64,000 bases of DNA. It comes from Arthrobacter sp. HY1533 (GTDB lineage: Bacteria > Actinomycetota > Actinomycetes > Actinomycetales > Micrococcaceae). The stretch lies in NCBI RefSeq assembly GCF_027568515.1, contig NZ_JANKZF010000009.1, positions 1 through 64,000 of the forward strand, in the 5' to 3' direction. The notes under the pieces are model-generated. The model ran no database searches. It worked only from the letters and a program-made list of their open reading frames with translations, and was not told the DNA's origin. The number at the start of each line of letters is the position of its first letter. The first letter of the stretch is position 1. Below, in pieces: positions 1-64,000 of this stretch. The position numbers and the translations under genes were made by a program.

Positions 1-193
1 CCCCCCCCCACCGGCGTTTAACTCGACCACCGGCATTTAAGGGTGGCTCCCCGCAACACCCCTGCCCGAAATCCCGGCTTTCCGGCGCAATGGCTGTTCA
101 ATGGTAGGCGAAGAAATGCGTGTTGCAGGCGGCAGTGGAGTGGTCCATCGCCTGAGGATCGCTCCCCGAAAACTGCCTGGAAGGACGTTGGCC
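1..193. other. Intergenic edge with short direct repeat
   Basis: The window opens with a run of nine C. Two 14-base copies of CCACCGGCRTTTAA lie at 8-21 and 27-40, one mismatch apart and separated by a short ACTCGA-type spacer. The CTCGACCACCGG piece resembles the core of the TCGACCACCGG hairpin repeats found later in the window, so this may be a degraded copy. The rest up to 193 looks like a leader; I see no convincing gene in it. Confidence 0.4.
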
Positions 194-739
194 ATGGATA
201 ACCCCGTGCTGCGTTATGTTCTCATTTTCTCCGTGATCGCCGTGATCACTTTTCTGGTATCCATGCTTGCCGTGTGGTTCAAGAAGCATCCCAACCGTTC
301 CAAGGGGAACAAGCGGCGGATCCGCATGCCGAAAATCATTCCCATCCTTGCCTGGCCCGTGCTGGTTGTCGGGCTGATCGGCTTGCTGGCCTCCTTCGCT
401 GCCCCGGCCGAAGACGCTGTTGCCATGCCGATCGCCTTTGGCGTTGTGACGCTGTTTGGCGGGTACCTCTTGTTCATCTACCGCAATTGGTACGTTGACG
501 CAGGTGACGACGAAATGGAGTTCAGGACCACCTTCGGCAAGGAGCACACGCTCGGCTACCACGAGATCGCCAGCTACTCCTTCCGCGACCAGGGCTTCCA
601 GAAGTTCTTGACCGTCCGTGGGCCCAAGGGGGAAAAGCTCGACTTCAGCATCTCCCAGTACAACCTGCCGCCCCTGATGGCCGCCATCGACTTCCACTCC
701 AAGAACGGCCGTTGGCCGGTGCCCGGGGAGCCGCGCTAG
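194..739 (+). CDS. Membrane protein with C-terminal PH-like region
   Basis: This is a 181-residue protein of unknown function. Three hydrophobic segments (about residues 7-28, 48-67 and 78-96) are separated by a short, strongly basic loop after the first. The last 85 residues are soluble and predicted beta-rich, starting at NWYVDAGDDEMEF, with the look of a bacterial PH-like domain following a membrane anchor. I chose the ATG at 194 because GGAAGGA lies 8 bases upstream. An in-frame ATG at 101 would add a basic, uncharacteristic N-terminus without a ribosome site. The gene converges on the oxidoreductase gene, and a 66-bp perfect palindrome lies between them. The domain name is inference from sequence texture. 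Confidence 0.7.
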   Translation: MDNPVLRYVLIFSVIAVITFLVSMLAVWFKKHPNRSKGNKRRIRMPKIIPILAWPVLVVGLIGLLASFAAPAEDAVAMPIAFGVVTLFGGYLLFIYRNWYVDAGDDEMEFRTTFGKEHTLGYHEIASYSFRDQGFQKFLTVRGPKGEKLDFSISQYNLPPLMAAIDFHSKNGRWPVPGEPR

Positions 740-764
740 GGGCCACAACCGCTGCCCTTCAAGT

Positions 765-830
765 GACGGCGTGCCAAAGTTGAGGGGGCCCATGAAATTT
801 CATGGGCCCCCTCAACTTTGGCACGCCGTC
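765..830. terminator. 66-bp perfect palindrome, bidirectional terminator
   Basis: Two 33-base arms are exact reverse complements with no spacer; the centre reads ATGAAATTTCAT. It sits between two convergent stop codons (739 and 847), where a shared bidirectional terminator is expected. There is no long T-run after either arm. The arm length is well beyond that of ordinary terminators. Because the element is symmetrical, both of its strands can be read as the same short peptide start, which creates false open frames leading outward in both directions. Confidence 0.8.
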
Positions 831-846
831 GGCGTTTGCCGATGAG

Positions 847-1944
847 TTAGATGTCGGTGCGGGTGTCGTTCCAGTAGTGCACGCCCATCTGGCGGCGGGC
901 CTCGTCGAACAGTTCCATGATGGCCAGGGAATCATCCAGCGGCATGGTGGCGCTCTCGGTCAGGCCGGCCTGGACGCAGCGGGTCACCTCGCGCAGCTGG
1001 TAGGTGTAGCCGCGGCCCGGGTACTCGAACATTTCGGTGCGTTCGCTGTCCCAGCCCACACTGATTTTCAGGCCCTTGGGGTTGTTGACGGAGCCAACGG
1101 TCTCAATGTAGCCCAGGGAGCCTGCAACGGAAGCAGTGCGGGGCCCCTGTGCGCCGAGGTAGCTGATGAGCTGGGCTTGGGCGCCGTTGGCGTAGCTAAG
1201 CGAGAGGGCGTTCTGGGCGTCCACACCAAGATCTGTCAGCTTGGCCGCTGCGTGCAGGCTGTCCGGGCGGCCCAGGGTTCCCCAGGCCCACAGCAGCGGG
1301 TAGACGCTGATGTCCAGGAGTGCGCCGCCGCCGTCGGCCGGGGCCCAGATGCGGGCCGAGTCATCGAGCGGGGCGGGGAAGCCCAGGTCCGCACGAACCC
1401 ACTGGACCTCGCCAATCTCACCGGATTCAATGATCTCCAGGGCGCGCTGGAAGCCGGGCACAAAACGGGCCCAGACTGCCTCCATGAGGAACAGCTGCTT
1501 CTCGCGGGCCAGGGCAATGAGCGTGCGGGCCTCGGCGGCCGTGATGGTGAGCGCCTTCTCGCACAGGACATGCTTGCCGTTTTCCAGGGCGGCCCGCGCA
1601 ATGTCGTAGTGCTGGGCATGCGGGGTGGCGATATAGACCACGTCGACGTCGGGATCCGCCACGAGCTGCAGGTAGCCGGCACCGGCCGAGCCGTCGGGGC
1701 CGCCGTCGAAGTAGTGGGCGGCAAAGCCAAAGTCCTGCGCAAATGCGGCGGCGCTGGCCTGGCCGCGGGAGCTGACCGACTGCAGCACGGCATCCTCAAG
1801 GAGCGCCAGGTCGCTGGTGACGGTGCGGGCGATGCTGCCGGTGGCCACCACACCCCAGCGCAGGGGAGTGCCGGTGGCGGCGAGGGTTTCTGGATTGAAC
1901 GTGGTGTACCAGTCGGGCCGGCCGACGAAACGTTGGATTGTCAT
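847..1944 (-). CDS. Gfo/Idh/MocA family oxidoreductase
   Basis: This 365-residue protein is a predicted NAD(P)-dependent dehydrogenase acting on a sugar, cyclitol or dihydrodiol. The N-terminal Rossmann segment carries RWGVVATGSIARTV around residues 29-42. The family lysine motif appears as HVLCEKALT (EKAL in place of the commoner EKP), which is typical of the subgroup near dihydrodiol dehydrogenases. The C-terminal half has the expected alpha/beta substrate domain, for example GGGALLDISVYPL. The start is the ATG at 1944, directly before MTIQRFVGRPDW; upstream codons in frame look non-coding. The substrate cannot be told from the sequence. It is transcribed alone, convergent with the small membrane gene. 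Confidence 0.88.
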   Translation of the reverse strand: MTIQRFVGRPDWYTTFNPETLAATGTPLRWGVVATGSIARTVTSDLALLEDAVLQSVSSRGQASAAAFAQDFGFAAHYFDGGPDGSAGAGYLQLVADPDVDVVYIATPHAQHYDIARAALENGKHVLCEKALTITAAEARTLIALAREKQLFLMEAVWARFVPGFQRALEIIESGEIGEVQWVRADLGFPAPLDDSARIWAPADGGGALLDISVYPLLWAWGTLGRPDSLHAAAKLTDLGVDAQNALSLSYANGAQAQLISYLGAQGPRTASVAGSLGYIETVGSVNNPKGLKISVGWDSERTEMFEYPGRGYTYQLREVTRCVQAGLTESATMPLDDSLAIMELFDEARRQMGVHYWNDTRTDI

Positions 1945-2068
1945 GGCGCAATTCTGCCAGCAAGGCTGCGCTGTTCCGGCAGGCGCTGCCGAACATGACG
2001 CGGCCTGTGGCATCCCGCCTTCCGGGGCAGGCGGGTAGGCTTTTCCCACAAGCCAAGGACAGGAGCAT

Positions 2069-2752
2069 GTGGTGGCTGAAACAAAGGAAACAGTGGCCGG
2101 GCTGATGGCCGAGCTGGCGGCGCTGGAGGACCCGAAAATGCGGGCCGTCAACGAGAAACACGGCGACGACCACGGTGTGAACCTGGGCAAGCTGCGGGCC
2201 ATTGCGAAGCGGCTCAAGACCCAGCAGGAACTCTCCGTCGAACTCTGGGACACGGGCGACACTGCCGCCCGCCTGCTCGCACTGTTGATCTGCCGGCCCA
2301 AGGTGTTCACGGCGGGGGAGCTGGACACCATGCTGCGCGAGGCTCCCGTGCCCAAGGTCAACGACTGGCTGGTGAACTATGTGGTCAAGAAGAGCACCCA
2401 TGCCGAGGAGCTGCGGCAGGCATGGTTCTTCGACCCCGACCCCGTGGTGGCCGCCTCGGGCTGGGCCCTAACCAGCGAGCGGGTGGTCAAGAAGCCGGAG
2501 GGGCTGGACCTGCCGGGCCTGCTGGACATCATCGAGGCACAGATGAAGCCCGCCCCGGAGCGACTGCAGTGGGCCATGAACTTCGCCCTGGCCCAGATCG
2601 GGATCGAGAACCCGGAACTGCGCGCCCGGGCACTGGAGATCGGCGAACGTCTCGAGGTGCTCAAGGACTACCCGACCCCGCCCAATTGCACCTCTCCGTT
2701 CGCGCCCGCCTGGATCAATGAGATCGTCAGGCGCCGGGAACTGGTGGGGTAA
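2069..2752 (+). CDS. AlkD-like DNA alkylation repair protein
   Basis: The product (227 residues) resembles the HEAT-repeat-like alkylpurine DNA glycosylase family (DNA_alkylation; AlkC/AlkD). It is helical throughout and carries segments typical of the family, such as VNLGKLRAIAKRLKTQQEL near the N-terminus and EELRQAWFFDPDPVVAASGW in the middle. In characterised members the cationic helical surface embraces DNA and excises N3- or N7-alkylated purines. Several members of this broad family have no proven glycosylase activity. The start is a GTG at 2069, with AGGACAGGAG just upstream; a second GTG at 2072 is equally possible. A candidate -10 box, TAGGCT, lies around 2036. The next gene begins 7 bases after the stop. 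Confidence 0.78.
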   Translation: MVAETKETVAGLMAELAALEDPKMRAVNEKHGDDHGVNLGKLRAIAKRLKTQQELSVELWDTGDTAARLLALLICRPKVFTAGELDTMLREAPVPKVNDWLVNYVVKKSTHAEELRQAWFFDPDPVVAASGWALTSERVVKKPEGLDLPGLLDIIEAQMKPAPERLQWAMNFALAQIGIENPELRARALEIGERLEVLKDYPTPPNCTSPFAPAWINEIVRRRELVG

Positions 2753-2759
2753 CGGAACC

Positions 2760-2993
2760 ATGTTGGCGCTGTGGCACCGCATGGGCGCCGGCCGGCGTGT
2801 CCTTGTGCTGATCATCGCCGCCTTGCTTGTGGCGGGCCTGGCCGTGTCCGCCATGACGTGGGTGGCCACCCCTCACGGCTCGGACGCGTTCAACGCCGGC
2901 TTTGCCTGGGGCAGGATCCTGCTGCAGCTTGCTGCGGCCACGGGCATCGTGGGGCTGCTGGTCATAGTCTCCCGGCCGAAGAAGCGCCGCTGA
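2760..2993 (+). CDS. Small two-helix membrane protein
   Basis: This encodes a 77-residue hypothetical protein. Two hydrophobic segments (about residues 13-35 and 50-69) are joined by a loop reading TPHGSDAFNAGFAWG, and the C-terminus is basic (SRPKKRR), suggesting a hairpin in the membrane with cytosolic ends. The ATG at 2760 follows the upstream stop by 7 bases, and GGGGTAACGGAA can serve as ribosome site, so it is probably co-transcribed with the AlkD-like gene. A longer reading from 2718 would overlap that gene and add non-hydrophobic residues. No function is recognised. Confidence 0.6.
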   Translation: MLALWHRMGAGRRVLVLIIAALLVAGLAVSAMTWVATPHGSDAFNAGFAWGRILLQLAAATGIVGLLVIVSRPKKRR

Positions 2994-3036
2994 GGCTCCC
3001 CTCCTGCAGGTGGGGGACATGCGAAAGGCCCCTGGA

Positions 3037-3075
3037 TCTCGCGGGCTCGACCACCGGTGGTCGAGCCCGTCGAGA
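3037..3075. repeat. TCGACCACCGGTGGTCGA hairpin repeat, copy 1
   Basis: A 26-bp perfect palindrome (GGGCTCGACCACC and its reverse complement, 3043-3068) has TCTCG/CGAGA outer arms. It lies between convergent genes, after the small membrane gene and before the stop of the permease operon. It belongs to the same family as the elements near 57601 and 59071, which have the same GGTCTCGAC...CTCGACCA core. It probably acts as a bidirectional terminator. Confidence 0.75.
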
Positions 3076-3102
3076 CCCAGAGGCCCAACGTGCGCTGTGG
3101 AG

Positions 3103-3996
3103 CTAGCCCTTGACGGAACCGCTCATCAGGCCGCCCACAAAGTACTTGCCCAACAGGATGTAGACAATGAGCGTGGGGACGGAGGCGATGAGTGCGCCGG
3201 CCATGGAGGCGGCGTAGTCGGTGAGCTGGCCGCCGGCCAGGAAGGACAGGGCGATCGTGACGGGACCGTTGCGGCCCGAGGAGAAGAACGCCGCGAAGAG
3301 GTAGTCGTTCCAGGCGGAGGTGAACTGCCAGATCAGCACCACAACAAAGCCGGGCATGGACACGGGCAGGATGACCGAGCCGTAGGTGCGCAGGATGCCT
3401 GCACCGTCCATGCGTGCCGCCTCGATGAGTTCATCGGGGACCGACGCGTAGTAGTTGCGGAAAATCAACGTGCAGATCGGCAGGCCGTACACAATGTGCA
3501 GCAGCATCAGGGACGGGATGCCCTGGGGCACGCCCAGGTCGCTGACCAGCTGCGTCAACGGGATCATGACTGCCTGGTAGGGGATGAACATGCCGAACAG
3601 GATCAACGTGAAGACAATGTTCGAGCCGGGGAACTTCCACTTGGAGAGCACGTAGCCGTTGATGGAACCCAGGAACGCCGAGACCAGCGCCGAGGGGACC
3701 ACCAGCAGGACAGTGCGGCCCAGCGAGGGGGCCAGCGTGGTCCACGCCTTGACCCAGCCGTCGGTCTCCCATGCCTGGGGGAGGTACCAGGCGCGCGAGG
3801 GGTCGGCGTCGGCCGTTCCCTTGAAGCTGGTGATGATCAGCACATAGGCCGGCAGCAGAACTACGACGACGAAGAAGATCAGCAGGGCGTACTTCAGCGT
3901 GCGGTTGATGCGGCGCTTGGTGGTGCGCTTGGAATCGGACAACATGTCCTGCGCGGAACGGGCGCGGTTCTTGTTGTTTGCCATGGCGGTAGTCAT
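3103..3996 (-). CDS. Carbohydrate ABC transporter permease (MalG-type)
   Basis: This 297-residue inner-membrane subunit belongs to a CUT1-type sugar importer. There are six hydrophobic segments; the first follows a long basic N-terminus. The ATPase-contacting EAA loop is present as EAARMDGAGILRTYGSVILP, followed by the family sequence WNDYLFAAFF. The start ATG at 3996 overlaps the stop of the upstream permease gene by one base (TAATG), so translation is coupled. It forms a heterodimeric channel with the product of 3996-4901. No ATPase gene is nearby; as in many actinobacteria, the pair probably uses a shared MsiK-type ATPase encoded elsewhere (inference). Confidence 0.93.
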   Translation of the reverse strand: MTTAMANNKNRARSAQDMLSDSKRTTKRRINRTLKYALLIFFVVVVLLPAYVLIITSFKGTADADPSRAWYLPQAWETDGWVKAWTTLAPSLGRTVLLVVPSALVSAFLGSINGYVLSKWKFPGSNIVFTLILFGMFIPYQAVMIPLTQLVSDLGVPQGIPSLMLLHIVYGLPICTLIFRNYYASVPDELIEAARMDGAGILRTYGSVILPVSMPGFVVVLIWQFTSAWNDYLFAAFFSSGRNGPVTIALSFLAGGQLTDYAASMAGALIASVPTLIVYILLGKYFVGGLMSGSVKG

Positions 3997-4901
3997 TATC
4001 GCTTCTCCGCTCGTGAGGTGTACATCAGGTAGGGGATGACCACCAGGGCCACCAGCACCAGCAGGATGGTGCCGATTGCGGCGGCGTCGGCGTAGTCGCT
4101 GCCGATGTACTTGACCCACATCAACGTCGCGGGAACCTGGACGTCATAGGTGTTGGCGTCGGGGACGATGGCGCGAATGAGGTCGAAGAGCTTCAGTGAC
4201 ATGTGGCCGATGATGATCACGGCGGAGAGCATCACGGGGCTCAGCTGCGGGAAGATCACGTGGCGGTACAGCTTCCACTCGGTGCAGCCGTCAATGCGGG
4301 CTGCTTCGCGGAGCTCGTCCGGGATGCCGCGGAAACCGGCAAGGAACAAGGCCATGACGTAGCCCGAGAGCTGCCAGATGGCCGGAACGGCAATGGCGGC
4401 AATGCCCCATGTGGGGTTGGACCACCAGTCGTTTTGCAGTGCTCCCAGGCCTACGCTGTCCAGCAGGCGGTTCAGGCCAGTGGTGCGTTCGCCGCCGGGC
4501 TGGGTGGTCTGCAGGCTTGAGAGCAGCCAGCGCCAGACAACACCCGAGGCGATGAAGGAGATTGACATGGGGAACAGGTAGACCGAGCGGAAGAAGCCCT
4601 CGCCCTTGGCCGGCTGCTCGAGGATCCAGGCCCAGAGGAAGCCGAAGATCAGGGTGCCACCGAGGAACACGATGGTCAGGATCAGCAGGTTCCACAGCGA
4701 GTGCTGGAAGTTGGGGTCTGCCAGGAGGTTGGAGTAGTTCTGGAAGCCAACATATTTGTTGCTGGGCTTCGCCGTGTGCTGGTTGGTCAAGCTGACACGG
4801 AAGTTTTCAATGATGAGCCAGTAGACGAAGACGCCGACAAGGATCATGGTGGGAGCCAGGAGCAGTACGCCCGGGCCCCATGATTTTGCACGTTTTAACA
4901 T
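3996..4901 (-). CDS. Carbohydrate ABC transporter permease (MalF-type)
   Basis: This is the 301-residue partner permease of the sugar importer. It has six membrane segments, starting with GVLLLAPTMILVGVFVYWL near the N-terminus, and the EAA loop EAARIDGCTEWKLYRHVIFP near residues 205-224. The segment FYWL-type start and the periplasmic region with NQHTAKPSNKYVGFQNY match CUT1 family permeases. The ATG at 4901 has AGGAGGCAA directly upstream on the minus strand. The gene follows the binding-protein gene after 93 bases that hold a stem-loop, and it overlaps the next permease gene by one base. Confidence 0.93.
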   Translation of the reverse strand: MLKRAKSWGPGVLLLAPTMILVGVFVYWLIIENFRVSLTNQHTAKPSNKYVGFQNYSNLLADPNFQHSLWNLLILTIVFLGGTLIFGFLWAWILEQPAKGEGFFRSVYLFPMSISFIASGVVWRWLLSSLQTTQPGGERTTGLNRLLDSVGLGALQNDWWSNPTWGIAAIAVPAIWQLSGYVMALFLAGFRGIPDELREAARIDGCTEWKLYRHVIFPQLSPVMLSAVIIIGHMSLKLFDLIRAIVPDANTYDVQVPATLMWVKYIGSDYADAAAIGTILLVLVALVVIPYLMYTSRAEKR

Positions 4902-4938
4902 GATTTGCCTCCTTCCGAAGAAAATCGGTACAGCATGG

Positions 4939-4979
4939 CTTGGGGGCGGCGCAACATCTCTGTCGCGGCCGCCCCCAGG
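4939..4979 (-). terminator. Intra-operon stem-loop after the binding protein gene
   Basis: CTTGGGGGCGGC (4939-4950) pairs with GCCGCCCCCAGG (4968-4979), with one G:T. There is no T-run. Such stem-loops between binding-protein and permease genes usually protect the upstream message or partly terminate, giving more binding protein than permease. The location just downstream of the lipoprotein stop fits that role. Confidence 0.6.
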
Positions 4980-4994
4980 CTCAATGCGTTGGTA

Positions 4995-6284
4995 TTACTT
5001 GGCGAACTTCGCCGCAATGTCTGCAGCGGAGCCCTGCAGCGTTTCAACATTCTTGTCGCCGCCGAACTTGCTGACGGCAGTGCTCAGGTCGTTCAGCCAG
5101 GCAACGGGCACTGCTGCACCGTGTGCGAGGGAGGAAACGATCTTGTCCTGGCCGAAGTCCTTGATGGCGCTCTTCTGGTACTCAGAGAAGTCATCCGTCT
5201 TGGCGGTGGTGTTGGCCGGGATGGAACCCTTGACCTTGTTGAAGGCAGCCTGGCCCTCGGCGGAGCCGATCGTGGTCAGCCATGCCTTGGCGCCGGCCGG
5301 GTTCGGTGCGCCCTTGGGGAGGGTGAAGGAGTCAGCCAGGAAGTCGAAGGTGCCCGCGGTGCCCGGTGTCGGGAAGTACACGTAGTCAACGCCCGGCTTG
5401 TCGCCGTCCTGTGCAAACTTGGCTTCCGCCCAGTCACCCATGACGTTGTAGGCGGCTGCGCCGTCCTGGACCAGCTGCGTGGCCGGAGCCCAGTCGCTGA
5501 GGGAGTCGCGGTCGGTGTTGGTGTACGTCAGGGCCTTTTCGTAGGCCTTGATGGCCTTCGTGACGTCGGCGCCCTTCCAGTCAGTCTTGCCATCCCACAG
5601 GCCGTTGTAGCCGTCGGTGCCGAGGCTGGAAAGCAGGATGTTCTCGAACAGCTGGACCTGGGTCCAGGAGCCGGCAACTGCCAGGGGGATCTTGCCGGTG
5701 GCCTTGATCTTGTCCATGTCGGCGAACCAGGCATCGAGGTCTGCGGCAGGCTTCTTCGGGTCAACGCCGGCCTTGGTGAGAACCTCAACGTTTGCCCACA
5801 CCACGTTGGCGCGGTGGATGTTGGAGGGCACGGAGTAAATCTTGCCGTCGACTGTCAGGCGGTCAACGAGGTCCTTGGGGAACTGGGCCGTGAGGTCGTT
5901 GTCCTTGTAGAAGCCGCTGAGGTCTTCGAGCTGGTCTGCGTCGATGTAGTCCTGCAGCTCGGCACCTGCGTGGGCCTGGAAGGAATCCGGCGGGTTGCCG
6001 GCCTTGAGCTGGGCTGCCAAGACGCTCTTGGCCTGTGAACCGGCGCCGCCGGCAACGGCCAGGTTGTCAAAGGTGACGTTCGGGTAGTCGGTGCCGAACA
6101 CCTTGACCAGGGCATCCAGGCCGGCCTTCTCGGAACCGTCGGCCCACCAGGTGAACACGCCGACCTTGCCGGTTGCATCCTGGGCGTTGCCGTTGTCGGC
6201 AGGGGTATCGCCGCCGCCGCCGCAGGCGGCCAGGGTCAGACCCAGCGCTGCAACTCCGGCGAGCAAGGAAATGCGACGTCGCAT
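4995..6284 (-). CDS. Sugar-binding lipoprotein of ABC importer
   Basis: This extracellular solute-binding protein (family 1, 429 residues) is attached to the membrane by lipid. The N-terminus MRRRISLLAGVAALGLTLAA ends in a lipobox with Cys21, followed by a glycine-rich linker (GGGGDTPADNG). The mature part has the family pattern, including VFTWWADGSEKAGLDALVK and WTQVQLFENIL. The sequence does not reveal which sugar is bound. It is the first gene of the importer operon; AGGATT lies before the ATG and a good promoter lies about 70 bases upstream. A ROK regulator is encoded immediately upstream on the same strand and is the obvious candidate repressor. Confidence 0.93.
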   Translation of the reverse strand: MRRRISLLAGVAALGLTLAACGGGGDTPADNGNAQDATGKVGVFTWWADGSEKAGLDALVKVFGTDYPNVTFDNLAVAGGAGSQAKSVLAAQLKAGNPPDSFQAHAGAELQDYIDADQLEDLSGFYKDNDLTAQFPKDLVDRLTVDGKIYSVPSNIHRANVVWANVEVLTKAGVDPKKPAADLDAWFADMDKIKATGKIPLAVAGSWTQVQLFENILLSSLGTDGYNGLWDGKTDWKGADVTKAIKAYEKALTYTNTDRDSLSDWAPATQLVQDGAAAYNVMGDWAEAKFAQDGDKPGVDYVYFPTPGTAGTFDFLADSFTLPKGAPNPAGAKAWLTTIGSAEGQAAFNKVKGSIPANTTAKTDDFSEYQKSAIKDFGQDKIVSSLAHGAAVPVAWLNDLSTAVSKFGGDKNVETLQGSAADIAAKFAK

Positions 6285-6353
6285 GTGAATCCTCCGTGAA
6301 AAATTGTGCGGAAATGATGATTTGTGGGGGGAATGGAAATCCCCGCTATGGAA

Positions 6354-6382
6354 AAGTTACCTTCATCACTAGTTGCCGTCAA
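6354..6382 (-). promoter_or_regulatory. Promoter of the sugar importer operon
   Basis: On the minus strand, -35 TTGACG (6377-6382) and -10 TAACTT (6354-6359) are separated by 17 bases. The start point would be near 6347, giving a leader of about 60 bases ahead of the binding protein gene. AT-rich flanks at 6383-6420 (AACTATTTAACGCAACGTGTTGGTAACG) are a plausible site for the ROK regulator; that operator is inference. Confidence 0.6.
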
Positions 6383-6503
6383 CTATTTAACGCAACGTGT
6401 TGGTAACGGTCGGAACTCGTTCGTGTTGTCAGTCGTTGCGGCATGCGCCTTTGGGCTGCCCGGGCAGGCAAATTGGTGGCGGAAACTTCGCCGTCCGCGT
6501 GAA

Positions 6504-7697
6504 TCAGTGGTTCCAGTGCCTGCTGCGGCTCAGGGCCAATGAGATGCCGCCGAGGGCCTCGGCGCGGTCGCCCAGCGAGGACATGACCACCGTGGTGCCC
6601 TCGCCAATGGCGGGGACCGCATGGCGCACCAGGCCCCGCCGGATGGGTGCCAGCAGTGTTTCACCCAGCGGCGCCAGCGGGCCGCCCACCACCACGATCT
6701 CGGGGTTGATCAGGTTGGCGACGTTGGCCACGGCGCGACCTACGGCCATGCCGGCGTCGTCAATCACGCGCAGTGTGGCCGAGTCCCCGGACTGGGCGCG
6801 GGCGATGATGTCCGGCACAGTCAGCTGGACGGGCTCGCCCCGGCTGAGGAGTTCCACCATGATGGCGGTGGAGGCCACAGTTTCCAGGCAGCCGCGGTTG
6901 CCGCACCGGCACACCAGGCCCTGGTCGAAGATCGTGGCGTGGCCAATTTCCCCCGTGATTCCGGTGTGCCCGTAGTACGGGGCGCCATTGAGGATCAGGC
7001 CGGCGCCGATGCCGCTGCCGATCTTCAGGAACACCAGATCCTTCACGGAGCGGTGCTCACCCCAGGTCACCTGCGCCAGTGCCCCGAGGTTGGCGTCATT
7101 GTCCGCGAAAACGGGCATGCCCAGGGCGTCCTCCAGCTGGGCCACGATGTTCACGCCCACCCACTCCGGCAGGATGGCGCCGCGGATGACTGTGCCGGTG
7201 CTGTGGTCGATGGGTCCCGGCACGCCAACGCCCGCACCCACCACGTGGCTGCGCTCGATGCCGGATTCGGCCAGAAGTTCGTTGAGCATGGCTGCAGCGA
7301 CCGCGATGCTTTCGGCGGCGAGGTGGCCCACGGCGAGATTGGCCTGCCGCTCGGCCAGGACCTTGAATCCCGGGCTGGCCAGGATGATGCGCACGTGGCT
7401 GCGGCCAAAGTCGATTCCCGCGGCAACTTCCGGTGTTTCCAGCAGGGAAACGGCCAGCGCGCGGCGGCCGGAGCTTGTGGTGGGGTGGGTCTCGGCCAGC
7501 CCCTGGGCCGCCATGGCCTTGACGATGTTGGAGATGGTGGCGGTGGACAATCCGGTGCTGCGGGCCAGCTCGGCCTGGGACAGGGACCCTTGTTCGCGCA
7601 GCGTGGCCGTAATGAGCTGCTCATTGCGCCGGCGCAGGGCGGACTGCGATCCCGGCCGGGGTGCGGGGCCGGAGTGTGGGGATTGTTCGTCACTCAT
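6504..7697 (-). CDS. ROK family transcriptional regulator
   Basis: This 397-residue repressor of the ROK (NagC/XylR/Mlc) type has an N-terminal winged helix (about residues 24-75: LSQAELARSTGLSTATISNI) and a sugar-kinase-like domain. The ATP-fold GIDFGRSHVRIIL is around residue 94. The zinc-binding signature GHATIFDQGLVCRCGNRGCL has its three cysteines and the histidine in place. Glucokinase-like motifs are kept, but ROK regulators of this kind usually bind rather than phosphorylate sugar. The gene lies upstream of, and in the same direction as, the importer operon and probably controls it. About 240 bases of non-coding DNA precede it. Confidence 0.92.
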   Translation of the reverse strand: MSDEQSPHSGPAPRPGSQSALRRRNEQLITATLREQGSLSQAELARSTGLSTATISNIVKAMAAQGLAETHPTTSSGRRALAVSLLETPEVAAGIDFGRSHVRIILASPGFKVLAERQANLAVGHLAAESIAVAAAMLNELLAESGIERSHVVGAGVGVPGPIDHSTGTVIRGAILPEWVGVNIVAQLEDALGMPVFADNDANLGALAQVTWGEHRSVKDLVFLKIGSGIGAGLILNGAPYYGHTGITGEIGHATIFDQGLVCRCGNRGCLETVASTAIMVELLSRGEPVQLTVPDIIARAQSGDSATLRVIDDAGMAVGRAVANVANLINPEIVVVGGPLAPLGETLLAPIRRGLVRHAVPAIGEGTTVVMSSLGDRAEALGGISLALSRSRHWNH

Positions 7698-7778
7698 GTG
7701 TAGTAGCGTGCATCACATTTGCCCCTGCGGTCAAACTGTAAACGCAAAATCCGAGCTTTGATTCATTTTCAAGCAAAG

Positions 7779-7822
7779 GAAAAAACACAGGGCCCATGCA
7801 ATCGGTTGCGTTTGCATGGGCC
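7779..7822 (-). terminator. Rho-independent terminator of the carbonic anhydrase gene
   Basis: GGCCCATGCAA (7791-7801) pairs with TTGCATGGGCC (7812-7822). Read on the minus strand, the stem is followed by TGTGTTTTTTCC, a clear T-run. It lies downstream of the carbonic anhydrase stop (7947) and upstream of the ROK gene, so it separates the two transcripts. Confidence 0.8.
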
Positions 7823-7946
7823 TGCGGGGCTGCGGCGGGCTTGTTCCTGCCCCTGATCCCGCCATATTGTGTCAAAAGTATTGAATTTGTTGGTTTTTGC
7901 GGTTCCTTGGGCGGTTATGGGCGAGGTGCGCGAGGTCCGCGCTTGA
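7823..7946. other. Non-coding spacer
   Basis: Between the terminator hairpin and the carbonic anhydrase stop there is no convincing gene. The stretch 7861-7905 is unusually AT-rich for this genome (TATTGTGTCAAAAGTATTGAATTTG). I see no inverted repeat or ribosome site that would support a small gene. Confidence 0.4.
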
Positions 7947-8465
7947 TCAGTTCCCCAGGGCCTTGTGCTTGGCGGCCAAAACCACGTAGTTGGCAGCATT
8001 TTCACGCACGCCCTGCAATTCCCCATTCGCCAACTCCCGGCGCACCTTGGCCGGGACGCCCGCCACGAGCGACCCGGGCGGAATGACGGCGCCTTCCAGC
8101 ACCACGGCCCCGCCCGCCACAAGGGAGCCTGCCCCGATGACTGCGCCGTTCATGATGGTTGCCCCCATGCCCACCAGGCAGTCATCCTCCACGGTGCAGC
8201 CGTGCACCACGGCGCCGTGCCCCACGCTGACGCCGTCGCCAATGGTGGTGGGGAAGCCGGGGTCTGCGTGCAGCACCACGTTGTCCTGCAGATTGGTGCC
8301 GGCACCGACAGTGATGGAGTTGGTGTCGGCGCGGACCACAACCCCGTAGAACGCGCTTGATCCCGCCCCGAGCGAGGCCTTGCCGATCAGCACGGCCGTG
8401 GGCGCCACGAAGGCGCTTTCATCAACTGCGGGGGTGTTGCCGTCAAAAGTGATCAATTGCTGCAT
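7947..8465 (-). CDS. Gamma carbonic anhydrase family protein
   Basis: This encodes a 172-residue left-handed beta-helix protein of the gamma carbonic anhydrase/PaaY/YrdA type. The hexapeptide repeats are clear (VGAGTNLQDNVVLHADPGFP, GDGVSVGHGAVVHGCTVEDD). They supply the metal-binding histidines HADPG, GHGAVVHG that coordinate zinc or iron at trimer interfaces. Members act as carbonic anhydrases, or as thioesterases or proteins of unknown role, so enzymatic activity is not certain. The start is the ATG at 8465 (MQQLITFDG); further in-frame sequence upstream lacks family features. It is a single-gene unit with its own terminator, divergent from the amino-acid permease gene. Confidence 0.9.
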   Translation of the reverse strand: MQQLITFDGNTPAVDESAFVAPTAVLIGKASLGAGSSAFYGVVVRADTNSITVGAGTNLQDNVVLHADPGFPTTIGDGVSVGHGAVVHGCTVEDDCLVGMGATIMNGAVIGAGSLVAGGAVVLEGAVIPPGSLVAGVPAKVRRELANGELQGVRENAANYVVLAAKHKALGN

Positions 8466-8674
8466 TGCGGGTCCATTTCCGGGAGTGGTTGGTGTGAATC
8501 GGCCCAGGCGGTGACACAGTCCACCAGGTGTTCCACCGATGCTACCCATGGCTGGCTGTTGTGGCACGGTAAACTTGTGTGTCGCTCGGCGCGATGGCCG
8601 CCGCATGGAACGTGAGATAGCAAGGATGGCATCCGCACCTGCCGTCCGAGGCAACACAGAATGGATACCTTGGC
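8466..8674 (+). promoter_or_regulatory. Divergent promoter region, leader of the permease gene
   Basis: This spacer separates two divergently transcribed genes. A -10-like TAAACT lies at 8570-8575, which would give a leader of about 95 bases before the permease ATG. No good -35 match is present. I see no riboswitch-like structure in the leader. Confidence 0.35.
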
Positions 8675-10213
8675 ATGACAGCTTCAGATGGACCGGGCGC
8701 CCCGAAGGCCGCCCGCCGCGGCGGTTCCGCTCCGCCGCTGGGGCTCGGGCAGCAGTTGCTGCGGCGCAAGCCACTTGGGCAAATGGTCCAGGAGGCCGGA
8801 AGCGGCACCGGGGACCGCAAGCTGGTTCGGAGCTTTGGTGTCCTGCAGCTGACCATGATCAGCGTCGGCGCAACCCTGGGCACCGGCATCTTTGTGATCC
8901 TTGGCGACTCCGTCCCCATGGCCGGGCCCGCCATCTTCATTTCCTTCCTGATCGCCGGCGTTGCGGCGCTGCTTTCGGCCATCTCCTACGCAGAAATGGC
9001 CGGCATGGTGCCGGTTTCCGGATCCAGCTATTCCTACACCTACGCCACGCTGGGGGAAGGCATGGCCTGGATCTGTGGCTGGTGCCTGGTGCTGGAATAT
9101 GCGGTGTCCGTGGCGGCCGTGGCAGTCGGTGCAGGCCAGTACATCAATGAATCCGTGGCAGGCCTGGGGTGGGGGCTGCCTGACTTCATTTCCCAGCCGC
9201 CCGGCTCCGGCGGCGCCATGAACCTGCCTGCCATGGCCATCGTGCTGCTGTCCATGGTGCTGCTCATGCGCGGCGCCAGGGAGAGTGCCTGGGTCAACAC
9301 AGCCATCGTGCTCGTCAAGATCGTGATCCTGCTGTTCTTTTGCGCCGTGGCCTTCACGGCGTTCAATGCCGGCAACTTCGAACCGCTCATGCCCATGGGC
9401 GCGGCCGGCGTCTCGGCTGCGGCCTCCCGGGTTTTCTTCTCCTACATTGGCTTCGACGCGGCATCCACAGCGGGTGAGGAGGCAAGGAACCCGCAGCGGG
9501 ACCTTCCCCGTGCCATCATGCTCTCCATGGTGATCGTGACCACCGTTTACGTCCTGGTGGCCGTTGCGGCCATTGGCGCCCGCGAGTGGACCTGGTTCGA
9601 CGGCACCGAGGCGGCCCTGGTCCAGATCCTGCTGGAAGTCACCAACCAGCCATGGATTGCCGTGGTGTTCGCCGTCGGCGCGGTGCTGGCCATCACCAGC
9701 GTTGTGCTGGCCGTTCTCTATGGCCAGACCCGGATCCTGGTCTCCATGTCACGCGACGGCCTGGTGCCCAAGGTGTTCGGCAGGATTTCAGCCAAGCGCG
9801 GCACACCGGTGGCGGGAACCTTGATCGTTGGTGTTGCCGTTGCACTGACGGCCGGCCTGGTGCCATTGGGCGCCTTGGCCGACGCAACCAGCATTGGGAC
9901 CTTGTTCGCCTTTGCCCTGGTCAACATTGCCGTCATCTACTTGCGCCGCAACCGCCCCGACCTCAAGCGAAGCTACCGGGTTGCGTTCTACCCCGTGACG
10001 CCGATTCTGGGCGCGCTCATGTGCGTGTACCTGATGGTCAACCTCGGGGGCCTGACCTGGCTGGTGTTCGTGCTGTGGATGATGGTGGGCATGGCCGCCT
10101 ACTTTGCCTACGGCCGCCGCAACTCGAGGGTCGCAGCCCTGTCCCAGCTTGACTACGAGACGCTCTCCGCCGCCCCCGTCGAGCCGGCGTTGCCCGCCCG
10201 CGAGGGCCGCTGA
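8675..10213 (+). CDS. APC superfamily amino-acid permease
   Basis: This cytoplasmic-membrane transporter of 512 residues has about twelve membrane segments and resembles the cationic amino-acid transporter (CAT/YfnA-like) branch of the APC superfamily. The substrate-site glycines of the first helix are present in ISVGATLGTGIFVILG (around residues 69-84). The third segment and loops read ISYAEMAGMVPVSGSSYSY and FFSYIGFDAASTAGEEARNP, both strongly conserved in the family. The C-terminal tail is short and soluble. The exact amino acid is unknown. The ATG at 8675 has no strong ribosome site. It is monocistronic, and its 3' end faces the aldo/keto reductase gene. Confidence 0.92.
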   Translation: MTASDGPGAPKAARRGGSAPPLGLGQQLLRRKPLGQMVQEAGSGTGDRKLVRSFGVLQLTMISVGATLGTGIFVILGDSVPMAGPAIFISFLIAGVAALLSAISYAEMAGMVPVSGSSYSYTYATLGEGMAWICGWCLVLEYAVSVAAVAVGAGQYINESVAGLGWGLPDFISQPPGSGGAMNLPAMAIVLLSMVLLMRGARESAWVNTAIVLVKIVILLFFCAVAFTAFNAGNFEPLMPMGAAGVSAAASRVFFSYIGFDAASTAGEEARNPQRDLPRAIMLSMVIVTTVYVLVAVAAIGAREWTWFDGTEAALVQILLEVTNQPWIAVVFAVGAVLAITSVVLAVLYGQTRILVSMSRDGLVPKVFGRISAKRGTPVAGTLIVGVAVALTAGLVPLGALADATSIGTLFAFALVNIAVIYLRRNRPDLKRSYRVAFYPVTPILGALMCVYLMVNLGGLTWLVFVLWMMVGMAAYFAYGRRNSRVAALSQLDYETLSAAPVEPALPAREGR

Positions 10214-10243
10214 GCATCAGCTGAACCGCGGCCGCGGAGGTTG

Positions 10244-11239
10244 CTACCAGCGCGGGTGGATGTCGGCGCGGAGGAATTCGTCGTAGATGCCGCGCACACT
10301 GGCCGTGAAGGCCCCGCCGAGATCGGGCAGCGATCCGGCCGCCGCATTGGCCACGGCTTGTTCGGCGGAGCGGGCGCCCGGAATCACTGTGGAGACCCCG
10401 TCCAGCTGCGCCACCCAGGCCAGTGCAGCCTGCGCAGTGGTGGCGGTGAAGTCCAGGCCGGCGGCCAGGTCAGCAAAACGGCCGGCGGCCTCCAGCCCCA
10501 CGGAGTAGTCCACCCCGGAGAAGGTTTCGCCGACGTCGAAGTGGCTGCCGTCGCGGTTGTAGTTGCGGTGGTCATCTCCTGCAAAGGTGGTGGCAGCCGT
10601 GTACTTTCCGCTGAGCAGCCCGCTGGCAAGGGGAACACGGGCAATGATGCCCACGCCGGCCTCGCGTGCTGCCGGCAAGACCTCATCCAGCGGCTTCAGG
10701 CGGAAGGCGTTGAGGATGATTTGGACGGTTGCCACATTGGGCCGGGCGATGGCGGCCAGGGCCTGCCCGCAGGTCTCCACGCTCAGGCCGTACGCCGCGA
10801 TCGCGCCCTCGGCGACCAGGGTGTCCAGGGCGTCGTAGACCTCGCCGGAGGTGACTGTTGCCGAGGGCGGGCAGTGCAGCTGCACCAGGTCCAGGGTGTC
10901 CGTGCCCAGGTTCTTTCTTGAGCGGTCGGTCCACGCCCGGAAGTTCTCCATGACGTAGTTCTCGGGGACCTGCTCCATGCGCCGCCCCATCTTCGTGGCG
11001 ACCGTGATGCCGTGGCCGTCCCCGCGGCTGCGGAGGAAGGCGCCGATGGCCTGCTCGCTGCGGCCGTCGCCGTACACGTCTGCCGTGTCAAGGAACGTGA
11101 CGCCGGCGTCCTCCGACGCAGCCAGCACGGCCAGGGCGTCAGACTCGCTGACATTGCCCCAGTCGGCGCCAAGCTGCCAGGTGCCAAGCCCGACGGCGGA
11201 CACGGTGCGGTTGGTCTTGCCCAGAATGGTTTGCTCCAT
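10244..11239 (-). CDS. Aldo/keto reductase
   Basis: This is an NADPH-dependent aldo/keto reductase of 331 residues with a TIM-barrel fold. The catalytic tetrad can be read: Asp and Tyr in FLDTADVYG, Lys in VATKMGRR, and His in LDLVQLHCPP. The cofactor-binding C-terminal part carries VIPGARSAEQAVANAAA. This arrangement matches the AKR group that includes YghZ and pyridoxal or aldose reductases. The natural carbonyl substrate is not evident. The gene is single, with its ATG at 11239, and converges with the permease gene only 30 bases away; no clear terminator lies between them. Confidence 0.92.
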   Translation of the reverse strand: MEQTILGKTNRTVSAVGLGTWQLGADWGNVSESDALAVLAASEDAGVTFLDTADVYGDGRSEQAIGAFLRSRGDGHGITVATKMGRRMEQVPENYVMENFRAWTDRSRKNLGTDTLDLVQLHCPPSATVTSGEVYDALDTLVAEGAIAAYGLSVETCGQALAAIARPNVATVQIILNAFRLKPLDEVLPAAREAGVGIIARVPLASGLLSGKYTAATTFAGDDHRNYNRDGSHFDVGETFSGVDYSVGLEAAGRFADLAAGLDFTATTAQAALAWVAQLDGVSTVIPGARSAEQAVANAAAGSLPDLGGAFTASVRGIYDEFLRADIHPRW

Positions 11240-11298
11240 GGCACCAGCCTAGCGAAAGGTGAGGGGGCCGCCGTCGGACGTCACTGCAGGCATGGATT

Positions 11299-12192
11299 TC
11301 ACTTGCCGGCAGCCACTGCGACCAGGACGGCGGCCGCTCCCGTGAGCCTTTGCGGTCCCGCCCACACGGCCGTCAGTGGGCGCGTGATGCCCTGGCCCTC
11401 GAAGGGGACGCGCAGCAGTTCCCCGCTGGCCAGCTGTGCCCGCAGTGCAAGGCGGCTGAGCACGGCCGGGCCCGCGCCGGAGGCCACGGCAACCCGCACG
11501 GCGGCGTTGCTGCCCAGGGCCTGGACCGGCTCGGCGGCGGGGAGCCCGGCCAGCACCTCCGCCAGGGCCTCGCGGGTGCCGGAGCCTGCCTCCCTGACCA
11601 CGAGCGGCGTCTGTGCGAGTTCCTGCAGGCTGATCCGGCCGGCGCGGCCGGCCCACTCGTGGTGAGGGGAGACCACCAGCAGCAGTTCGTCCTCCTCGAC
11701 CACCATGGCATTCAGGCGCACGGGTACATGCGGGGTTTCCACAAATCCAAGCTGCAGCGTGCCCTGCTGCACCGCGTGCATCACCTGGGCGGAATTAAGC
11801 ACCTGCACATCCACGCGGAGCTGCGGCAGCCGGCGCCTGGTCTCTGCCAGCCAGGCCGGCAGCAGGGTTTCGGCAATGGTCATGCTGGCGCCGACACGGA
11901 GTTCAATGGTGCCGTTGCCGCTGCGGGATGCCAGCCAGTCGTTGAAGCGCTGGGCGGCGTCGAGCAGTTCACGGGCCTGGTCCGCGAGTGCAAGCCCGGC
12001 CGCTGTGGGTGTGGAGCCGCGCGGGCTGCGCTCCAGCAGTGCTGTCTTCATCCCGGTCTCCAGCTCCGCAAGAGACCGGCTGGCATTGGGTTGGGCCACG
12101 CCAACCTTGCGCGCACCGGCGCCCACGCTGCCGCCGTCCACCACGGCAACGAACAGTTCCAGGACGTTGAGGTTGGGCCAGGCTTCAGTCAT
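11299..12192 (-). CDS. LysR family transcriptional regulator
   Basis: This 297-residue LysR-type regulator has an N-terminal winged helix (about residues 8-65: FVAVVDGGSVGAGARKVG, then AQPNASRSLAELE) and a periplasmic-binding-like effector domain from about residue 95. The start at 12192 (MTEAWPNLNVLELF) matches the usual LysR N-terminus; the extra in-frame sequence upstream is not family-like. It is divergent from the YeiH-type transporter gene with 70 bases between them. LysR proteins usually control such a neighbour, and YeiH homologues are often paired with a LysR gene (CysB/YeiE-like). The target is therefore inferred to be 12263-13297. Confidence 0.92.
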   Translation of the reverse strand: MTEAWPNLNVLELFVAVVDGGSVGAGARKVGVAQPNASRSLAELETGMKTALLERSPRGSTPTAAGLALADQARELLDAAQRFNDWLASRSGNGTIELRVGASMTIAETLLPAWLAETRRRLPQLRVDVQVLNSAQVMHAVQQGTLQLGFVETPHVPVRLNAMVVEEDELLLVVSPHHEWAGRAGRISLQELAQTPLVVREAGSGTREALAEVLAGLPAAEPVQALGSNAAVRVAVASGAGPAVLSRLALRAQLASGELLRVPFEGQGITRPLTAVWAGPQRLTGAAAVLVAVAAGK

Positions 12193-12262
12193 ATCAAGAC
12201 TATATAGCCCGGTGCGGAAGTCGCGTCTACCGGCGCCCGGTGGCCGCTGGCAGCATGAAAAC
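12193..12262. promoter_or_regulatory. LysR/YeiH divergent control region
   Basis: Only 70 bases separate two divergent start codons, so both promoters and any LysR site must lie here. It contains the AT-rich ATATCAAGACTATATAG (12191-12207), which holds -10-like sequences on either strand. The LysR T-N11-A site cannot be fixed by eye. Confidence 0.45.
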
Positions 12263-13297
12263 ATGTCAACCCGTACACAGCAGGCCCCATCCGCAGCAGT
12301 TCAATCCAGCGTCCAGACCATGGCGATTTATGCCCCGGGGTTGCTGCTGTGTGCCGCGGCCGTTGCGGTGGCCATGGCGGCCGGGGCATTCCTTCCCGGC
12401 GTCAGTCCGCTCATCATTGCGATCGTTCTCGGGATCACGCTGACCAACGTGGTCCGCCTGCCTGCCGCCATGGCACCGGGCATCACCTTCGCCGCCAAGA
12501 AGTTGCTCCGGCTGGGCATCGTCTTCCTGGGGCTGCAGCTGGTGCTGTCAGACATTGTTTCGCTGGGGGCGCCAATGCTGGTGGTGATTGTTTGCATTGT
12601 TGCCGGAGGGATTTTCGGCACACTGCTCATGGGGCGGCTGCTGAAGATGCGCCGGGCCCAGGTTCTGCTCATAGCGTGCGGCTTTTCCATTTGCGGTGCG
12701 GCCGCCGTGGCGGGGGTGGAGGGAGTGACCGACGCCGAGGAGGAGGACGTGGTCACGGCCGTGGCCCTGGTGGTCATTTTCGGCACGCTGATGATCCCGG
12801 CCATCCCGCTGGCGGGGAGCTTGCTGGGCATGGACCCGGAACTCAACGGCATGTGGGCCGGCGGCTCCATCCACGAGATCGCCCAGGTGGTTGCCGCCGG
12901 CGGCATCATCGGGGGAGGGGCGCTGGGTGCGGCCGTGGTGGTCAAGTTGGCCCGCATCCTGCTGCTGGCCCCGGTGGTTGCCATCCTGAGCCTGCGCCAA
13001 CGCCGCTGCGGCAATGCCAGGCCCGGGGAAAAGCGCCCGCCCATTGTGCCACTGTTCATCGTCGGCTTCCTGGCCATGGTGCTGCTGAGGTCCACGATTG
13101 ACCTGCCCGACACCCTGGTTCAGGCGGGCGGCCTGGCACAGACGGCGCTGCTATCCGCTGCCATGTTCGCCCTGGGCTGCGGGGTCAAGATCCGCAACCT
13201 CATGGGCGTCGGGGTGCGCCCCTTCATCCTGGCCGCGGCCTCAACCGTGCTGGTGTCGGGCATTGCCCTGGCCGGCATCGAGCTGGTCCAGGCTTGA
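12263..13297 (+). CDS. YeiH/UPF0324 family putative sulfate exporter
   Basis: This 344-residue integral membrane protein has about ten segments. Conserved family stretches include AKKLLRLGIVFLGLQLVL, CGFSICGAAAVAGVEG with the hallmark SICGA, and MWAGGSIHEIAQVVAAGG with GxSIHEIAQV. Members are annotated as sulfate exporters (PSE family), though the proof is thin. The ATG at 12263 gives the usual short, polar N-terminus. Transcription begins from the region shared with the LysR gene. The 3' end meets purU, and two stem-loops lie between them. Confidence 0.9.
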   Translation: MSTRTQQAPSAAVQSSVQTMAIYAPGLLLCAAAVAVAMAAGAFLPGVSPLIIAIVLGITLTNVVRLPAAMAPGITFAAKKLLRLGIVFLGLQLVLSDIVSLGAPMLVVIVCIVAGGIFGTLLMGRLLKMRRAQVLLIACGFSICGAAAVAGVEGVTDAEEEDVVTAVALVVIFGTLMIPAIPLAGSLLGMDPELNGMWAGGSIHEIAQVVAAGGIIGGGALGAAVVVKLARILLLAPVVAILSLRQRRCGNARPGEKRPPIVPLFIVGFLAMVLLRSTIDLPDTLVQAGGLAQTALLSAAMFALGCGVKIRNLMGVGVRPFILAAASTVLVSGIALAGIELVQA

Positions 13298-13311
13298 TCG
13301 TCCCTGCGGCT

Positions 13312-13387
13312 GCGCACGGTTGACGGGTCAACGGTGCGCCACTTCTGGAGCTGCGCGTGGTTGACGCGAAACCATGCGCAGCTCCAG
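13312..13387. terminator. Two stem-loops between convergent genes
   Basis: GCGCACGGTTGAC (13312-13324) pairs with GTCAACGGTGCGC (13327-13339), with one mismatch. CTGGAGCTGCGC (13345-13356) pairs perfectly with GCGCAGCTCCAG (13376-13387). The first arm of each carries a similar GCGC-GGTTGACG word. They lie between the stops of the YeiH gene and purU and probably terminate both transcripts. Confidence 0.65.
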
Positions 13388-13400
13388 GGAGCCGGCGGAG

Positions 13401-14285
13401 CTAGTTGAAGACGACCGTGCGGTGCCCGTCCAGCAGGACGCGGTGCTCGGCGTGCCACTGCACGGCCTGGGCCAGCGTGCGGGCCTCGACGGCTCGGCCC
13501 ATGGAGACAAACTGCTCCACCGAGTGGCCGTGGTCCACGCGGATGACTTCCTGCTCAATGATGGGGCCCTCGTCCAGGACGGCCGTGACGTAGTGGGCCG
13601 TGGCGCCAATGATCTTCACGCCGCGGGCGTGTGCCTGGTGGTACGGCTTGGCACCCTTGAAGGAGGGGAGGAAGGAGTGGTGGATGTTGATGGCCCGGCC
13701 GGCCAGCTTGGTGCACAGGTCATCGGAGAGCACCTGCATGTAGCGGGCCAGGACTACCAGTTCCACATCGAGCTCGGCCACGAGCTCCAGCAGCGCGGCC
13801 TCGGCCTGCGCCTTGGTGTCCGGGGTGACCGGGATGTAGTGGAAGGGGATGCCGTAGAAATCCGCGAGCGGCTTCAGGTCCATGTGGTTGGAGACGATGG
13901 CCGGGATTTCCACGGGCAGGGTGCCCGAACGCTGCAGGAACAGCAGGTCGTTGAGGCAGTGGGCGGCCTTGGATGCCAGGATCAGCGTGCGGATCGGGGC
14001 GCCGGCGCGGTGCAGGGTCCACTTGAGCTCGAAGCGGTCGGCCACCGCGTCGAGGTGCTCGCGCAGCAGGCTAAATGACATGGTGGTTTCCACCGCGACC
14101 CGCATGAAGAACGTGCCCGTGTCCGGGTTGCCGTACTGCTGGGAGTCGGTGATGTTGCAGCCGGCCTCCAGCAGGGAGCCGGAGACGGCGTGGACAATGC
14201 CGGGCTGGTCTGCGCAGGAGAGCGTCAGGACGTAGCCGTGCTGGCTGGCGGGGGCGGAAGCTGCGGGGAAGTTCATCTCAGTCAC
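13401..14285 (-). CDS. purU: Formyltetrahydrofolate deformylase
   Basis: PurU hydrolyses 10-formyltetrahydrofolate to formate and tetrahydrofolate, balancing one-carbon pools. The 294-residue product has an N-terminal ACT domain (about residues 17-90: YVLTLSCADQPGIVHAVSG) and a C-terminal formyltransferase-like domain. The latter carries INIHHSFLPSFKGAKPYHQA and the GATAHYVTAVLDEGPIIEQE segment, which hold the catalytic Asn, His and Asp. The ATG at 14285 gives the expected short N-terminus. It is divergent from glyA-folD; sitting beside serine hydroxymethyltransferase and the folate dehydrogenase-cyclohydrolase supports the call. Confidence 0.95.
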   Translation of the reverse strand: MTEMNFPAASAPASQHGYVLTLSCADQPGIVHAVSGSLLEAGCNITDSQQYGNPDTGTFFMRVAVETTMSFSLLREHLDAVADRFELKWTLHRAGAPIRTLILASKAAHCLNDLLFLQRSGTLPVEIPAIVSNHMDLKPLADFYGIPFHYIPVTPDTKAQAEAALLELVAELDVELVVLARYMQVLSDDLCTKLAGRAINIHHSFLPSFKGAKPYHQAHARGVKIIGATAHYVTAVLDEGPIIEQEVIRVDHGHSVEQFVSMGRAVEARTLAQAVQWHAEHRVLLDGHRTVVFN

Positions 14286-14295
14286 CCGTCCAAGG

Positions 14296-14325
14296 TTACC
14301 GCCCCCTGCACCCCTGTATTACAAT
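14296..14325 (+). promoter_or_regulatory. Probable glyA promoter
   Basis: A -10 box TACAAT at 14320-14325 is the best in the spacer. A weak -35, TTACCG at 14296-14301, is 18 bases upstream. The start would fall near 14332, just where the riboswitch aptamer begins. Confidence 0.5.
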
Positions 14326-14330
14326 TGGGG

Positions 14331-14410
14331 AGTTGCAACTGGCGATGAGGTGGGCCACCACCGGGGAGCAGCACGAAAGAAGACCAAAGCGATCGTACGC
14401 CTGGGACGCA
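14331..14410 (+). promoter_or_regulatory. ZTP (pfl) riboswitch ahead of glyA-folD
   Basis: The leader contains conserved blocks of the pfl/ZTP aptamer in the right order: CAACTGGCGATGA, then GGTGGG-CC-ACCACCGGGGAGC, and after a variable linker CGCCTGGG (14398-14405). ZTP riboswitches sense the folate-stress signal ZTP/ZMP (phosphorylated AICAR) and turn on one-carbon genes, classically glyA, folD and pur genes. This matches the downstream genes exactly. A following stem (GCCAACAC with GTGTTTGGC, 14424-14444) and T-rich stretches (CCTTTTCG and GTTTTTTCG) look like the expression platform. A covariance-model search for Rfam RF01750 would settle it. Confidence 0.88.
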
Positions 14411-14494
14411 AAGGTCACGAAAAGCCAACACCTACGTGTTTGGCGATAACCTTTTCGAAGAAGTTTTTTCGTGCCGCCCATCCAGGAGTCTGTA

Positions 14495-15781
14495 GTGACC
14501 TTCACCCCCACCCAGTCCGTGACCAACGCCCCGCTCTCTGAGCTGGACCCGGAAATCGCAGCCGTCTTGAAGGACGAGCTCGCACGCCAGCGCGACACGC
14601 TGGAAATGATTGCATCCGAAAACTTCGCCCCCCGCGCCGTCCTGGAAGCCCAGGGTTCCGTGCTGACCAACAAGTACGCCGAGGGCTACCCGGGCCGCCG
14701 CTACTACGGCGGCTGCGAAGCCGTTGACGTGGCCGAGAACCTGGCCATCCAGCGCGTCAAGGACCTCTTCGGCGCCGAATACGCCAACGTCCAGCCGCAC
14801 TCCGGCGCCCAGGCAAACGCCGCAGCGCTCGCAGCCATGATCAAGCCGGGCGACAAGATCATGGGCCTGTCCCTGGCCCACGGTGGCCACCTGACCCACG
14901 GCATGAAGCTGAACTTCTCCGGCAAGCTGTACGAGGTTGCCGCCTACGAAGTTGAGCCCGACACCTTCCGCATCGACATGGACAAGCTGCGCGCCCAGGC
15001 CATCGCCGAGAAGCCCCAGGTCATCATCGCCGGCTGGTCCGCCTACCCGCGCCAGCTGGACTTTGCCGCGTTCCGTGCCATCGCCGATGAAGTTGGCGCC
15101 CTGCTCTGGACTGACATGGCCCACTTCGCCGGCTTGGTAGCTGCCGGCCTGCACCCGAACCCGGTGCCCTACTCCGACATCGTCACCTCCACGGTGCACA
15201 AGACCCTCTCCGGCCCGCGCTCCGGCGTGATCCTGGCCAAGCAGGAGTGGGCCAAGAAGCTCAACTCCTCCGTGTTCCCGGGACAGCAGGGCGGCCCGCT
15301 CATGCACGTCATCGCCGCCAAGGCCGTGGCCTTCAAGGTTGCTGCCGGTGAAGAATTCAAGGAACGCCAGGCCCGTGTGCTCGAAGGCGCCAAGATCATC
15401 GCCGAGCGCCTGAACGCCCCCGACGTTGCTGAAGCCGGCGTGTCCGTGCTGACCGGTGGCACCGATGTCCACCTGGTGCTGGTTGACCTGCGCAACTCCG
15501 TACTGGACGGCCAGCAGGCCGAAGACCTCCTGCACAGCGTTGGCATCACCGTGAACCGCAACGCCGTTCCGTTCGACCCCCGCCCCCCGATGGTCACCTC
15601 CGGCCTGCGCATCGGCACCCCGGCACTGGCCACCCGTGGCTTCGGCGCCCCGGAATTCACCGAAGTTGCCGAGATCATCGCAACAGCCCTCAAGGGTGGT
15701 GCCGACGTGGACGCCCTCAGCGCCCGCGTCAAGGCGCTGGCAGCGAACTTCCCGCTGTACCCCGGTCAGGAAGAATGGTAA
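14495..15781 (+). CDS. glyA: Serine hydroxymethyltransferase
   Basis: GlyA converts serine and tetrahydrofolate to glycine and 5,10-methylenetetrahydrofolate using pyridoxal phosphate. The 428-residue protein shows the PLP-lysine motif [13 protein letters not shown], with Lys236 as the Schiff-base residue. It also has the N-terminal hallmark [20 protein letters not shown] and the folate-loop [10 protein letters not shown] chose the GTG at 14495 because AGGAG lies 6 bases upstream; an earlier in-frame GTG at 14471 lacks a ribosome site. It is controlled by the ZTP riboswitch and runs straight into folD. The codon bias is strongly GC-ending, as in highly expressed genes. Confidence 0.97.
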
Positions 15782-15786
15782 ACAGC

Positions 15787-16659
15787 ATGACTGCGCAAAT
15801 TCTTGACGGCAAGGCTACAGCCGCTGCCATCAAATCCGAGTTGACGCAACGCGTTGCCGCCCTCGCGGCCCGTGGCGTCACCCCGGGCCTGGGCACCATC
15901 CTTGTCGGCTCGGATCCGGGCTCGCAGTGGTACGTGGGCGGCAAGCACAAGGACTGTGCCGAGGTTGGCATCAAGTCCATCCGCATCGACCTGCTCGAGA
16001 CGGCCACCCAGGATGAAGTCCTGGCTGCCGTCCGCCAGCTCAACGAGGACCCGTCCTGCACCGGCTACATTGTCCAGCTGCCGCTCCCGAAGCACATTGA
16101 CCAGGACGTGGTTCTCGAAGCCATTGACCCGGCCAAGGATGCCGACGGCCTACACCCCATGAACCTGGGGCGCCTGGTGGCCAATGTGAACCGTCCCATG
16201 ACGTCCCCGCTGCCGTGCACGCCCAAGGGCTGCATTGTGCTGCTGGAACGCCATGGCATCACGCTGGATGGCAAGCGGGTCCTGGTGGTTGGCCGCGGCG
16301 TGACCATTGGCCGGCCCATGGGCCTGCTGCTGACCCGCCGCGACATCAACGCCACAGTGGTCCTGGCACACACCGGGACCCGTGACCTGGCCGCCGAGCT
16401 GCGCGACGCCGACGTGGTGGTTGCCGCCGCCGGCGTGCCGCACATGATCAAGGCAGCGGACCTGAAGCCGGGTGCGGTTGTCCTGGACGTTGGCGTCAGC
16501 CGCGTGGACGACGGCAACGGCAAGGCAGTGGTCACCGGGGATGTGGAGCCTGCGGCAGCGGAAGTTGCCAGCTGGATCTCCCCGAACCCGGGCGGCGTTG
16601 GTCCCATGACCCGCGCCATGCTGCTGGCCAACGTGGTTGAGGCCGCCGAGCGCGCCTAA
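15787..16659 (+). CDS. folD: Bifunctional methylene-THF dehydrogenase/cyclohydrolase
   Basis: FolD oxidises 5,10-methylenetetrahydrofolate with NADP and hydrolyses the product to 10-formyltetrahydrofolate, the next step after GlyA and the substrate of PurU. The 290-residue protein carries the catalytic Lys region ([16 protein letters not shown]), the [13 protein letters not shown] motif and the PCTPKGC signature. The NADP site reads [14 protein letters not shown] prefer the ATG at 15787 ([10 protein letters not shown]), which matches the family N-terminus. An ATG at 15775 overlaps the glyA stop and lies too close to the AGGAAG site, so the exact start is uncertain by four codons. It shares the glyA transcript. 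Confidence 0.95.
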
Positions 16660-16696
16660 GCGACGCGGTGGTTGGGCTGCTCGAATCCCAGGATCT

Positions 16697-16735
16697 CGAC
16701 AAGCTCGATCACCGGCCGACAAGCCCGATCACCGG
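16697..16735. repeat. Tandem 19-bp CGACAAGCYCGATCACCGG repeat
   Basis: Two 19-base units (16697-16715 and 16717-16735) differ at one base and follow each other with a one-base gap. The wording TCTCGACAAGCTCGA-CACCGG relates it to the larger hairpin repeats at 57601 and 59071. It sits directly between folD and the terminator hairpin. Confidence 0.6.
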
Positions 16736-16738
16736 CAA

Positions 16739-16780
16739 GGGAGGCCGACGGCGGAACGCACGTTCCGCCGTCGGCCTCCC
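16739..16780. terminator. Strong bidirectional terminator hairpin
   Basis: A 20-base stem is perfect: GGGAGGCCGACGGCGGAACG (16739-16758) pairs with 16761-16780 across a 2-base loop. CTTTGCGTT follows on the plus strand. It stands between folD and the convergent emfourin gene, so it can serve both. Confidence 0.85.
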
Positions 16781-16802
16781 CTTTGCGTTGCTGGGCGCGG
16801 CC

Positions 16803-17114
16803 CTACATTTCGATTGATTCCACCCGTTCGGGGCGGCTGTCCACCCAGGCCACGAGGAGCCGGACGTCCTCGGGCATGCTGTCGTCCGTGTAGCGGACAG
16901 TGATGGTGGGGCCGGAGCGCACCAGGTTGATCTCATACAGCTGCGCGTCCGGTGTGGGGGCCTTGGCAGGGGGAGCGGGCTGCTCGTCCAGGTTGGCACG
17001 GGCAACTTCCCCGGCAAACGCCTGCGCCGCCGATTTGGGCAGGGCCTTGGTGTCCAGCTCGGTCCGGGCAATGATTCCGGCTATGCCGCCGGCCCTGATG
17101 ATGGTCAGCTTCAT
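16803..17114 (-). CDS. Emfourin-type protein, M4 protease inhibitor family
   Basis: This 103-residue protein starts MKLTIIRAGGIAGI and ends in an acidic helix region. It resembles the emfourin (protealysin inhibitor) family, small proteins encoded next to M4 peptidases of the protealysin type that block them. The segment GGIAGIIARTELDTKALP and the C-terminal YEINLVRSGPTITVRYTDD fit that family pattern. Its ATG overlaps the stop of the M4 peptidase gene by four bases (ATGA), so enzyme and inhibitor are translated together, which strongly supports the pairing. No signal peptide is visible, so it should act in the cytoplasm on the protealysin-like enzyme. The family call is from memory of the pattern, not a search. 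Confidence 0.8.
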   Translation of the reverse strand: MKLTIIRAGGIAGIIARTELDTKALPKSAAQAFAGEVARANLDEQPAPPAKAPTPDAQLYEINLVRSGPTITVRYTDDSMPEDVRLLVAWVDSRPERVESIEM

Positions 17115-18190
17115 GAAAGGACGCCAACCTCCTTCCACGCGTTGTGCACGGCTTCCTGTTCGGCCGCGCCGAAGAGCGTCCCGGCGACGTCCACCGTGGC
17201 ATGGGCGGCGGCGTCGAACTGCGTTGTGGGGCGCAGCTTGGTGGTCAGCACCTCAAACCAGATCCGGCCTGCCTTCTCCCAGGCGTAGCCGCCCAGGGCC
17301 GTGGCCGCAAGTGCGAAGGCGCGGTTGGGGATGCCGGAGTTGATGTGCACCCCGCCGTTGTCGTTGCGGGGGTCGTTGTCGTCTGGCAGGTCCACGTAGT
17401 CGTCCATGTGCCCTGGCTGGCGGTCCCCGGAATGGGATGTGCCGGGGTGGGCCATGTTGCGCAGGGCCGCGCCCAGGCCGGGGACCAGGATTCCCTCGCC
17501 AATGAGCCAGTTGGCTTCCGCTGCGGTCTGGTTGAGGCCGTGCTGCTTGACCAGGGAGCCGAACACGTCCGAGAAGGACTCATTCAGCGCCCCCGACTGC
17601 TTGCTGTAGACCAGCCCGGCCGTGAACTCGGTGATGCCGTGTGTGAGCTCGTGGGCAATGACGTCGATGGCCCGGGTCAGGCCGCCAACCTGGAAGATGC
17701 GGCCGCTGCCGTCCCCGTAGACCATCTGCGAGCCGTCCCAGAAGGCGTTGTCGAAGGCGACGCCGTAGTGGACGGTGGAGATGAGTTCCATCCCTGCCCC
17801 GTCCAGGGAGCTGCGGCCGAACAGGTCGCGGTAGAACTCGTACGTGGCATTGCTGCCGTCGTAGGCCTGGTTGACGGCTTCGTCCTCCACCGGCGGCTTT
17901 TCCCAGCCCCGCACCAGAACGCCGGGCAGGAAAGGCCGCCCGTGCTTTTCGTTGTCATAGACGCTCAGCCGCTCGCCCGTGTCCAGGGCCGCCCCCATCA
18001 AGGCCCCCGTGTGGACGTTGAGCCGGCGGCTCAGCTGCCCCATCACGGCGCGCTGGGAGCGCATGGCGGCGGAGGTGGCCAGGGCCCTCACCGCGGCCTC
18101 GCGCTGCTTGGGGCTGCCCTCCAGCGCCAACCAGCCAAGCAGGTCCGGCGGCGCAATGGTGCACAGCGCAGAATTCAACATTTCCGGCAT
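17111..18190 (-). CDS. M4 family metallopeptidase (protealysin-like)
   Basis: This is a 359-residue zinc metallopeptidase of the thermolysin family. The zinc site HELTH is at residues 180-184, with the third ligand Glu in GALNESFSDVFG about 20 residues later. The C-terminal active-site histidine is probably in NDNGGVHINSGIPNRAF. There is no signal peptide. A short N-terminal precursor of about 50 residues carries CTIAPPDLLGWLA, like the PPxxL motif of protealysin precursors. Such enzymes lack the large secreted propeptide of thermolysin and can act inside the cell. The start ATG at 18190 is preceded by GGGAAGGGACAAGG. It is translated ahead of, and coupled to, the emfourin gene. Confidence 0.92.
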   Translation of the reverse strand: MPEMLNSALCTIAPPDLLGWLALEGSPKQREAAVRALATSAAMRSQRAVMGQLSRRLNVHTGALMGAALDTGERLSVYDNEKHGRPFLPGVLVRGWEKPPVEDEAVNQAYDGSNATYEFYRDLFGRSSLDGAGMELISTVHYGVAFDNAFWDGSQMVYGDGSGRIFQVGGLTRAIDVIAHELTHGITEFTAGLVYSKQSGALNESFSDVFGSLVKQHGLNQTAAEANWLIGEGILVPGLGAALRNMAHPGTSHSGDRQPGHMDDYVDLPDDNDPRNDNGGVHINSGIPNRAFALAATALGGYAWEKAGRIWFEVLTTKLRPTTQFDAAAHATVDVAGTLFGAAEQEAVHNAWKEVGVLS

Positions 18191-18351
18191 GATCCTTGTC
18201 CCTTCCCCAGTGGCAGCGCAGCGGGCCCCGTCCCGGCCGTGGTGCCTTCCCCCGGCCATGATTGCGCCGTTGCAACCATGATGCGCTTGATGCCGGCCGG
18301 CGGCAAGCACTGGGCTGCCGGTGTCTGGGCGGCGCCGCTGGTGGTGCCGCG

Positions 18352-18367
18352 TACTCCCGCAGGAGTA
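18352..18367. promoter_or_regulatory. Inverted repeat operator upstream of kinase gene
   Basis: TACTCC-CGCA-GGAGTA is a 16-bp inverted repeat centred about 67 bases before the kinase start point. A similar site lies before the SHOCT gene on the far side of the kinase/regulator pair. NarL-type regulators bind sites of this size. The neighbouring response regulator is the likely binder (inference). Confidence 0.65.
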
Positions 18368-18426
18368 TGCCTGCCTGCCCGCACGGGGTGATGTGCGCTT
18401 TGCGGCTGCGGGGCTACGCTCATTGC

Positions 18427-19572
18427 ATGAGAGCTGCGCACCGCCGTGGGCCAATGGTGGGCCTTGCCATCCTTGCCGCCGCGGTGCAACTGGCCGGCAC
18501 GCATTTCGCGGCGGCCCGGCAGCCCCTGGCGCACCCGCTGGACGGCTTCGGCGTCGTGCTTCTGCTGGCCGGCCCCGCCCTGCTGTTGCTGCACCGCCGC
18601 GCCCCCGAGGTGATGCTTGCCGGTGCCGTGGCGGTGACGGCCGCCTACCTGGCTCTGCGCTACCCGTGGGGCCCGGTGCCGATGTCACTGGCGCTGGCCG
18701 TGGTCCTGGCCACGGCGGCCGGGCGTCGCGTGTTCAGCTGGTCCGTGGCAGGGGTGCTGGTGGCTGCGCTGTTCACCTGGGCCGCGGTGCGAGGGGCACA
18801 GTTCGACCTGGTCAGGGCCTCGGCCGTGTCCGGCTGGCTCGTGATCCTGGTGCTCATCGGCGAGGGCCTGCGGCTGCGCCTGGACCGGGCGGCCGAGCGG
18901 CGGGCCAAGGCACGTGAGGACAAGCTGCGCGCCGAGGACGAGTACCGGCTGGCGCTGGCCCGCGACATCCACGACGTCGTGGCCCATTCCCTGTCCATGA
19001 TCAACGTGCGCGCCTCCGTTGCCCTGCACCTGGCCGACCGCGACCCCGCCCAGCTCAAGCCTGCGCTGGAGGCCATCAAGGAGGGCAGCAAGGAGTCGCT
19101 GGACCAGGTCCGGGAACTGCTGGGTGTGCTGCGCCAGGACGCCCCGCGCCGCCCCGGCCTGTCCCTCGAGGGGATTCCCGCCCTCGTGGAGGATGCCAGG
19201 CTGGGCGGCCTGGCTGCGAGCCTGCAGTACGACGGCGACCCCTCCCTGGTGCGCGGGCGCCTCGGCCCGGAGGGGGAGACCGTGGCCTACCGGGTGGTGC
19301 AGGAGGCCGTGACGAACGCAGTGCGACACGCCGGCGCCACGACGCTCGCGGTGCGGATCGGGCCGGCCGCGGACGGGCGGCTGCGCATCGACGTGGACGA
19401 CGACGGCTCCGGGCTGGGCAACCGTGCCGAGGGCAACGGCCTGCGCGGAATGCGCGAGCGCCTGGCCGGGGTGGGCGGTGCCGTGGAGCTGGTGGAGCTG
19501 CATCCCGGGCTGGGCGTGCGCGCCACCCTGCCGCTGCACCCCGGCGTTCCCGCACCAGGAGGCCGGCCATGA
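18427..19572 (+). CDS. Two-component sensor histidine kinase (NarL/DesK class)
   Basis: This 381-residue kinase has four to five N-terminal hydrophobic segments (residues about 10-155), a short coiled linker rich in Arg/Ala/Glu, and a HisKA_3 dimerisation helix with phospho-acceptor His182 in LARDIHDVVAHSL. An HATPase domain follows, with an N-box VVQEAVTNAVRHAG and a G-box reading NGLRGMRERL. There is no separate sensory domain, so the membrane part is likely the sensor. The ATG at 18427 is chosen because TACGCT lies exactly 6 bases upstream, which predicts a leaderless message. The regulator ATG overlaps the stop by four bases. The signal is unknown. Confidence 0.93.
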   Translation: MRAAHRRGPMVGLAILAAAVQLAGTHFAAARQPLAHPLDGFGVVLLLAGPALLLLHRRAPEVMLAGAVAVTAAYLALRYPWGPVPMSLALAVVLATAAGRRVFSWSVAGVLVAALFTWAAVRGAQFDLVRASAVSGWLVILVLIGEGLRLRLDRAAERRAKAREDKLRAEDEYRLALARDIHDVVAHSLSMINVRASVALHLADRDPAQLKPALEAIKEGSKESLDQVRELLGVLRQDAPRRPGLSLEGIPALVEDARLGGLAASLQYDGDPSLVRGRLGPEGETVAYRVVQEAVTNAVRHAGATTLAVRIGPAADGRLRIDVDDDGSGLGNRAEGNGLRGMRERLAGVGGAVELVELHPGLGVRATLPLHPGVPAPGGRP

Positions 19573-20234
19573 TCCGCATCCTCATCGCCGACGACCAGAC
19601 ACTCATCCGCGCCGGCTTCCGCGCCCTCCTGGACGCCGAACCCGACATGGCGGTGGTCGGGGAGTCCGGCACCGGCGCCGGCACAGTGGCCCAGGCCCGG
19701 GAGCTCAAGCCCGACGTGATACTCATGGACATCCGCATGCCCGACGGCGACGGGCTCACCGCCGGTGCCGCCATCCTGGCGGACCCTGCGCTCGCCGGCA
19801 CGCACATCCTGGTGCTGACCACCTTTGAACTCGATGAGTACATTGTCGAGGCTGTGCAAATGGGCGCCGCCGGCTTCCTGGTCAAGGACACCGAACCGGC
19901 CGAACTGATCCGTGCCGTGCGCGTGGTGAACGACGGCGACGCCCTCCTGTCGCCGTCCGTGACCCGCCGGCTCATGGCGGCCATGGCCCATGTGTCGCGC
20001 AACGTGGCACAGCCCCCGGAACTGGGCCAGGTCACGGCGCGTGAACGCGAGGTGCTGGCGCTTGTGGGGGAGGGGCTGAACAACGCCGAGATCGCCGAAC
20101 GCCTCTTCATCACCCCCTTGACGGCCAAGACCCACGTCTCACGCATCATGCTCAAGCTCGGGGCACGCGACCGCGTGCAGCTCGTGGTCACCGCCTACGA
20201 ATCCGGCCTGGTCCGCCCCGGCTGGAACGTTTAG
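19569..20234 (+). CDS. LuxR/NarL family response regulator
   Basis: The 221-residue regulator has a receiver domain with acidic residues Asp8 and Asp9 and phospho-Asp54 (ILMDIRMPDG). A LuxR-type helix-turn-helix follows from about residue 155 (LTAREREVLALVGEGLNNAE, then KTHVSRIMLKLG). It is translated with the upstream kinase (ATGA overlap) and should be its partner. Inverted repeats TACTCC-N4-GGAGTA lie upstream of the kinase and, in a variant form, before the SHOCT gene at 20436. The pair probably regulates both its own operon and that neighbour. The physiological signal is not evident. Confidence 0.95.
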   Translation: MIRILIADDQTLIRAGFRALLDAEPDMAVVGESGTGAGTVAQARELKPDVILMDIRMPDGDGLTAGAAILADPALAGTHILVLTTFELDEYIVEAVQMGAAGFLVKDTEPAELIRAVRVVNDGDALLSPSVTRRLMAAMAHVSRNVAQPPELGQVTAREREVLALVGEGLNNAEIAERLFITPLTAKTHVSRIMLKLGARDRVQLVVTAYESGLVRPGWNV

Positions 20235-20235
20235 T

Positions 20236-20292
20236 CCCCACGCCCTCCCTCGCCTCGTGCCTCGGCCAGGGAACCCTCGGGCGCGTGGGCCC
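20236..20292. repeat. CCCCACGCCC/GGGCGCGTGGG repeat, copy 1
   Basis: A 14-base block CCCCACGCCCTCCC (20236-20249) and a 19-base block CCCTCGGGCGCGTGGGCCC (20274-20292) are partly inverted copies of each other and bracket a variable middle. The same two blocks, letter for letter, recur at 57519-57532 and 57567-57585 after the first TerC gene, with a different middle. This marks an intergenic repeat family; a terminator role after the regulator gene is plausible. Confidence 0.7.
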
Positions 20293-20312
20293 TTGCGAGG
20301 ACCAGGGCGCCT

Positions 20313-20329
20313 GTATCCCGGGGGAGTAC
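20313..20329. promoter_or_regulatory. Second operator-like site before SHOCT gene
   Basis: GTATCC-CGGG-GGAGTAC is a partly symmetric site resembling the TACTCC-N4-GGAGTA repeat upstream of the kinase gene. The GGGAGTAC half is exact when the first site is read on its other strand; the left half is one base shorter. It lies about 115 bases before the SHOCT start. Confidence 0.55.
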
Positions 20330-20435
20330 TGCACACGGCCAAAGAGCCTCCCTGCGGCAGACGCCGTCGAACGCCCCAAACGGAAGAGTTGAACCACAGC
20401 CGAACGACGGCTGGGAACAACCCAAGGGGAACACC

Positions 20436-20732
20436 ATGTTTGCAGCACTCGGCACAACGGCAATGGGCGCACAGGCTGCGCTCGCAGCACACGCCATGAA
20501 CCACGGCGTTGGATGGGGGCCGGGGCCTTGGTTCCTGCTCATCCCGCTGTTCTGGATTGTGGTGATCGGCCTGTTCATCTTCCTCGGCCCGCGCCGGTGG
20601 CGCCGCAGCCGCGAATGGCACCAGCACCAGGGCGCCGAGTCCGTGCTGCGGGAGCGCTACGCCCGCGGCGAGGTGGACGAGACCGAATACCGCCAGCGCC
20701 TGGAGGTGCTGCGCAGCCAGGGAAAGCAGTAG
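20436..20732 (+). CDS. SHOCT domain small membrane protein
   Basis: This 98-residue protein has a hydrophobic segment (about residues 28-50, GPWFLLIPLFWIVVIGLFIF), a basic stretch (RRWRRSREW), and a C-terminal SHOCT motif (VLRERYARGEVDETEYRQRL). SHOCT domains are short two-helix oligomerisation modules often found at the end of membrane proteins. GGGGAACACC precedes the ATG. The gene follows the two-component pair, and the inverted-repeat site before it suggests it is a target of that regulator. LiaF or PspC-like envelope stress roles are possible but not shown. Confidence 0.8.
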   Translation: MFAALGTTAMGAQAALAAHAMNHGVGWGPGPWFLLIPLFWIVVIGLFIFLGPRRWRRSREWHQHQGAESVLRERYARGEVDETEYRQRLEVLRSQGKQ

Positions 20733-20760
20733 CCGCGGGCGGCCCGCCCGCAACGTGACC

Positions 20761-20826
20761 ATTCCATCGAAACTGCAGCACATGCCGTTTTCGCCCCGCA
20801 AAGCGGCATGTGCTGCAGTTTGGAAT
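20761..20826. terminator. Long inverted repeat with 18-bp arms
   Basis: AAACTGCAGCACATGCCG (20770-20787) pairs perfectly with 20804-20821 across a 16-base loop. Outside it, ATTCC (20761-20765) pairs with GGAAT (20822-20826) after a 4-base bulge. It sits downstream of the SHOCT gene, ahead of the next promoter, and most simply serves as terminator. Confidence 0.75.
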
Positions 20827-20885
20827 ATGTTCGCCGCTGGTGGAAGCCGGTCCGCAGGACGCCGGGCGTTTGAGAGAATGGATGC

Positions 20886-21488
20886 ATGACTTCTCTTGGA
20901 ACCGGCAAAATGTCCAAACCCGGCAAGTTCTCTGGCCTTGGCACCATTGTGCTGGCGATTGTATTCCTGGTTGCCCTTGTTTTTGCAGCCAACAACAGCA
21001 CGGTGCTGGGCTGGATCATCGCAGTGATCGCACTGGGCTGGCTGGTCCTCTCCACGTTCGTGTACATCGGCGTGCACAAGGCCGCGGCCTTCGGCGCCCG
21101 GCAGGTGGCGCTGGCCCAGGCACAGATGGCGCAGCAGAACAGCAGCAATGCCGGCTCCGACGGCGGCACGCGCCTGGTCTCGCAGGATTCCGGTTCACGC
21201 ACGGCCGAGAAGGCGCGCGACATGAAGCTGGACCACTCCTTCAAGATCATCACCGTCCAGGTCGGCGTGGTCAACGAATACCTGGGCAAGGACCCCGAAA
21301 TGGTGGCCCGGGCACTGGAAACCATTGAAATCACCGCCACCAACGGCCGCGGCATGATCAACCCCAACTGGGAGGCCCAGGAAGCCAAGATGGACGCCGC
21401 CATGGCCAAGAAAAACGCCGAACGCGCCCAGGAGGCACAGGGCACCGACGGCGGGGACGAGCCCGTCAGCGGCGTCGTCATCGACTAG
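20886..21488 (+). CDS. Membrane protein of unknown function
   Basis: This is a 200-residue hypothetical protein. Two hydrophobic segments (about residues 19-35 and 40-59) lie near the N-terminus. The remaining 140 residues form a polar, mostly helical cytosolic part beginning VHKAAAFGARQVALAQAQMA and containing ITVQVGVVNEYLGKDPEMVA. The C-terminus is acidic. A -10-like GAGAAT lies 6 bases before the ATG at 20886, which hints at a leaderless message. I do not recognise the family; similar proteins with a short membrane hairpin and helical tail are common in actinobacteria. Confidence 0.72.
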   Translation: MTSLGTGKMSKPGKFSGLGTIVLAIVFLVALVFAANNSTVLGWIIAVIALGWLVLSTFVYIGVHKAAAFGARQVALAQAQMAQQNSSNAGSDGGTRLVSQDSGSRTAEKARDMKLDHSFKIITVQVGVVNEYLGKDPEMVARALETIEITATNGRGMINPNWEAQEAKMDAAMAKKNAERAQEAQGTDGGDEPVSGVVID

Positions 21489-21542
21489 CCGGGGCGTCGG
21501 CAATCAAGGCATCAGCGGACTCCTGCGGGTAAGGTGGAACAA

Positions 21543-22385
21543 GTGAGCAACGGTATGGAAAACGGTCGATTGAGGATCGCAAGCGTCAACGTCAACGGCA
21601 TTCGCGCCGCATACAAGAACGGCATGGGCCCCTGGCTCGCCGAACGCGATGTGGACATCCTGTGCCTGCAGGAAGTGCGCGCACCCGATGCGATCGTCGA
21701 GGGCTTCCTGGGCGAGGACTGGCACTTGCTCCACGCCGAGGCAGAGGCCAAGGGCCGTGCCGGTGTGCTGATCGCCACCCGCAAGGACCGCCTGGAACCC
21801 GTTGCCACCCGCATCGGCATCGGCGAGGACTACTTCGCCACCACGGGCCGCTGGGTCGAGGCGGACTACGCCCTCACCGGCTCCGATGGAACGCCCACCA
21901 CCCTGACGGTGGTCAGCGCCTACGTCCACTCCGGCGAGGTGGGCACCCCCAAGCAGGACGACAAGTTCCGTTTCCTGGACACAATGATCGGCCGCCTGCC
22001 CGCGCTGGCCGGCGCAAGCGACCACGCCCTGGTGGTTGGCGACTTGAACGTGGGCCACAAGACCCTGGACATCAAGAACTGGAAGGGCAACGTCAAGCGT
22101 GCCGGCTTCCTGCCCGAGGAACGCGCCTACTTTGACCGCTTCTTCGGCGAGGAAATCGGCTGGAAGGACGTGGCCCGCGAGCTCGCCGGCGAGGTCGAAG
22201 GACCCTACACCTGGTGGTCCAACCGGGGACAGGCATTCACCAACGACACCGGTTGGCGCATCGACTACCACATGGCCACCCCCGGCCTGCTGGCCAAGGC
22301 CGAGAGCTGCGTCGTGGACCGTGCCGAATCGTACGAGGCACGCTTCTCCGACCACGCCCCGCTCGTCGTCGACTACAAGTTCTAA
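21543..22385 (+). CDS. xthA: Exodeoxyribonuclease III
   Basis: This is a 280-residue AP endonuclease/3' exonuclease of base excision repair. The metal and catalytic motifs are present: [19 protein letters not shown] (catalytic Glu), [11 protein letters not shown] (Asp, Asn), and the C-terminal [11 protein letters not shown] with its Asp-His pair. Possible starts are GTG 21534, GTG 21543 and ATG 21555. TAAGGT at 21530-21535 is a -10 box 7 bases before 21543, so leaderless initiation there is favoured. The AAGGTGG in the same place could also act as a ribosome site. trpS begins 17 bases after the stop, so the two genes are probably co-transcribed. Confidence 0.95.
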
Positions 22386-22402
22386 GAGGACCCTACAAAT
22401 CC

Positions 22403-23431
22403 ATGAGTGAAATTTCCGCACGCCCCCGCGTGCTCTCGGGCATGCAGCCCTCCGGGGACTCCCTGCACCTGGGCAACTACCTTGGCGCACTGGTCAACTG
22501 GGTCAAGACCCAGGATGACTACCAAACACTGTTCTTCATCCCCGACATGCACGCCATCACCGTCACCCAGGACCCGGCGGAGCTGCGCGCCCGCACCCGC
22601 AAGACGGCGGCCCAGTACATTGCCGGCGGCATCGACACTGAAAAGTCCACACTGTTTGTGCAGTCCCATGTGCCCGAGCACGCCCAGCTGGCCTGGGTGC
22701 TGAACTGCATCACCGGGTTCGGCGAAGCGTCCCGCATGACCCAGTTCAAGGACAAGTCCGCCAAGGGCGGGGCCGACATGGCCAGCGTCGGCCTGTTCAC
22801 GTACCCCGTGCTCATGGCCGCCGACATCCTCCTGTACCGCCCCGAGGGCGTGCCGGTGGGCGATGACCAGCGCCAGCACGTGGAGCTTGCCCGCGACCTG
22901 GCCAAGCGCTTCAACCACCGCTTTGGCGACACCTTTGTGGTCCCGGAGGCCTTCATCCAGAAGGAAGGCGCCCGAATCTACGACCTGCAGAATCCGACGG
23001 CGAAAATGTCCAAGTCCGCTTCGGGCCCCAACGGGCTCATCAACATCCTGGACGAGCCGAAGGTCACCGCCAAGCGCATCAAGTCGGCAGTGACCGACGC
23101 CGGAACCGTGGTTGCACACGACCGCGAGAACAAGCCCGGCGTCACCAACCTGCTGGAGATCCTGTCCACGCTGACCGAAAAGCCGGTGGACACGCTCGTG
23201 GCAGAGTACGAAGGCAAGATGTACGGGCACCTGAAGGTGGACGTTGCCGACGCCGTCGTGGACCGCCTGGACCCCATCCGCAAGCGCACCCTGGAACTGC
23301 TGGACGACCCCGCCGAGCTGGACACGCTGCTGGCGCACGGCGCGGCCAAGGCCCGCGAAATTGCCTCGGCAACGCTGGCCGACGTCTACGCCAAGGTCGG
23401 CTTCCTGCCTCCCCTCGGGACGGTCGGATAG
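22403..23431 (+). CDS. trpS: Tryptophanyl-tRNA synthetase
   Basis: TrpS charges tRNA-Trp. The 342-residue class I synthetase has the first signature [14 protein letters not shown] and the second, KMSKS, at residues 201-205. Conserved [10 protein letters not shown] and [16 protein letters not shown] lie between. AAGAGGACCC precedes the ATG at 22403. It follows xthA closely. The gene for the RNA ligase-like protein starts 2 bases after its stop, so the three genes form a small operon. Confidence 0.97.
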
Positions 23432-23433
23432 CC

Positions 23434-23991
23434 ATGCCGGGCATTGGTCAAAGCGGGGCTTCCCCGGCCCCGCACGCCGACAGCCTGGGAGTCATCATCT
23501 CCCTGCCGCAGGCCCTCGCGGACGGGCTCGGCGCAAAGCGGGCCGCCTACGCAGGTCCGGATGCCGCCGTCGTGCCTCCGCACATCACCCTGGTCTCGGG
23601 CCGCGCCCGCGGATCCTGGGAAGAGGCGGCCGAGCACGTGCGCAAGGTGGCCGCGGCGGGCAAGCCGTTCGTCATCTCGCTGCGCGGCACGGGAACCTTT
23701 GAGCCGGTGTCGCCTGTGGTGTTCCTGAACGTTTCCGAGGGTGCCGCGGAGTGCGAACGGCTGCACGAGGAACTCCTTGAGGGCCCGCTGGAACACCTCC
23801 TGGAGTTCGACTTCCACCCCCACCTGACAGTTGCCCACGATCTCGACGCGCCCAACATGGCCCGCGCCAAGGCCGAAATGGCCGGCTATGAGGCAGACTT
23901 TGAAGTGACAAGCATCGGCCTGTTCGACCATTTGGCGGGCGAGTGGGCCCTGCGTGAGGAGTTGCAGCTTGGGGGACCGGGAGAGCGCTGA
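23434..23991 (+). CDS. 2'-5' RNA ligase family protein
   Basis: This 185-residue protein belongs to the two-histidine 2H phosphoesterase/ligase superfamily. The two catalytic HxT motifs are readable as PPHITLVSG (around residue 50) and FHPHLTVAHD (around residue 130), spaced as in the family. Such enzymes act on 2',3'-cyclic phosphates or 2'-5' linkages in RNA; the natural substrate of bacterial members is usually unknown. The ATG at 23434 follows the trpS stop immediately. The next gene overlaps this one by about 23 bases. Confidence 0.85.
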   Translation: MPGIGQSGASPAPHADSLGVIISLPQALADGLGAKRAAYAGPDAAVVPPHITLVSGRARGSWEEAAEHVRKVAAAGKPFVISLRGTGTFEPVSPVVFLNVSEGAAECERLHEELLEGPLEHLLEFDFHPHLTVAHDLDAPNMARAKAEMAGYEADFEVTSIGLFDHLAGEWALREELQLGGPGER

Positions 23992-25132
23992 GGCCGCGAA
24001 GGCCACCATCCCTGCGCCCGTCCCCGCGCGCGACGCCGGGTACTTCCCGGGCGCCGTGGCCCCCGGCGTGAAGGCCAAGCGCCCCATCGCCGGTCCCGCC
24101 AAGGCCCCGCCCAGCCCCCTGGACCGCACGGTCCTTGCCAGCTGGGCAGCCAGCCGGCGCGCGGAGCTCGACGAGGCCCGCAGGCAGGGAGGCCCGCTCC
24201 GGCAGCTCCCGGCCCTCATGCAGTGGCTCAACGCCTGGGCGGCCCAGTTCTTCCCCGTGCGTGTCTGGAACCTGTACACCCGCCGCCGCGGGCCCCTGCT
24301 GGCCGCCGGCAACGCCTATCTCATGTTCTTTTCCGTCGGTGCCATGCTGGTGGCCGGCTTCGCCATTTTCGGCATCATTGCCGCCGGCAACCAGGTGCTG
24401 CGTGACGCCGTGATCGACCTCGTGGCCGAAAGCACGCCGGGCCTGATAAACACCGGCGACGGCCGCGGCGGCCTGGCCACGCCCGAGCAGCTCCTGGGCA
24501 AGGGCGGCTTCACCACGACGCTGCTGGTCTCGCTCACAGCCTTGATCATCACGTCCCTGGGATGGATCAACGGGCTGCGGGAGGGCATCCGCTCCATCCT
24601 GGGCCTGGCCCGGGACCGCACCAACCCCGTGCTGTCCAAGGTGCGCGACGCCGGTACCCTGCTGGTCCTGGCCGTGGCACTCGTCCTCACGAGCGCCCTG
24701 GGCGTGCTCAGCACAGCCGCCATGGGCACCATCAGCGAGGCGCTGGGCTGGGGCACGTTCCTGACCGGCGCCACTGCCCGGCTGAGCTCCATTGTGCTCA
24801 TGTTCGTCCTGGACGTGGCGGTGGCCATGGTCATGTTCAGCCTTGCCTCCCGCGTGCAGATGCCGCGCCGCGTGCTGCTCGTGGCCGCGATTTTCTCCGG
24901 CGCCGGTGCCACGGTGCTGCGCTCCTTCAGCGCCCTTCTGCTCAACGGCATCACGGGCAACGCCCTCCTGGCACCGTTCGCGGTGATCCTGGGGCTCTTC
25001 GTCTGGTTCTTCCTGCTCAGCCAGGTGTACTTGATCTCGGCCGCGATTGCCGCGGTCCTCTCCGCCGACCTCCGCCCGCACGCACCGCACCGGCTCTCCG
25101 CGGCCGCCTCAGCCTCGGTTCACCGGGACTGA
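23969..25132 (+). CDS. YihY/BrkB family inner-membrane protein
   Basis: The protein (about 387 residues) begins with an alanine/proline-rich cytosolic region of about 110 residues, then six hydrophobic segments in the usual YihY/virulence factor BrkB arrangement. These include AGNAYLMFFSVGAMLVAGFA and the loop GWINGLREGIRSI. I chose the TTG at 23969, because GAGGAG lies 7 bases upstream; a GTG at 23954 is the alternative and would add five residues. Both overlap the preceding gene, so translation is coupled. Despite the family's old name RNase BN, it is not a nuclease. Its role, perhaps in envelope function, is unknown. Confidence 0.85.
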   Translation: MGDRESAEAAKATIPAPVPARDAGYFPGAVAPGVKAKRPIAGPAKAPPSPLDRTVLASWAASRRAELDEARRQGGPLRQLPALMQWLNAWAAQFFPVRVWNLYTRRRGPLLAAGNAYLMFFSVGAMLVAGFAIFGIIAAGNQVLRDAVIDLVAESTPGLINTGDGRGGLATPEQLLGKGGFTTTLLVSLTALIITSLGWINGLREGIRSILGLARDRTNPVLSKVRDAGTLLVLAVALVLTSALGVLSTAAMGTISEALGWGTFLTGATARLSSIVLMFVLDVAVAMVMFSLASRVQMPRRVLLVAAIFSGAGATVLRSFSALLLNGITGNALLAPFAVILGLFVWFFLLSQVYLISAAIAAVLSADLRPHAPHRLSAAASASVHRD

Positions 25133-25166
25133 CGGAGCACGGCGCCGCCCCGCGGCCCGGATGCGT

Positions 25167-25235
25167 CGAGTCTGACGGAGCGCTGCAGGGGCGACGTTGC
25201 GCAACGTCTCCCCTGGCACCTCTCCGTCAGACTCG
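25167..25235. repeat. GAGTCTGACGGAG palindromic repeat, copy 1
   Basis: CGAGTCTGACGGAG (25167-25180) is inverted perfectly at 25222-25235. Inside lies a second stem, CAGGGGCGACGTTGC with GCAACGTCTCCCCTG, whose core GACGTTGCGCAACGTC is a 16-bp palindrome. The whole element can fold into a long two-part hairpin. Sister copies stand at 26898-26974 and 28069-28203. It lies after the YihY gene and before the S53 peptidase gene. Confidence 0.9.
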
Positions 25236-25373
25236 GCGCGAAGGGCCCGTGCCCTTGACACGGGAACCGTCCAGGGCATAGACCGGGTGGTGGCCTTCGA
25301 CCTTTTTGGGGTGGCCAGGATGGCAACGACGCCGTTCGCGAAGGCCACATTGCGATGCAATACGGAGGTTAAG

Positions 25374-26888
25374 ATGAAATCTCGCGCCGTGACCCGGCTC
25401 CTTTCACTGGCCGGAGGCGCCGCCCTGGTGGCGGCAAGCTGCGTGGCAGCGGTCCCCGCGGCGCCGCCGCCCGGCACAGCCTTTCCCGATGTCCACCCCG
25501 CCGTGAGCGATTTTGTCCAGATCAACAACTCCGCCACCCCGCCCACCGAGGCCCAGTGCGCCTCTGCCGGCAGGCGTTGTTTCACCCCGGCGTCCACACG
25601 CGCCGCATACAACGTGGGCCCCCTGTACGCGGGCGGCTTTGACGGTACCGGTGTCACGATCGCCATCGTGGATTCGTACGGCAGCGACACCATGGCCCAC
25701 GACCTGCACGTCTACAACCAGGCATTCAACCTGCCGCCCATGTGCGGGGAGGAGGCCGTGGTGTGCACGCCAGGGATGCCAACGTTTAGCGTGTTGCACC
25801 TGCAGGGCTCGCCGGCCACCAAGGCCCCGCCTGCCAAGAGCAAGGGAACGGGCCAGGAAGACAAGTCCGCCTGGGCCCTTGAGGTGGCGCTCGACGTCGA
25901 GACCGCACACGCCATGGCGCCGGGCGCCAACATCCTGCTCGTGGCCACCCCCACCGCCGAAACTCTCGGCGTCCAGGGGCTGCCTCAGATGATGGCCGCA
26001 GAGCAGTACGTGGTGGACCACCACCTGGCCCAGGTCATCTCGCAGAGCTTCGCCACGGCCGAGGACGCGTTCCACAACCCGAACTCGCTGACAAACCTGC
26101 GCCATGCCTTCATTTCAGCGGCGCAGAACGGTGTCACGGTGCTCGGTTCCTCGGGCGACGGCGGTTCGGCCAACCCTCCGAAGGCACCCGTGGCAGGGCC
26201 CAAGGCCGGAGCGCCGTTCCCCTTCCCGACCGTTGAGTGGCCCGCCTCCGACCCGCTGGTGACAGGGGTGGGAGGCACCTACCTGTGCACCGATCCCACG
26301 GCCACCTCCGGGCGAACCGTTGACAGCCTGGTGCCCCCGGCTGCATGCCAAAACAACCCCGGCCAGGCCGAGGTGGGCTGGACCTTCTCCGGGGGCGGAT
26401 TCAGCCACGTCTTTGCCCGTCCCGGCTACCAGTCGGCATTGCCCGCCGGCAGCACTCCCATCGGTGCCATGCGCGGTGTTCCCGACATCGGCCTGCAGGC
26501 CAGCGCCGGCACAGGGGCCCTGGTGTACCTGAGCCTTCCCCCGGACGGGCAGGGCGGCCTGATGTGTGGCAGCGTTCCCTGCAGCACCGGCTGGTACGAC
26601 ATCGGCGGAACATCGCTGTCCTGTCCCCAGTGGGCGGGACTGGTTGCCATCGCCGCCCAGATGAACGGGGGAGGGCTGGGACTGATCAACCCGGCGCTCT
26701 ACAAGCTCGGTGCCAACCCGGCAACTTACGCCAGCGACTTCTTTGACGTGACCACGGGCAACAACACGGCAGATCCCACAGTCGCCGGCTACCCGGCGAC
26801 AACTGGCTGGGACCCGGTGACCGGGCTTGGCACCCCGAATGCGGCGTCCCTGTTGCCGGACCTGGTGGCCGCTGTGCGGGCCGGTTGA
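25374..26888 (+). CDS. Secreted S53 (sedolisin) family peptidase
   Basis: This is a 504-residue extracellular serine-carboxyl peptidase. A signal peptide with a basic start and long hydrophobic core (residues 1-30) opens the protein. The S53 catalytic residues are all visible: Glu170 and Asp174 in ALEVALDVETAHAMAPGA, oxyanion Asp262 in SSGDGGSA, and Ser414 in GGTSLSCPQWAG. The Ca-site end has DPVTGLGTPNAASL. Only about 40 residues separate the signal peptide from the catalytic domain, much less than the usual 150-200-residue activation domain. CGGAGG precedes the ATG at 25374. It is flanked by two copies of a palindromic repeat. Confidence 0.88.
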   Translation: MKSRAVTRLLSLAGGAALVAASCVAAVPAAPPPGTAFPDVHPAVSDFVQINNSATPPTEAQCASAGRRCFTPASTRAAYNVGPLYAGGFDGTGVTIAIVDSYGSDTMAHDLHVYNQAFNLPPMCGEEAVVCTPGMPTFSVLHLQGSPATKAPPAKSKGTGQEDKSAWALEVALDVETAHAMAPGANILLVATPTAETLGVQGLPQMMAAEQYVVDHHLAQVISQSFATAEDAFHNPNSLTNLRHAFISAAQNGVTVLGSSGDGGSANPPKAPVAGPKAGAPFPFPTVEWPASDPLVTGVGGTYLCTDPTATSGRTVDSLVPPAACQNNPGQAEVGWTFSGGGFSHVFARPGYQSALPAGSTPIGAMRGVPDIGLQASAGTGALVYLSLPPDGQGGLMCGSVPCSTGWYDIGGTSLSCPQWAGLVAIAAQMNGGGLGLINPALYKLGANPATYASDFFDVTTGNNTADPTVAGYPATTGWDPVTGLGTPNAASLLPDLVAAVRAG

Positions 26889-26897
26889 CAGCCCGCT

Positions 26898-26974
26898 GCG
26901 CCGAGTCTGACGGAGCGCTGCAGGGGAGACGTTGCGCAACGTCTCTGCGGGCACCTCTCCGTCAGACTCGGCGC
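26898..26974. repeat. GAGTCTGACGGAG palindromic repeat, copy 2
   Basis: The outer arms GCGCCGAGTCTGACGGAG (26898-26915) and 26957-26974 are perfect inverted repeats of 18 bases. The inner stem contains GAGACGTTGC / GCAACGTCTC. It lies 9 bases after the S53 peptidase stop and 21 bases before the stop of the convergent nuclease-like gene, so it could terminate both transcripts. Confidence 0.92.
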
Positions 26975-26995
26975 CATGGGGCCGGGCCGTGGGGG

Positions 26996-28000
26996 TCAGT
27001 GGGCCAGTGCAGCGAGGATTCTGTGCTTGAACGCAGCCTCGTTGAACAGGTCCTTCCACTCGATGCGCAGCACAGTCCAACCTGCCTCGATGAGCGCAGC
27101 CTCCCGCTTGCGCTCCCGGTACACAGCCTCGTCGGTGGGGCGGTACTGGAAATACTTGCGCTTTCCGTCAAACTCCAACACCACCTTCTGCCGCACCCAG
27201 GCGAAATCCGCCCGGAACTGGCCCAGCCGGGTGTCGATCCAGTGCTGCAGCTCGGGCATTTCAATGAGCAGCTCCCGCATGAGGTCACGCGTCAGTGTCT
27301 CACCGGGGGACTCCGAGAGGGCATCGGCAAAGCGCAGCACCTTGCGCAGCGTCCTGATGCCCCGGTGCCTGCCCAGGCTGTCCGCCACGGCGAGCATCTT
27401 CGGCAAGGACGCGCCCAACCGCAAGGCGTGGTCGGCAATGATGAGGGCCTGCTTGTAGGGCAGGGTGAGTGCGCAGTCCACCACTGTCCGTTCCAGGGAC
27501 GTCACCTTGGTGCGGTTGACCTCCACAATGTCGCCAGGGGCCAGCGTGCAGACGTGGACCGCAGTGTCCTTGCCACATCCATCCTTTGACGGCTTGCCTG
27601 GTTGGGTCACGTGGACCAAGTCATCCACATTCCACAGGTGGAGGCCGTGCATGATCGCGGCAGAGGTGTGGCTGTACACATACCCCCTGGCGGAAGTGGT
27701 CCGTGTGGCGAAGCTGTGCAGGCGCACTCGGTACAGTCGTTGCGCGTCGATTGACAGCCCGGCCCACCAAGAGGCGAGCACATAGCATCCTGGGCGCAAT
27801 CGCATCAGTGTGCCGTCCTCGACCAGGCGCCGGATGGAGCGGGAGCCAAACCCTGCTTCACGCAGTTCGGCGGTGCGGTATGCCACCTTGCGGGTGGAGA
27901 AGGCTGCCTTCAGCCGGGCCCGTGCGGGAGAAGTGTCCGCGGCATGGCCGCCCGGGGTGGTGCCGGCGTCGAACGCTGGGGGAGTGAAGTGCGGCTTCAT
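26996..28000 (-). CDS. VSR/DUF559-like nuclease with N-terminal winged helix
   Basis: A protein of 334 residues in three parts: an N-terminal winged-helix-like region (about 32-80; RTAELREAGFGSRSIRRLVE), a middle region typical of AbiEi/DUF559 proteins (SLERTVVDCALTLPYKQALI), and a C-terminal VSR/DUF559 endonuclease-like domain. Candidate catalytic residues are Asp265 (FRADFAWVRQ) and Glu276, Asp278 and Lys280 (VLEFDGK). The last segment, AGWTVLRIEWKDL, is also typical. Glu235 in the SPGETLT helix may complete the site. Such proteins are abundant in actinobacteria with no agreed function. The ATG at 28000 is used. Palindromic repeat copies lie immediately on both sides. Confidence 0.8.
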   Translation of the reverse strand: MKPHFTPPAFDAGTTPGGHAADTSPARARLKAAFSTRKVAYRTAELREAGFGSRSIRRLVEDGTLMRLRPGCYVLASWWAGLSIDAQRLYRVRLHSFATRTTSARGYVYSHTSAAIMHGLHLWNVDDLVHVTQPGKPSKDGCGKDTAVHVCTLAPGDIVEVNRTKVTSLERTVVDCALTLPYKQALIIADHALRLGASLPKMLAVADSLGRHRGIRTLRKVLRFADALSESPGETLTRDLMRELLIEMPELQHWIDTRLGQFRADFAWVRQKVVLEFDGKRKYFQYRPTDEAVYRERKREAALIEAGWTVLRIEWKDLFNEAAFKHRILAALAH

Positions 28001-28068
28001 GCATCAAGCCTGCGCCTCCAAACCCCCGAATAGCGGGGCCTGGGGCAATCTGTGGAAAACCCTGGATT

Positions 28069-28203
28069 CGCCGAGTCTGACGGAGCGCTGCCGCGGGGGC
28101 GGTGGGGCCCCGCTCCGCCGGGCACACGACGGCCGCCACGGCGGGCGCTGCCGCGGAGACGTTGCGCACCGTCTCCGCGGGCAACTCTCCGTCAGACTCG
28201 GCG
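28069..28203. repeat. GAGTCTGACGGAG palindromic repeat, copy 3 (expanded)
   Basis: The outer 17-base arms CGCCGAGTCTGACGGAG (28069-28085) and 28187-28203 match those of the other copies. The left inner arm, however, is split by a 48-base GC-rich insert bracketed by the direct repeat GCGCTGCCGCGG (28085-28096 and 28145-28156). The inner GAGACGTTGCGCACCGTCTC stem is kept with one change. It lies between the nuclease-like gene start and sdhB. Confidence 0.88.
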
Positions 28204-28278
28204 AAGCGGGCGGCGAAGCGGGAACGCAAAAGCGCCGCCCCCGTCAAAGGGAGCGGCGCTTGAGCTGAAAAGGGAAAG

Positions 28279-29070
28279 CTAGATCTTGCGGGCCAGGATG
28301 GCCTGCTTGACCTCGGCAATTGCCTGGGTCACCTGGATGCCGCGGGGGCATGCTTCCGAGCAGTTGAAGGTGGTGCGGCAGCGCCACACGCCTTCCTTGT
28401 CGTTGAGGATTTCCAGGCGCATGTCGCCGGCATCGTCGCGGGAGTCAAAGATGAAGCGGTGCGCGTTCACAATGGCTGCCGGGCCGAAGTACTGGCCGTC
28501 GGTCCAGAACACGGGGCAGGATGACGTGCACGCGGCGCACAGGATGCACTTGGTGGTGTCGTCAAAACGCTCGCGGTCCTCGGCGGACTGCAGGCGCTCC
28601 TTGGCGGGCTCGTGGCCGCGGTTGACCAGGAAGGGCATGACCTCGCGGAAGGACTGGAAGAACGGCTCCATGTCCACGATGAGGTCCTTCTCAACGGGCA
28701 GGCCCTTGATGGGCTCAACCGTGATGGGCTTGGACGTGTCCAGGTCCTTCAGCAGGGTCTTGCAGGCCAGGCGGTTGCGGCCGTTGATGCGCATGGCATC
28801 GGAACCGCAAACACCGTGCGCGCAGGAGCGGCGGAAGGTCAGCGACCCGTCCTGCTCCCACTTGACCTTGTGCAGGGCATCCAACACGCGGTCGGTGCCG
28901 TACATGGTCATGGTGAAGTCTTCCCACGTGGACTCTTCCGAGACCTCGGGGTTGTAGCGGCGCACGCGCAGGGTGACGTTGAACGTGGGGATTTCCCCGC
29001 CGCCGCCCAGGTGTGCCGGAATTTCAATCTTGGATGCGGGCTCCGGCAGTTCAGCTTCTACGGCGCTCAT
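28279..29070 (-). CDS. sdhB: Succinate dehydrogenase iron-sulfur subunit
   Basis: SdhB passes electrons from the flavoprotein to quinone in complex II of the TCA cycle. The 263-residue subunit carries the [2Fe-2S] ligands in RRSCAHGVCGSDAMRINGRN and LACKTLL. The two ferredoxin-like cysteine clusters for [4Fe-4S] and [3Fe-4S] appear as CILCAACTSSCPV and CSEACPRGI. Its ATG overlaps the sdhA stop by one base (TAATG), so the two are translated together. No clear terminator follows; palindromic repeat copy 3 lies about 75 bases past the stop and may serve as one. Confidence 0.97.
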   Translation of the reverse strand: MSAVEAELPEPASKIEIPAHLGGGGEIPTFNVTLRVRRYNPEVSEESTWEDFTMTMYGTDRVLDALHKVKWEQDGSLTFRRSCAHGVCGSDAMRINGRNRLACKTLLKDLDTSKPITVEPIKGLPVEKDLIVDMEPFFQSFREVMPFLVNRGHEPAKERLQSAEDRERFDDTTKCILCAACTSSCPVFWTDGQYFGPAAIVNAHRFIFDSRDDAGDMRLEILNDKEGVWRCRTTFNCSEACPRGIQVTQAIAEVKQAILARKI

Positions 29071-30869
29071 TAGTACTTCCTCACCATCGGCTGGTAGCGG
29101 GTAACGACAACAGGCTTGGTTTCCAGGCGGATGCCGGCGATGTGCTCCTGGGAGCTCTCCGCGGTCACGCCTGAATCCAGGTATGCCATGGAGTGCTTCA
29201 TGAAGTTCTCATCGTCGCGGTCCGGGAAGTCCTCGCGGTAGTGGCCGCCACGGGATTCTTCGCGGTGCAGGGCTGCAACGGTCATGACCTTGGCCAGTTC
29301 CAGCAGGAAGCCCAGCTCCACGGCCTCCAGGAGGTCAAGGTTGAAACGCTTGCCCTTGTCCTGGACGGTGATGCGCGTGTAGCGCTCCTCGAAGACCTCA
29401 ATGTCGGCCAGCACCTTGTTCAGGGAGTCCTTGGTGCGGAACACCTGCATGTTGGCATCCATGGTGTCCTGCAGGTCCTTGCGGATCAGCGCAACCTTCT
29501 CGCCGCCGTCGGACGTGCGGACATGCTCCAGCATTGCCACGGTGTCGGCTTCCGGGTTCTCCGGCAGCTCAACGAAATCGGCAGTCTTGGCGTACTCAGC
29601 CGCGGCAACGCCGGCACGCTTGCCGAACACGTTGATGTCCAGCAGCGAGTTGGTGCCCAGGCGGTTGGAGCCGTGGACGGACACGCAGGCAACCTCGCCG
29701 GCTGCGAACAGGCCGGGGATCACCGTGTTGTTGTCCTGGAGAACCTCTGTGGTGATGTTCGTGGGAACACCGCCCATGGCGTAGTGCGCCGTGGGGAACA
29801 CGGGGACGGGCTCCGTGTACGGCTCCACACCCAGGTAGGTGCGGGCGAACTCGGTGATGTCCGGGAGCTTGGCGTCAATGTGCGCCGGTTCCAGGTGCGT
29901 CAGGTCAAGGAGGACGTAGTCCTTGTTCGGGCCGCAGCCGCGGCCTTCACGGACCTCGTTGGCCATGGAGCGGGCCACGATGTCGCGGGGCGCCAGGTCC
30001 TTGATGGTGGGGGCGTAGCGCTCCATGAAGCGCTCACCGTCCGAGTTGCGCAGGATCGCACCTTCACCGCGGGCGGCCTCGGACAGGAGGATGCCCAGGC
30101 CCGCAAGGCCTGTCGGATGGAACTGGAAGAACTCCATGTCTTCCAGCGGGATGCCCTTGCGGAACGCGATGCCCATGCCGTCGCCGGTCAGGGTGTGTGC
30201 GTTGGAGGTGGTCTTGAAGACCTTGCCCGCACCGCCCGTTGCCAGGACCACTGACTTGGCCTGGAAAATGTGCAGTTCGCCGGTGGCCAGGTCGTAGGAG
30301 ACCACGCCTGCGGTCTTCTTCTGCAGGTAGACGGTGCCGTCCTCGCGGGTGGCTTCCTCTTCAACCGTCAGCAGGTCCAGGACGTAGTACTCGTTGTAGA
30401 ACTCAACGTTGTGCTTGACGCAGTTTTGGTACAGGGTCTGCAGGATCATGTGTCCGGTGCGGTCCGCTGCGTAGCAGGCACGGCGCACGGGCGCCTTGCC
30501 GTGGTCGCGGGTGTGGCCGCCGAAGCGTCGCTGGTCAATGCGTCCCTCGGGCGTGCGGTTGAACGGCAGGCCCATCTTTTCCAGGTCGATCACGGCGTCG
30601 ATGGCTTCCTTGGCCATGACCTCCGCGGCGTCCTGGTCCACCAAGTAGTCGCCACCCTTGACGGTGTCAAAGGTGTGCCACTCCCAGTTGTCCTCTTCGA
30701 CGTTGGCCAGGGCTGCGCACATGCCGCCCTGGGCAGCGCCGGTGTGGGAGCGGGTGGGGTAGAGCTTGGTCAGGACAGCGGTGTGGGCGCGCTGGCCGGA
30801 TTCAATGGCGGCACGCATTCCTGCGCCACCGGCCCCGACGATAACGACGTCGTATTTGTGGACCTGCAT
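29070..30869 (-). CDS. sdhA: Succinate dehydrogenase flavoprotein subunit
   Basis: SdhA oxidises succinate to fumarate with covalently bound FAD. The 599-residue protein begins with the dinucleotide-binding VVIVGAGGAGMRAAIESG, followed by the FAD attachment segment TRSHTGAAQGGMCAA with its histidine. HPTGLAG and the catalytic-site region (APRDIVARSM, GCGPNKDYVLLDLTHL) are conserved. HYAMGGV and SVHGSNRLGTNSLLD also match. The ATG at 30869 (MQVHKYDVV) is the usual start; another at 30890 adds a basic stub. It lies 87 bases after sdhD, a gap that may hold a processing site. Confidence 0.97.
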   Translation of the reverse strand: MQVHKYDVVIVGAGGAGMRAAIESGQRAHTAVLTKLYPTRSHTGAAQGGMCAALANVEEDNWEWHTFDTVKGGDYLVDQDAAEVMAKEAIDAVIDLEKMGLPFNRTPEGRIDQRRFGGHTRDHGKAPVRRACYAADRTGHMILQTLYQNCVKHNVEFYNEYYVLDLLTVEEEATREDGTVYLQKKTAGVVSYDLATGELHIFQAKSVVLATGGAGKVFKTTSNAHTLTGDGMGIAFRKGIPLEDMEFFQFHPTGLAGLGILLSEAARGEGAILRNSDGERFMERYAPTIKDLAPRDIVARSMANEVREGRGCGPNKDYVLLDLTHLEPAHIDAKLPDITEFARTYLGVEPYTEPVPVFPTAHYAMGGVPTNITTEVLQDNNTVIPGLFAAGEVACVSVHGSNRLGTNSLLDINVFGKRAGVAAAEYAKTADFVELPENPEADTVAMLEHVRTSDGGEKVALIRKDLQDTMDANMQVFRTKDSLNKVLADIEVFEERYTRITVQDKGKRFNLDLLEAVELGFLLELAKVMTVAALHREESRGGHYREDFPDRDDENFMKHSMAYLDSGVTAESSQEHIAGIRLETKPVVVTRYQPMVRKY

Positions 30870-30956
30870 ACTGGATGCTCTTTCTCTCATTTACTGCGCA
30901 AAATACTGGTGTTCACTTCTGCCCCGCCAGGCATGCCCGGCGGTGTCCTTCAAAAG

Positions 30957-31418
30957 TTAGGGAACGGGGCAGAAGGACGGAAGGTCAATGACGGCGCCCG
31001 GGGGGCACGGGTCAAAGGTGAAGATGACCAGGGTGCCCAGCACGATGATCACGGCCGAGGCAATGTACAGGACCGTCTTGAGGGTCATGCGTGTGCCTGC
31101 GCGCTCGGCGTAGTCGTTGATGATGGTGCGCACACCGTTGGTGCCGTGCAGCATGGCGAGCCACAGCATGGCCAGGTCCCAGACCTGCCAGAAGGGATCG
31201 GCCCACTTGCCGGCAACGAAGCCGAAGTCGATGGCGTGGATGCCCTCGCCAACCATGAGGTTCACGAACAGGTGGCCGAAGATCAGCACGATCAGGACGA
31301 CGCCGGAGAGGCGCATGAACAGCCAGGCGGCCATTTCAAAGCTGGAGCCTGAGCTCTTGCCGCGCTTGTACTTGGGCGACTGGGCGCTGTTGGAGCGCGG
31401 TGCAGCGATGGTGCTCAT
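30957..31418 (-). CDS. sdhD: Succinate dehydrogenase membrane anchor subunit
   Basis: This 153-residue membrane anchor has three hydrophobic segments and a cytosolic, serine/basic N-terminus of about 28 residues. The heme/quinone region includes AWLFMRLSGVVLIVLIFGHLF with the R-x-S-G motif and LAMLHGTNGVRTIINDYAER. It pairs with SdhC to hold heme b and the quinone site. The ATG lies immediately after the sdhC stop with no spacer. The C-terminus ends in a short cysteine-containing tail (FDPCPPGAVIDLPSFC) outside the last helix. Confidence 0.93.
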   Translation of the reverse strand: MSTIAAPRSNSAQSPKYKRGKSSGSSFEMAAWLFMRLSGVVLIVLIFGHLFVNLMVGEGIHAIDFGFVAGKWADPFWQVWDLAMLWLAMLHGTNGVRTIINDYAERAGTRMTLKTVLYIASAVIIVLGTLVIFTFDPCPPGAVIDLPSFCPVP

Positions 31419-31811
31419 TTAGTGCCCCCCGAAGAAATTTGAGAAGACAATGGTGAGGTGGCGGATCAGGAACGGGATCATCGTCACGGCCCACAGTGCG
31501 AGCACGCCCCAGAGCAGCTGGCGCTGGTACTTGGGACCCTTCTTCCAGAAGTCGATCGCGATGATGCGCAGGCCGTTGAAGGCGTGGAACACGATTGCGG
31601 CGACGAGGGCAGCTTCACCCAGGCCCATGATGGGGTTCTTGTAGGCCCCAATGACTGCTGTGTACGCCTCCGGAGACACCCTCACCAAGGAGGTGTCAAG
31701 GACGTGCACCAACAAGAATATAAAAATCACTACACCGGTAATCCGGTGTCCCACCCAGGACCACATGCCTTCTCGGCCGCGGTACAGAGTGCCAGCTGGT
31801 TTTGTCGGCAC
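31419..31811 (-). CDS. sdhC: Succinate dehydrogenase cytochrome b556 subunit
   Basis: This 130-residue subunit is the first gene of the sdhCDAB operon. It has three membrane segments, the first with SWVGHRITGVVIFIFLLVHV, which includes the family HRxTG motif and a candidate heme-binding histidine; a second histidine lies in AIVFHAFNGLRI. The start is a GTG at 31811. The promoter is at 31900-31928, so the leader is about 80 bases. The whole operon is C-D-A-B with overlaps or short gaps, as in Micrococcaceae relatives. Confidence 0.93.
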   Translation of the reverse strand: MPTKPAGTLYRGREGMWSWVGHRITGVVIFIFLLVHVLDTSLVRVSPEAYTAVIGAYKNPIMGLGEAALVAAIVFHAFNGLRIIAIDFWKKGPKYQRQLLWGVLALWAVTMIPFLIRHLTIVFSNFFGGH

Positions 31812-31899
31812 TGATTAAACCTTCCCTGCATCACCGATGCGCTGGCGTGGTTCCACGCGGGGAAACGCACTCGGCGTAAGCACTCATACTTGCTGCCTA

Positions 31900-31928
31900 A
31901 ATTTAGGCTTCGCTAACAGCATATTCAA
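31900..31928 (-). promoter_or_regulatory. sdhCDAB promoter
   Basis: On the minus strand, -35 TTGAAT (31923-31928) and -10 TAAATT (31900-31905) are separated by 17 bases. The -10 box is part of a 14-bp palindrome GCCTAAATTTAGGC (31895-31908), which suggests that something binds across it. The predicted start lies near 31893. Confidence 0.65.
31903..31921. promoter_or_regulatory. Possible DtxR/IdeR iron box in the sdh promoter
   Basis: The 19 bases from 31903 match about 13 positions of the DtxR/IdeR consensus TTAGGTTAGGCTAACCTAA, including TTAGG and GCTAAC. They lie within the spacer of the sdhC promoter, where a repressor would block polymerase. Iron control of sdh makes sense because the enzyme is rich in Fe-S clusters. 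The match is imperfect on the right side, so this is tentative. Confidence 0.4.
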
Positions 31929-32124
31929 CTTAGGCACTCCTTGCTCTATGCGGCAAGTCACAGGGGTGTTGCGCGCCGTTGGGCCCGTGCCCGGCGGCCA
32001 GTGCCGGAATTCGCTTTCCCAAGAACGACGGCGGCGGGCCCGGCCTCCGCCCGTGGGTGGAAGTTTCGCGGAAAATGGCCCCGGAACGCCAGTCGCACCA
32101 GCCCCATCGCATAGGGTGGAGGTG

Positions 32125-33270
32125 ATGAATACGCAAAATTTGGTTGACCCCGGACACCCCGCAGCGGACCCGCTGGACAGGTTCTATGCAGTGATCCCGG
32201 CCGGCGGCGTCGGCACCCGGCTGTGGCCGCTGTCCCGGGCCGCGGCCCCGAAGTTCCTCCATGACCTGACAGGCAGCGGCAGCACGCTGATCCGCGCCAC
32301 CTACGACAGGCTGGAACCGCTCAGCGGCAAGAACGTCCTGCTGGTCACCGGCGAGGCGCACCGCGAGGCCGTGTGCTCCCAGCTGCCCGAAATTGCCGAC
32401 GAGAACCTGGTCCTGGAAACGGAGCCGAAGGATTCCGGCGCAGCGATCGGGCTGGCCGCGGCCATCCTGTTCACCCGCGACCCCTCCACCATCATGGGTT
32501 CCTTCGCCGCCGACCAGGTCATCAGCCCCGTGGATTCCTTCCAGGACGCCGTGCGGGAGGCCATCCACACCGCGGCCACGGGCAAGATCGTCACGATCGG
32601 CATCAAGCCGACCCACCCCTCCACCGGCTTCGGCTACATCCGGATGGGTGAGCCGCTCTCCGTGGCCGGCGCCCCCAGCGCCCATGCCGTGGCAAAGTTC
32701 GTGGAGAAGCCCAACGAGGCAGTCGCCGAGCAGTACCTGGCCAGCGGCGAATACAGCTGGAACGCCGGCATGTTCGTCGCCCCGGTTGAGCTCATGCTGC
32801 GCCACCTCAAGGCCAACGAGCCCGCCCTGTATGAAGGCCTGATGGAGATTGCGCTGGCCTGGGACACCCCGGAGCGGATCGCGGTGAAGAACCGCGTCTG
32901 GCCCACCCTGCCCAAGATCGCCATCGACTACGCCGTGGCCGAACCCGCCGCCGACGCCGGCGACGTCGCCGTCATCCCCGCCGACTTCAGCTGGGACGAC
33001 GTGGGCGACTTTGCCGCCATTGCCCGGCTGAGCAGCGCCAAGGAAAACAAGAACGTCAAGGTCATCGGCGAAGGCGCCCGCGTGTTCACCGACGACAGCA
33101 CCGGCATTGTTGTCACCGACACCACCCGCGTCATTGCCCTGATCGGCATCCAGGACGTGGTGGTGGTGGACACCCCCGACGCACTTCTGGTCACCACCCG
33201 TGCCCACTCCCAGCTGGTCAAGCGCGCCGTGGACGGGCTGAAGGCACAGGGCGACACCGACGTCCTCTAA
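32125..33270 (+). CDS. manC: Mannose-1-phosphate guanylyltransferase
   Basis: This enzyme makes GDP-mannose from GTP and mannose-1-phosphate, the sugar donor for mannosylated lipids and polysaccharides. The 381-residue protein starts its nucleotidyltransferase domain with YAVIPAGGVGTRLWPLSR, the GTP-binding signature, followed by the FVEKPNE motif and ADFSWDDVGDF. There is no C-terminal isomerase domain, so it is the single-function form. The ATG at 32125 is chosen; TAGGGT lies 7 bases upstream, suggesting a leaderless message, while GGAGG in between could act as a ribosome site. It is divergent from sdhC. Confidence 0.93.
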   Translation: MNTQNLVDPGHPAADPLDRFYAVIPAGGVGTRLWPLSRAAAPKFLHDLTGSGSTLIRATYDRLEPLSGKNVLLVTGEAHREAVCSQLPEIADENLVLETEPKDSGAAIGLAAAILFTRDPSTIMGSFAADQVISPVDSFQDAVREAIHTAATGKIVTIGIKPTHPSTGFGYIRMGEPLSVAGAPSAHAVAKFVEKPNEAVAEQYLASGEYSWNAGMFVAPVELMLRHLKANEPALYEGLMEIALAWDTPERIAVKNRVWPTLPKIAIDYAVAEPAADAGDVAVIPADFSWDDVGDFAAIARLSSAKENKNVKVIGEGARVFTDDSTGIVVTDTTRVIALIGIQDVVVVDTPDALLVTTRAHSQLVKRAVDGLKAQGDTDVL

Positions 33271-33446
33271 TCCCCAACTCCTCCCCATTTCCAGCCGCTG
33301 GCGCGTCTGAAATTGGGGCCCCTCGGAGTTGTGGGCCCATCCGCACCCTCCCGTGCGCGCCGTGGCGGCGCCGCCGTCACGGCGCATTGTGTAACGCGGG
33401 GCCGTCAATGCTGCCACTGCCCGGGGACATGGTTAGAGTTTGGACT

Positions 33447-34655
33447 GTGCGCAATTACTCGCTGGAAACAGAACCGACGGAACTTGTAGGCCCCTGGCTG
33501 GAACCCCTGCTTGCGGAAGTCATTGAGTTCCGCCGTGACCTCCATGCCCACCCGGAGTTGTCGTTCCAGGAGTTCCGCACCTCCGGCAAGATCTACGACC
33601 GCCTTGTTGAGGCAGGGCTGTCGCCGCGCCGGCTGGAGGGAACAGGGGTCATTGTCGACGTCGGCGAGGGCCCCATTGCCACGGCGCTGCGCGGGGACAT
33701 CGATGCCCTTCCCATTGTTGAGGAAACCGGGCTTCCGTTCGCCTCACGCAACCATGGTGTCACCCACGGCTGCGGCCACGACTTCCACACAGCCTCCATG
33801 CTCGGCATTGCGCTGGTGCTGGCCAAGATGCACCAGGACACCCCGCTGGGCGGGCGCATCAGGATCATCTTCCAGCCTGCCGAGGAAACCATGCCCGGTG
33901 GCGCCCTGTCCTGCATTGAGCAGGGGGCGCTCGACGGCGTCCCGCGGATCCTGGCGCTGCACTGCGACCCGCGCGTTGAAGTGGGCAAGATCGGCACCCG
34001 CATCGGGCCCATCACCAGCGCCTCCGACACCATCAAGATTGAGCTGTCCGGGCGCGGCGGCCACACCTCCCGCCCGCACCTGACCGAGGACCTGGTGTTC
34101 GCCCTGGCCCAGATCGCCATTGGCGTTCCGGCCGTGCTGTCCCGCCGCGTCGACGTGCGCAGCGGTGTATCAGTTGTCTGGGGCCAGATCAGCGCCGGCT
34201 CCGCACCCAACGCCATTCCCGGCAGCGGCATGATGAGCGGCACCATGCGCTGCCTGGACCGCGAAGCCTGGCACGCGGCCGGCGAGCTGCTGGATGACGT
34301 GGTGCAGCAGGTCGCGGCCCCCTTCGGCGTGGACGTGCACCTGGAGCACACCCGCGGCGTGCCACCCGTGGTCAACTCCGAACACGAGACGGCCGTCATC
34401 GAGGCCGCCGCCCGCGCCGAACTCGGCGAGGACTCCGTGGTCCTGGCCCCGCAGTCCATGGGCGGGGAGGACTTCGCCTGGTTCCTGCAGGGCATCCCCG
34501 GTTCCCTCATGCGCCTGGGCACCCACGTTCCCGGCGGCGAGGAATACGACCTCCACCGCGGCGACTACATCGTCGACGAACGCGCACTCTCCGTCGGCAT
34601 CCGGGTCCTGTGCGCCGCCGCGCTGCGCACCCTCCGTACGCCCGCCGAAGGCTGA
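33447..34655 (+). CDS. M20 family amidohydrolase
   Basis: This is a 402-residue metal-dependent amidohydrolase/peptidase of the M20D (IAA-amino acid hydrolase, HipO-like) group. The metal ligands can be read in THGCGHDFHTASM, FQPAEETMPGG and LALHCDPR. The substrate pocket segment GDIDALPIVEETGLPF and the dimerisation insert HTSRPHLTEDL are present. The GTG at 33447 lies 7 bases after TAGAGT, so leaderless initiation is proposed; an ATG at 33429 is the alternative. It is encoded just ahead of the nucleoside transporter but has its own promoter. The substrate (N-acyl amino acid or similar) is unknown. Confidence 0.9.
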   Translation: MRNYSLETEPTELVGPWLEPLLAEVIEFRRDLHAHPELSFQEFRTSGKIYDRLVEAGLSPRRLEGTGVIVDVGEGPIATALRGDIDALPIVEETGLPFASRNHGVTHGCGHDFHTASMLGIALVLAKMHQDTPLGGRIRIIFQPAEETMPGGALSCIEQGALDGVPRILALHCDPRVEVGKIGTRIGPITSASDTIKIELSGRGGHTSRPHLTEDLVFALAQIAIGVPAVLSRRVDVRSGVSVVWGQISAGSAPNAIPGSGMMSGTMRCLDREAWHAAGELLDDVVQQVAAPFGVDVHLEHTRGVPPVVNSEHETAVIEAAARAELGEDSVVLAPQSMGGEDFAWFLQGIPGSLMRLGTHVPGGEEYDLHRGDYIVDERALSVGIRVLCAAALRTLRTPAEG

Positions 34656-35146
34656 GCCGCCCGGCGGCATGCGGCCCGCCACGCTTCCACACACATTGCA
34701 CCCGAGCGCCGTCGTCCCGGCGTGCCTATTGGCGTGCCCTCCCGCAGGGCGCCGCCGACCCGCCGGGGCGCCCCTCAGGATGCCCTCCGAAACCCCTCCC
34801 GGCGCCCTCTGGCCGGCGCCTGCCCGACTGCCCTGACCGGCCAGCGAACTACGCCGCAAACAGTGGCTTCAAGCGCTTGACGCAGACCGAAAAAAGTGCT
34901 GCTATTGGGTCTCTGGAAGCCCTTGTGTAACGGTTCCCCAACGATGGTGTTCGGGTTCCCCTCCTGCACTACCTACGAGTAGCAAAAGGACACTAGTGTG
35001 TTCCATAGCACCGCGACGCAGGGGTGCGCCAAGGCACGCGGGTTCGCTCCGCCGTCCGGCCCACACAGAGGGCCGAACAAAGGGGCAGGCCCGCGCTGGC
35101 ATGTGGCGCCATTCCTTGCCAGCGGCCTTACACCCATGGAGGAACC
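34656..35146 (+). other. Long leader/spacer before the nucleoside operon
   Basis: Nearly 490 bases have no gene. The first 200 are GC-rich and without clear structure. A promoter lies at 34877-34905, leaving an untranslated leader of about 235 bases. It contains an inverted pair CTAC-CTACGA-GTAG (34970-34983) followed by AGCAAAAGGACACTAGTG. It does not resemble a riboswitch class that I can recognise, but the length invites a check for a structured element. Confidence 0.5.
34877..34905 (+). promoter_or_regulatory. Promoter of the nucleoside uptake operon
   Basis: TTGACG (34877-34882) is a near-consensus -35 box and TGCTAT (34900-34905) a -10 box, with the ideal 17-base spacing. Transcription would begin near 34912. 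The A-rich spacer (ACCGAAAAAAGT) stands out against GC-rich surroundings. Confidence 0.7.
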
Positions 35147-36259
35147 TTGAAAAACCTGCTTCTCAAGACCGCAAAGCGCGGCGCAATTGTAGGCACTGTT
35201 GCCGTGAGCGCCGTGGCGCTCATGCTCACCGGCTGTGGCGAAGCGCCGCCGGCACCGGGTGGCAGCGGTTCGGCCAACCCGGCCGCAGCCGACTTCCTGG
35301 GCTGCATCGTCTCCGACTCCGGCGGATTCGACGACCAGTCCTTCAACCAGTCCTCCTACGAGGGCATGAAGAAGGCCCAGGCCGACCTCGGCATCCAGAT
35401 GAAGGAAGCCCAGTCCGCCAGCACGGCAGACTTCGCCCCGAACCTGAGCACCATGGCCAGCGCAGGCTGCAACCTCACCGTCACTGTCGGCTTCCTGCTG
35501 GCCGAGGCCACCAAGACTGCGGCAGCGGACAACCCGGACCTGCACTACGCGATCATTGACGACAGCAGCATCAAGGCACCCAACGTCAAGCCCGTTGTGT
35601 ACGACACCGCCCAGGCCGCCTTCATGGCGGGCTACGCATCGGCAGCCGTCTCCAAGACCGGCAAGGTCGGCACCTTCGGCGGCATCAACATCCCCACCGT
35701 CACCATCTTCATGGACGGCTTTGCCGACGGCGTGAAGTACTTCAACGAGAAGCAGGGCAAGAACGTCCAGCTCCTTGGCTGGAACAAGGACACCCAGCAG
35801 GGCTCCTTCGCCAACACCTTCGAGATCATCCAGGAGGGCACCAAGATCACCAACAACCTGCTCTCCGAAGGTGCCGACGTGATCATGCCCGTTGCCGGCC
35901 CGCTCGGCAAGGGTGCAGGCGACGCCGTCCTGGCCGCCAACAAGACCGGCAAGGACGCCAAGCTGGTCTGGGTTGACTCCGACGGCTTCCTCACCGCACC
36001 CACCTACAAGTCCGTCCTGCTGACCTCGGTCATCAAGACCATGGGCGAGGCTGTTGAAACCATCGTCAAGGAAGACCTCGACGGCAAGTTCGACCCGGCC
36101 CCGTACATCGGAACCCTGGACAACGGCGGCGTCTCGCTGGCACCGTTCCACGACCTGGATTCCGCCGTCAGCGCCGACACGAAGACCCAGCTTGACGAGA
36201 TCAAGAAGGGCATCATCGACGGTTCCATCAAGGTGGAGTCGAAGGCCAGCCCCAAGTAA
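35147..36259 (+). CDS. BmpA/PnrA nucleoside-binding lipoprotein
   Basis: This is a 370-residue substrate-binding lipoprotein of the BMP family (PnrA-like) for a nucleoside importer. A signal peptide with lipobox LTGC ends in Cys30. The family features follow: DSGGFDDQSFNQSSYEGMKK near the N-terminus of the mature protein, and VGTFGGINIPTVTIFMDGFA. Start codon choice is a TTG at 35147 because GGAGGA lies 4-8 bases upstream and no ATG fits the frame nearby. It is first in an operon with the ATPase and two permeases. Downstream cytidine deaminase and thymidine phosphorylase genes indicate that the imported substrates are nucleosides. Confidence 0.92.
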   Translation: MKNLLLKTAKRGAIVGTVAVSAVALMLTGCGEAPPAPGGSGSANPAAADFLGCIVSDSGGFDDQSFNQSSYEGMKKAQADLGIQMKEAQSASTADFAPNLSTMASAGCNLTVTVGFLLAEATKTAAADNPDLHYAIIDDSSIKAPNVKPVVYDTAQAAFMAGYASAAVSKTGKVGTFGGINIPTVTIFMDGFADGVKYFNEKQGKNVQLLGWNKDTQQGSFANTFEIIQEGTKITNNLLSEGADVIMPVAGPLGKGAGDAVLAANKTGKDAKLVWVDSDGFLTAPTYKSVLLTSVIKTMGEAVETIVKEDLDGKFDPAPYIGTLDNGGVSLAPFHDLDSAVSADTKTQLDEIKKGIIDGSIKVESKASPK

Positions 36260-36268
36260 TACCCGCGC

Positions 36269-36309
36269 ACGGGCGTTGCGGGCCGCAGCAAGCGGCCCGC
36301 AGCGCCCGT
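36269..36309 (+). terminator. Intra-operon hairpin after the binding protein gene
   Basis: ACGGGCGTTGCGGGCCGC (36269-36286) pairs with GCGGCCCGCAGCGCCCGT (36292-36309) with one mismatch. CTGCAGCTTTT follows. It lies between the binding protein and ATPase genes and should attenuate or stabilise the message so that more binding protein is made than transporter. Confidence 0.75.
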
Positions 36310-36352
36310 TCTGCAGCTTTTCGAACCAACAATCCTCACGACGGGCTAAACG

Positions 36353-37926
36353 TTGAAACTAGAACTTCGGGGCATCACCAAGAGCTTTGGCACGCTGGTG
36401 GCGAACGACCACATCGACCTGGTGGTCGAATCCGGGCAGATCCACAGCCTCCTGGGGGAGAACGGTGCGGGCAAGTCCACCCTCATGAACGTGCTGTACG
36501 GCCTCTACGAGCCCACGGCCGGCGAGATCCTCGTCGATGACAAGCCTGTTCGCTTCTCCGGGCCCTCGGACGCCATGGCCGCAGGAATTGGCATGGTGCA
36601 CCAGCACTTCATGCTGGTCCCTGTCTTCACCGTGGCCGAGAACGTGGCGCTTGGCGCCGAATCCACCACCTTTGGCGGAGTCCTCAACCTCGAGGAAACG
36701 CGCAAGCGGATCCGCGAAATCTCGACCAAGTTCGGCTTCGACGTTGACCCCGACGCGCTCGTGGAGGATCTCCCCGTGGGCGTCCAGCAGCGCGTGGAAA
36801 TCATCAAGGCCCTGGTCCGCAACTCCAAGATCCTGATCCTGGATGAGCCCACAGCCGTGCTCACGCCGCAGGAAACCGACGAGCTCATGGACATCATGGG
36901 CCAGCTGCGCGACGGCGGCACCTCCATCGTCTTCATCTCGCACAAGCTGCGCGAGGTCAAGGCCATCTCGGACACCATCACAGTGATCCGCCGCGGCAAG
37001 GTGGTGGGCTCGGCCCTGCCCTCTGCCTCCACCACGGAACTGGCCGCCCTCATGGTGGGCCGCGCCGTGAACCTGAACCTGAACAAGGCCGACGCCACCC
37101 CCGGCGAGGTCACCTTCAAGGTCAACAACCTCACAGTCATGAACGACGCCGGGCACCGCCTCCTGGACGACGTCACCCTGAGCGTGGCCAAGGGCGAGAT
37201 CCTCGCCGTCGCCGGTGTGCAGGGCAATGGCCAGACCGAGCTGACGGAAGCCGTGCTGGGCCTGCACAAGCATGTGCTCGGCTCCATCACCCTCGAGGGC
37301 AAGGAACTGGTGGGCCGCACTGTCCGCCAGGTCCTGGACTCGGGCGTCGGCTTTGTCCCCGAGGACCGGCAGGACGATGGCCTGGTTGGCGAGTTCTCCA
37401 TCGCCGAGAACCTGGTCCTGGACCTGTACAAGCACGCACCCTACTCGCGTGGCGGAACCTTGAACCGCTCCGTCATTGCCAAAAATGCGGTGGAGAAGGT
37501 GGCCGAATACGATGTCCGGGCACAGTCGTCCCAGGACGCCGCCGACACCCTCTCCGGCGGAAACCAGCAAAAAGTGGTGCTGGCGCGGGAACTGTCCCGC
37601 CCCCTGAAACTCTTCATTGCCTCCCAGCCAACCCGCGGCGTGGACGTTGGATCCATTGAGTTCCTGCACAAACGCATCGTGGCCGAACGGGATGCCGGCA
37701 CCCCCGTGGTGATCGTCTCCACTGAACTCGACGAGGTCTTGGAACTCGCAGACCGGATAGCCGTGCTCTTTGCGGGCCGGCTCATGGGCATCGTCCCCGG
37801 AAAATCGAGCCGCGCACTGCTCGGCCTCATGATGGCCGGGCTCCCCGCGGCAGAAGCACAGGAACAAATGGACTCACAGCAGGACCCCGGCACCACCGGG
37901 GCAGACAGCGGCGAAGGGGTGCAGCC

Positions 37927-37930
<4 letters not shown>
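36353..37930 (+). CDS. Nucleoside ABC transporter ATPase (double domain)
   Basis: This 525-residue protein has two fused ABC domains, as in ribose/nucleoside (CUT2-like) importers. The first has Walker A GENGAGKSTLMN, a degenerate signature, and Walker B ILILDEPTAVL. The second has a degenerate Walker A (AGVQGNGQTELTEA), signature LSGGNQQKVVLARELS and B-site FIASQPTRGVD. The C-terminal tail is acidic. Start codon is a TTG at 36353, with GACGGGCTAAACG upstream. The following permease gene overlaps the stop by four bases. The partner permeases and BmpA-like lipoprotein mark it as a nucleoside importer. Confidence 0.95.
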
Positions 37931-39176
<1,246 letters not shown>

Positions 39177-39180
<4 letters not shown>

Positions 39181-40472
39181 GCATCACAGCCAAGGGAGAG
39201 GCGCCCCACGTCTCCGACGCCGTAGCCGTCCGCAGCTGGAAGCTGCCCATCCTGCTCGGCGTCCTGGCCCTGTTCGCCGTCGTTGTCTTCATCCTGCTGG
39301 GCCCCAGCGGCACGGCAACGTTCCGCATCTCCCAGGACGGGGACGCCTGGCAGGTCCCGGACCTCGTATTGCCCTCCAAGGCCATCGGCGTGATCGTCTC
39401 CATCATCTGCGTGGGGCTGGCCTACCTGTCCTGGCGGCAGACCAAGGCCACCGGCAAGATCGCCAAGTGGGTCATCATGACCTTCGCCGTGGCGTTCGTG
39501 GTGGGCATCATGGTGTGGATCATCGGCGGCACCACGTCGCAGAACATCACGCTCGTGGGCCTGTTCACGGGTGCCATGCTCATCACTACCCCTCTCGTGT
39601 TCGGTTCCATGTCCGGTGTGCTCTCGGAGCGTGCCGGCGTGGTCAACATTGCCATTGAGGGCCAGCTGCTGGCCGGAGCGTTCACAGCGGCCCTGGTTGC
39701 CTCCATCACGCACAACGCCTTTGCCGGGTTGCTTGCCGCGGCCGTGGCCGGTGTTGCCGTCTCGGCCATGTTGGCCCTGTTCAGCATCAAGTACGTGGTC
39801 AACCAGATTATCGTCGGCGTGGTGTTGAACGTGCTGGTCTCCGGCCTGACGGGCTTCCTGTTTGAAAAGGTCATGAAGACCAAGGTCAACGGCGAGACCA
39901 TCTACAACCAGCCCGCGCACCTGCCCAACCTGCCCATCCCGGTGCTGTCGGAAATCCCCATCATCGGGCCCACCTTGTTCCGGCAGTCGCTCATTGGCTA
40001 CTTCATGCTGGTGCTTGTAGTGGCTCTCTGGTTTGGCTTGTTCCGCACCCGCTGGGGCCTGCGCGTGCGTGCCGTGGGCGAGCACCCCAAGGCCGCCGAC
40101 ACCGTGGGCATCAACGTCAACCGCACCCGTGTCATGAACGTGCTGGCCGGCGGCGCCGTGGCCGGCATTGGTGGCGCCTACTTCACGCTGGTTGCCGTCA
40201 GCAGCTTCAGCAAGGACATGACAGGCGGCCTGGGCTTCATTGCCCTGGCGGCGCTGATCTTTGGCCGCTGGAACCCGATCGGCGCGGCCCTGGCGGCCCT
40301 GCTGTTCGGCGTGGCCGGCAACCTGCAGTCCATCCTGTCGCTGGCTGGCACGCCCATCGACGGGCAGTTCCTGGCCATGCTGCCATACGCGCTGACCATC
40401 CTGGCCGTGTCCGGGTTCGTGGGCAAGGCCATGGCCCCCGCGGCCGACGGCGAACCCTACGTCAAGGAGTAG
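39177..40472 (+). CDS. Nucleoside ABC transporter permease (second)
   Basis: The 431-residue permease is the second half of the channel (NupQ/RnsD-like). It has about ten segments, the family motif VLSERAGVVNIAIEGQLL and the conserved VRAVGEHPKAADTVGINVNR. GLGFIALAALIFGRWNP near the C-terminus is also typical. It overlaps the first permease gene by four bases and is followed by cytidine deaminase after 4 bases, so uptake and first catabolic steps are co-expressed. Confidence 0.93.
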
Positions 40473-40476
40473 TTGC

Positions 40477-40905
40477 GTGGAAACTGACATGTCCGACGGC
40501 GGCTGGGAGCCACTGCGCCTGGCCGCCACCGCGGCACTCGCCCATGCGTACGCGCCGTATTCGCATTTCCCCGTGGGTGCCGCGGCACGCCTTGAGGACG
40601 GCAGCATCGTCACCGGCTGCAACGTGGAGAACGCCAGCTACGGGCTGACGCTGTGCGCCGAATGCACCATGGTCGGGGCGGCCCGCATGAACGGCGGCGG
40701 CCTCATCACGGAGTTCTACTGCGTGGATGGCCAGGGTGCCATCCTCATGCCGTGCGGGCGCTGCCGCCAGCTACTGTTCGAATTCAGCACGGCGGGGACG
40801 CGCATCATGACGTCCTCCGGCGTGAAAACCATGGACCAGGTTCTCCCGGACGCCTTCGGGCCCCGCGACCTGGACCGCACCGCAGCCACGCCACCTAAGG
40901 AATAG
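40477..40905 (+). CDS. cdd: Cytidine deaminase
   Basis: Cdd deaminates cytidine and deoxycytidine to uridine and deoxyuridine. The 142-residue small tetrameric type has the zinc and catalytic motif TLCAECTMVG (Cys-Ala-Glu) and the two-cysteine motif MPCGRCRQLL. The N-terminal AYAPYSHFPVGAAA is typical. The GTG at 40477 is preceded by AAGGAG with a 7-base spacer, so I prefer it to the ATG at 40489. It lies 4 bases after the permease gene and 10 before deoA, in one operon for nucleoside salvage. Confidence 0.95.
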   Translation: METDMSDGGWEPLRLAATAALAHAYAPYSHFPVGAAARLEDGSIVTGCNVENASYGLTLCAECTMVGAARMNGGGLITEFYCVDGQGAILMPCGRCRQLLFEFSTAGTRIMTSSGVKTMDQVLPDAFGPRDLDRTAATPPKE

Positions 40906-40915
40906 GGAAACACTC

Positions 40916-42238
40916 ATGAACCGTGCAGCCTACACCGGCCCGGCCTTTGACGCCGTGGACATCATCAGGACCAAGCGGGACAAGGGCACGCTGAGCCCCG
41001 AGCAGATTACCTGGACCATTGACGCGTACACGCGCGGAACCATTGCCGACGAGCAGATGGCTGCACTGAACATGGCGATCCTGCTCAACGGCATGGACAG
41101 GGCGGAGATCTCCCAGTGGACGGCGGCCATGATTGCCTCGGGGGAGCGCATGGACTTCTCCGGGCTTCGCACCCCGGCCGGGGCGGCCATGGCCACCACT
41201 GACAAGCACTCCACGGGAGGGGTGGGCGACAAGATCACCCTGCCCCTGGCGCCCCTGGTTGCTGTCTTTGGTGCGGCCGTGCCGCAGCTTTCCGGCAGGG
41301 GACTGGGCCACACGGGCGGCACCCTGGACAAGCTCGAGGCCATTCCCGGCTGGCGCGCCAGCCTGAGCAACGAGGAGATGATGCGACAGCTCTCCGAGGT
41401 GGGCGCCGTGATCTGCGCCGCCGGCGCCGGGCTGGCCCCGGCCGACAAGAAGCTGTACGCCCTGCGCGATGTCACCGGCACGGTCGAGGCCATCCCGCTC
41501 ATCGCTTCCTCCATCATGAGCAAGAAGATTGCCGAGGGCACCGGGGCGCTGGTGCTTGACGTCAAGGTGGGTTCGGGTGCCTTCATGAAGAACATTGACA
41601 TGGCCCGCGAACTGGCCCAGACCATGGTGGCCCTGGGCAAGGACGCCGGCGTGAACACCGTGGCGCTGCTGACCGACATGTCCACGCCGCTGGGCCTGAC
41701 GGCCGGCAACGCCATTGAGGTTGAGGAGTCCGTGGAGGTGCTGGCCGGCGGCGGCCCGGAAGACGTGGTGGAGCTGACGGTCAAGCTCGCCGAGGAGATG
41801 CTGGAGGCCGCCGGGATCCACGGCGCCGACCCCGCGGCTGCCCTGAAGGATGGGCGCGCCATGGACGTGTGGCGGCGCATGATTTCCGCCCAGGGCGGCG
41901 ACCCCGATGCGGCACTGCCCGTGGCGAAGGAGTCGGAAACCTTCTACGCCCCGGCCGACGGCGTGCTCGTGGGCCTGGACGCCATGGCCGTGGGAGTGGC
42001 CGCATGGCGACTAGGCGCCGGCCGTGCCCGCAAGGAGGACATTGTCCAGGCCGGGGCCGGCGTGCGCATGCATGCCAAGCCCGGCGCCGTGGTGCGCGCC
42101 GGCGAGCCGCTCATGACGCTGCTGACGGACACCCCAGAGAAGTTCGAGCGGGCCAGGGAGGCACTTGAAGGCGCCGTCACCATCGCCCCGGAGGGTTCCC
42201 GCCCGGCCAACCAGCTCATCATCGACCGCATCGCCTAA
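40916..42238 (+). CDS. deoA: Thymidine/pyrimidine-nucleoside phosphorylase
   Basis: The enzyme cleaves thymidine and related nucleosides with phosphate into base and deoxyribose-1-phosphate. The 440-residue protein contains the signature region SGRGLGHTGGTLDKLEAIPG, the phosphate-binding DKHSTGGVGDK, and ALVLDVKVGSGAFMKN. The C-terminal domain is PYNP_C-like. It is the last gene of the operon; a strong hairpin follows. Whether it prefers thymidine, or uridine too, cannot be told; the family covers both. Confidence 0.94.
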   Translation: MNRAAYTGPAFDAVDIIRTKRDKGTLSPEQITWTIDAYTRGTIADEQMAALNMAILLNGMDRAEISQWTAAMIASGERMDFSGLRTPAGAAMATTDKHSTGGVGDKITLPLAPLVAVFGAAVPQLSGRGLGHTGGTLDKLEAIPGWRASLSNEEMMRQLSEVGAVICAAGAGLAPADKKLYALRDVTGTVEAIPLIASSIMSKKIAEGTGALVLDVKVGSGAFMKNIDMARELAQTMVALGKDAGVNTVALLTDMSTPLGLTAGNAIEVEESVEVLAGGGPEDVVELTVKLAEEMLEAAGIHGADPAAALKDGRAMDVWRRMISAQGGDPDAALPVAKESETFYAPADGVLVGLDAMAVGVAAWRLGAGRARKEDIVQAGAGVRMHAKPGAVVRAGEPLMTLLTDTPEKFERAREALEGAVTIAPEGSRPANQLIIDRIA

Positions 42239-42268
42239 GCGACGCCGCATCACACAACGTCCCCTTTT

Positions 42269-42302
42269 CCCCGACGCCGCACCACAACATGCGGCGTCGG
42301 GG
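42269..42302. terminator. Terminator between deoA and DUF1801 genes
   Basis: CCCCGACGCCGCA (42269-42281) pairs perfectly with 42290-42302 across an 8-base loop. It lies between the convergent stops of deoA and the DUF1801 gene and can serve both, although neither flank has a long T-run. Confidence 0.8.
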
Positions 42303-42303
42303 A

Positions 42304-42669
42304 CTACTTCTGCCTGTTGGCGTCAATTTCACGCACATGCACGCGAACAAGGTCTTCGACGAGGCCGCTGGGCAGGGGCTTGTCCAAGGTGAATTGGATC
42401 GCGTGTTCTGTGGTCGCATAGTCCTTGAGCCGGTCCTTCAGCTCCTGGATTGCCCATGAGGAGGGGTAGAAGCTCATGTGCTTCTTGGACGCGGTGAAGT
42501 ACACCAACGCCCGGTTCTTGTATTTGAGCGTCGGCATCCCGTAGCTTATGGACTCTTCAACGTCCGGCACGAGCTGCTTTACCAGCGCGCGGATCCGTTC
42601 GAGTTCTGCCCGGTTCGCGGGGTCGAGCGCATTGAGATATTCTTCGACGCTTTTCGCTTTTTCAGCCAT
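42304..42669 (-). CDS. DUF1801/iron chaperone-like protein
   Basis: This 121-residue cytosolic protein begins MAEKAKSVEEYLNALDPANR. It contains the DUF1801 pattern: a short helix, then SYGMPTLKYKNRALVYFTAS, then HMSFYPSSWAIQ. The family resembles a small frataxin-like fold (YdhG, FdrA); some members are called iron chaperones. The ATG at 42669 is the only good start. The gene is separate, with its own upstream region of 74 bases. Biological role is unknown here. Confidence 0.8.
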   Translation of the reverse strand: MAEKAKSVEEYLNALDPANRAELERIRALVKQLVPDVEESISYGMPTLKYKNRALVYFTASKKHMSFYPSSWAIQELKDRLKDYATTEHAIQFTLDKPLPSGLVEDLVRVHVREIDANRQK

Positions 42670-42743
42670 GGCATGAGCATAACTCTCTGTAAGTTCCGGC
42701 TCGCCGCTGGTGGGTTCCACGTTGAACTTATGGTGTCCCGCAG

Positions 42744-43094
42744 TCATGAGGCCAAGCAGAGAAGAATCGCGAAGCCCAATGCTGCGAAGGCAACGCCGGC
42801 CAGGAGCGCCGCAACTGCCCTGACCCGGCGGTTGGGCCACCAGGGAACGACGAAGACGGGCAGCCCGATCAGGAATGGAATCGGGGCAAGCTTGCCAATC
42901 GTGCCGCCCACATCGCGGCTGATGCCGTATCCGGCCCCGGTGCATCCGTTGATACCGCAGAATTCCCACAGTGCACTCACCAGCAGCACCAAGCTCACAA
43001 ACACGGGAATCGGAAGCGCCCACAGCAGGTGGATCCAAGGACGCGGCTGGCGTCCGGCATTTGCATCCTTGTGACTCGTGAAAACTGCACCCAC
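42744..43094 (-). CDS. Small multi-pass membrane protein, hypothetical
   Basis: The product (116 residues from GTG 43094) has three hydrophobic segments: IHLLWALPIPVFVSLVLLVS, KLAPIPFLIGLPVFVVP and a C-terminal VAALLAGVAFAALGFAILL. Two cysteines lie in the outer loop FCGINGCTGAGYG, possibly forming a disulfide. I chose the GTG because GGGAG lies 4 bases ahead; a TTG at 43148 would add 18 residues without a ribosome site. The family is not recognised. Base composition is slightly less GC-rich than the neighbours. Confidence 0.6.
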   Translation of the reverse strand: MGAVFTSHKDANAGRQPRPWIHLLWALPIPVFVSLVLLVSALWEFCGINGCTGAGYGISRDVGGTIGKLAPIPFLIGLPVFVVPWWPNRRVRAVAALLAGVAFAALGFAILLCLAS

Positions 43095-43340
43095 CCGCTC
43101 CCGTAGTGACCGCTGCGACCCTTTGAAACTAACAGGTGCAGCCAACAATGCCGAGGACTACTTGATGCGGAACCCGAATCAAGCCAGAGCGGATCGAGCC
43201 AATCCCGCGGGCCTTCCGGGCCTCCCCGACGAAGGTTGCACAAGCGCGCTTTCGATCTAGTCCTGCGGGTGGATGCAGCCATGCCCACACACGTGGGAAA
43301 CTAAGCTGAGACAACCACCACAGGAGAGGAAACGCCGAGG
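43095..43340. other. Spacer before the DedA gene
   Basis: This 246-base divergent spacer contains no convincing gene. A CCCACACACGTGGG inverted pair (around 43289) and the ribosome-site region GGAGAGGAAACGCCGAGG just before the DedA GTG are the only evident signals. Promoters for both neighbours must lie here, but no clear boxes stand out. Confidence 0.4.
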
Positions 43341-44213
43341 GTGGATTTTTTGCACATCGTCGATCAGCTAAACGTTTTGATCGAGCATTCCGCTGCCCAA
43401 TGGTGGGTCATTCCGCTGGTCAGCCTTTTCTGCCTGATCGACGGCTTCTTCCTGTTCCTGCCCAGCGAGACGGCCATTGTTGCCCTGGCCTCAATTGCCA
43501 CCCGCACCGGCCTGCCGAACATTTGGCTGCTGATCCTTGGGGCGTCCATTGGCGCAATCATTGGCGACAACATTGCCTACTTCATGGGCCGCAGCCTGGG
43601 CACCACACGGTTCCGCTGGATGCGCCGGCCCCGCGGGGCCAAGGCATTCGCCTGGGCCGGCAAGGAACTGGAAAAACGCGGCGCCATCTTGATCTTCACT
43701 GCCCGCTACATTCCGATCGGCCGCATCGCCGTCAACTTCACGGCCGGTGCCACCTACTTCCCGTGGCGGCGCTTTGTCATCCTGGACGGCATCGCCGTGG
43801 TCACCTGGGCCGGATACTCGGTGGCCGTTGGCACCTTCGCCGGCCGGTGGGTCCATGACAACCCGCTGCTGGGCGTGGGCATCGCCATCACCTTTGCCAT
43901 TGTGATTGGCTTCGTCGTGGACCACGCGATGAAACTGCTGCACCACGCACTCGAGAAGCGCGGCAAGCTGGCGCCGCGTCCCGAACCGGGCCTTGTGGCC
44001 GCACAGCATGCCGCCGCAGTGCAGGCGGCAGCGGCGGCCGAGCGTCTCGCCGCCGAACGCCTCGCCGCCGAACGCCCGGCACCGGAAGAAGCCGCCGCAA
44101 CCGCCCCGGAGGGGGCCGCACCGGCCCCGGCTGCTGCGCCCACGGCGAACGCCACCCAGGCACCTGCCGGCGCGCCCGGCGTCGGATATTCCCAGGCCGG
44201 CCCCGCCGCGTAG
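43341..44213 (+). CDS. DedA family membrane protein
   Basis: This 290-residue protein has a DedA/SNARE-associated (VTT) core of about 200 residues with four to five hydrophobic segments. Characteristic pieces are FLPSETAIVALASI, GDNIAYFMGR and TARYIPIGRIAVNFTAG, the last with the conserved R-P/Y-x-GR loop. Family members are undecaprenyl-phosphate or phospholipid flippases or relate to proton-dependent homeostasis. A long C-terminal tail of about 85 residues is low-complexity Ala/Glu/Pro with repeated ERLAA units. GTG at 43341 is the start, with AGGAAACGCCGAGG before it. Confidence 0.9.
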   Translation: MDFLHIVDQLNVLIEHSAAQWWVIPLVSLFCLIDGFFLFLPSETAIVALASIATRTGLPNIWLLILGASIGAIIGDNIAYFMGRSLGTTRFRWMRRPRGAKAFAWAGKELEKRGAILIFTARYIPIGRIAVNFTAGATYFPWRRFVILDGIAVVTWAGYSVAVGTFAGRWVHDNPLLGVGIAITFAIVIGFVVDHAMKLLHHALEKRGKLAPRPEPGLVAAQHAAAVQAAAAAERLAAERLAAERPAPEEAAATAPEGAAPAPAAAPTANATQAPAGAPGVGYSQAGPAA

Positions 44214-44335
44214 GGTCCAACACGGGCTGCGGCGTTGCTGCCGCTGCCCGCGCGGCCCGGCCCGGCCGTTGCCACGGAGCCCAACCGTTCGCGGGACAAC
44301 TAGCGCACGGCCGGACTCATCCCTAGAGTGGGTTT

Positions 44336-45550
44336 GTGACTAACCCAACTTCAGAGACAGCAGCCCCGTCCATCCCCGTGGTGGACCTCAAATCGCTGCC
44401 CAAGGTATCCCTTCATGACCATCTGGACGGCGGTTTGCGTCCCCAAACCATCATTGACCTCGCCGCGGAGGTGGGCCACGAACTGCCCGCCACCGACGCC
44501 GAGGAGCTGCGCGCCTGGTTCCAGGAGTCGGCCAATTCCGGCTCGCTCGAGCGCTACCTGGAAACCTTTGACCACACCATCGCCGTCATGCAGACCCACG
44601 ACGCCCTGGTGCGCGTGGCCCGCGAATTCGTCGAGGACCTGGCTGAAGACGGCGTGGTCTACGGCGAGGTGCGCTGGGCCCCCGAACAGCACTTGACCGC
44701 TGGACTCACGCTCGACGAGGTTGTCGAGGCCGTCCAGGAAGGCCTGGAGGAGGGCATGGACCTCGTGGACGAGGCCGGCGGCTACATTGAGGTGGGCCAG
44801 CTGGTCACCGCGATGCGCCACGCCGACCGCGGCTCCGAAATTGCCCAGCTGGCAGTGCGCCACCGCGACAATGGCGTGGTGGGCTTCGACATCGCCGGCG
44901 CCGAAAACGGCTTCCTGCCCTCGCGCTTCACCGAGGCCTTCACCTACCTGGCCGAGAACAACTTCCCCGCAACGGTCCACGCCGGCGAGGCCGCCGGTCT
45001 CGAGAGCATCCAGGACGCACTGGTCCACGGCCGCGCCCTGCGCCTGGGCCACGGCGTGCGCATCGCCGAGGACATCCACCTGGATGTCCAGGAGGAAGAC
45101 GGGCGCGACGTCGGCACGGTCACCCTGGGCGACCTGGCCCAGTGGGTCCGTGACCGCCAGATTCCGCTGGAGCTGTGCCCCTCCTCCAACCTGCAGACCG
45201 GGGCCATTGCCCAGTTCGGCACCACCATTTCCGAGCACCCGATCGACCTGCTGTACCAGCTGGGCTTCAACGTCACTGTCAACACCGACAACCGCCTCAT
45301 GAGCGGCGTGACGCTGACGGGCGAGTTCGGGCTGCTCGTGGAGACGTTCGGCTACGGCCTGGACACGGTCCTGGAGTTCACGCTCAACGCCGTCCACGCA
45401 TCGTTCCTGCCCATTGAGTCCCGCGAAAAGCTGGCCGACTTCATCATTGAGCACTACGAGGACGTCATGGAGGACATGGAAGAGTTCGAGGACTCCGAGG
45501 AGTTCGAGGCGTTCGACGAATCCGACCTGGACGACACCGACCAGGGCTGA
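44336..45550 (+). CDS. add: Adenosine deaminase
   Basis: Add deaminates adenosine and deoxyadenosine to inosine and deoxyinosine. The 404-residue TIM-barrel enzyme shows zinc ligands in SLHDHLDGGL, the VHAGEAAG motif with a zinc-binding histidine, LGHGVRIAED, and the late motif NTDNRLMSG with its aspartate. The C-terminus carries an acidic tail (EDMEEFEDSEEFEAFDESDL). The GTG at 44336 lies 6 bases after TAGAGT, so leaderless initiation is likely. With cdd and deoA upstream it completes a nucleoside salvage region, although DedA and two small genes stand in between. Confidence 0.95.
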   Translation: MTNPTSETAAPSIPVVDLKSLPKVSLHDHLDGGLRPQTIIDLAAEVGHELPATDAEELRAWFQESANSGSLERYLETFDHTIAVMQTHDALVRVAREFVEDLAEDGVVYGEVRWAPEQHLTAGLTLDEVVEAVQEGLEEGMDLVDEAGGYIEVGQLVTAMRHADRGSEIAQLAVRHRDNGVVGFDIAGAENGFLPSRFTEAFTYLAENNFPATVHAGEAAGLESIQDALVHGRALRLGHGVRIAEDIHLDVQEEDGRDVGTVTLGDLAQWVRDRQIPLELCPSSNLQTGAIAQFGTTISEHPIDLLYQLGFNVTVNTDNRLMSGVTLTGEFGLLVETFGYGLDTVLEFTLNAVHASFLPIESREKLADFIIEHYEDVMEDMEEFEDSEEFEAFDESDLDDTDQG

Positions 45551-45573
45551 TCCGCAGCTTGAATCAGGCAAAC

Positions 45574-46281
45574 ATGAACGGCAACGACGGGCGGGCCACC
45601 TCCACAGAGCTGGAGGTGGCCCGCCTTGTCGGCGTCATAGCCGCCCTGCGCGAACACTGCCTGTGGACGGCGGCGCTGACCCACGATTCCCTCACCACCT
45701 ACCTGCTGGAGGAATCGCACGAGCTCATCGAGGCCATTGAATCGGGCCACGGCGAAGACATCGCCGGGGAACTCGGCGACATCCTGCTGCAGGTGGTGCT
45801 CCACGCCCGACTCGCGGAGGAGGCGGGCAGCTTCAACTTGGCCGATGTGGCGCGCGGGCTCAGCGAGAAAATGATCCGGCGCAGCCCGCACGTGTTCCGT
45901 CCCGACGGGACCCTGCAGGACAGTTTCCCCGCATCCCTGGCCGAAATCGAGGCCACCTGGGAACGGATCAAGGCCGAAGAGCGGGCCGCCGCCAGCGGGA
46001 CTGAGGGGGTTGCCGCGCCGGACAGCCCGTTCGCCGGCATTGCCGCATCGCTGCCCGCCCTGGCCATGGCCCAAAAGTCCGTGGAGCGTGCCCAGCGGGC
46101 CGGACTTGGCATTCCCGAAACCGGCAGGGCCGAAACCGAAGGTGCCGCTGCCGGCCCCATCGATTCGGAAGACGAGCTCGGAAAGGTGCTGTTCGGCGTC
46201 GTGCTGCAGGCAGAAAGGCGCGGCCTGGACGCAGAGCGGGCCCTGCGGGCCGCCGTGCGGGAGTTCCAGGACCGCGCCTGA
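45574..46281 (+). CDS. mazG: MazG-like NTP pyrophosphohydrolase
   Basis: This 235-residue protein has one all-alpha MazG domain. The metal-binding motif can be read as LLEESHELIEAIESG and DIAGELGDILLQVVLHAR, giving the EExxE...ExxD pattern. It hydrolyses NTPs to NMP and pyrophosphate, perhaps cleaning damaged nucleotides. A second, weaker MazG-like half (DELGKVLFGVVLQAE) ends the protein, as in the two-domain family. The ATG at 45574 is preferred over a TTG at 45559. The gene follows add by 23 bases and converges with the PadR gene. Confidence 0.88.
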   Translation: MNGNDGRATSTELEVARLVGVIAALREHCLWTAALTHDSLTTYLLEESHELIEAIESGHGEDIAGELGDILLQVVLHARLAEEAGSFNLADVARGLSEKMIRRSPHVFRPDGTLQDSFPASLAEIEATWERIKAEERAAASGTEGVAAPDSPFAGIAASLPALAMAQKSVERAQRAGLGIPETGRAETEGAAAGPIDSEDELGKVLFGVVLQAERRGLDAERALRAAVREFQDRA

Positions 46282-46297
46282 TTTCGGCTGCTGGGCG

Positions 46298-47044
46298 TCA
46301 GTCCGCCAACAGCTTGTAAATGGTGCGGCGGGCAGTGTCCAGCGCCTCCGTGGCCGTGGTGAGCTGTTCCTCGGTGCCGGCCAGGCCAATCTGCTCAACC
46401 GCACCGGCGAGCTTGCCCATGGCCAGGCGCAGCTCCGTTCCGGCCCCAGCCTCCTGGTTGACGTCGGCCCAGACCTGCGCCATTTCCTGGACATTCTCGG
46501 CCACATAGGCCTTGCCGGCCTCGGTCAGGGCAAATTCAGTGCGCTTGCCATCGCCCGAAGCCTCGATCAGGCCTTCGGACTGGAGGGCGGCCAGCGCCGG
46601 GTAAATCGAGCCGGGACTCGGGCGCCAGGCGCCGTCCGTGTGTGCCGCGATGGCACCGATCATGCCGTAGCCGTTGTAGCTGTGCTGGCTCAGCAGCGAG
46701 AGGATGGCGCTGCGGACATTGCCCTTGCGCACCCGCCCGCCGCGGCCAAATCCGGCCCGGAAGCCGGGCCCGCGTGGCCCGCCTGGGCCCGGGCCAAAGC
46801 CGCCGGGGCCGCCGAATCCCGGACCGCCGGGGCCGCCGAAGCCGGGGCCAAAGCCGCCGCGCCCGAACCCCGGCCCGCCGGGGCCAAAGCCCCTGCGGCC
46901 GCGGCCTTCATCCGGTGTCCAATCCTTGCTGGGGCCCTCAAAGTCGCCGTTGCCGGTGGGGGAGTGGCCCTCGTGGTGGCGGCGCAGCCCGTGCGGGCGG
47001 CGGCCGGATTTGCGTGGTTCCTGGGGAAAAGTGAAGTTGTTCAT
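46298..47044 (-). CDS. PadR family regulator with glycine-rich N-terminus
   Basis: This 248-residue regulator has a long N-terminal part before the PadR winged helix. Residues 48-103 are almost only Gly, Pro, Phe and Arg (for example GPGFGGPGGPGFGGPGGFGP), ending in basic GRGGRVRKG. The winged helix follows (about 108-180: SAILSLLSQHSYNGYGMI; PSPGSIYPALAALQSEGLIE), then a C-terminal dimer helix region. The promoter region carries an AT-rich palindrome CGATATATCG overlapping the -10, so it probably represses itself. No obvious target gene is adjacent. It converges with the MazG gene. Confidence 0.88.
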   Translation of the reverse strand: MNNFTFPQEPRKSGRRPHGLRRHHEGHSPTGNGDFEGPSKDWTPDEGRGRRGFGPGGPGFGRGGFGPGFGGPGGPGFGGPGGFGPGPGGPRGPGFRAGFGRGGRVRKGNVRSAILSLLSQHSYNGYGMIGAIAAHTDGAWRPSPGSIYPALAALQSEGLIEASGDGKRTEFALTEAGKAYVAENVQEMAQVWADVNQEAGAGTELRLAMGKLAGAVEQIGLAGTEEQLTTATEALDTARRTIYKLLAD

Positions 47045-47194
47045 GGTTTTCTTGCCTGTTCGTAAAAGAAGTTGTTGGTGTTGGGGTCCGGGGCGGGAAT
47101 CGAAGAATGATTGGCGCTGCCGGGCCGGATGCGGGGAGCACTGGAGGCTGCCGCTGCTGGATTCACAGACGCGATCGGAACATCGCGATAGTTA

Positions 47195-47223
47195 ACGATA
47201 TATCGCTATATTCGTCTTGACAA
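47195..47223 (-). promoter_or_regulatory. padR promoter and palindromic operator
   Basis: On the minus strand, -35 TTGTCA (47218-47223) and -10 TATCGT (47195-47200) are spaced by 17 bases. The palindrome CGATATATCG (47196-47205) overlaps the -10 box. PadR sites are AT-rich inverted repeats of this kind, so self-repression is likely. Confidence 0.6.
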
Positions 47224-47314
47224 GGGGTGGCCCGGAAATTTCTGCACGGGACCCGTGTTGCGGCCCGGATTGCGGCCCAGGGCGTAGCAATGAGTGCCCC
47301 GTCACCCCGTCGGC

Positions 47315-47320
47315 TACGAT
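47315..47320 (+). promoter_or_regulatory. Probable eno -10 box
   Basis: TACGAT lies about 57 bases before the eno GTG; the message would start near 47327. A good -35 is not visible. TTAGGAGC provides a clear ribosome site 7 bases before the GTG. Confidence 0.45.
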
Positions 47321-47367
47321 TGAGGCGACAGCGTGGTCGACATTTACTACACAAAGCTGACTATTAG

Positions 47368-48657
<1,290 letters not shown>

Positions 48658-48667
48658 ATAGCGCTCC

Positions 48668-48727
48668 AAGCCGCGGAGGCTGGCTAAGGTGGAACACACA
48701 CCCGGCCGGCTTCCGCGGCTTCTTGCT
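48668..48727 (+). terminator. eno rho-independent terminator
   Basis: AAGCCGCGGA (48668-48677) pairs perfectly with TCCGCGGCTT (48712-48721), the stem continues inward with GGCTGGC/GGCCGGC, and CTTGCTTTT follows. It directly follows the eno stop. Confidence 0.8.
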
Positions 48728-48730
48728 TTT

Positions 48731-48886
48731 AAGCACCGGGCGCACAGCTGCCTCAAGGATTCGCCAAACTGTCAGGGAGCTGCGATAGCGTTGGCCAAAA
48801 CCCGGCCATCGCTGCGATATGGTTTCCGGGCGTGGAGTTGCACCAGCGCCGGCACGCAGCTGCCGGCAGAAGTTCTTAGGAGAAGC
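48731..48886 (+). other. Leader of the DivIC-like gene
   Basis: No gene is visible. The segment contains the pair GGCCA...TGGCC near 48792-48810 and a ribosome site TTAGGAGAAGC just before the ATG. A promoter is expected here but no clear boxes stand out. Confidence 0.4.
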
Positions 48887-49666
48887 ATGGCCACACGACG
48901 GCCCTCAGTGCCTAAAGCCCAGTTCGCCGCCGGCATCAGCAGCGCCGCGGGAAAGCCCGCCAAGGAATCAGCTGTCCCGGGCACGACGCCGGAACCCGGC
49001 CCGTCCGCCGACCCCACCGTTGGCGGTGGTCAGCCCGGCACCGGGAAAGCCGCGAAGCCGGGCAACGGCAAGGACGGCAAGGCCAAGGAACGCCGCCCGG
49101 CCTCCGCGCCGCTTGGCCGCAGCCACGAGGACGGCGTCATCCATGCCGCGGGCAACAGCCCCGTTCCGGCACGCTCATTCTCCGGCCGGCTGCTGGTGCT
49201 GGGCCTGGCCATGGGTGCCGTTACATTGCTCCTGGCCCCCAACGTCCACACCTTCCTGGAACAACGCGCAGAAATTTCGGCCCTCCGCGAGGACATTGCC
49301 GCCAAGGAGATCCAGCAGGGCGCCTACAAGTCCGAGCTGGCCCGTTGGGACGACCCCGCGTACATCAAGCAACAGGCACGCGACCGGGTGAGCATGCTCA
49401 TGCCGGGCGAAACAGGCTACTGGGTCTACGGTGCCAACGGCGTTGAAGGCATCCCGGAAACCGGTAATTCCGTGGAGGCGGCAAAGGCAGCGGCCGCCAG
49501 CGCCGCGACCGCCAAAAACGCGAGTTCCATCACCGTGGAGCCCTGGGTTGAAAGCCTGTGGGACGCGGTGCAGAAGTCGGCACAGGTGCAGGCCAAACCG
49601 CCGGCGCCCACAGCTCCGGCATCAGCGCCGGCCTCCCCGGCACCCGCCACCGAGCCCGCACCCTGA
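48887..49666 (+). CDS. FtsB/DivIC-like septum formation initiator
   Basis: This 259-residue protein has a charged, glycine- and alanine-rich cytosolic N-terminus, one membrane helix (about residues 100-118), a coiled coil (122-153: EQRAEISALREDIAAKEIQQ) and the DivIC motif AYIKQQARDRVSMLMPGETG that closely follows it. A long Ala/Pro-rich C-terminus is low complexity. In actinobacteria this gene sits right after eno, where the septum protein (DivIC/FtsB family) is expected; it helps FtsL and FtsQ assemble the divisome. TAGGAGAAG precedes the ATG at 48887. Confidence 0.88.
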   Translation: MATRRPSVPKAQFAAGISSAAGKPAKESAVPGTTPEPGPSADPTVGGGQPGTGKAAKPGNGKDGKAKERRPASAPLGRSHEDGVIHAAGNSPVPARSFSGRLLVLGLAMGAVTLLLAPNVHTFLEQRAEISALREDIAAKEIQQGAYKSELARWDDPAYIKQQARDRVSMLMPGETGYWVYGANGVEGIPETGNSVEAAKAAAASAATAKNASSITVEPWVESLWDAVQKSAQVQAKPPAPTAPASAPASPAPATEPAP

Positions 49667-49755
49667 CAGTTCACCCCTCCCCGGCACGCTAAAATGGCTG
49701 GTTGAACCGGCCCCATCGCCGGTGCATGACAGACAGATCCAAGAAAGGCCATCCC

Positions 49756-50403
49756 GTGCCCGCAACCGAAAGCTCCGCCCCCGGCGGGCCCGTGAGCAGC
49801 CAGTCCACCGCCGCGAACCGCACCCCCACGCAGCACGACCTGGACACGCTCAGCCGCCAGCTCAACCGGCCGGTCCGCGACGTCGTGGAAATTCCTGCCC
49901 GCTGCGTCTGCGGAAACCCGCTCGTCGCCGCCACGGCCCCGCGCCTGAGCAACGGGATCCCGTTCCCCACCACCTACTACCTGACGCACCCCGTGCTGAC
50001 GGCCGCCGCCTCCCGCCTCGAGGCAGCCGGGCTCATGAACGAGATGACCGACCGCCTCGGCACCGACACCGAGCTGGCCGCCCAGTACCAGAAGGCCCAC
50101 GAAAGCTACATTGCCGCGCGGGAAGCCATTGGCGAGCGTGCGGGCACAGGCCCCGTCCCGGAGATCTCCGGCATCTCCGCCGGCGGCATGCCCACCCGCG
50201 TCAAGTGCCTCCACGTGCTGATCGGGCACTCGCTGGCGGCCGGACCCGGCGTCAACCCCCTGGGCGACGAGGCACTTGCCGCCGTCTCGCCGTGGTGGAC
50301 CGCCGAGACCTGCACCTGTGAGGGCGCCTGGGATGATTCGGCCCCCGTCCCCAACAAGGACCTCAGCCGCCACGTCAAGCACCTGAACCAGCAGGGGAGC
50401 TGA
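49756..50403 (+). CDS. DUF501 domain protein
   Basis: This 215-residue cytosolic protein of the DUF501 family has the conserved region VVEIPARCVCGNPLVAATAP and FPTTYYLTHPVLTAAAS. A late GGMPTRVKCLHVLIGHSLAA contains further conserved Cys and His residues. The function is unknown, but the gene is kept between the DivIC-like gene and ppx in actinobacteria. I use the GTG at 49756, with AAGAAAGG 7 bases upstream. A -10 box TAAAAT at 49690-49695 puts the transcript start near 49702. Confidence 0.85.
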   Translation: MPATESSAPGGPVSSQSTAANRTPTQHDLDTLSRQLNRPVRDVVEIPARCVCGNPLVAATAPRLSNGIPFPTTYYLTHPVLTAAASRLEAAGLMNEMTDRLGTDTELAAQYQKAHESYIAAREAIGERAGTGPVPEISGISAGGMPTRVKCLHVLIGHSLAAGPGVNPLGDEALAAVSPWWTAETCTCEGAWDDSAPVPNKDLSRHVKHLNQQGS

Positions 50404-50407
50404 ACCC

Positions 50408-51364
50408 ATGCGCGTGGCAGCCATTGACTGCGGAACCAACTCCATCCGCCTGCTCATCGCAGACGTTGTCCCCGTCGGGGACAACGGTGCGCAGCAGCTC
50501 ACCGACGTGCACCGCGAAATGCGCGTGGTCCGGCTCGGTCAGGGCGTGGATGTCACAGGAATGCTGGCCGAGGAGGCGCTTGTGCGCACCTTCGCCGCAG
50601 TCGACGACTACGCCGCGCTGATCCGCGAATCCGGGGCAGAGCGCATCCGCTTTGTGGCCACCAGTGCCACCCGGGATGCCGGCAACCGCGACGTGTTTGC
50701 CGCCGGCATCAAGTCGCGCCTGGGCATCGAGCCCGAGGTAGTCAGCGGGAACGAGGAAGCCGCGCTTTCCTACGCGGGCGCCGCCAGCGTGTTGCCGCCC
50801 GCCGAGGGCCGCAACGTCCTTGTGGTGGACCTGGGCGGCGGAAGCACCGAATTTGTCATGGGCAGCTCCGCCGGCGTCACGGGCGGGCTCAGCACCGACA
50901 TGGGCTGCGTCCGCTTCACCGAGCGCTACCTGCGATCCGACCCGCCCACGGCGGCTGAAATCGCCGCGGCCGAGGCCGCCATTGTCGAAAAGTTGGACGA
51001 GGTCCAGGCGGTGCTGCCGCTGGACACAGTGGACAACGTGGTGGGCGTTGCCGGCACGGTCACCACCATCACGGCCCACGCCCTCGGTTTGGCGAGCTAC
51101 CAGCGAGAGTCGATTCATGCCGCCGTCGTGCCGCTTGAAAAGATGGACGCCGCGGCAAGCGAACTGCTGGCCATGAGCCGTGACGAACGGGCCGCGCTGG
51201 GCTTCATGCACCCCGGCCGGGTGGATGTGATTGGCGCCGGTGCACTCATCTGGCGCACCGTGCTGCGGCGCCTTGCGGCCCTCACGGACGGCCGGCTCGA
51301 ATCGGCAACCACCAGCGAACACGATATTCTTGACGGAATTGCCCTGGGCGCAGCGCATCGCTGA
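50408..51364 (+). CDS. ppx: Exopolyphosphatase/pppGpp phosphohydrolase
   Basis: Members hydrolyse polyphosphate or convert pppGpp to ppGpp. The 318-residue protein of the Ppx/GppA family shows the actin-like ATPase fold with the phosphate loops AIDCGTNSIRLLIAD at the start and VVDLGGGSTEFVMG near residue 140. The segment GVAGTVTTITAHALG also fits. It lacks the extra C-terminal HD domain of the long form, as is common in actinobacteria. The ATG lies 4 bases after the DUF501 stop (GAACC), so they are co-transcribed. Confidence 0.92.
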   Translation: MRVAAIDCGTNSIRLLIADVVPVGDNGAQQLTDVHREMRVVRLGQGVDVTGMLAEEALVRTFAAVDDYAALIRESGAERIRFVATSATRDAGNRDVFAAGIKSRLGIEPEVVSGNEEAALSYAGAASVLPPAEGRNVLVVDLGGGSTEFVMGSSAGVTGGLSTDMGCVRFTERYLRSDPPTAAEIAAAEAAIVEKLDEVQAVLPLDTVDNVVGVAGTVTTITAHALGLASYQRESIHAAVVPLEKMDAAASELLAMSRDERAALGFMHPGRVDVIGAGALIWRTVLRRLAALTDGRLESATTSEHDILDGIALGAAHR

Positions 51365-51395
51365 GTTCCAGACACCCCACCGGAAGAGAGCCTTG

Positions 51396-52871
51396 ATGTT
51401 GCTGGTCCCACGGTTGCAGTCGATCGGCGCCGCGTTGCTGGCACTTGCCCTGGCAGGCTCGCTTGCCGTGGTGGCTGCCCCCGCGGCGCACGCCGACGAC
51501 ATCCGCGGCCGCGAGTACTGGCTGGACCAAAGCGGCATCAAAAAAGCCTGGGCACAATCGCAGGGTGAAGGCGTCAAAGTTGCCATCATCGACAGCGGCA
51601 TCGACAAGTCCCACAAGGACCTCAAGGGCGCCATTGCCGGCGGCACCGACATGTCCGGGGCAGGCAATTCCGACGGCAGCAAGGGGATTGGTGCCGAACC
51701 CGAGCACGGCACCCTCGTGGCCACCATGCTGGCAGGCCGCGGCCACAGCAACAGCACCGCCTCGCCCAGCAAGGGCGCCACGAGCACGGCCAAGCCGGCT
51801 CCCGGCGCCGGCCCGGACGGCGTCATCGGCGTGGCCCCCAAGGCGGAACTGTTGAGCGTTTCCGTGTGGCTGGGCAGTGAGAACCCGGCCGGCAAGAACG
51901 TTGACGATCAGATTCCCGCCGCCGTGAAATGGGCCGTGGACCATGGCGCCGAGGTCATCAACATGTCCCTGGGCAGCACCTCCACGTCCTGGCCGCAGAG
52001 CTGGGACGATGCCTTCGCCTACGCGGAAGCCAAGGACGTGGTCATTGTGGCCGCCGCCGGCAACCGCAAGTCCGGCAGCGAACAGGTCGGTGCGCCGGCC
52101 ACCATCCCCGGTGTCCTGGCGGTTGGCGGACTGGACAAGGACGGCGCTGCCAGCGTGGATTCCTCCTCGCAGGGCATCAGCATTGGCGTCAGTGCGCCGG
52201 CCGAGGACCTGGCCGGCGGCCTGCCGGGCGGGGGATACGCCCAGTGGAACGGCACCAGCGGCGCCACGCCCATCGTGGCCGGAGTCGCTGCCCTGATCCG
52301 CTCCAAGTACCCGGACATGAGTGCGGCCCAGGTCATCAACCGGATCATCAGCACGGCGAAGCCCAAGGGCGAGGGGACGCCCAACGCCATCTACGGATAT
52401 GGAATTCTCGACGCCGAGGCCGCCCTGACGGCCGACGTGCCGGAGGTCAAGGCCAACCCGCTGGGCAGCATCGCCGACTGGATCCACGTCCACCGCCGCG
52501 GCGTCGTCACGCCTCCGGCCGTCAATGGCACCCCACCCACCACCGTCCCGCAGCCGAGGCCGACCTTGGTCGATGCCGCGGCGCCCGTGCCCATTGCCAT
52601 GGCGCAGGCCAGCGGGCCGCTCCCGCCGGCGCTGGTGCTGGGCTCGCTGGGCCTGCTGGTGCTCGTGGCGGCAGGCGGCACTGCCCACCTGGTCGTTGCG
52701 CGGCGACGGCTGGCGGGTGCCGCAGTCGACCCCGAGACGGGTCCCATGCCGGTCAGCCCGGACGCCAAGGCCGTGCCGGCCAGCCCGGGGGCAGACAATG
52801 CTGAATCCGGTGACTCCGCGGCGAAGGAGCCCGGGACGCCCGGCCACCGGAAAACGGGCCACAAACACTAG
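51396..52871 (+). CDS. Membrane-anchored S8 subtilisin-like protease (mycosin-like)
   Basis: A 491-residue secreted serine protease anchored by a C-terminal helix. Signal peptide (1-33, ending AHA-DD) is followed by the S8 catalytic triad: Asp66 (VAIIDSGID), His104 (HGTLVAT) and Ser288 (NGTSGATPIVAG). The catalytic-domain loop AAAGNRKSG holds the oxyanion Asn. A proline-rich linker (residues 375-410) leads to a membrane helix (409-434) and a short basic, acidic-tailed cytosolic end. This is the architecture of type VII secretion mycosins, although no ESX genes are in the window. GGAAGAGAGCC precedes the ATG at 51396. Confidence 0.9.
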   Translation: MLLVPRLQSIGAALLALALAGSLAVVAAPAAHADDIRGREYWLDQSGIKKAWAQSQGEGVKVAIIDSGIDKSHKDLKGAIAGGTDMSGAGNSDGSKGIGAEPEHGTLVATMLAGRGHSNSTASPSKGATSTAKPAPGAGPDGVIGVAPKAELLSVSVWLGSENPAGKNVDDQIPAAVKWAVDHGAEVINMSLGSTSTSWPQSWDDAFAYAEAKDVVIVAAAGNRKSGSEQVGAPATIPGVLAVGGLDKDGAASVDSSSQGISIGVSAPAEDLAGGLPGGGYAQWNGTSGATPIVAGVAALIRSKYPDMSAAQVINRIISTAKPKGEGTPNAIYGYGILDAEAALTADVPEVKANPLGSIADWIHVHRRGVVTPPAVNGTPPTTVPQPRPTLVDAAAPVPIAMAQASGPLPPALVLGSLGLLVLVAAGGTAHLVVARRRLAGAAVDPETGPMPVSPDAKAVPASPGADNAESGDSAAKEPGTPGHRKTGHKH

Positions 52872-52875
52872 TGGC

Positions 52876-52910
52876 GCGCCTGCCCCGCCGCCTGCCGGGC
52901 GGGGCGGCGC
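52876..52910 (+). terminator. Terminator of the S8 protease gene
   Basis: GCGCCTGCCCCGCC pairs with GGGCGGGGCGGCGC around a 7-base loop with one bulge. It lies 5 bases after the stop. No T-run follows, but the stem is very stable. Confidence 0.65.
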
Positions 52911-52975
52911 AAGACCGTTACGCCGTCGAGTAACAGGCTAGTGAATGTTTTCACAAAGAGCGGTATTATGGAGCC

Positions 52976-54418
52976 ATGGCAATCACTCCCACCTTTTCAG
53001 CACGACCGCGCGTCCTCGTAGTTGGCGGCGGCTACGTCGGCTTCTACACGGCGCTTAAACTGCAGAAGAAGATCGCGAAGTCCGGTGGCATCGTCACCCT
53101 CGTTGATCCCCTGCCCTACATGACGTACCAGCCGTTCCTGCCCGAGGTGGCCGGCGGCAACATCGAAGCCCGCCACGCAGTGGTCTCGCACCGCATGCAC
53201 CTGAAGGACACCGAGCTCATCCAGGGTTCCGTGACCAACATCGACCACGAAAACCGCACGGCAGTCATTGCCCCGGTTGACGGTGGCGCCCCGATCGAGC
53301 TGGCGTACCACGACGTGGTCATCGCAGCCGGTGCCGTAACCCGCACCTTCCCCATCAAGGGCCTGGCCGAAGCCGGCATCGGCCTGAAGACCATTGAAGA
53401 GGCCGTTGCCCTGCGCAACCAGGTTCTCTCCCTCATCGAGCTGGCCTCCACGGAGACCGATCCCGAGCTGCGCAAGCGCCACCTGACGTTCGTTGTGGTT
53501 GGTGGCGGCTTCGCCGGCATCGAGACCATCGCCGAGCTCGAGGACATGGCCCGCGCCGCCGTCAAGCTCAACAACCGCGTGGAGCAGTCCGAACTGCGCT
53601 TCGTCCTGGTTGAGGCCATGGGCCGCATCATGCCCGAGGTCACCGAGAAGCAGGCACTGTGGGTTGTGGAGCACCTGCGCAGCCGCGGCGTCGAAGTTCT
53701 TTTGAACACGTCGCTGGACAACGCCGAGAACAACAACCTCAAGCTCATCAACCTGCCGGACAAGTCCGTTGCGCAGGAATTTGATGCTGACACCCTCATC
53801 TGGACGGCCGGCGTCATGGCCAACCCGATGGTCCGCTCCACCGACTTCCCGCTCGAGCCCCGCGGCCGCGTCTCGGTCAACGTCAACCTGCAGATCAACG
53901 GCGAATTCGGTGTCATCCCGAACGCCTGGGCTGCCGGCGACGTCGCAGCTGTTCCGGATGTCACCGGCGGCCTGCCGGACGGCACCTGCGTCCCTAACGC
54001 CCAGCACGCCCTGCGCCAGGCCAAGCGCCTTGCAAAGAACCTGTGGGCCAGCCGCTTCAACAAGCCGCTGACCGGCTACAAGCACAAGAACCTGGGTGCC
54101 GTTGCCGGCTTCGGCGAGTGGAAGGGCGTTGCCAAGGTCATGGGCGTCCAGCTCAAGGGCCCCCTGGCCTGGCTGATGCACCGCGGCTACCACGGCCTGG
54201 CCATGCCCACCGTGGAGCGCAAGTTCCGCGTGCTCATGGACTGGTTCGTGGCCTTCTTCGCCGGCCGCGACCTGGCCCAGCTGGAATTCCTTGACAACCC
54301 GCGCCGCGCGTTCGTCACGGCAGCCACCCCGGCCCCGAAGCCTGCTGCCAAGCCGGCTGAGGCGCCTGCCGCCGAAGCCCCCAAGGCTGAAGCCAAGGAA
54401 GAAGCCAACGCCAAGTAG
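52976..54418 (+). CDS. ndh: Type II NADH dehydrogenase (NDH-2)
   Basis: NDH-2 feeds electrons from NADH to quinone without proton pumping. The 480-residue protein has two nucleotide-binding folds: VLVVGGGYVGFYTALKLQ for FAD at the start and VVVGGGFAGIETIAELE for NADH around residue 175. Family segments TYQPFLPEVAGGNIEARHAV and VIPNAWAAGDVAAVPD are present. The membrane-anchoring C-terminal region is followed by an Ala/Pro/Lys-rich tail. ATG at 52976 lies 6 bases after TATTAT (52964-52969), so the message should be leaderless. A terminator follows. Confidence 0.93.
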   Translation: MAITPTFSARPRVLVVGGGYVGFYTALKLQKKIAKSGGIVTLVDPLPYMTYQPFLPEVAGGNIEARHAVVSHRMHLKDTELIQGSVTNIDHENRTAVIAPVDGGAPIELAYHDVVIAAGAVTRTFPIKGLAEAGIGLKTIEEAVALRNQVLSLIELASTETDPELRKRHLTFVVVGGGFAGIETIAELEDMARAAVKLNNRVEQSELRFVLVEAMGRIMPEVTEKQALWVVEHLRSRGVEVLLNTSLDNAENNNLKLINLPDKSVAQEFDADTLIWTAGVMANPMVRSTDFPLEPRGRVSVNVNLQINGEFGVIPNAWAAGDVAAVPDVTGGLPDGTCVPNAQHALRQAKRLAKNLWASRFNKPLTGYKHKNLGAVAGFGEWKGVAKVMGVQLKGPLAWLMHRGYHGLAMPTVERKFRVLMDWFVAFFAGRDLAQLEFLDNPRRAFVTAATPAPKPAAKPAEAPAAEAPKAEAKEEANAK

Positions 54419-54436
54419 CGCCACTTCACCACGCAC

Positions 54437-54473
54437 GACGGCGGCCCTCCCCATTGCGGGGCGGGCCGCCGTC
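54437..54473 (+). terminator. ndh terminator
   Basis: GACGGCGGCCC (54437-54447) pairs perfectly with GGGCCGCCGTC (54463-54473), with an inner CCCC/GGGG pair in the loop. GGCCGTTAAG follows. It separates ndh from the GNAT promoter. Confidence 0.75.
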
Positions 54474-54518
54474 GGCCGTTAAGGGCAAGGAAGATGTCTG
54501 CGCCAGTAGACTGGGGCC

Positions 54519-55019
54519 ATGATCATTCGACGTGAAACGCCTGCAGACCGGCCCGAAATCCTGGCTGTGGTTCAGGCCGCGTTTCCCGAGCCCGTCGAGG
54601 CCAGGCTGCTCCGGGAGCTGTTTGCCGCCCGCGAGTACATTCCTGAACTGTCGCTCGTGGCGGAGACGGAGCAGGGCGAGATCATTGGTCACGTCATCAC
54701 CACCCGCGGCTGGGTGGGGGAGTCCAAGTCCCTGGGCCTGGGCCCCATCGCCGTGCTGCCCGCCTACCAGCGGCAGGGTGTGGGTTCCGCCCTCATGCGC
54801 GCCACGATTGATGCGGCAAACCTGATGGGGGAGTCCACCCTGGTTCTGCTGGGCAGCACCGAGTACTACCCGCGGTTTGGTTTTGTGCCGGCCGATTCCC
54901 TGGGCATCACCTCGCCGGACCCGTCGTGGGGCTCGCACTTCATGGCGCTGCCGCTGGCCGCCCACGTGTCCGGCAGCCACGGCCGTTTCAGGTACGCCGA
55001 ACCGTTCAACAGCCTGTAG
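54519..55019 (+). CDS. GNAT family N-acetyltransferase
   Basis: This is a 166-residue acetyltransferase with one GNAT domain. The acetyl-CoA-binding motif A reads LGPIAVLPAYQRQGVGSALM, with the R/Q-x-x-G-x-G pattern. The end has LGSTEYYPRFGFVPADSLGI, which resembles the YhbS/PhnO-like COG3153 branch. Acceptor substrate is unknown. The ATG at 54519 lies 6 bases after TAGACT (54507-54512), predicting leaderless initiation. It is a single gene. Confidence 0.9.
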   Translation: MIIRRETPADRPEILAVVQAAFPEPVEARLLRELFAAREYIPELSLVAETEQGEIIGHVITTRGWVGESKSLGLGPIAVLPAYQRQGVGSALMRATIDAANLMGESTLVLLGSTEYYPRFGFVPADSLGITSPDPSWGSHFMALPLAAHVSGSHGRFRYAEPFNSL

Positions 55020-55086
55020 GGGGCAGTTTCCTCCGGGGCCGCAGCGTCCAGTAATGTTGACCGGAGCCGGAGGTCCTTCCGGCAGT

Positions 55087-55162
55087 GCCCCCGTAGCCCA
55101 ATGGCAGAGGCAACCGACTTAAAATCGGTACAGTGTCGGTTCGAGTCCGACCGGGGGTACCA
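55087..55162 (+). tRNA. tRNA with UAA anticodon (Leu by anticodon)
   Basis: The 76-base gene folds into a full cloverleaf: acceptor stem 55087-55093/55152-55158 (GCCCCCG, with a G:U at the first pair), D stem GCC/GGC, anticodon stem ACCGA/TCGGT, T stem GTCGG/CCGAC with loop TTCGAGT, discriminator A and encoded CCA. The anticodon loop CTTAAAA gives anticodon UAA, reading UUA leucine codons. The variable region is only about five bases (ACAGT), whereas leucine tRNAs normally have a long class II arm. Both the isotype and the codon usage of this tRNA are therefore worth checking. Confidence 0.85.
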
Positions 55163-55335
55163 AAATAAGTCAGAGCCGGGTGGTCGCTTTAGCCCGTTAA
55201 AGCCACGTTTTAGTGAATGTTTGCTGGGAATGGGCTGACAATGCTGGGCTGCGGGAACAATTCCGCCGTTCCGCGCGTCTGTATTGGTAGAGTTGAAAAT
55301 ACTTTTCCACCCCCTATCTTGGAGGCATCAGCACC
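55163..55335 (+). other. Spacer before the Bax inhibitor-1 gene
   Basis: No gene is evident in these 173 bases. A -10-like TAGAGT lies near 55288, and CTTGGAGGCATC provides the ribosome site before the ATG at 55336. No terminator hairpin follows the tRNA that I can see. Confidence 0.4.
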
Positions 55336-56178
55336 ATGGCACTTGGTGGCAATCCGGTTTTTGCGAACAACAAGAACTTCAAGGACACCCCGGCCACGCG
55401 CGGCAACGTCTACGGCGGTGCCGACACCATGGCCGCCCAGGCGCAGCTTTCAGCGCAGCAGCTGCAGGACCTGTACAACAAGCCCTCGGCCAACGCCAAC
55501 CAGACGGGCCGGATGACGTACGACGACGTCATCATGAAGACCGTCATGACCCTTGGCTTGGTGCTGGTTGGTGCCGCCCTGGGCTGGTTCGTTCCCGTGC
55601 TCCTGTTCCCGGGCATGATTGTGGGCCTGGTGCTTGGCCTGGTGAACTCCTTCAAGAAGGAACCCTCGCCTGCACTCATCCTGGCCTACGCCGTGTTCGA
55701 GGGCATGTTCCTTGGTGCCCTGACGGGTGTGCTTGAAGCGCAATTCCCGGGCATTGCCATCCAGGCCCTCCTGGGCACGCTCAGCGTTTTCCTGGTGACA
55801 CTGGTTCTGTTCCGCAACGCCAAGGTCCGCGCCACCCCGAAGATGACGCGCTTCTTCATGATCGCCCTGGGCGGTTACGCACTGTTCTCGCTGGTGAACT
55901 TCTTCCTCATGATCTTCAACGTCACCACCACCCCGTGGGGCATGAACGGCATGGACATCCCCGGAACCAACATCCCCTTCGGCGTCGTGATTGGCCTGCT
56001 GGCCATAGGCCTGGCAGCCTTCTCGCTGATCGTGGACTTCACTTCCATCGAGCAGGGTGTCGAGCGCGGCCTGCCCACCAAGTACTCCTGGACGGCTGCC
56101 TTTGGCCTGACAGTGACGCTCGTGTGGCTGTACGTGGAGATCCTGCGCCTGCTGGCGATCCTCCGGGGCAACGACTAA
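55336..56178 (+). CDS. Bax inhibitor-1/YccA-like membrane protein
   Basis: This 280-residue protein has seven hydrophobic segments after a polar N-terminus of about 70 residues. It resembles the bacterial Bax inhibitor-1/YccA-like (DUF1310-type UPF0005) family: KTVMTLGLVLVGAALGWFVP, FEGMFLGALTGVLEAQFPG and IEQGVERGLPTKYSWTAAFG. The motif YVEILRLLAIL at the end is typical of actinobacterial members. The family includes pH-sensitive calcium leak channels. Function in bacteria is not settled. TTGGAGG precedes the ATG. A terminator-like hairpin follows. Confidence 0.9.
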   Translation: MALGGNPVFANNKNFKDTPATRGNVYGGADTMAAQAQLSAQQLQDLYNKPSANANQTGRMTYDDVIMKTVMTLGLVLVGAALGWFVPVLLFPGMIVGLVLGLVNSFKKEPSPALILAYAVFEGMFLGALTGVLEAQFPGIAIQALLGTLSVFLVTLVLFRNAKVRATPKMTRFFMIALGGYALFSLVNFFLMIFNVTTTPWGMNGMDIPGTNIPFGVVIGLLAIGLAAFSLIVDFTSIEQGVERGLPTKYSWTAAFGLTVTLVWLYVEILRLLAILRGND

Positions 56179-56200
56179 TCCTGGAAAAACTTCTGGTTCA

Positions 56201-56236
56201 CAGCAGTGCCCGGCCCGCATGGACCGGGCACTGCTG
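56201..56236 (+). terminator. Terminator after the Bax inhibitor-1 gene
   Basis: CAGCAGTGCCCGG (56201-56213) pairs perfectly with CCGGGCACTGCTG (56224-56236) around a 10-base loop. It lies 22 bases after the stop. The spacer to the first TerC gene otherwise contains a small CGCATTTCGGTGCG hairpin. Confidence 0.75.
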
Positions 56237-56309
56237 GCATGTCACCGCATTTCGGTGCGAGCCAATGACTTCGGCACCACCCTATGAACGAAACTAGCGA
56301 AAGCAGCTC

Positions 56310-57497
56310 ATGAACGTTTCACCCCTGATTTGGGGCATTACCATTGTGGTTATTTTGGCCCTTCTGGCCTTTGACTACTTCTTCCACATTCGCAAGGCGC
56401 ATATTCCCACGTTGAAGGAAGCTGCCATCTGGTCGTCGATTTACGTCGGCTTGGCTGTTGTCTTCGGCATCGCTATGTTTGCGTTTGGCGGTGCCACCAT
56501 GGGTGGCGAGTACTTCGCCGGCTACATCACCGAAAAAGCGCTGAGCGTTGATAACTTGTTTGTCTTCCTGGTCATCATGGCCAGCTTCAAGGTTCCGCGT
56601 GAGGACCAGCAGAAGGTTCTGCTGTTCGGCATTGTTTTTGCGCTGATTGCCCGCACGGGCTTCATCTTTGCCGGTGCCGCGCTGATCAACACCTGGTCCT
56701 GGATGTTCTACATCTTCGGCATCATCTTGCTGGTCACTGCCGGTAACTTGCTCAAGGGCGAGGACAGCGGCGATGACGATGCTGACAACTTCATCATCAA
56801 GTTGGCCAAGCGTTTCTTCAACACTTCCGAGCACTACGACGGCGACAAGCTGGTCACGAAGATTGATGGCAAGAAGGTCCTGACCCCGATGCTGCTGGTC
56901 ATGGTGGCCATTGGTGGCACCGACCTGCTGTTCGCACTGGATTCCATCCCGGCCATCTTCGGCCTGACCCAGAACGTGTACATCGTGTTCACAGCCACCG
57001 CGTTCTCCCTGATGGGCCTGCGCCAGCTGTACTTCCTGCTCGATGGCCTGCTGGACCGTTTGATCTACCTCTCTTACGGCCTGGCTGCGATCCTGGCGTT
57101 CATTGGTGTGAAGCTGGTCCTGCACGCTTTGCATGAGAACAACTTGCCGTTCATCAACGGTGGCGAGCATGTCCCGGTCTTTGAGATCTCCACGGGCTTG
57201 TCCCTGACGGTCATCATCGGTGTCCTGGTGGTCACGGTTGTGGCCTCCTTGGTGAGCAAGTCCGGCAAGGCGCAGACGGTGCTGAACAATGCCCGTCGCC
57301 ACGCTGTCAGCTACCTTGACCTGGATTACACCGCAGACAAGGGCGAGCGTGAGCGCGTGTACAACCTGCTCATGGAAGAGGAAAAGGCCATCGCGGTTCT
57401 GGAAACCAAGTACCGCGACAAGCACCCGGAATCTGAGGAGATTCTGGAGCAGATCGCCGAAGCGCACCAGGCCCACGCGGACCACCTGAGCGCGTAG
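56310..57497 (+). CDS. TerC family membrane protein, copy 1
   Basis: This is a 395-residue integral membrane protein of the TerC/Alx family (about eight segments). Family motifs include EYFAGYITEKALSVDNLFVF, with its essential acidic/asparagine residues, and VAIGGTDLLFALDSIPAIFG. Members probably export manganese or other divalent metals. It differs from copy 2 at only about 16 positions (96% identity by my count), clustered at the extreme N-terminus, residues 29-57 and the last 40; the central 800 bases are nearly identical. It lacks the riboswitch found before copy 2 and its ribosome site is weak, so its expression may differ. It is preceded by a short spacer with a terminator. Confidence 0.93.
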   Translation: MNVSPLIWGITIVVILALLAFDYFFHIRKAHIPTLKEAAIWSSIYVGLAVVFGIAMFAFGGATMGGEYFAGYITEKALSVDNLFVFLVIMASFKVPREDQQKVLLFGIVFALIARTGFIFAGAALINTWSWMFYIFGIILLVTAGNLLKGEDSGDDDADNFIIKLAKRFFNTSEHYDGDKLVTKIDGKKVLTPMLLVMVAIGGTDLLFALDSIPAIFGLTQNVYIVFTATAFSLMGLRQLYFLLDGLLDRLIYLSYGLAAILAFIGVKLVLHALHENNLPFINGGEHVPVFEISTGLSLTVIIGVLVVTVVASLVSKSGKAQTVLNNARRHAVSYLDLDYTADKGERERVYNLLMEEEKAIAVLETKYRDKHPESEEILEQIAEAHQAHADHLSA

Positions 57498-57518
57498 TTC
57501 GCAACAAAGGGTCTCGCT

Positions 57519-57585
57519 CCCCACGCCCTCCCAAACGGCGGCTCGCAAGCGAGCCGCCGTTTGGGTCCCTCGGGCGCGTGGGCCC
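57519..57585. repeat. CCCCACGCCC/GGGCGCGTGGG repeat, copy 2 with hairpin
   Basis: The blocks CCCCACGCCCTCCC (57519-57532) and CCCTCGGGCGCGTGGGCCC (57567-57585) match copy 1 near 20236 exactly. The middle carries a 16-base perfect hairpin (57531-57546 with 57549-57564, CCAAACGGCGGCTCGC arms). TerC copy 2 has no such element after it, so this element entered after or independently of the gene duplication. It may act as terminator of copy 1. Confidence 0.8.
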
Positions 57586-57587
57586 AG

Positions 57588-57667
57588 GCTCGACCAGCGA
57601 GGTCTCGACGGGCTCGACCAGCGGTGGTCGAGCCTGTCGAGACCCTCTTTGCTTAATAGGGGATTGC
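57588..57667. repeat. 80-bp block shared with the region after TerC copy 2
   Basis: These 80 bases are identical, base for base, to 59081-59160. They include a long hairpin: GGTCTCGACGGGCTCGACCA pairs with TGGTCGAGCCTGTCGAGACC with one mismatch. The block then runs through TTTGCTTAATAGGGGATTGC, which in the other copy ends at galK's own stop codon. It is therefore part of the tandem duplication that includes TerC. Confidence 0.92.
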
Positions 57668-57695
57668 CAGGAGATCTTCCGGGCACCCGGGGCCG
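57667..57695 (-). pseudogene. galK 3'-end remnant
   Basis: Directly after the shared block, about 29 bases continue to match the 3' end of galK at 59160 onwards, with a few substitutions. On the minus strand it still reads as PAPGARKIS in galK's frame, but the stop codon has changed from TAG to TGG. Beyond about 57695 the match is lost. It is a non-functional fragment left by a duplication covering TerC, the repeat and the end of galK. Confidence 0.8.
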
Positions 57696-57703
57696 GGCCG
57701 GAT

Positions 57704-57731
57704 TTCACTTCCGGAGCGGATCGGATATGCT
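57704..57731 (+). promoter_or_regulatory. Possible promoter of TerC copy 2
   Basis: TTCACT (57704-57709) and TATGCT (57726-57731) are spaced by 16 bases and would start a message near 57739, right at the riboswitch aptamer's 5' end. Both boxes are imperfect, so the assignment is moderate. Confidence 0.5.
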
Positions 57732-57740
57732 GGTCAAAGC

Positions 57741-57865
57741 GTAGGGGAGTATCCCGCAGCGCTGAATCCGTCAACACGTGGGGCAATGAAGCCCCGCCGG
57801 GTTCGGTGTACGGCTGTTTTTTCAGCCGGTGGAGAGACTTGCGGCGATAGTCGCTGCCCTCCTAC
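57741..57865 (+). promoter_or_regulatory. yybP-ykoY manganese riboswitch
   Basis: The leader has the consensus blocks of the yybP-ykoY (Mn2+) aptamer in order: GGGGAGTATCCC at the 5' side, CCGTCAACACG in the middle and GGAGAGACTTGCGGC near the 3' end. The 5' GTAGG (57741-57745) pairs with CCTAC (57861-57865) to close the element. A central TGTACGGCTGTTTTTTCAGCC hairpin also fits. Such riboswitches commonly control TerC/Alx and MntP genes in response to manganese, matching the gene that begins 14 bases further on. An Rfam RF00080 search would confirm it. Confidence 0.85.
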
Positions 57866-57879
57866 CGAAAGTCTGAATC

Positions 57880-59067
57880 ATGACTGTTTCCCCCCTGATC
57901 TGGGGCATTACCATTGTGGTTATTTTGGCCCTTTTGGCCTTTGACTACTTCTTCCACATTCGCAAGGCGCATATTCCCACGTTGAAGGAAGCGGCCGTTT
58001 GGTCCTCCATTTATGTGGGTCTGGCTGTTGTGTTTGGCATCGTGGTGTTTGTGTTTGGCGGTGCCACCATGGGTGGCGAGTACTTCGCCGGGTACATCAC
58101 CGAAAAGGCGCTGAGCGTTGATAACTTGTTTGTGTTCCTGGTCATCATGGCCAGCTTCAAGGTTCCGCGTGAGGACCAGCAGAAGGTTCTGCTGTTCGGC
58201 ATTGTTTTTGCGCTGATTGCCCGCACGGGCTTCATCTTTGCCGGTGCCGCGTTGATCAACACCTGGTCCTGGATGTTCTACATCTTCGGCATCATCTTGC
58301 TGGTCACTGCCGGGAACTTGCTCAAGGGTGAGGACAGTGGCGGGGACGATGCTGACAACTTCATCATCAAGTTGGCCAAGCGTTTCTTCAACACCTCCGA
58401 GCACTACGACGGCGACAAGCTGGTCACGAAGATTGATGGCAAGAAGGTCCTGACCCCGATGCTGCTGGTCATGGTGGCCATTGGTGGCACCGACCTGCTG
58501 TTCGCACTGGATTCCATCCCGGCCATCTTCGGCCTGACCCAGAACGTGTACATCGTGTTCACGGCCACCGCGTTCTCCCTGATGGGCCTGCGCCAGCTGT
58601 ACTTCCTGCTCGATGGCCTGCTGGACCGTTTGATCTACCTCTCTTACGGCCTGGCTGCGATCCTGGCGTTCATTGGTGTGAAGCTGGTCCTGCACGCTTT
58701 GCATGAGAACAACTTGCCGTTCATCAACGGTGGCGAGCATGTCCCGGTGTTTGAGATTTCCACGGGCTTGTCCCTGACGGTCATCATCGGTGTCCTGGTG
58801 GTCACGGTTGTGGCCTCCTTGGTGAGCAAGTCCGGCAAGGCGCAGACGGTGCTGAACAATGCCCGCCGCCACGCGGTGAGCTACCTGGACCTGGACTACA
58901 CCGCTGACAAGGGCGAGCGTGAGCGCGTGTACGGGATGCTGATGGTGGAGGAGAAGACGATCTCGGCCATGGAGACCAAGTACCGTGACAAGCACCCGGA
59001 GTCCGAGGAGATCCTGGAGCAGATCGCACAAGCGCACCAGGCCCACAAGGACCACCTGGGCGCGTAA
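57880..59067 (+). CDS. TerC family membrane protein, copy 2
   Basis: This 395-residue TerC/Alx-like protein is nearly identical to copy 1 in its central part, with the same metal-path motifs EYFAGYITEKALSVDNLF and GGTDLLFALDSIPA. It is behind the yybP-ykoY riboswitch, so it should be induced by manganese and export it. Because its 3' flank runs directly into intact galK, this locus looks like the original one and copy 1 like the duplicate. Both copies share an unusual share of T-ending codons compared with neighbours. ATG at 57880 follows CCTACCGAAAGTCTGAATC, without a strong ribosome site. Confidence 0.93.
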   Translation: MTVSPLIWGITIVVILALLAFDYFFHIRKAHIPTLKEAAVWSSIYVGLAVVFGIVVFVFGGATMGGEYFAGYITEKALSVDNLFVFLVIMASFKVPREDQQKVLLFGIVFALIARTGFIFAGAALINTWSWMFYIFGIILLVTAGNLLKGEDSGGDDADNFIIKLAKRFFNTSEHYDGDKLVTKIDGKKVLTPMLLVMVAIGGTDLLFALDSIPAIFGLTQNVYIVFTATAFSLMGLRQLYFLLDGLLDRLIYLSYGLAAILAFIGVKLVLHALHENNLPFINGGEHVPVFEISTGLSLTVIIGVLVVTVVASLVSKSGKAQTVLNNARRHAVSYLDLDYTADKGERERVYGMLMVEEKTISAMETKYRDKHPESEEILEQIAQAHQAHKDHLGA

Positions 59068-59069
59068 AA

Positions 59070-59138
59070 GGTCTCGACAAGCTCGACCAGCGAGGTCTCG
59101 ACGGGCTCGACCAGCGGTGGTCGAGCCTGTCGAGACCC
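59070..59138. repeat. TCGACAAGCTCGACCAGCG hairpin repeat, copy 3
   Basis: GGTCTCGACAAGCTCGACCAGCG is followed by GGTCTCGACGGGCTCGACCA and its inverted partner TGGTCGAGCCTGTCGAGACC with one mismatch. The last part is the same as the 57601 element, and the first unit is related to the tandem repeat at 16697. It lies between TerC copy 2 and galK and can act as a terminator for both converging genes. Confidence 0.85.
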
Positions 59139-59159
59139 TCTTTGCTTAATAGGGGATTG

Positions 59160-60320
59160 CTAGGAGATCTTCCGCGCACCCGGCGCGGGGGAGACGGCGA
59201 AGATGTCCGGGGCGGTGAAGCCGGCGTCGGCAAAGGCGGCCAGCACGGCTGCACCCACGGCAGCCTGGCTGGCCACCGGGATGAGGGCAATGGCGGAACC
59301 GCCAAAGCCGCCGCCGGTCATGCGGGCACCCAGCGCGCCATGGGCCAGTGCCGTGTCCACGGCCAGGTCCAGCTCGGGGCAGGAGATTTCAAAGTCGTCG
59401 CGCATGGAGGCGTGGCTTGCGGTGAGCAGCCCGCCAATGGCGGCCGGGCCGGCGTCGTCCAGCACCGCAACGGTGTCCAGGACGCGCTGGTTCTCGGTCA
59501 CAATGTGGCGGACCCGGCGGAACGTCTCCTCATCCAGCAGGCCGGCCGCCTCGGGGAGACCCGCTGCATCGACGTCGCGCAGCGAGGCAACGCCCAGCAC
59601 CTCGGCGCCCAGTTCGCAGGACGCGCGGCGGGCCGCATAGCCGCCCGTGGCGTGCGCGTGGGTGACCTTGGTGTCCACCACCAGGATCAGCAGCCCGGCG
59701 GCAGCCAGGTCCAGGGGCACAAGCTTCGATTCCTGTGTGCGGCAGTCCAGGAAGACTGCGTGGCCGTCGGTGGACAGCAGTGAGGCGGACTGGTCCAGGA
59801 TGCCTGTCGGCGCGCCCACTACCTCGTTCTCGGCACGCTGGCCCACAAGCACCAGCTCGTTCAGGCTCAGCCCTGCACCCTGAAGTTCGTTGAAGGCCGT
59901 GGCCACGGCGCACTCAATGGCCGCCGAGGAGGACAGGCCGGCGCCGGAGGGCACGGTTGAGTGCAGGTACAGGTCAAAGCCGCCGATCTCGACGCCCATT
60001 TGGCGCAACACCCACACGACGCCCAGCGGGTAGGCCGTCCAGCCGGACATGGTGTCCTGCGAGAGCCCGTCCAGGTCCACGGTCACCACACCCTGGTCGC
60101 CGAAGCTGGAGACCAGCCGGGCCGTGCTGCCTTCGCGGCGGCGGATGGCCACGGCGGCGGCCCGGTCAATGGCGAACGGCAGCACAAAGCCCTCGTTGTA
60201 GTCCGTGTGCTCACCGATAAGGTTCACGCGACCGGGTGCCGCCCAGACGCCGTCGGGCGTTTCGCCAAAGGTCTTCTCGAAGGAGGCGGCTACGAAGGCC
60301 GGGTCAAGGGAGGCGCTCAT
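59160..60320 (-). CDS. galK: Galactokinase
   Basis: GalK phosphorylates galactose to galactose-1-phosphate, the first committed step of the Leloir pathway. The 386-residue GHMP kinase has the galactokinase signature GRVNLIGEHTDYNEGFVLP, the ATP-binding PSGAGLSSSAAIE and the late motif MTGGGFGGSAIALI. Its start overlaps the galT stop by four bases (ATGA), so the pair is translated together. The last 9 codons and the stop are duplicated, in altered form, at 57667-57695. It is the last gene of the minus-strand gal operon. Confidence 0.96.
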   Translation of the reverse strand: MSASLDPAFVAASFEKTFGETPDGVWAAPGRVNLIGEHTDYNEGFVLPFAIDRAAAVAIRRREGSTARLVSSFGDQGVVTVDLDGLSQDTMSGWTAYPLGVVWVLRQMGVEIGGFDLYLHSTVPSGAGLSSSAAIECAVATAFNELQGAGLSLNELVLVGQRAENEVVGAPTGILDQSASLLSTDGHAVFLDCRTQESKLVPLDLAAAGLLILVVDTKVTHAHATGGYAARRASCELGAEVLGVASLRDVDAAGLPEAAGLLDEETFRRVRHIVTENQRVLDTVAVLDDAGPAAIGGLLTASHASMRDDFEISCPELDLAVDTALAHGALGARMTGGGFGGSAIALIPVASQAAVGAAVLAAFADAGFTAPDIFAVSPAPGARKIS

Positions 60321-61435
60321 GCCTGTCCTGCTTTCATTCGTGCAGCGACCTGGCGCAGCATGGCGGCCGTCTGCTCGGGGGTGGTGTCGTTGATGAAGGC
60401 GCCCATGGCCGCCTCGGAACCGGCCAGGAACTTCAGCTTGTCCGCGGCGCGGCGCGGGCTGGTCAGCTCCAGGTGGAAGCGGCCGGCAGGGCGCAGCAGC
60501 GCATCCAGCGGGGCCTGGTGCCAGGCGGCGATGTACGGGGTGGGGGTGTCGTAAATGTTGTCCAGGGTGCGCAGGATGTCCAGGTACATGACGGACAGTT
60601 CGTCGCGCTCGGCGTCGTTCAGGGCGGCGAAGTCCGGAACATGGCGGTGCGGTGCCAGGTGGATTTCCAGCGGCATGTGCGCGGCGAAGGGCACATAGGC
60701 GCTGAAGTGCTCGCCCTGGGCCACCATGCGCTCACCTGACTCGGACTCCCGGGCCACGATGCTGCCCATGAGGGTTTCGCGGCCGTCGTGGGCGTCGTAG
60801 AAGCTGCGCGCCGCCGTGGCCATGACCTGGCTGCGCGGGGGCACATAGGAGTAGGCGTAGATCTGCCCGTGCGGGTGGTGCAGCGTCACGCCAATGTCCT
60901 GGCCGCGATTCTCGAACGGGAACACCTGCTTGACGCCGGGAAGTGCACTGAGCGCCTCGGTCCTGTGCGCCCAGGCGTCAATGACGGTGCGTGCGCGCTC
61001 CGTGGACAGCCCGCCGAATGAACCTGTGTGCTCGGGGGTGAACGCCACAACCTCGCAGCGGCCAAACGCGCGGCCCTTGGTGCCCCATGCCGGCGACTCC
61101 GGGATGGATCCGGTGGCCGGGCCCAGCGAGGGGAAGCGGTTCTCAAACACCGCCACGTCATAGGCGGAGTCGGGGATTTCCGAGAGGTTGCTGCCAGTGG
61201 TGGGGCACAGCGGGCACTGGTCCGCCGGGGGCAGGTAGGTGCGGCTCTGGCGGTGTGCGGCAATGGCAACCCAGTCGCCGGTCAGGGCGTCGAAGCGAAG
61301 CTCGCCCGTGTTTTCTTCCGAGCGCGGGTCCAGCGGGCGCGTGTCCGCGGCCGTGTGGGCCTTGGCCGTGCCGCCGTCGTCGAAGTAAATGAGTTCCCGG
61401 CCGTCGGCCAGGAGGGTGCTGGTGGCTTTGGTCAT
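60317..61435 (-). CDS. galT: Galactose-1-phosphate uridylyltransferase
   Basis: GalT exchanges UMP between UDP-glucose and galactose-1-phosphate. The 372-residue HIT-superfamily enzyme has the nucleophile motif HHPHGQIYAYSY with the active-site histidine. The zinc-related CPLC (CPLCPTT) is near residue 75. HLAPHRHVPDFAAL gives further ligands. It overlaps the deoR stop and galK start by four bases each, forming one tightly packed operon. UDP-glucose 4-epimerase (galE) is not in this window. Confidence 0.96.
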   Translation of the reverse strand: MTKATSTLLADGRELIYFDDGGTAKAHTAADTRPLDPRSEENTGELRFDALTGDWVAIAAHRQSRTYLPPADQCPLCPTTGSNLSEIPDSAYDVAVFENRFPSLGPATGSIPESPAWGTKGRAFGRCEVVAFTPEHTGSFGGLSTERARTVIDAWAHRTEALSALPGVKQVFPFENRGQDIGVTLHHPHGQIYAYSYVPPRSQVMATAARSFYDAHDGRETLMGSIVARESESGERMVAQGEHFSAYVPFAAHMPLEIHLAPHRHVPDFAALNDAERDELSVMYLDILRTLDNIYDTPTPYIAAWHQAPLDALLRPAGRFHLELTSPRRAADKLKFLAGSEAAMGAFINDTTPEQTAAMLRQVAARMKAGQA

Positions 61436-62280
61436 GAAGTCTTCCTGTTGGCAATGTTGGCGTCGGATTCCGCGTGGAAGGCGGTCTCCTGCTGGGCCGG
61501 TGCCTTGATGAAATGCGGCACGCGGGAGGCGAACAGCTCGCCGGTTGGGGTCTTGATGGAATCGTCAGTGATGATGGTGTCCACCGCGGACAGGGGGGCA
61601 ATGGAGGCCAGCGAACGGACCTGGAACTTGGTGCTGTCGGCGAGGATGACCAGGCGGGTTGTGGCCTGGACAAACGCGGCGTTGGTTTCGGCCTCGAGCG
61701 CGTTGGGGCTCGTGAGTCCCCGCTCGGCGTCGATCCCGTGCACGCCCATGAAGCACACATCTGTGTTGAGGTGGCCCAGGACCAGGCGCGCCACGGGGCC
61801 AACGAGTGCCTCCGAGGGTGTGCGCTCCCCGCCCGTGACGATGACCTTCAAATCCGAGGTGCCCTGCTGCAGGTACAGCAGCTCGGCCACCTTCAGGGAG
61901 TTGGTGACCACTGTCAGCCCGCGCAGCCGGTCCAGCTCGGGTGCCAGGCGCACGGCCAGCTGGTAGGTGGTGGTGCCGCCCGTCATGGCAAGTGTCATGC
62001 CCGGCTGGATAAGTGCAAGGGCCTGTGCGGCGATGGCCAGCTTGTCCTCAAGCTGCTTGTCCGCGTTGAGCAGGAATCCCGGCTCAAGCGCGCTCAGCCG
62101 CGCCAGGCGCATGGCGCCGCCGTGGATCTTGCGCGCCAGCCCGCCCTGGTCGAGTGCCTCAATGTCGCGGCGGATGGTCATTTCACTGACATTGAGCGAT
62201 GATGCAATGTCAGCCACACGCACGGCCTCGTGGAGTTGAAGTTCCTTCAGGATGCGTGCCTGGCGTTCCGGTGCCAACAT
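61432..62280 (-). CDS. DeoR family transcriptional regulator
   Basis: This 282-residue regulator has an N-terminal DeoR winged helix (about residues 5-57: RVADIASSLNVSEMTIRRDI, family motif) and a sugar-phosphate-sensing domain from about residue 75 with KLAIAAQALALIQPGMTLAM. The C-terminal LVGPVARLVLG... segment matches DeoRC. First in the operon with galT and galK, it probably represses it and responds to a galactose-pathway phosphate (inference). The ATG at 62280 is divergent from the aldose epimerase gene. Confidence 0.93.
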   Translation of the reverse strand: MLAPERQARILKELQLHEAVRVADIASSLNVSEMTIRRDIEALDQGGLARKIHGGAMRLARLSALEPGFLLNADKQLEDKLAIAAQALALIQPGMTLAMTGGTTTYQLAVRLAPELDRLRGLTVVTNSLKVAELLYLQQGTSDLKVIVTGGERTPSEALVGPVARLVLGHLNTDVCFMGVHGIDAERGLTSPNALEAETNAAFVQATTRLVILADSTKFQVRSLASIAPLSAVDTIITDDSIKTPTGELFASRVPHFIKAPAQQETAFHAESDANIANRKTS

Positions 62281-62424
62281 GGTGGACCCCTGTTCTGGGC
62301 GATGGGTTGAAGCAGCTTAAAAGTAACAGTTTCAAACAAAATATTACATTGGGGCTTTCGCGTTTGTCGCCATGTGACGCGCGGCACGGCCTATTTTACG
62401 TTCGTGGCAATGTACCCTTGCCCC
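62281..62424. promoter_or_regulatory. gal operon/aldose epimerase control region
   Basis: The 144-base divergent spacer holds an AT-rich block (62317-62349: TTAAAAGTAACAGTTTCAAACAAAATATTACATTGG) likely to contain the gal promoter and the DeoR site. The epimerase side has -10 TACCCT (62413-62418). The exact operator cannot be fixed from one locus. Confidence 0.5.
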
Positions 62425-63354
62425 ATGACAAATCCCACCGGGCTTCCCGGCGCACCGGCCACCGGCACCCAGTTCACCCTGCGACGCGGCGACGCCACGG
62501 CCGTTGTCACGTCCCTCGCGGCAGGCCTGCGCCACTACGACCGCGGCGGCGTGGAGCTCGTGGAGGGCTACCCCCTGGACGCCATCGCCCCGGGCGCCGC
62601 GGGCATCACGCTGGCCCCCTTTGCCAACCGCGTGGACGGCGGGCTGTGGGAGCTTGAGGGCAAGCCGCAGCAGCTGGACATCACGGAGGTGCCGCGCAAC
62701 AACGCCATCCACGGCCTGCTGCGCAACACCGGCTACCACGCCCTCGAAAGCAGCGAAGAGCATGTGCTCCTCGAGGCCGTCATCCACCCCCAGCACGGCT
62801 ACCCCTTCCTGGCACGCCACCAGGTCCGCTACGAACTCGGCGCCGACGGTGAACTGCGCGTTGCCCAGACCCTCATCAACGACTCCGCCCGCCCCGCCCC
62901 CTTCGTGCTGGGCGCCCACCCCTACTTCACCATTGGCGGGGTGGCCCCGGAGGATCTGGCCATCACGCTCAACGCCGGGCAATACCTGACGGCCAATGAA
63001 CGCATGATTCCCACCGGCACTGTCCCGGTCACCGGCAAGTTCGACCTCCGCTCCGGCCGCCCCGTGCCCGAGTCCCTCATGGACACGGCGTTCACGGCCC
63101 TGGTGACGGACGACGGCGTGGCCCGGCACACGCTGTCGGCCCCCGACGGGCGCAGCGTGGGACTGTGGCACGACGGCAGCGTCAGCTTTGTCCACGTCTA
63201 CATCACCGATGACTTCCCGGGCCGTTCCCTGGCCGTCGCCATGGAGCCCATGACCGGTCCGGCCAACGCCTTCAACTCAGGCGAGGGCCTGCGCTGGCTG
63301 GCACCGGGGGAGAGCTTCACCATGAACTGGGGCATCGACAGCGAAGGCATCTAG
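62425..63354 (+). CDS. Aldose 1-epimerase family protein
   Basis: This 309-residue mutarotase-like protein interconverts alpha and beta anomers of galactose or a related aldose. The catalytic histidines and Glu lie in NNAIHGLLRNTGYH, FVLGAHPYFTIGG and AMEPMTGPANAFNSG. It is the YihR/GalM-like single-domain type (COG2017). Its gene is divergent from the gal operon, a sensible setting. The ATG at 62425 lies 6 bases after TACCCT, so it is likely leaderless; an upstream in-frame ATG at 62374 is less likely. Confidence 0.92.
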   Translation: MTNPTGLPGAPATGTQFTLRRGDATAVVTSLAAGLRHYDRGGVELVEGYPLDAIAPGAAGITLAPFANRVDGGLWELEGKPQQLDITEVPRNNAIHGLLRNTGYHALESSEEHVLLEAVIHPQHGYPFLARHQVRYELGADGELRVAQTLINDSARPAPFVLGAHPYFTIGGVAPEDLAITLNAGQYLTANERMIPTGTVPVTGKFDLRSGRPVPESLMDTAFTALVTDDGVARHTLSAPDGRSVGLWHDGSVSFVHVYITDDFPGRSLAVAMEPMTGPANAFNSGEGLRWLAPGESFTMNWGIDSEGI

Positions 63355-63439
63355 GCGGACCGCCGGTGCCGCCCGCGGCCCCACGCGGAAAATGGACTCC
63401 GTTTAACGTATTTTTGCCACATGGGGAATTATTGTCTCT
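63355..63439 (+). other. Spacer before the AI-2E gene
   Basis: This short GC-rich to AT-rich spacer ends with AATTATTGTCTCT directly before the ATG at 63440. A promoter is likely in the AT-rich part (63401-63436) but no pair of boxes is convincing. Confidence 0.4.
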
Positions 63440-64000
63440 ATGACGCCAGAGCAGCAGCGCCACGAGCGCGAAGTCCTGAATGATTCTTCAGTGGTGCCAT
63501 ATGGCATGAGGGTTGCCGGCGCCTGGTCGTGGCGCGTGGCGATCGTCCTCGTTGTCTCGGCCATGCTGATCTGGCTGCTGGCCAAGGTCAGCATCCTCAT
63601 TGTCCCCATCATGATCGCCACGATCCTGGCCACGCTGCTGCGGCCAGTGGTCAAAAAGCTCAAGTCGCTCGGCGTGCCGCAGGGGCTCAGTGTTGCAGCG
63701 GCCGAAGGCGGCCTCATCCTCCTGGTGGCCGGTGCCCTGGTCCTGGTGGGCCGCCAGCTGGTGGTCGGCTTCAGCGACCTGAGCGAACAGGCCATCACGG
63801 GCCTGATCCAAATCCAGAACTGGCTCAATGACGGCCCGTTCGGCCTGAGCAACGACCAGGTCACCAAGTACCTCAACGAGGCACTCACCGCCCTGCAGAA
63901 CAACACCGGCACCATTCTCTCCAGCGCCCTGGGCATCGGCACCAGCGTCACCCACTTCGGCGTCGGCCTGCTGCTGACCCTGTTCATCCTGCTGTTCTTC
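63440..64000 (+). CDS. AI-2E family transporter, partial
   Basis: The first 187 residues of a membrane protein run off the window edge. After a polar N-terminus (MTPEQQRHEREVLNDSSVVP) there are hydrophobic segments VAIVLVVSAMLIWLLAKVSI and others, then the family's long loop with LRPVVKKLKSLGVPQGLSV and WLNDGPFGLSNDQVTKYLNE, then GVGLLLTLFILLFF at the cut. This is the AI-2E (PerM/TqsA-like) exporter pattern; family members normally have about 350-400 residues. The reading frame has no stop before the edge. Substrate is unknown. Confidence 0.85.
   Translation, partial: MTPEQQRHEREVLNDSSVVPYGMRVAGAWSWRVAIVLVVSAMLIWLLAKVSILIVPIMIATILATLLRPVVKKLKSLGVPQGLSVAAAEGGLILLVAGALVLVGRQLVVGFSDLSEQAITGLIQIQNWLNDGPFGLSNDQVTKYLNEALTALQNNTGTILSSALGIGTSVTHFGVGLLLTLFILLFF

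Follow-up and report, generated by a model that had tools for sequence, protein, structure and literature searches.

Two intact TerC genes stand in tandem between a Bax inhibitor-1-like gene (Bax1) and galK in Arthrobacter sp. HY1533, and, judged against related genomes, the head native to this place is on the upstream gene (copy 1) while the native galK-side flank is on the downstream gene (copy 2), so that neither copy is simply the original. The pair probably arose by recombination between a riboswitch–TerC cassette (R type) and the native TerC of the Bax1–galK interval, which lacks a riboswitch (N type).

Organization of the locus

The genome is a 4.30-Mb draft of 68 contigs, and the window, i.e., the whole stretch of 64,000 nucleotides that was analyzed, is part of contig 63. 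The features from Bax1 to galK are as follows:

55336..56178, + strand: Bax1 (PF12811), the usual upstream neighbor of native TerC
56310..57497, + strand: TerC copy 1, with native head (ATGAAC, without riboswitch), homogenized core, and apparently cassette-like tail
57512..57586, + strand: inverted repeat including a second genome repeat, CCCTCGGGCGCGTGGGCCCA (19 CCCTCGGGCGCGTGGGCCCA sites at up to two mismatches)
57585..57697, + strand: 113-bp block, upstream copy, made up of a terminator-like palindrome, a spacer, and 31 bp of galK end
57667..57697, − strand: trapped galK 3′ end (27 of 31 bases identical to galK)
57698..57740, + strand: start of cassette-type sequence (riboswitch promoter region), where similarity to cassette L062 begins at 57701
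57741..57843, + strand: leader RNA, manganese-riboswitch-like, with four helices
57861..57865, + strand: CCUAC, a possible alternative partner of the leader 5′ strand, suggested by fold and alignment
57880..59067, + strand: TerC copy 2, with cassette head (ATGACT), homogenized core, and apparently native-like tail
59078..59190, + strand: 113-bp block, downstream copy, continuing into galK
59160..60320, − strand: galK, intact (PF10509, PF00288, PF08544)

Both copies encode intact proteins of 395 residues, which score 167.5 and 167.4 bits against PF03741 (TerC; curated cut-off of 27.8). The first-pass annotation had described the tandem pair correctly as about 96% identical, a figure that holds for the proteins (16 of 395 residues differ, 95.9% identity); the DNA differs at 64 of 1188 nucleotides, stop codon counted (94.6%). 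It had also recognized that a block ending in galK recurs behind both copies, giving it as 80 bp plus 29 bases of galK; the block measures 113 bp, 31 of them from galK, with five differences between 57585–57697 and 59078–59190. The galK stop is changed in the upstream copy (TAG to TGG at 57668), as had been noted, and the three non-stop differences in the trapped end all fall at third codon positions (codon reading by eye). The 61-bp stretch 57640–57700 has a single further good match in the genome (59133–59190, E 1e-18), the next best being at 0.07, by which a chance resemblance to the galK end is ruled out, in line with the annotation.

The palindrome GGTCTCGACRRGCTCGACCA (57601–57644 and 59094–59137) is a terminator-like hairpin with a 20-pair stem, placed here between convergent genes. 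It has 161 half-sites genome-wide at up to one mismatch, against none for the reversed control pattern; since this part is frequent, only the approximately 54 bp adjoining galK are diagnostic of duplication, and this galK-adjacent part occurs only twice in the genome. An element similar to the 57512–57586 inverted repeat is found 3′ of TerC in three of 15 native loci; because it is confined to these three and is repeated in the genome, its use as proof of a native flank behind copy 1 was dropped.

The native TerC locus in relatives

The genus comparison comprised 23 genomes, 22 besides HY1533. TerC is present at the Bax1–galK place in 15 of the 22, and the question of one or two TerC genes in relatives, raised with the first-pass annotation, is answered by a single copy at all 15 loci. 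Each of these is preceded by Bax1, starts with ATGAAC as in copy 1, and is followed by galK (at a distance below 400 bp at 14 loci and of 1190 bp at the fifteenth), and the riboswitch motif was found in none of the 15 when the 300 bases upstream of TerC were scanned; the native head is therefore that of copy 1. The annotation had taken copy 2 as the original site and copy 1 as a duplicate inserted upstream, from which the riboswitch was lost or to which it never belonged; the 15 native loci speak against both statements.

In the 13 genomes that have the native gene as their sole close TerC, nothing matches the leader DNA of copy 2; in G007 and G017, a match lies at a second TerC, at another locus. 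On this comparison, the riboswitch and the copy 2 head appear to be later arrivals at the Bax1–galK place. The seven remaining genomes (L170–L176; G009, G012, G006, G022, G005, G010, and G004) all have Bax1 and galK without TerC between them, so TerC has been gained or lost at this place within the genus. Apart from this, an Arthrobacter-type Bax1–TerC–galK locus is present in L063, which has the TerC gene of L011 (G015) and comes from a record under the name Sporosarcina beigongshangi; that name or the culture looks wrong.

Riboswitch–TerC cassettes at other loci

Riboswitch–TerC genes close to copy 2 are located elsewhere in five genomes:

L006: G005, Arthrobacter cryoconiti
L007: G017, Arthrobacter sp. 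H35-D1, on a 3.6-kb contig with short flanks
L012: G007
L062: Pseudarthrobacter sp. PS3-L1
L178: G376, with second codon ATT instead of ACT

Bax1, galK, and galT are absent from the available flanks of all five, those of L007 being short. Of the four contexts in which flank proteins were tested (L178, L061, L062, and L139), two have recombinase genes alongside. L178 is preceded by genes for a resolvase, a transposase (rve and Mu C-terminal domains), and an AAA protein, and is followed by a second resolvase gene; upstream of L061 lie a resolvase gene and two low-molecular-weight phosphatase genes. One flank protein each of L062 and L139 gave no match in a Pfam search, and a search of plasmids at the protein level gave 2633 records with a best identity of 75.9%, on which a plasmid would be no more than a candidate source. 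The similarity between the window and L062 begins four bases past the trapped galK end, which identifies the joint as galK end against cassette promoter.

Divergence along the two copies

The identity between the copies is patchy. In the head, it is 95.5% in bases 1–111 and 84.8% in 112–216; the four core segments follow with 98.6%, 94.5%, 99.7%, and 98.4%, and the tail with 85.0%. The highest identity of any relative to either copy is 82.9% in 112–216 and 88% in the tail, and relatives reach 91.2% in the core stretch 541–860. The synonymous divergence (dS) between the copies is 0.40 in the head (1–216), 0.057 in the core (217–984), and 0.565 in the tail, indicating that the core was homogenized by conversion. 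The core has 12 differences against 35.8 expected when positions are weighted by their variability in relatives (none of 5000 draws was as low), and the longest identical run is 185 bp (p 0.0038). A recent uniform duplication is ruled out by the contrast of core with head and tail. Of the "recent event or ongoing gene conversion" suggested in the annotation, conversion is thus upheld; head and tail are about as diverged as between species, and "recent" can describe at most the last conversion and not how the pair originated. Native and cassette TerC genes at separate loci are 78.6% (G007) and 81.4% (G017) identical overall, with core segments at 68–88%, and the homogenized core is absent from these pairs; homogenization accompanies the tandem arrangement in the three genomes compared.

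The heads and tails were compared with natives and cassettes in site tables, from which the native L017 was omitted (it is nearly identical to L016), and in trees, in which it was included; the cassette gene L178 of G376 is in neither, and the outgroup was made up of eight out of 71 distant TerC genes, with the remaining 63 unused. Codon 2 is AAC in 14 of 14 aligned natives, as in copy 1, and ACT in four of four aligned cassettes, as in copy 2. In the tail (986–1185), there are seven sites at which the cassettes agree with copy 1 and natives prefer copy 2, and none of the reverse kind; the first 230 bases give two versus five, in the opposite sense (head site 12 runs counter to the head pattern), and the core one and one. 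In the tail tree, copy 1 and the cassettes form a group (support 94/87), and AU tests give p 0.14 for both copies as sisters and p 0.08 to 0.12 for the other groupings tried, none of which is thereby rejected; the copy 2 tail also has some residues common to cassettes. There is thus moderate support for swapped tails, in which that of copy 1 would be cassette-like and that of copy 2 native-like.

The whole-gene tree, which places the cassette genes as sister to both copies (99/97), would fit a cassette overwriting both cores or cassettes descending from the HY1533 lineage. The latter case, in which the riboswitch head was gained in the tandem copy of the HY1533 lineage and the cassettes elsewhere derive from it, takes its argument from this tree and is unlikely, although it ranks first among the alternatives: the same tree is expected if a cassette overwrote both cores, and the cassettes, in genomes of two genus codes, occupy different loci and lack the palindrome–galK flank.

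The leader RNA of copy 2

A total of 41 leaders were found, of which 38 were aligned first and 35, with near-duplicates removed by eye, were used for covariance model R1. These 35 support four helices, with 94.0% of cells paired compared with 32–48% in slid controls. Double-change cells number 83 against 31.9 (sd 4.4) in shuffles, none of 500 being as high; a weaker measure, pairs changed on both sides, was reached by 26 of 500 shuffles. The folding energy of the window leader is −66.8 kcal/mol (z −5.05). Its 5′ strand GUAGG has two possible partners, CUUGC (57838–57842) and CCUAC (57861–57865), the latter immediately preceding GAAAG, a ribosome-site-like motif; in the six aligned leaders with GCAGG instead of GUAGG, CCUGC stands at the CCUAC position. 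It is plausible that the two alternative partners would act as a switch.

GGGAGUA and CGUCAACA are present both in the leader and in the Rfam consensus of the manganese riboswitch yybP-ykoY (RF00080), and, like that riboswitch, the leader is placed before a metal-export gene, here TerC. A leader of the yybP-ykoY family precedes terC in Corynebacterium glutamicum (PMC3890552). The window leader is not itself matched by RF00080, even in a 171-base search at E 10. Among 246 genomes of the class, R1 has matches in 106, HY1533 included, whereas RF00080 exceeds the Rfam gathering cut-off in none and has matches in 10 at E 0.01; within the genus, its matches are weak and none is at a TerC leader. One place in G497 (contig 1, near 1071330–1071433) is matched by both R1 and RF00080, at 40.1 and 29.6 bits, and a gene for a GDT1-family antiporter follows it. 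Downstream genes were inspected for R1 matches in five of the 106 matched genomes, plus HY1533, and the four matches other than that in G497 all precede TerC relatives. Given the conserved motifs and the G497 place matched by both models, the leader is classed from its sequence as manganese-riboswitch-like, not as a member of RF00080 by Rfam's own rule, and its predicted ligand is a metal, most likely Mn2+.

Elsewhere in the window, a ZMP/ZTP riboswitch lies at 14325–14413 (+ strand; 45.7 bits, Rfam cut-off 39), just 5′ of an open reading frame (14471–15781) that reads like serine hydroxymethyltransferase (named by eye); it looks ordinary.

Origin of the tandem pair

For the favored recombination of a cassette with the native gene, we infer the following direction and order of events. 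A cassette of R type, present at varied loci in Arthrobacter-group genomes and the presumed donor, would have met the native N-type TerC, and two joints would suffice: an illegitimate one that set the galK end against the cassette promoter (57697|57698) and a homologous exchange inside TerC. The product would be Bax1, a TerC with N head and R-like tail, the palindrome, the galK end, the riboswitch, a TerC with R head and N-like tail, and galK. Gene conversion, either during the exchange or afterwards, would have made the middle of approximately 770 bp almost identical. Against this entry of a cassette, the trapped galK end is unexplained by integration of a simple circle, unless the incoming molecule carried it.

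That galK end would follow from one unequal joint if riboswitch, TerC, and galK end had been duplicated in plain tandem, with copy 2 as the original and copy 1 later losing its riboswitch, and the galK side is indeed whole only behind copy 2. Such a course has a small chance, since the riboswitch is found at no native locus, the divergence between the copies is non-uniform, and the leader and the start codons of copy 1 are those native to the genus, which would not be brought back by a simple loss. Slightly less probable still is a one-sided entry of linear cassette DNA, homologous inside TerC and illegitimate on the other side, by which copy 1 would have been wholly native at first. This accounts directly for the galK end behind copy 1, and one-sided integration has a precedent (PMC3240628), but a second exchange is required to give copy 1 its cassette-like tail. 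An assembly artifact, suggested by the 68 contigs of the draft, is very improbable: the longest identical run measures 185 bp, and every head and tail adjoins a unique flank of its own, which would leave a single path through all the pieces.

Comparison with known systems and significance

The recombination proposed here for HY1533 resembles tandem duplication through unequal or one-sided recombination with incoming DNA, in which a homologous exchange and a second joint create a tandem copy (PMC3784515; PMC3240628); those were laboratory events, the pneumococcal ones spanning approximately 100–900 kb. As in other paralogs homogenized by gene conversion, a near-identical core lies between diverged ends; unlike the usual case, the ends that stay different in HY1533 include the control region. 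The event is of an ordinary kind, seen unusually clearly, and the riboswitch is a useful by-product.

The TerC family has roles in manganese efflux and metalation, with activity known from Bacillus subtilis only (PMC10550928). The paralogs there have overlapping roles, meeY being under a manganese riboswitch and meeF in a constitutive operon. The HY1533 pair is similar in having one TerC under such a putative riboswitch and one without; MeeY and MeeF are encoded by separate genes, whereas the HY1533 genes form a tandem pair homogenized by conversion. The likely arrangement in HY1533 is one TerC protein under two control regions, one without a riboswitch and one with a putative metal-sensing leader RNA, each of which would be expected to govern expression of its own copy. 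In literature of partial coverage, no report was found that joins gene conversion, riboswitch, paralog, and tandem duplication, or manganese riboswitch, TerC, and Mn2+.

A broader and more tentative proposal, which we hold at somewhat under even chances, is that a mobile riboswitch–TerC cassette can capture a resident gene by recombining inside it, so that a single protein comes under two regulatory regimes and is kept unchanged by conversion, and that the leader belongs to an actinobacterial subclass of manganese riboswitches with two mutually exclusive 5′-strand partners, largely overlooked by the present Rfam model. The case also illustrates how an error of polarity, corrected here, arises from reading one flank only. 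Should the ligand be confirmed, the matches of R1 in 106 class genomes, compared with none above the cut-off for RF00080, would improve how manganese homeostasis is annotated in the class. The pair is a clear example of a duplicate that may owe its retention to the control region and not to the protein, as the heads differ and the body is copied over.
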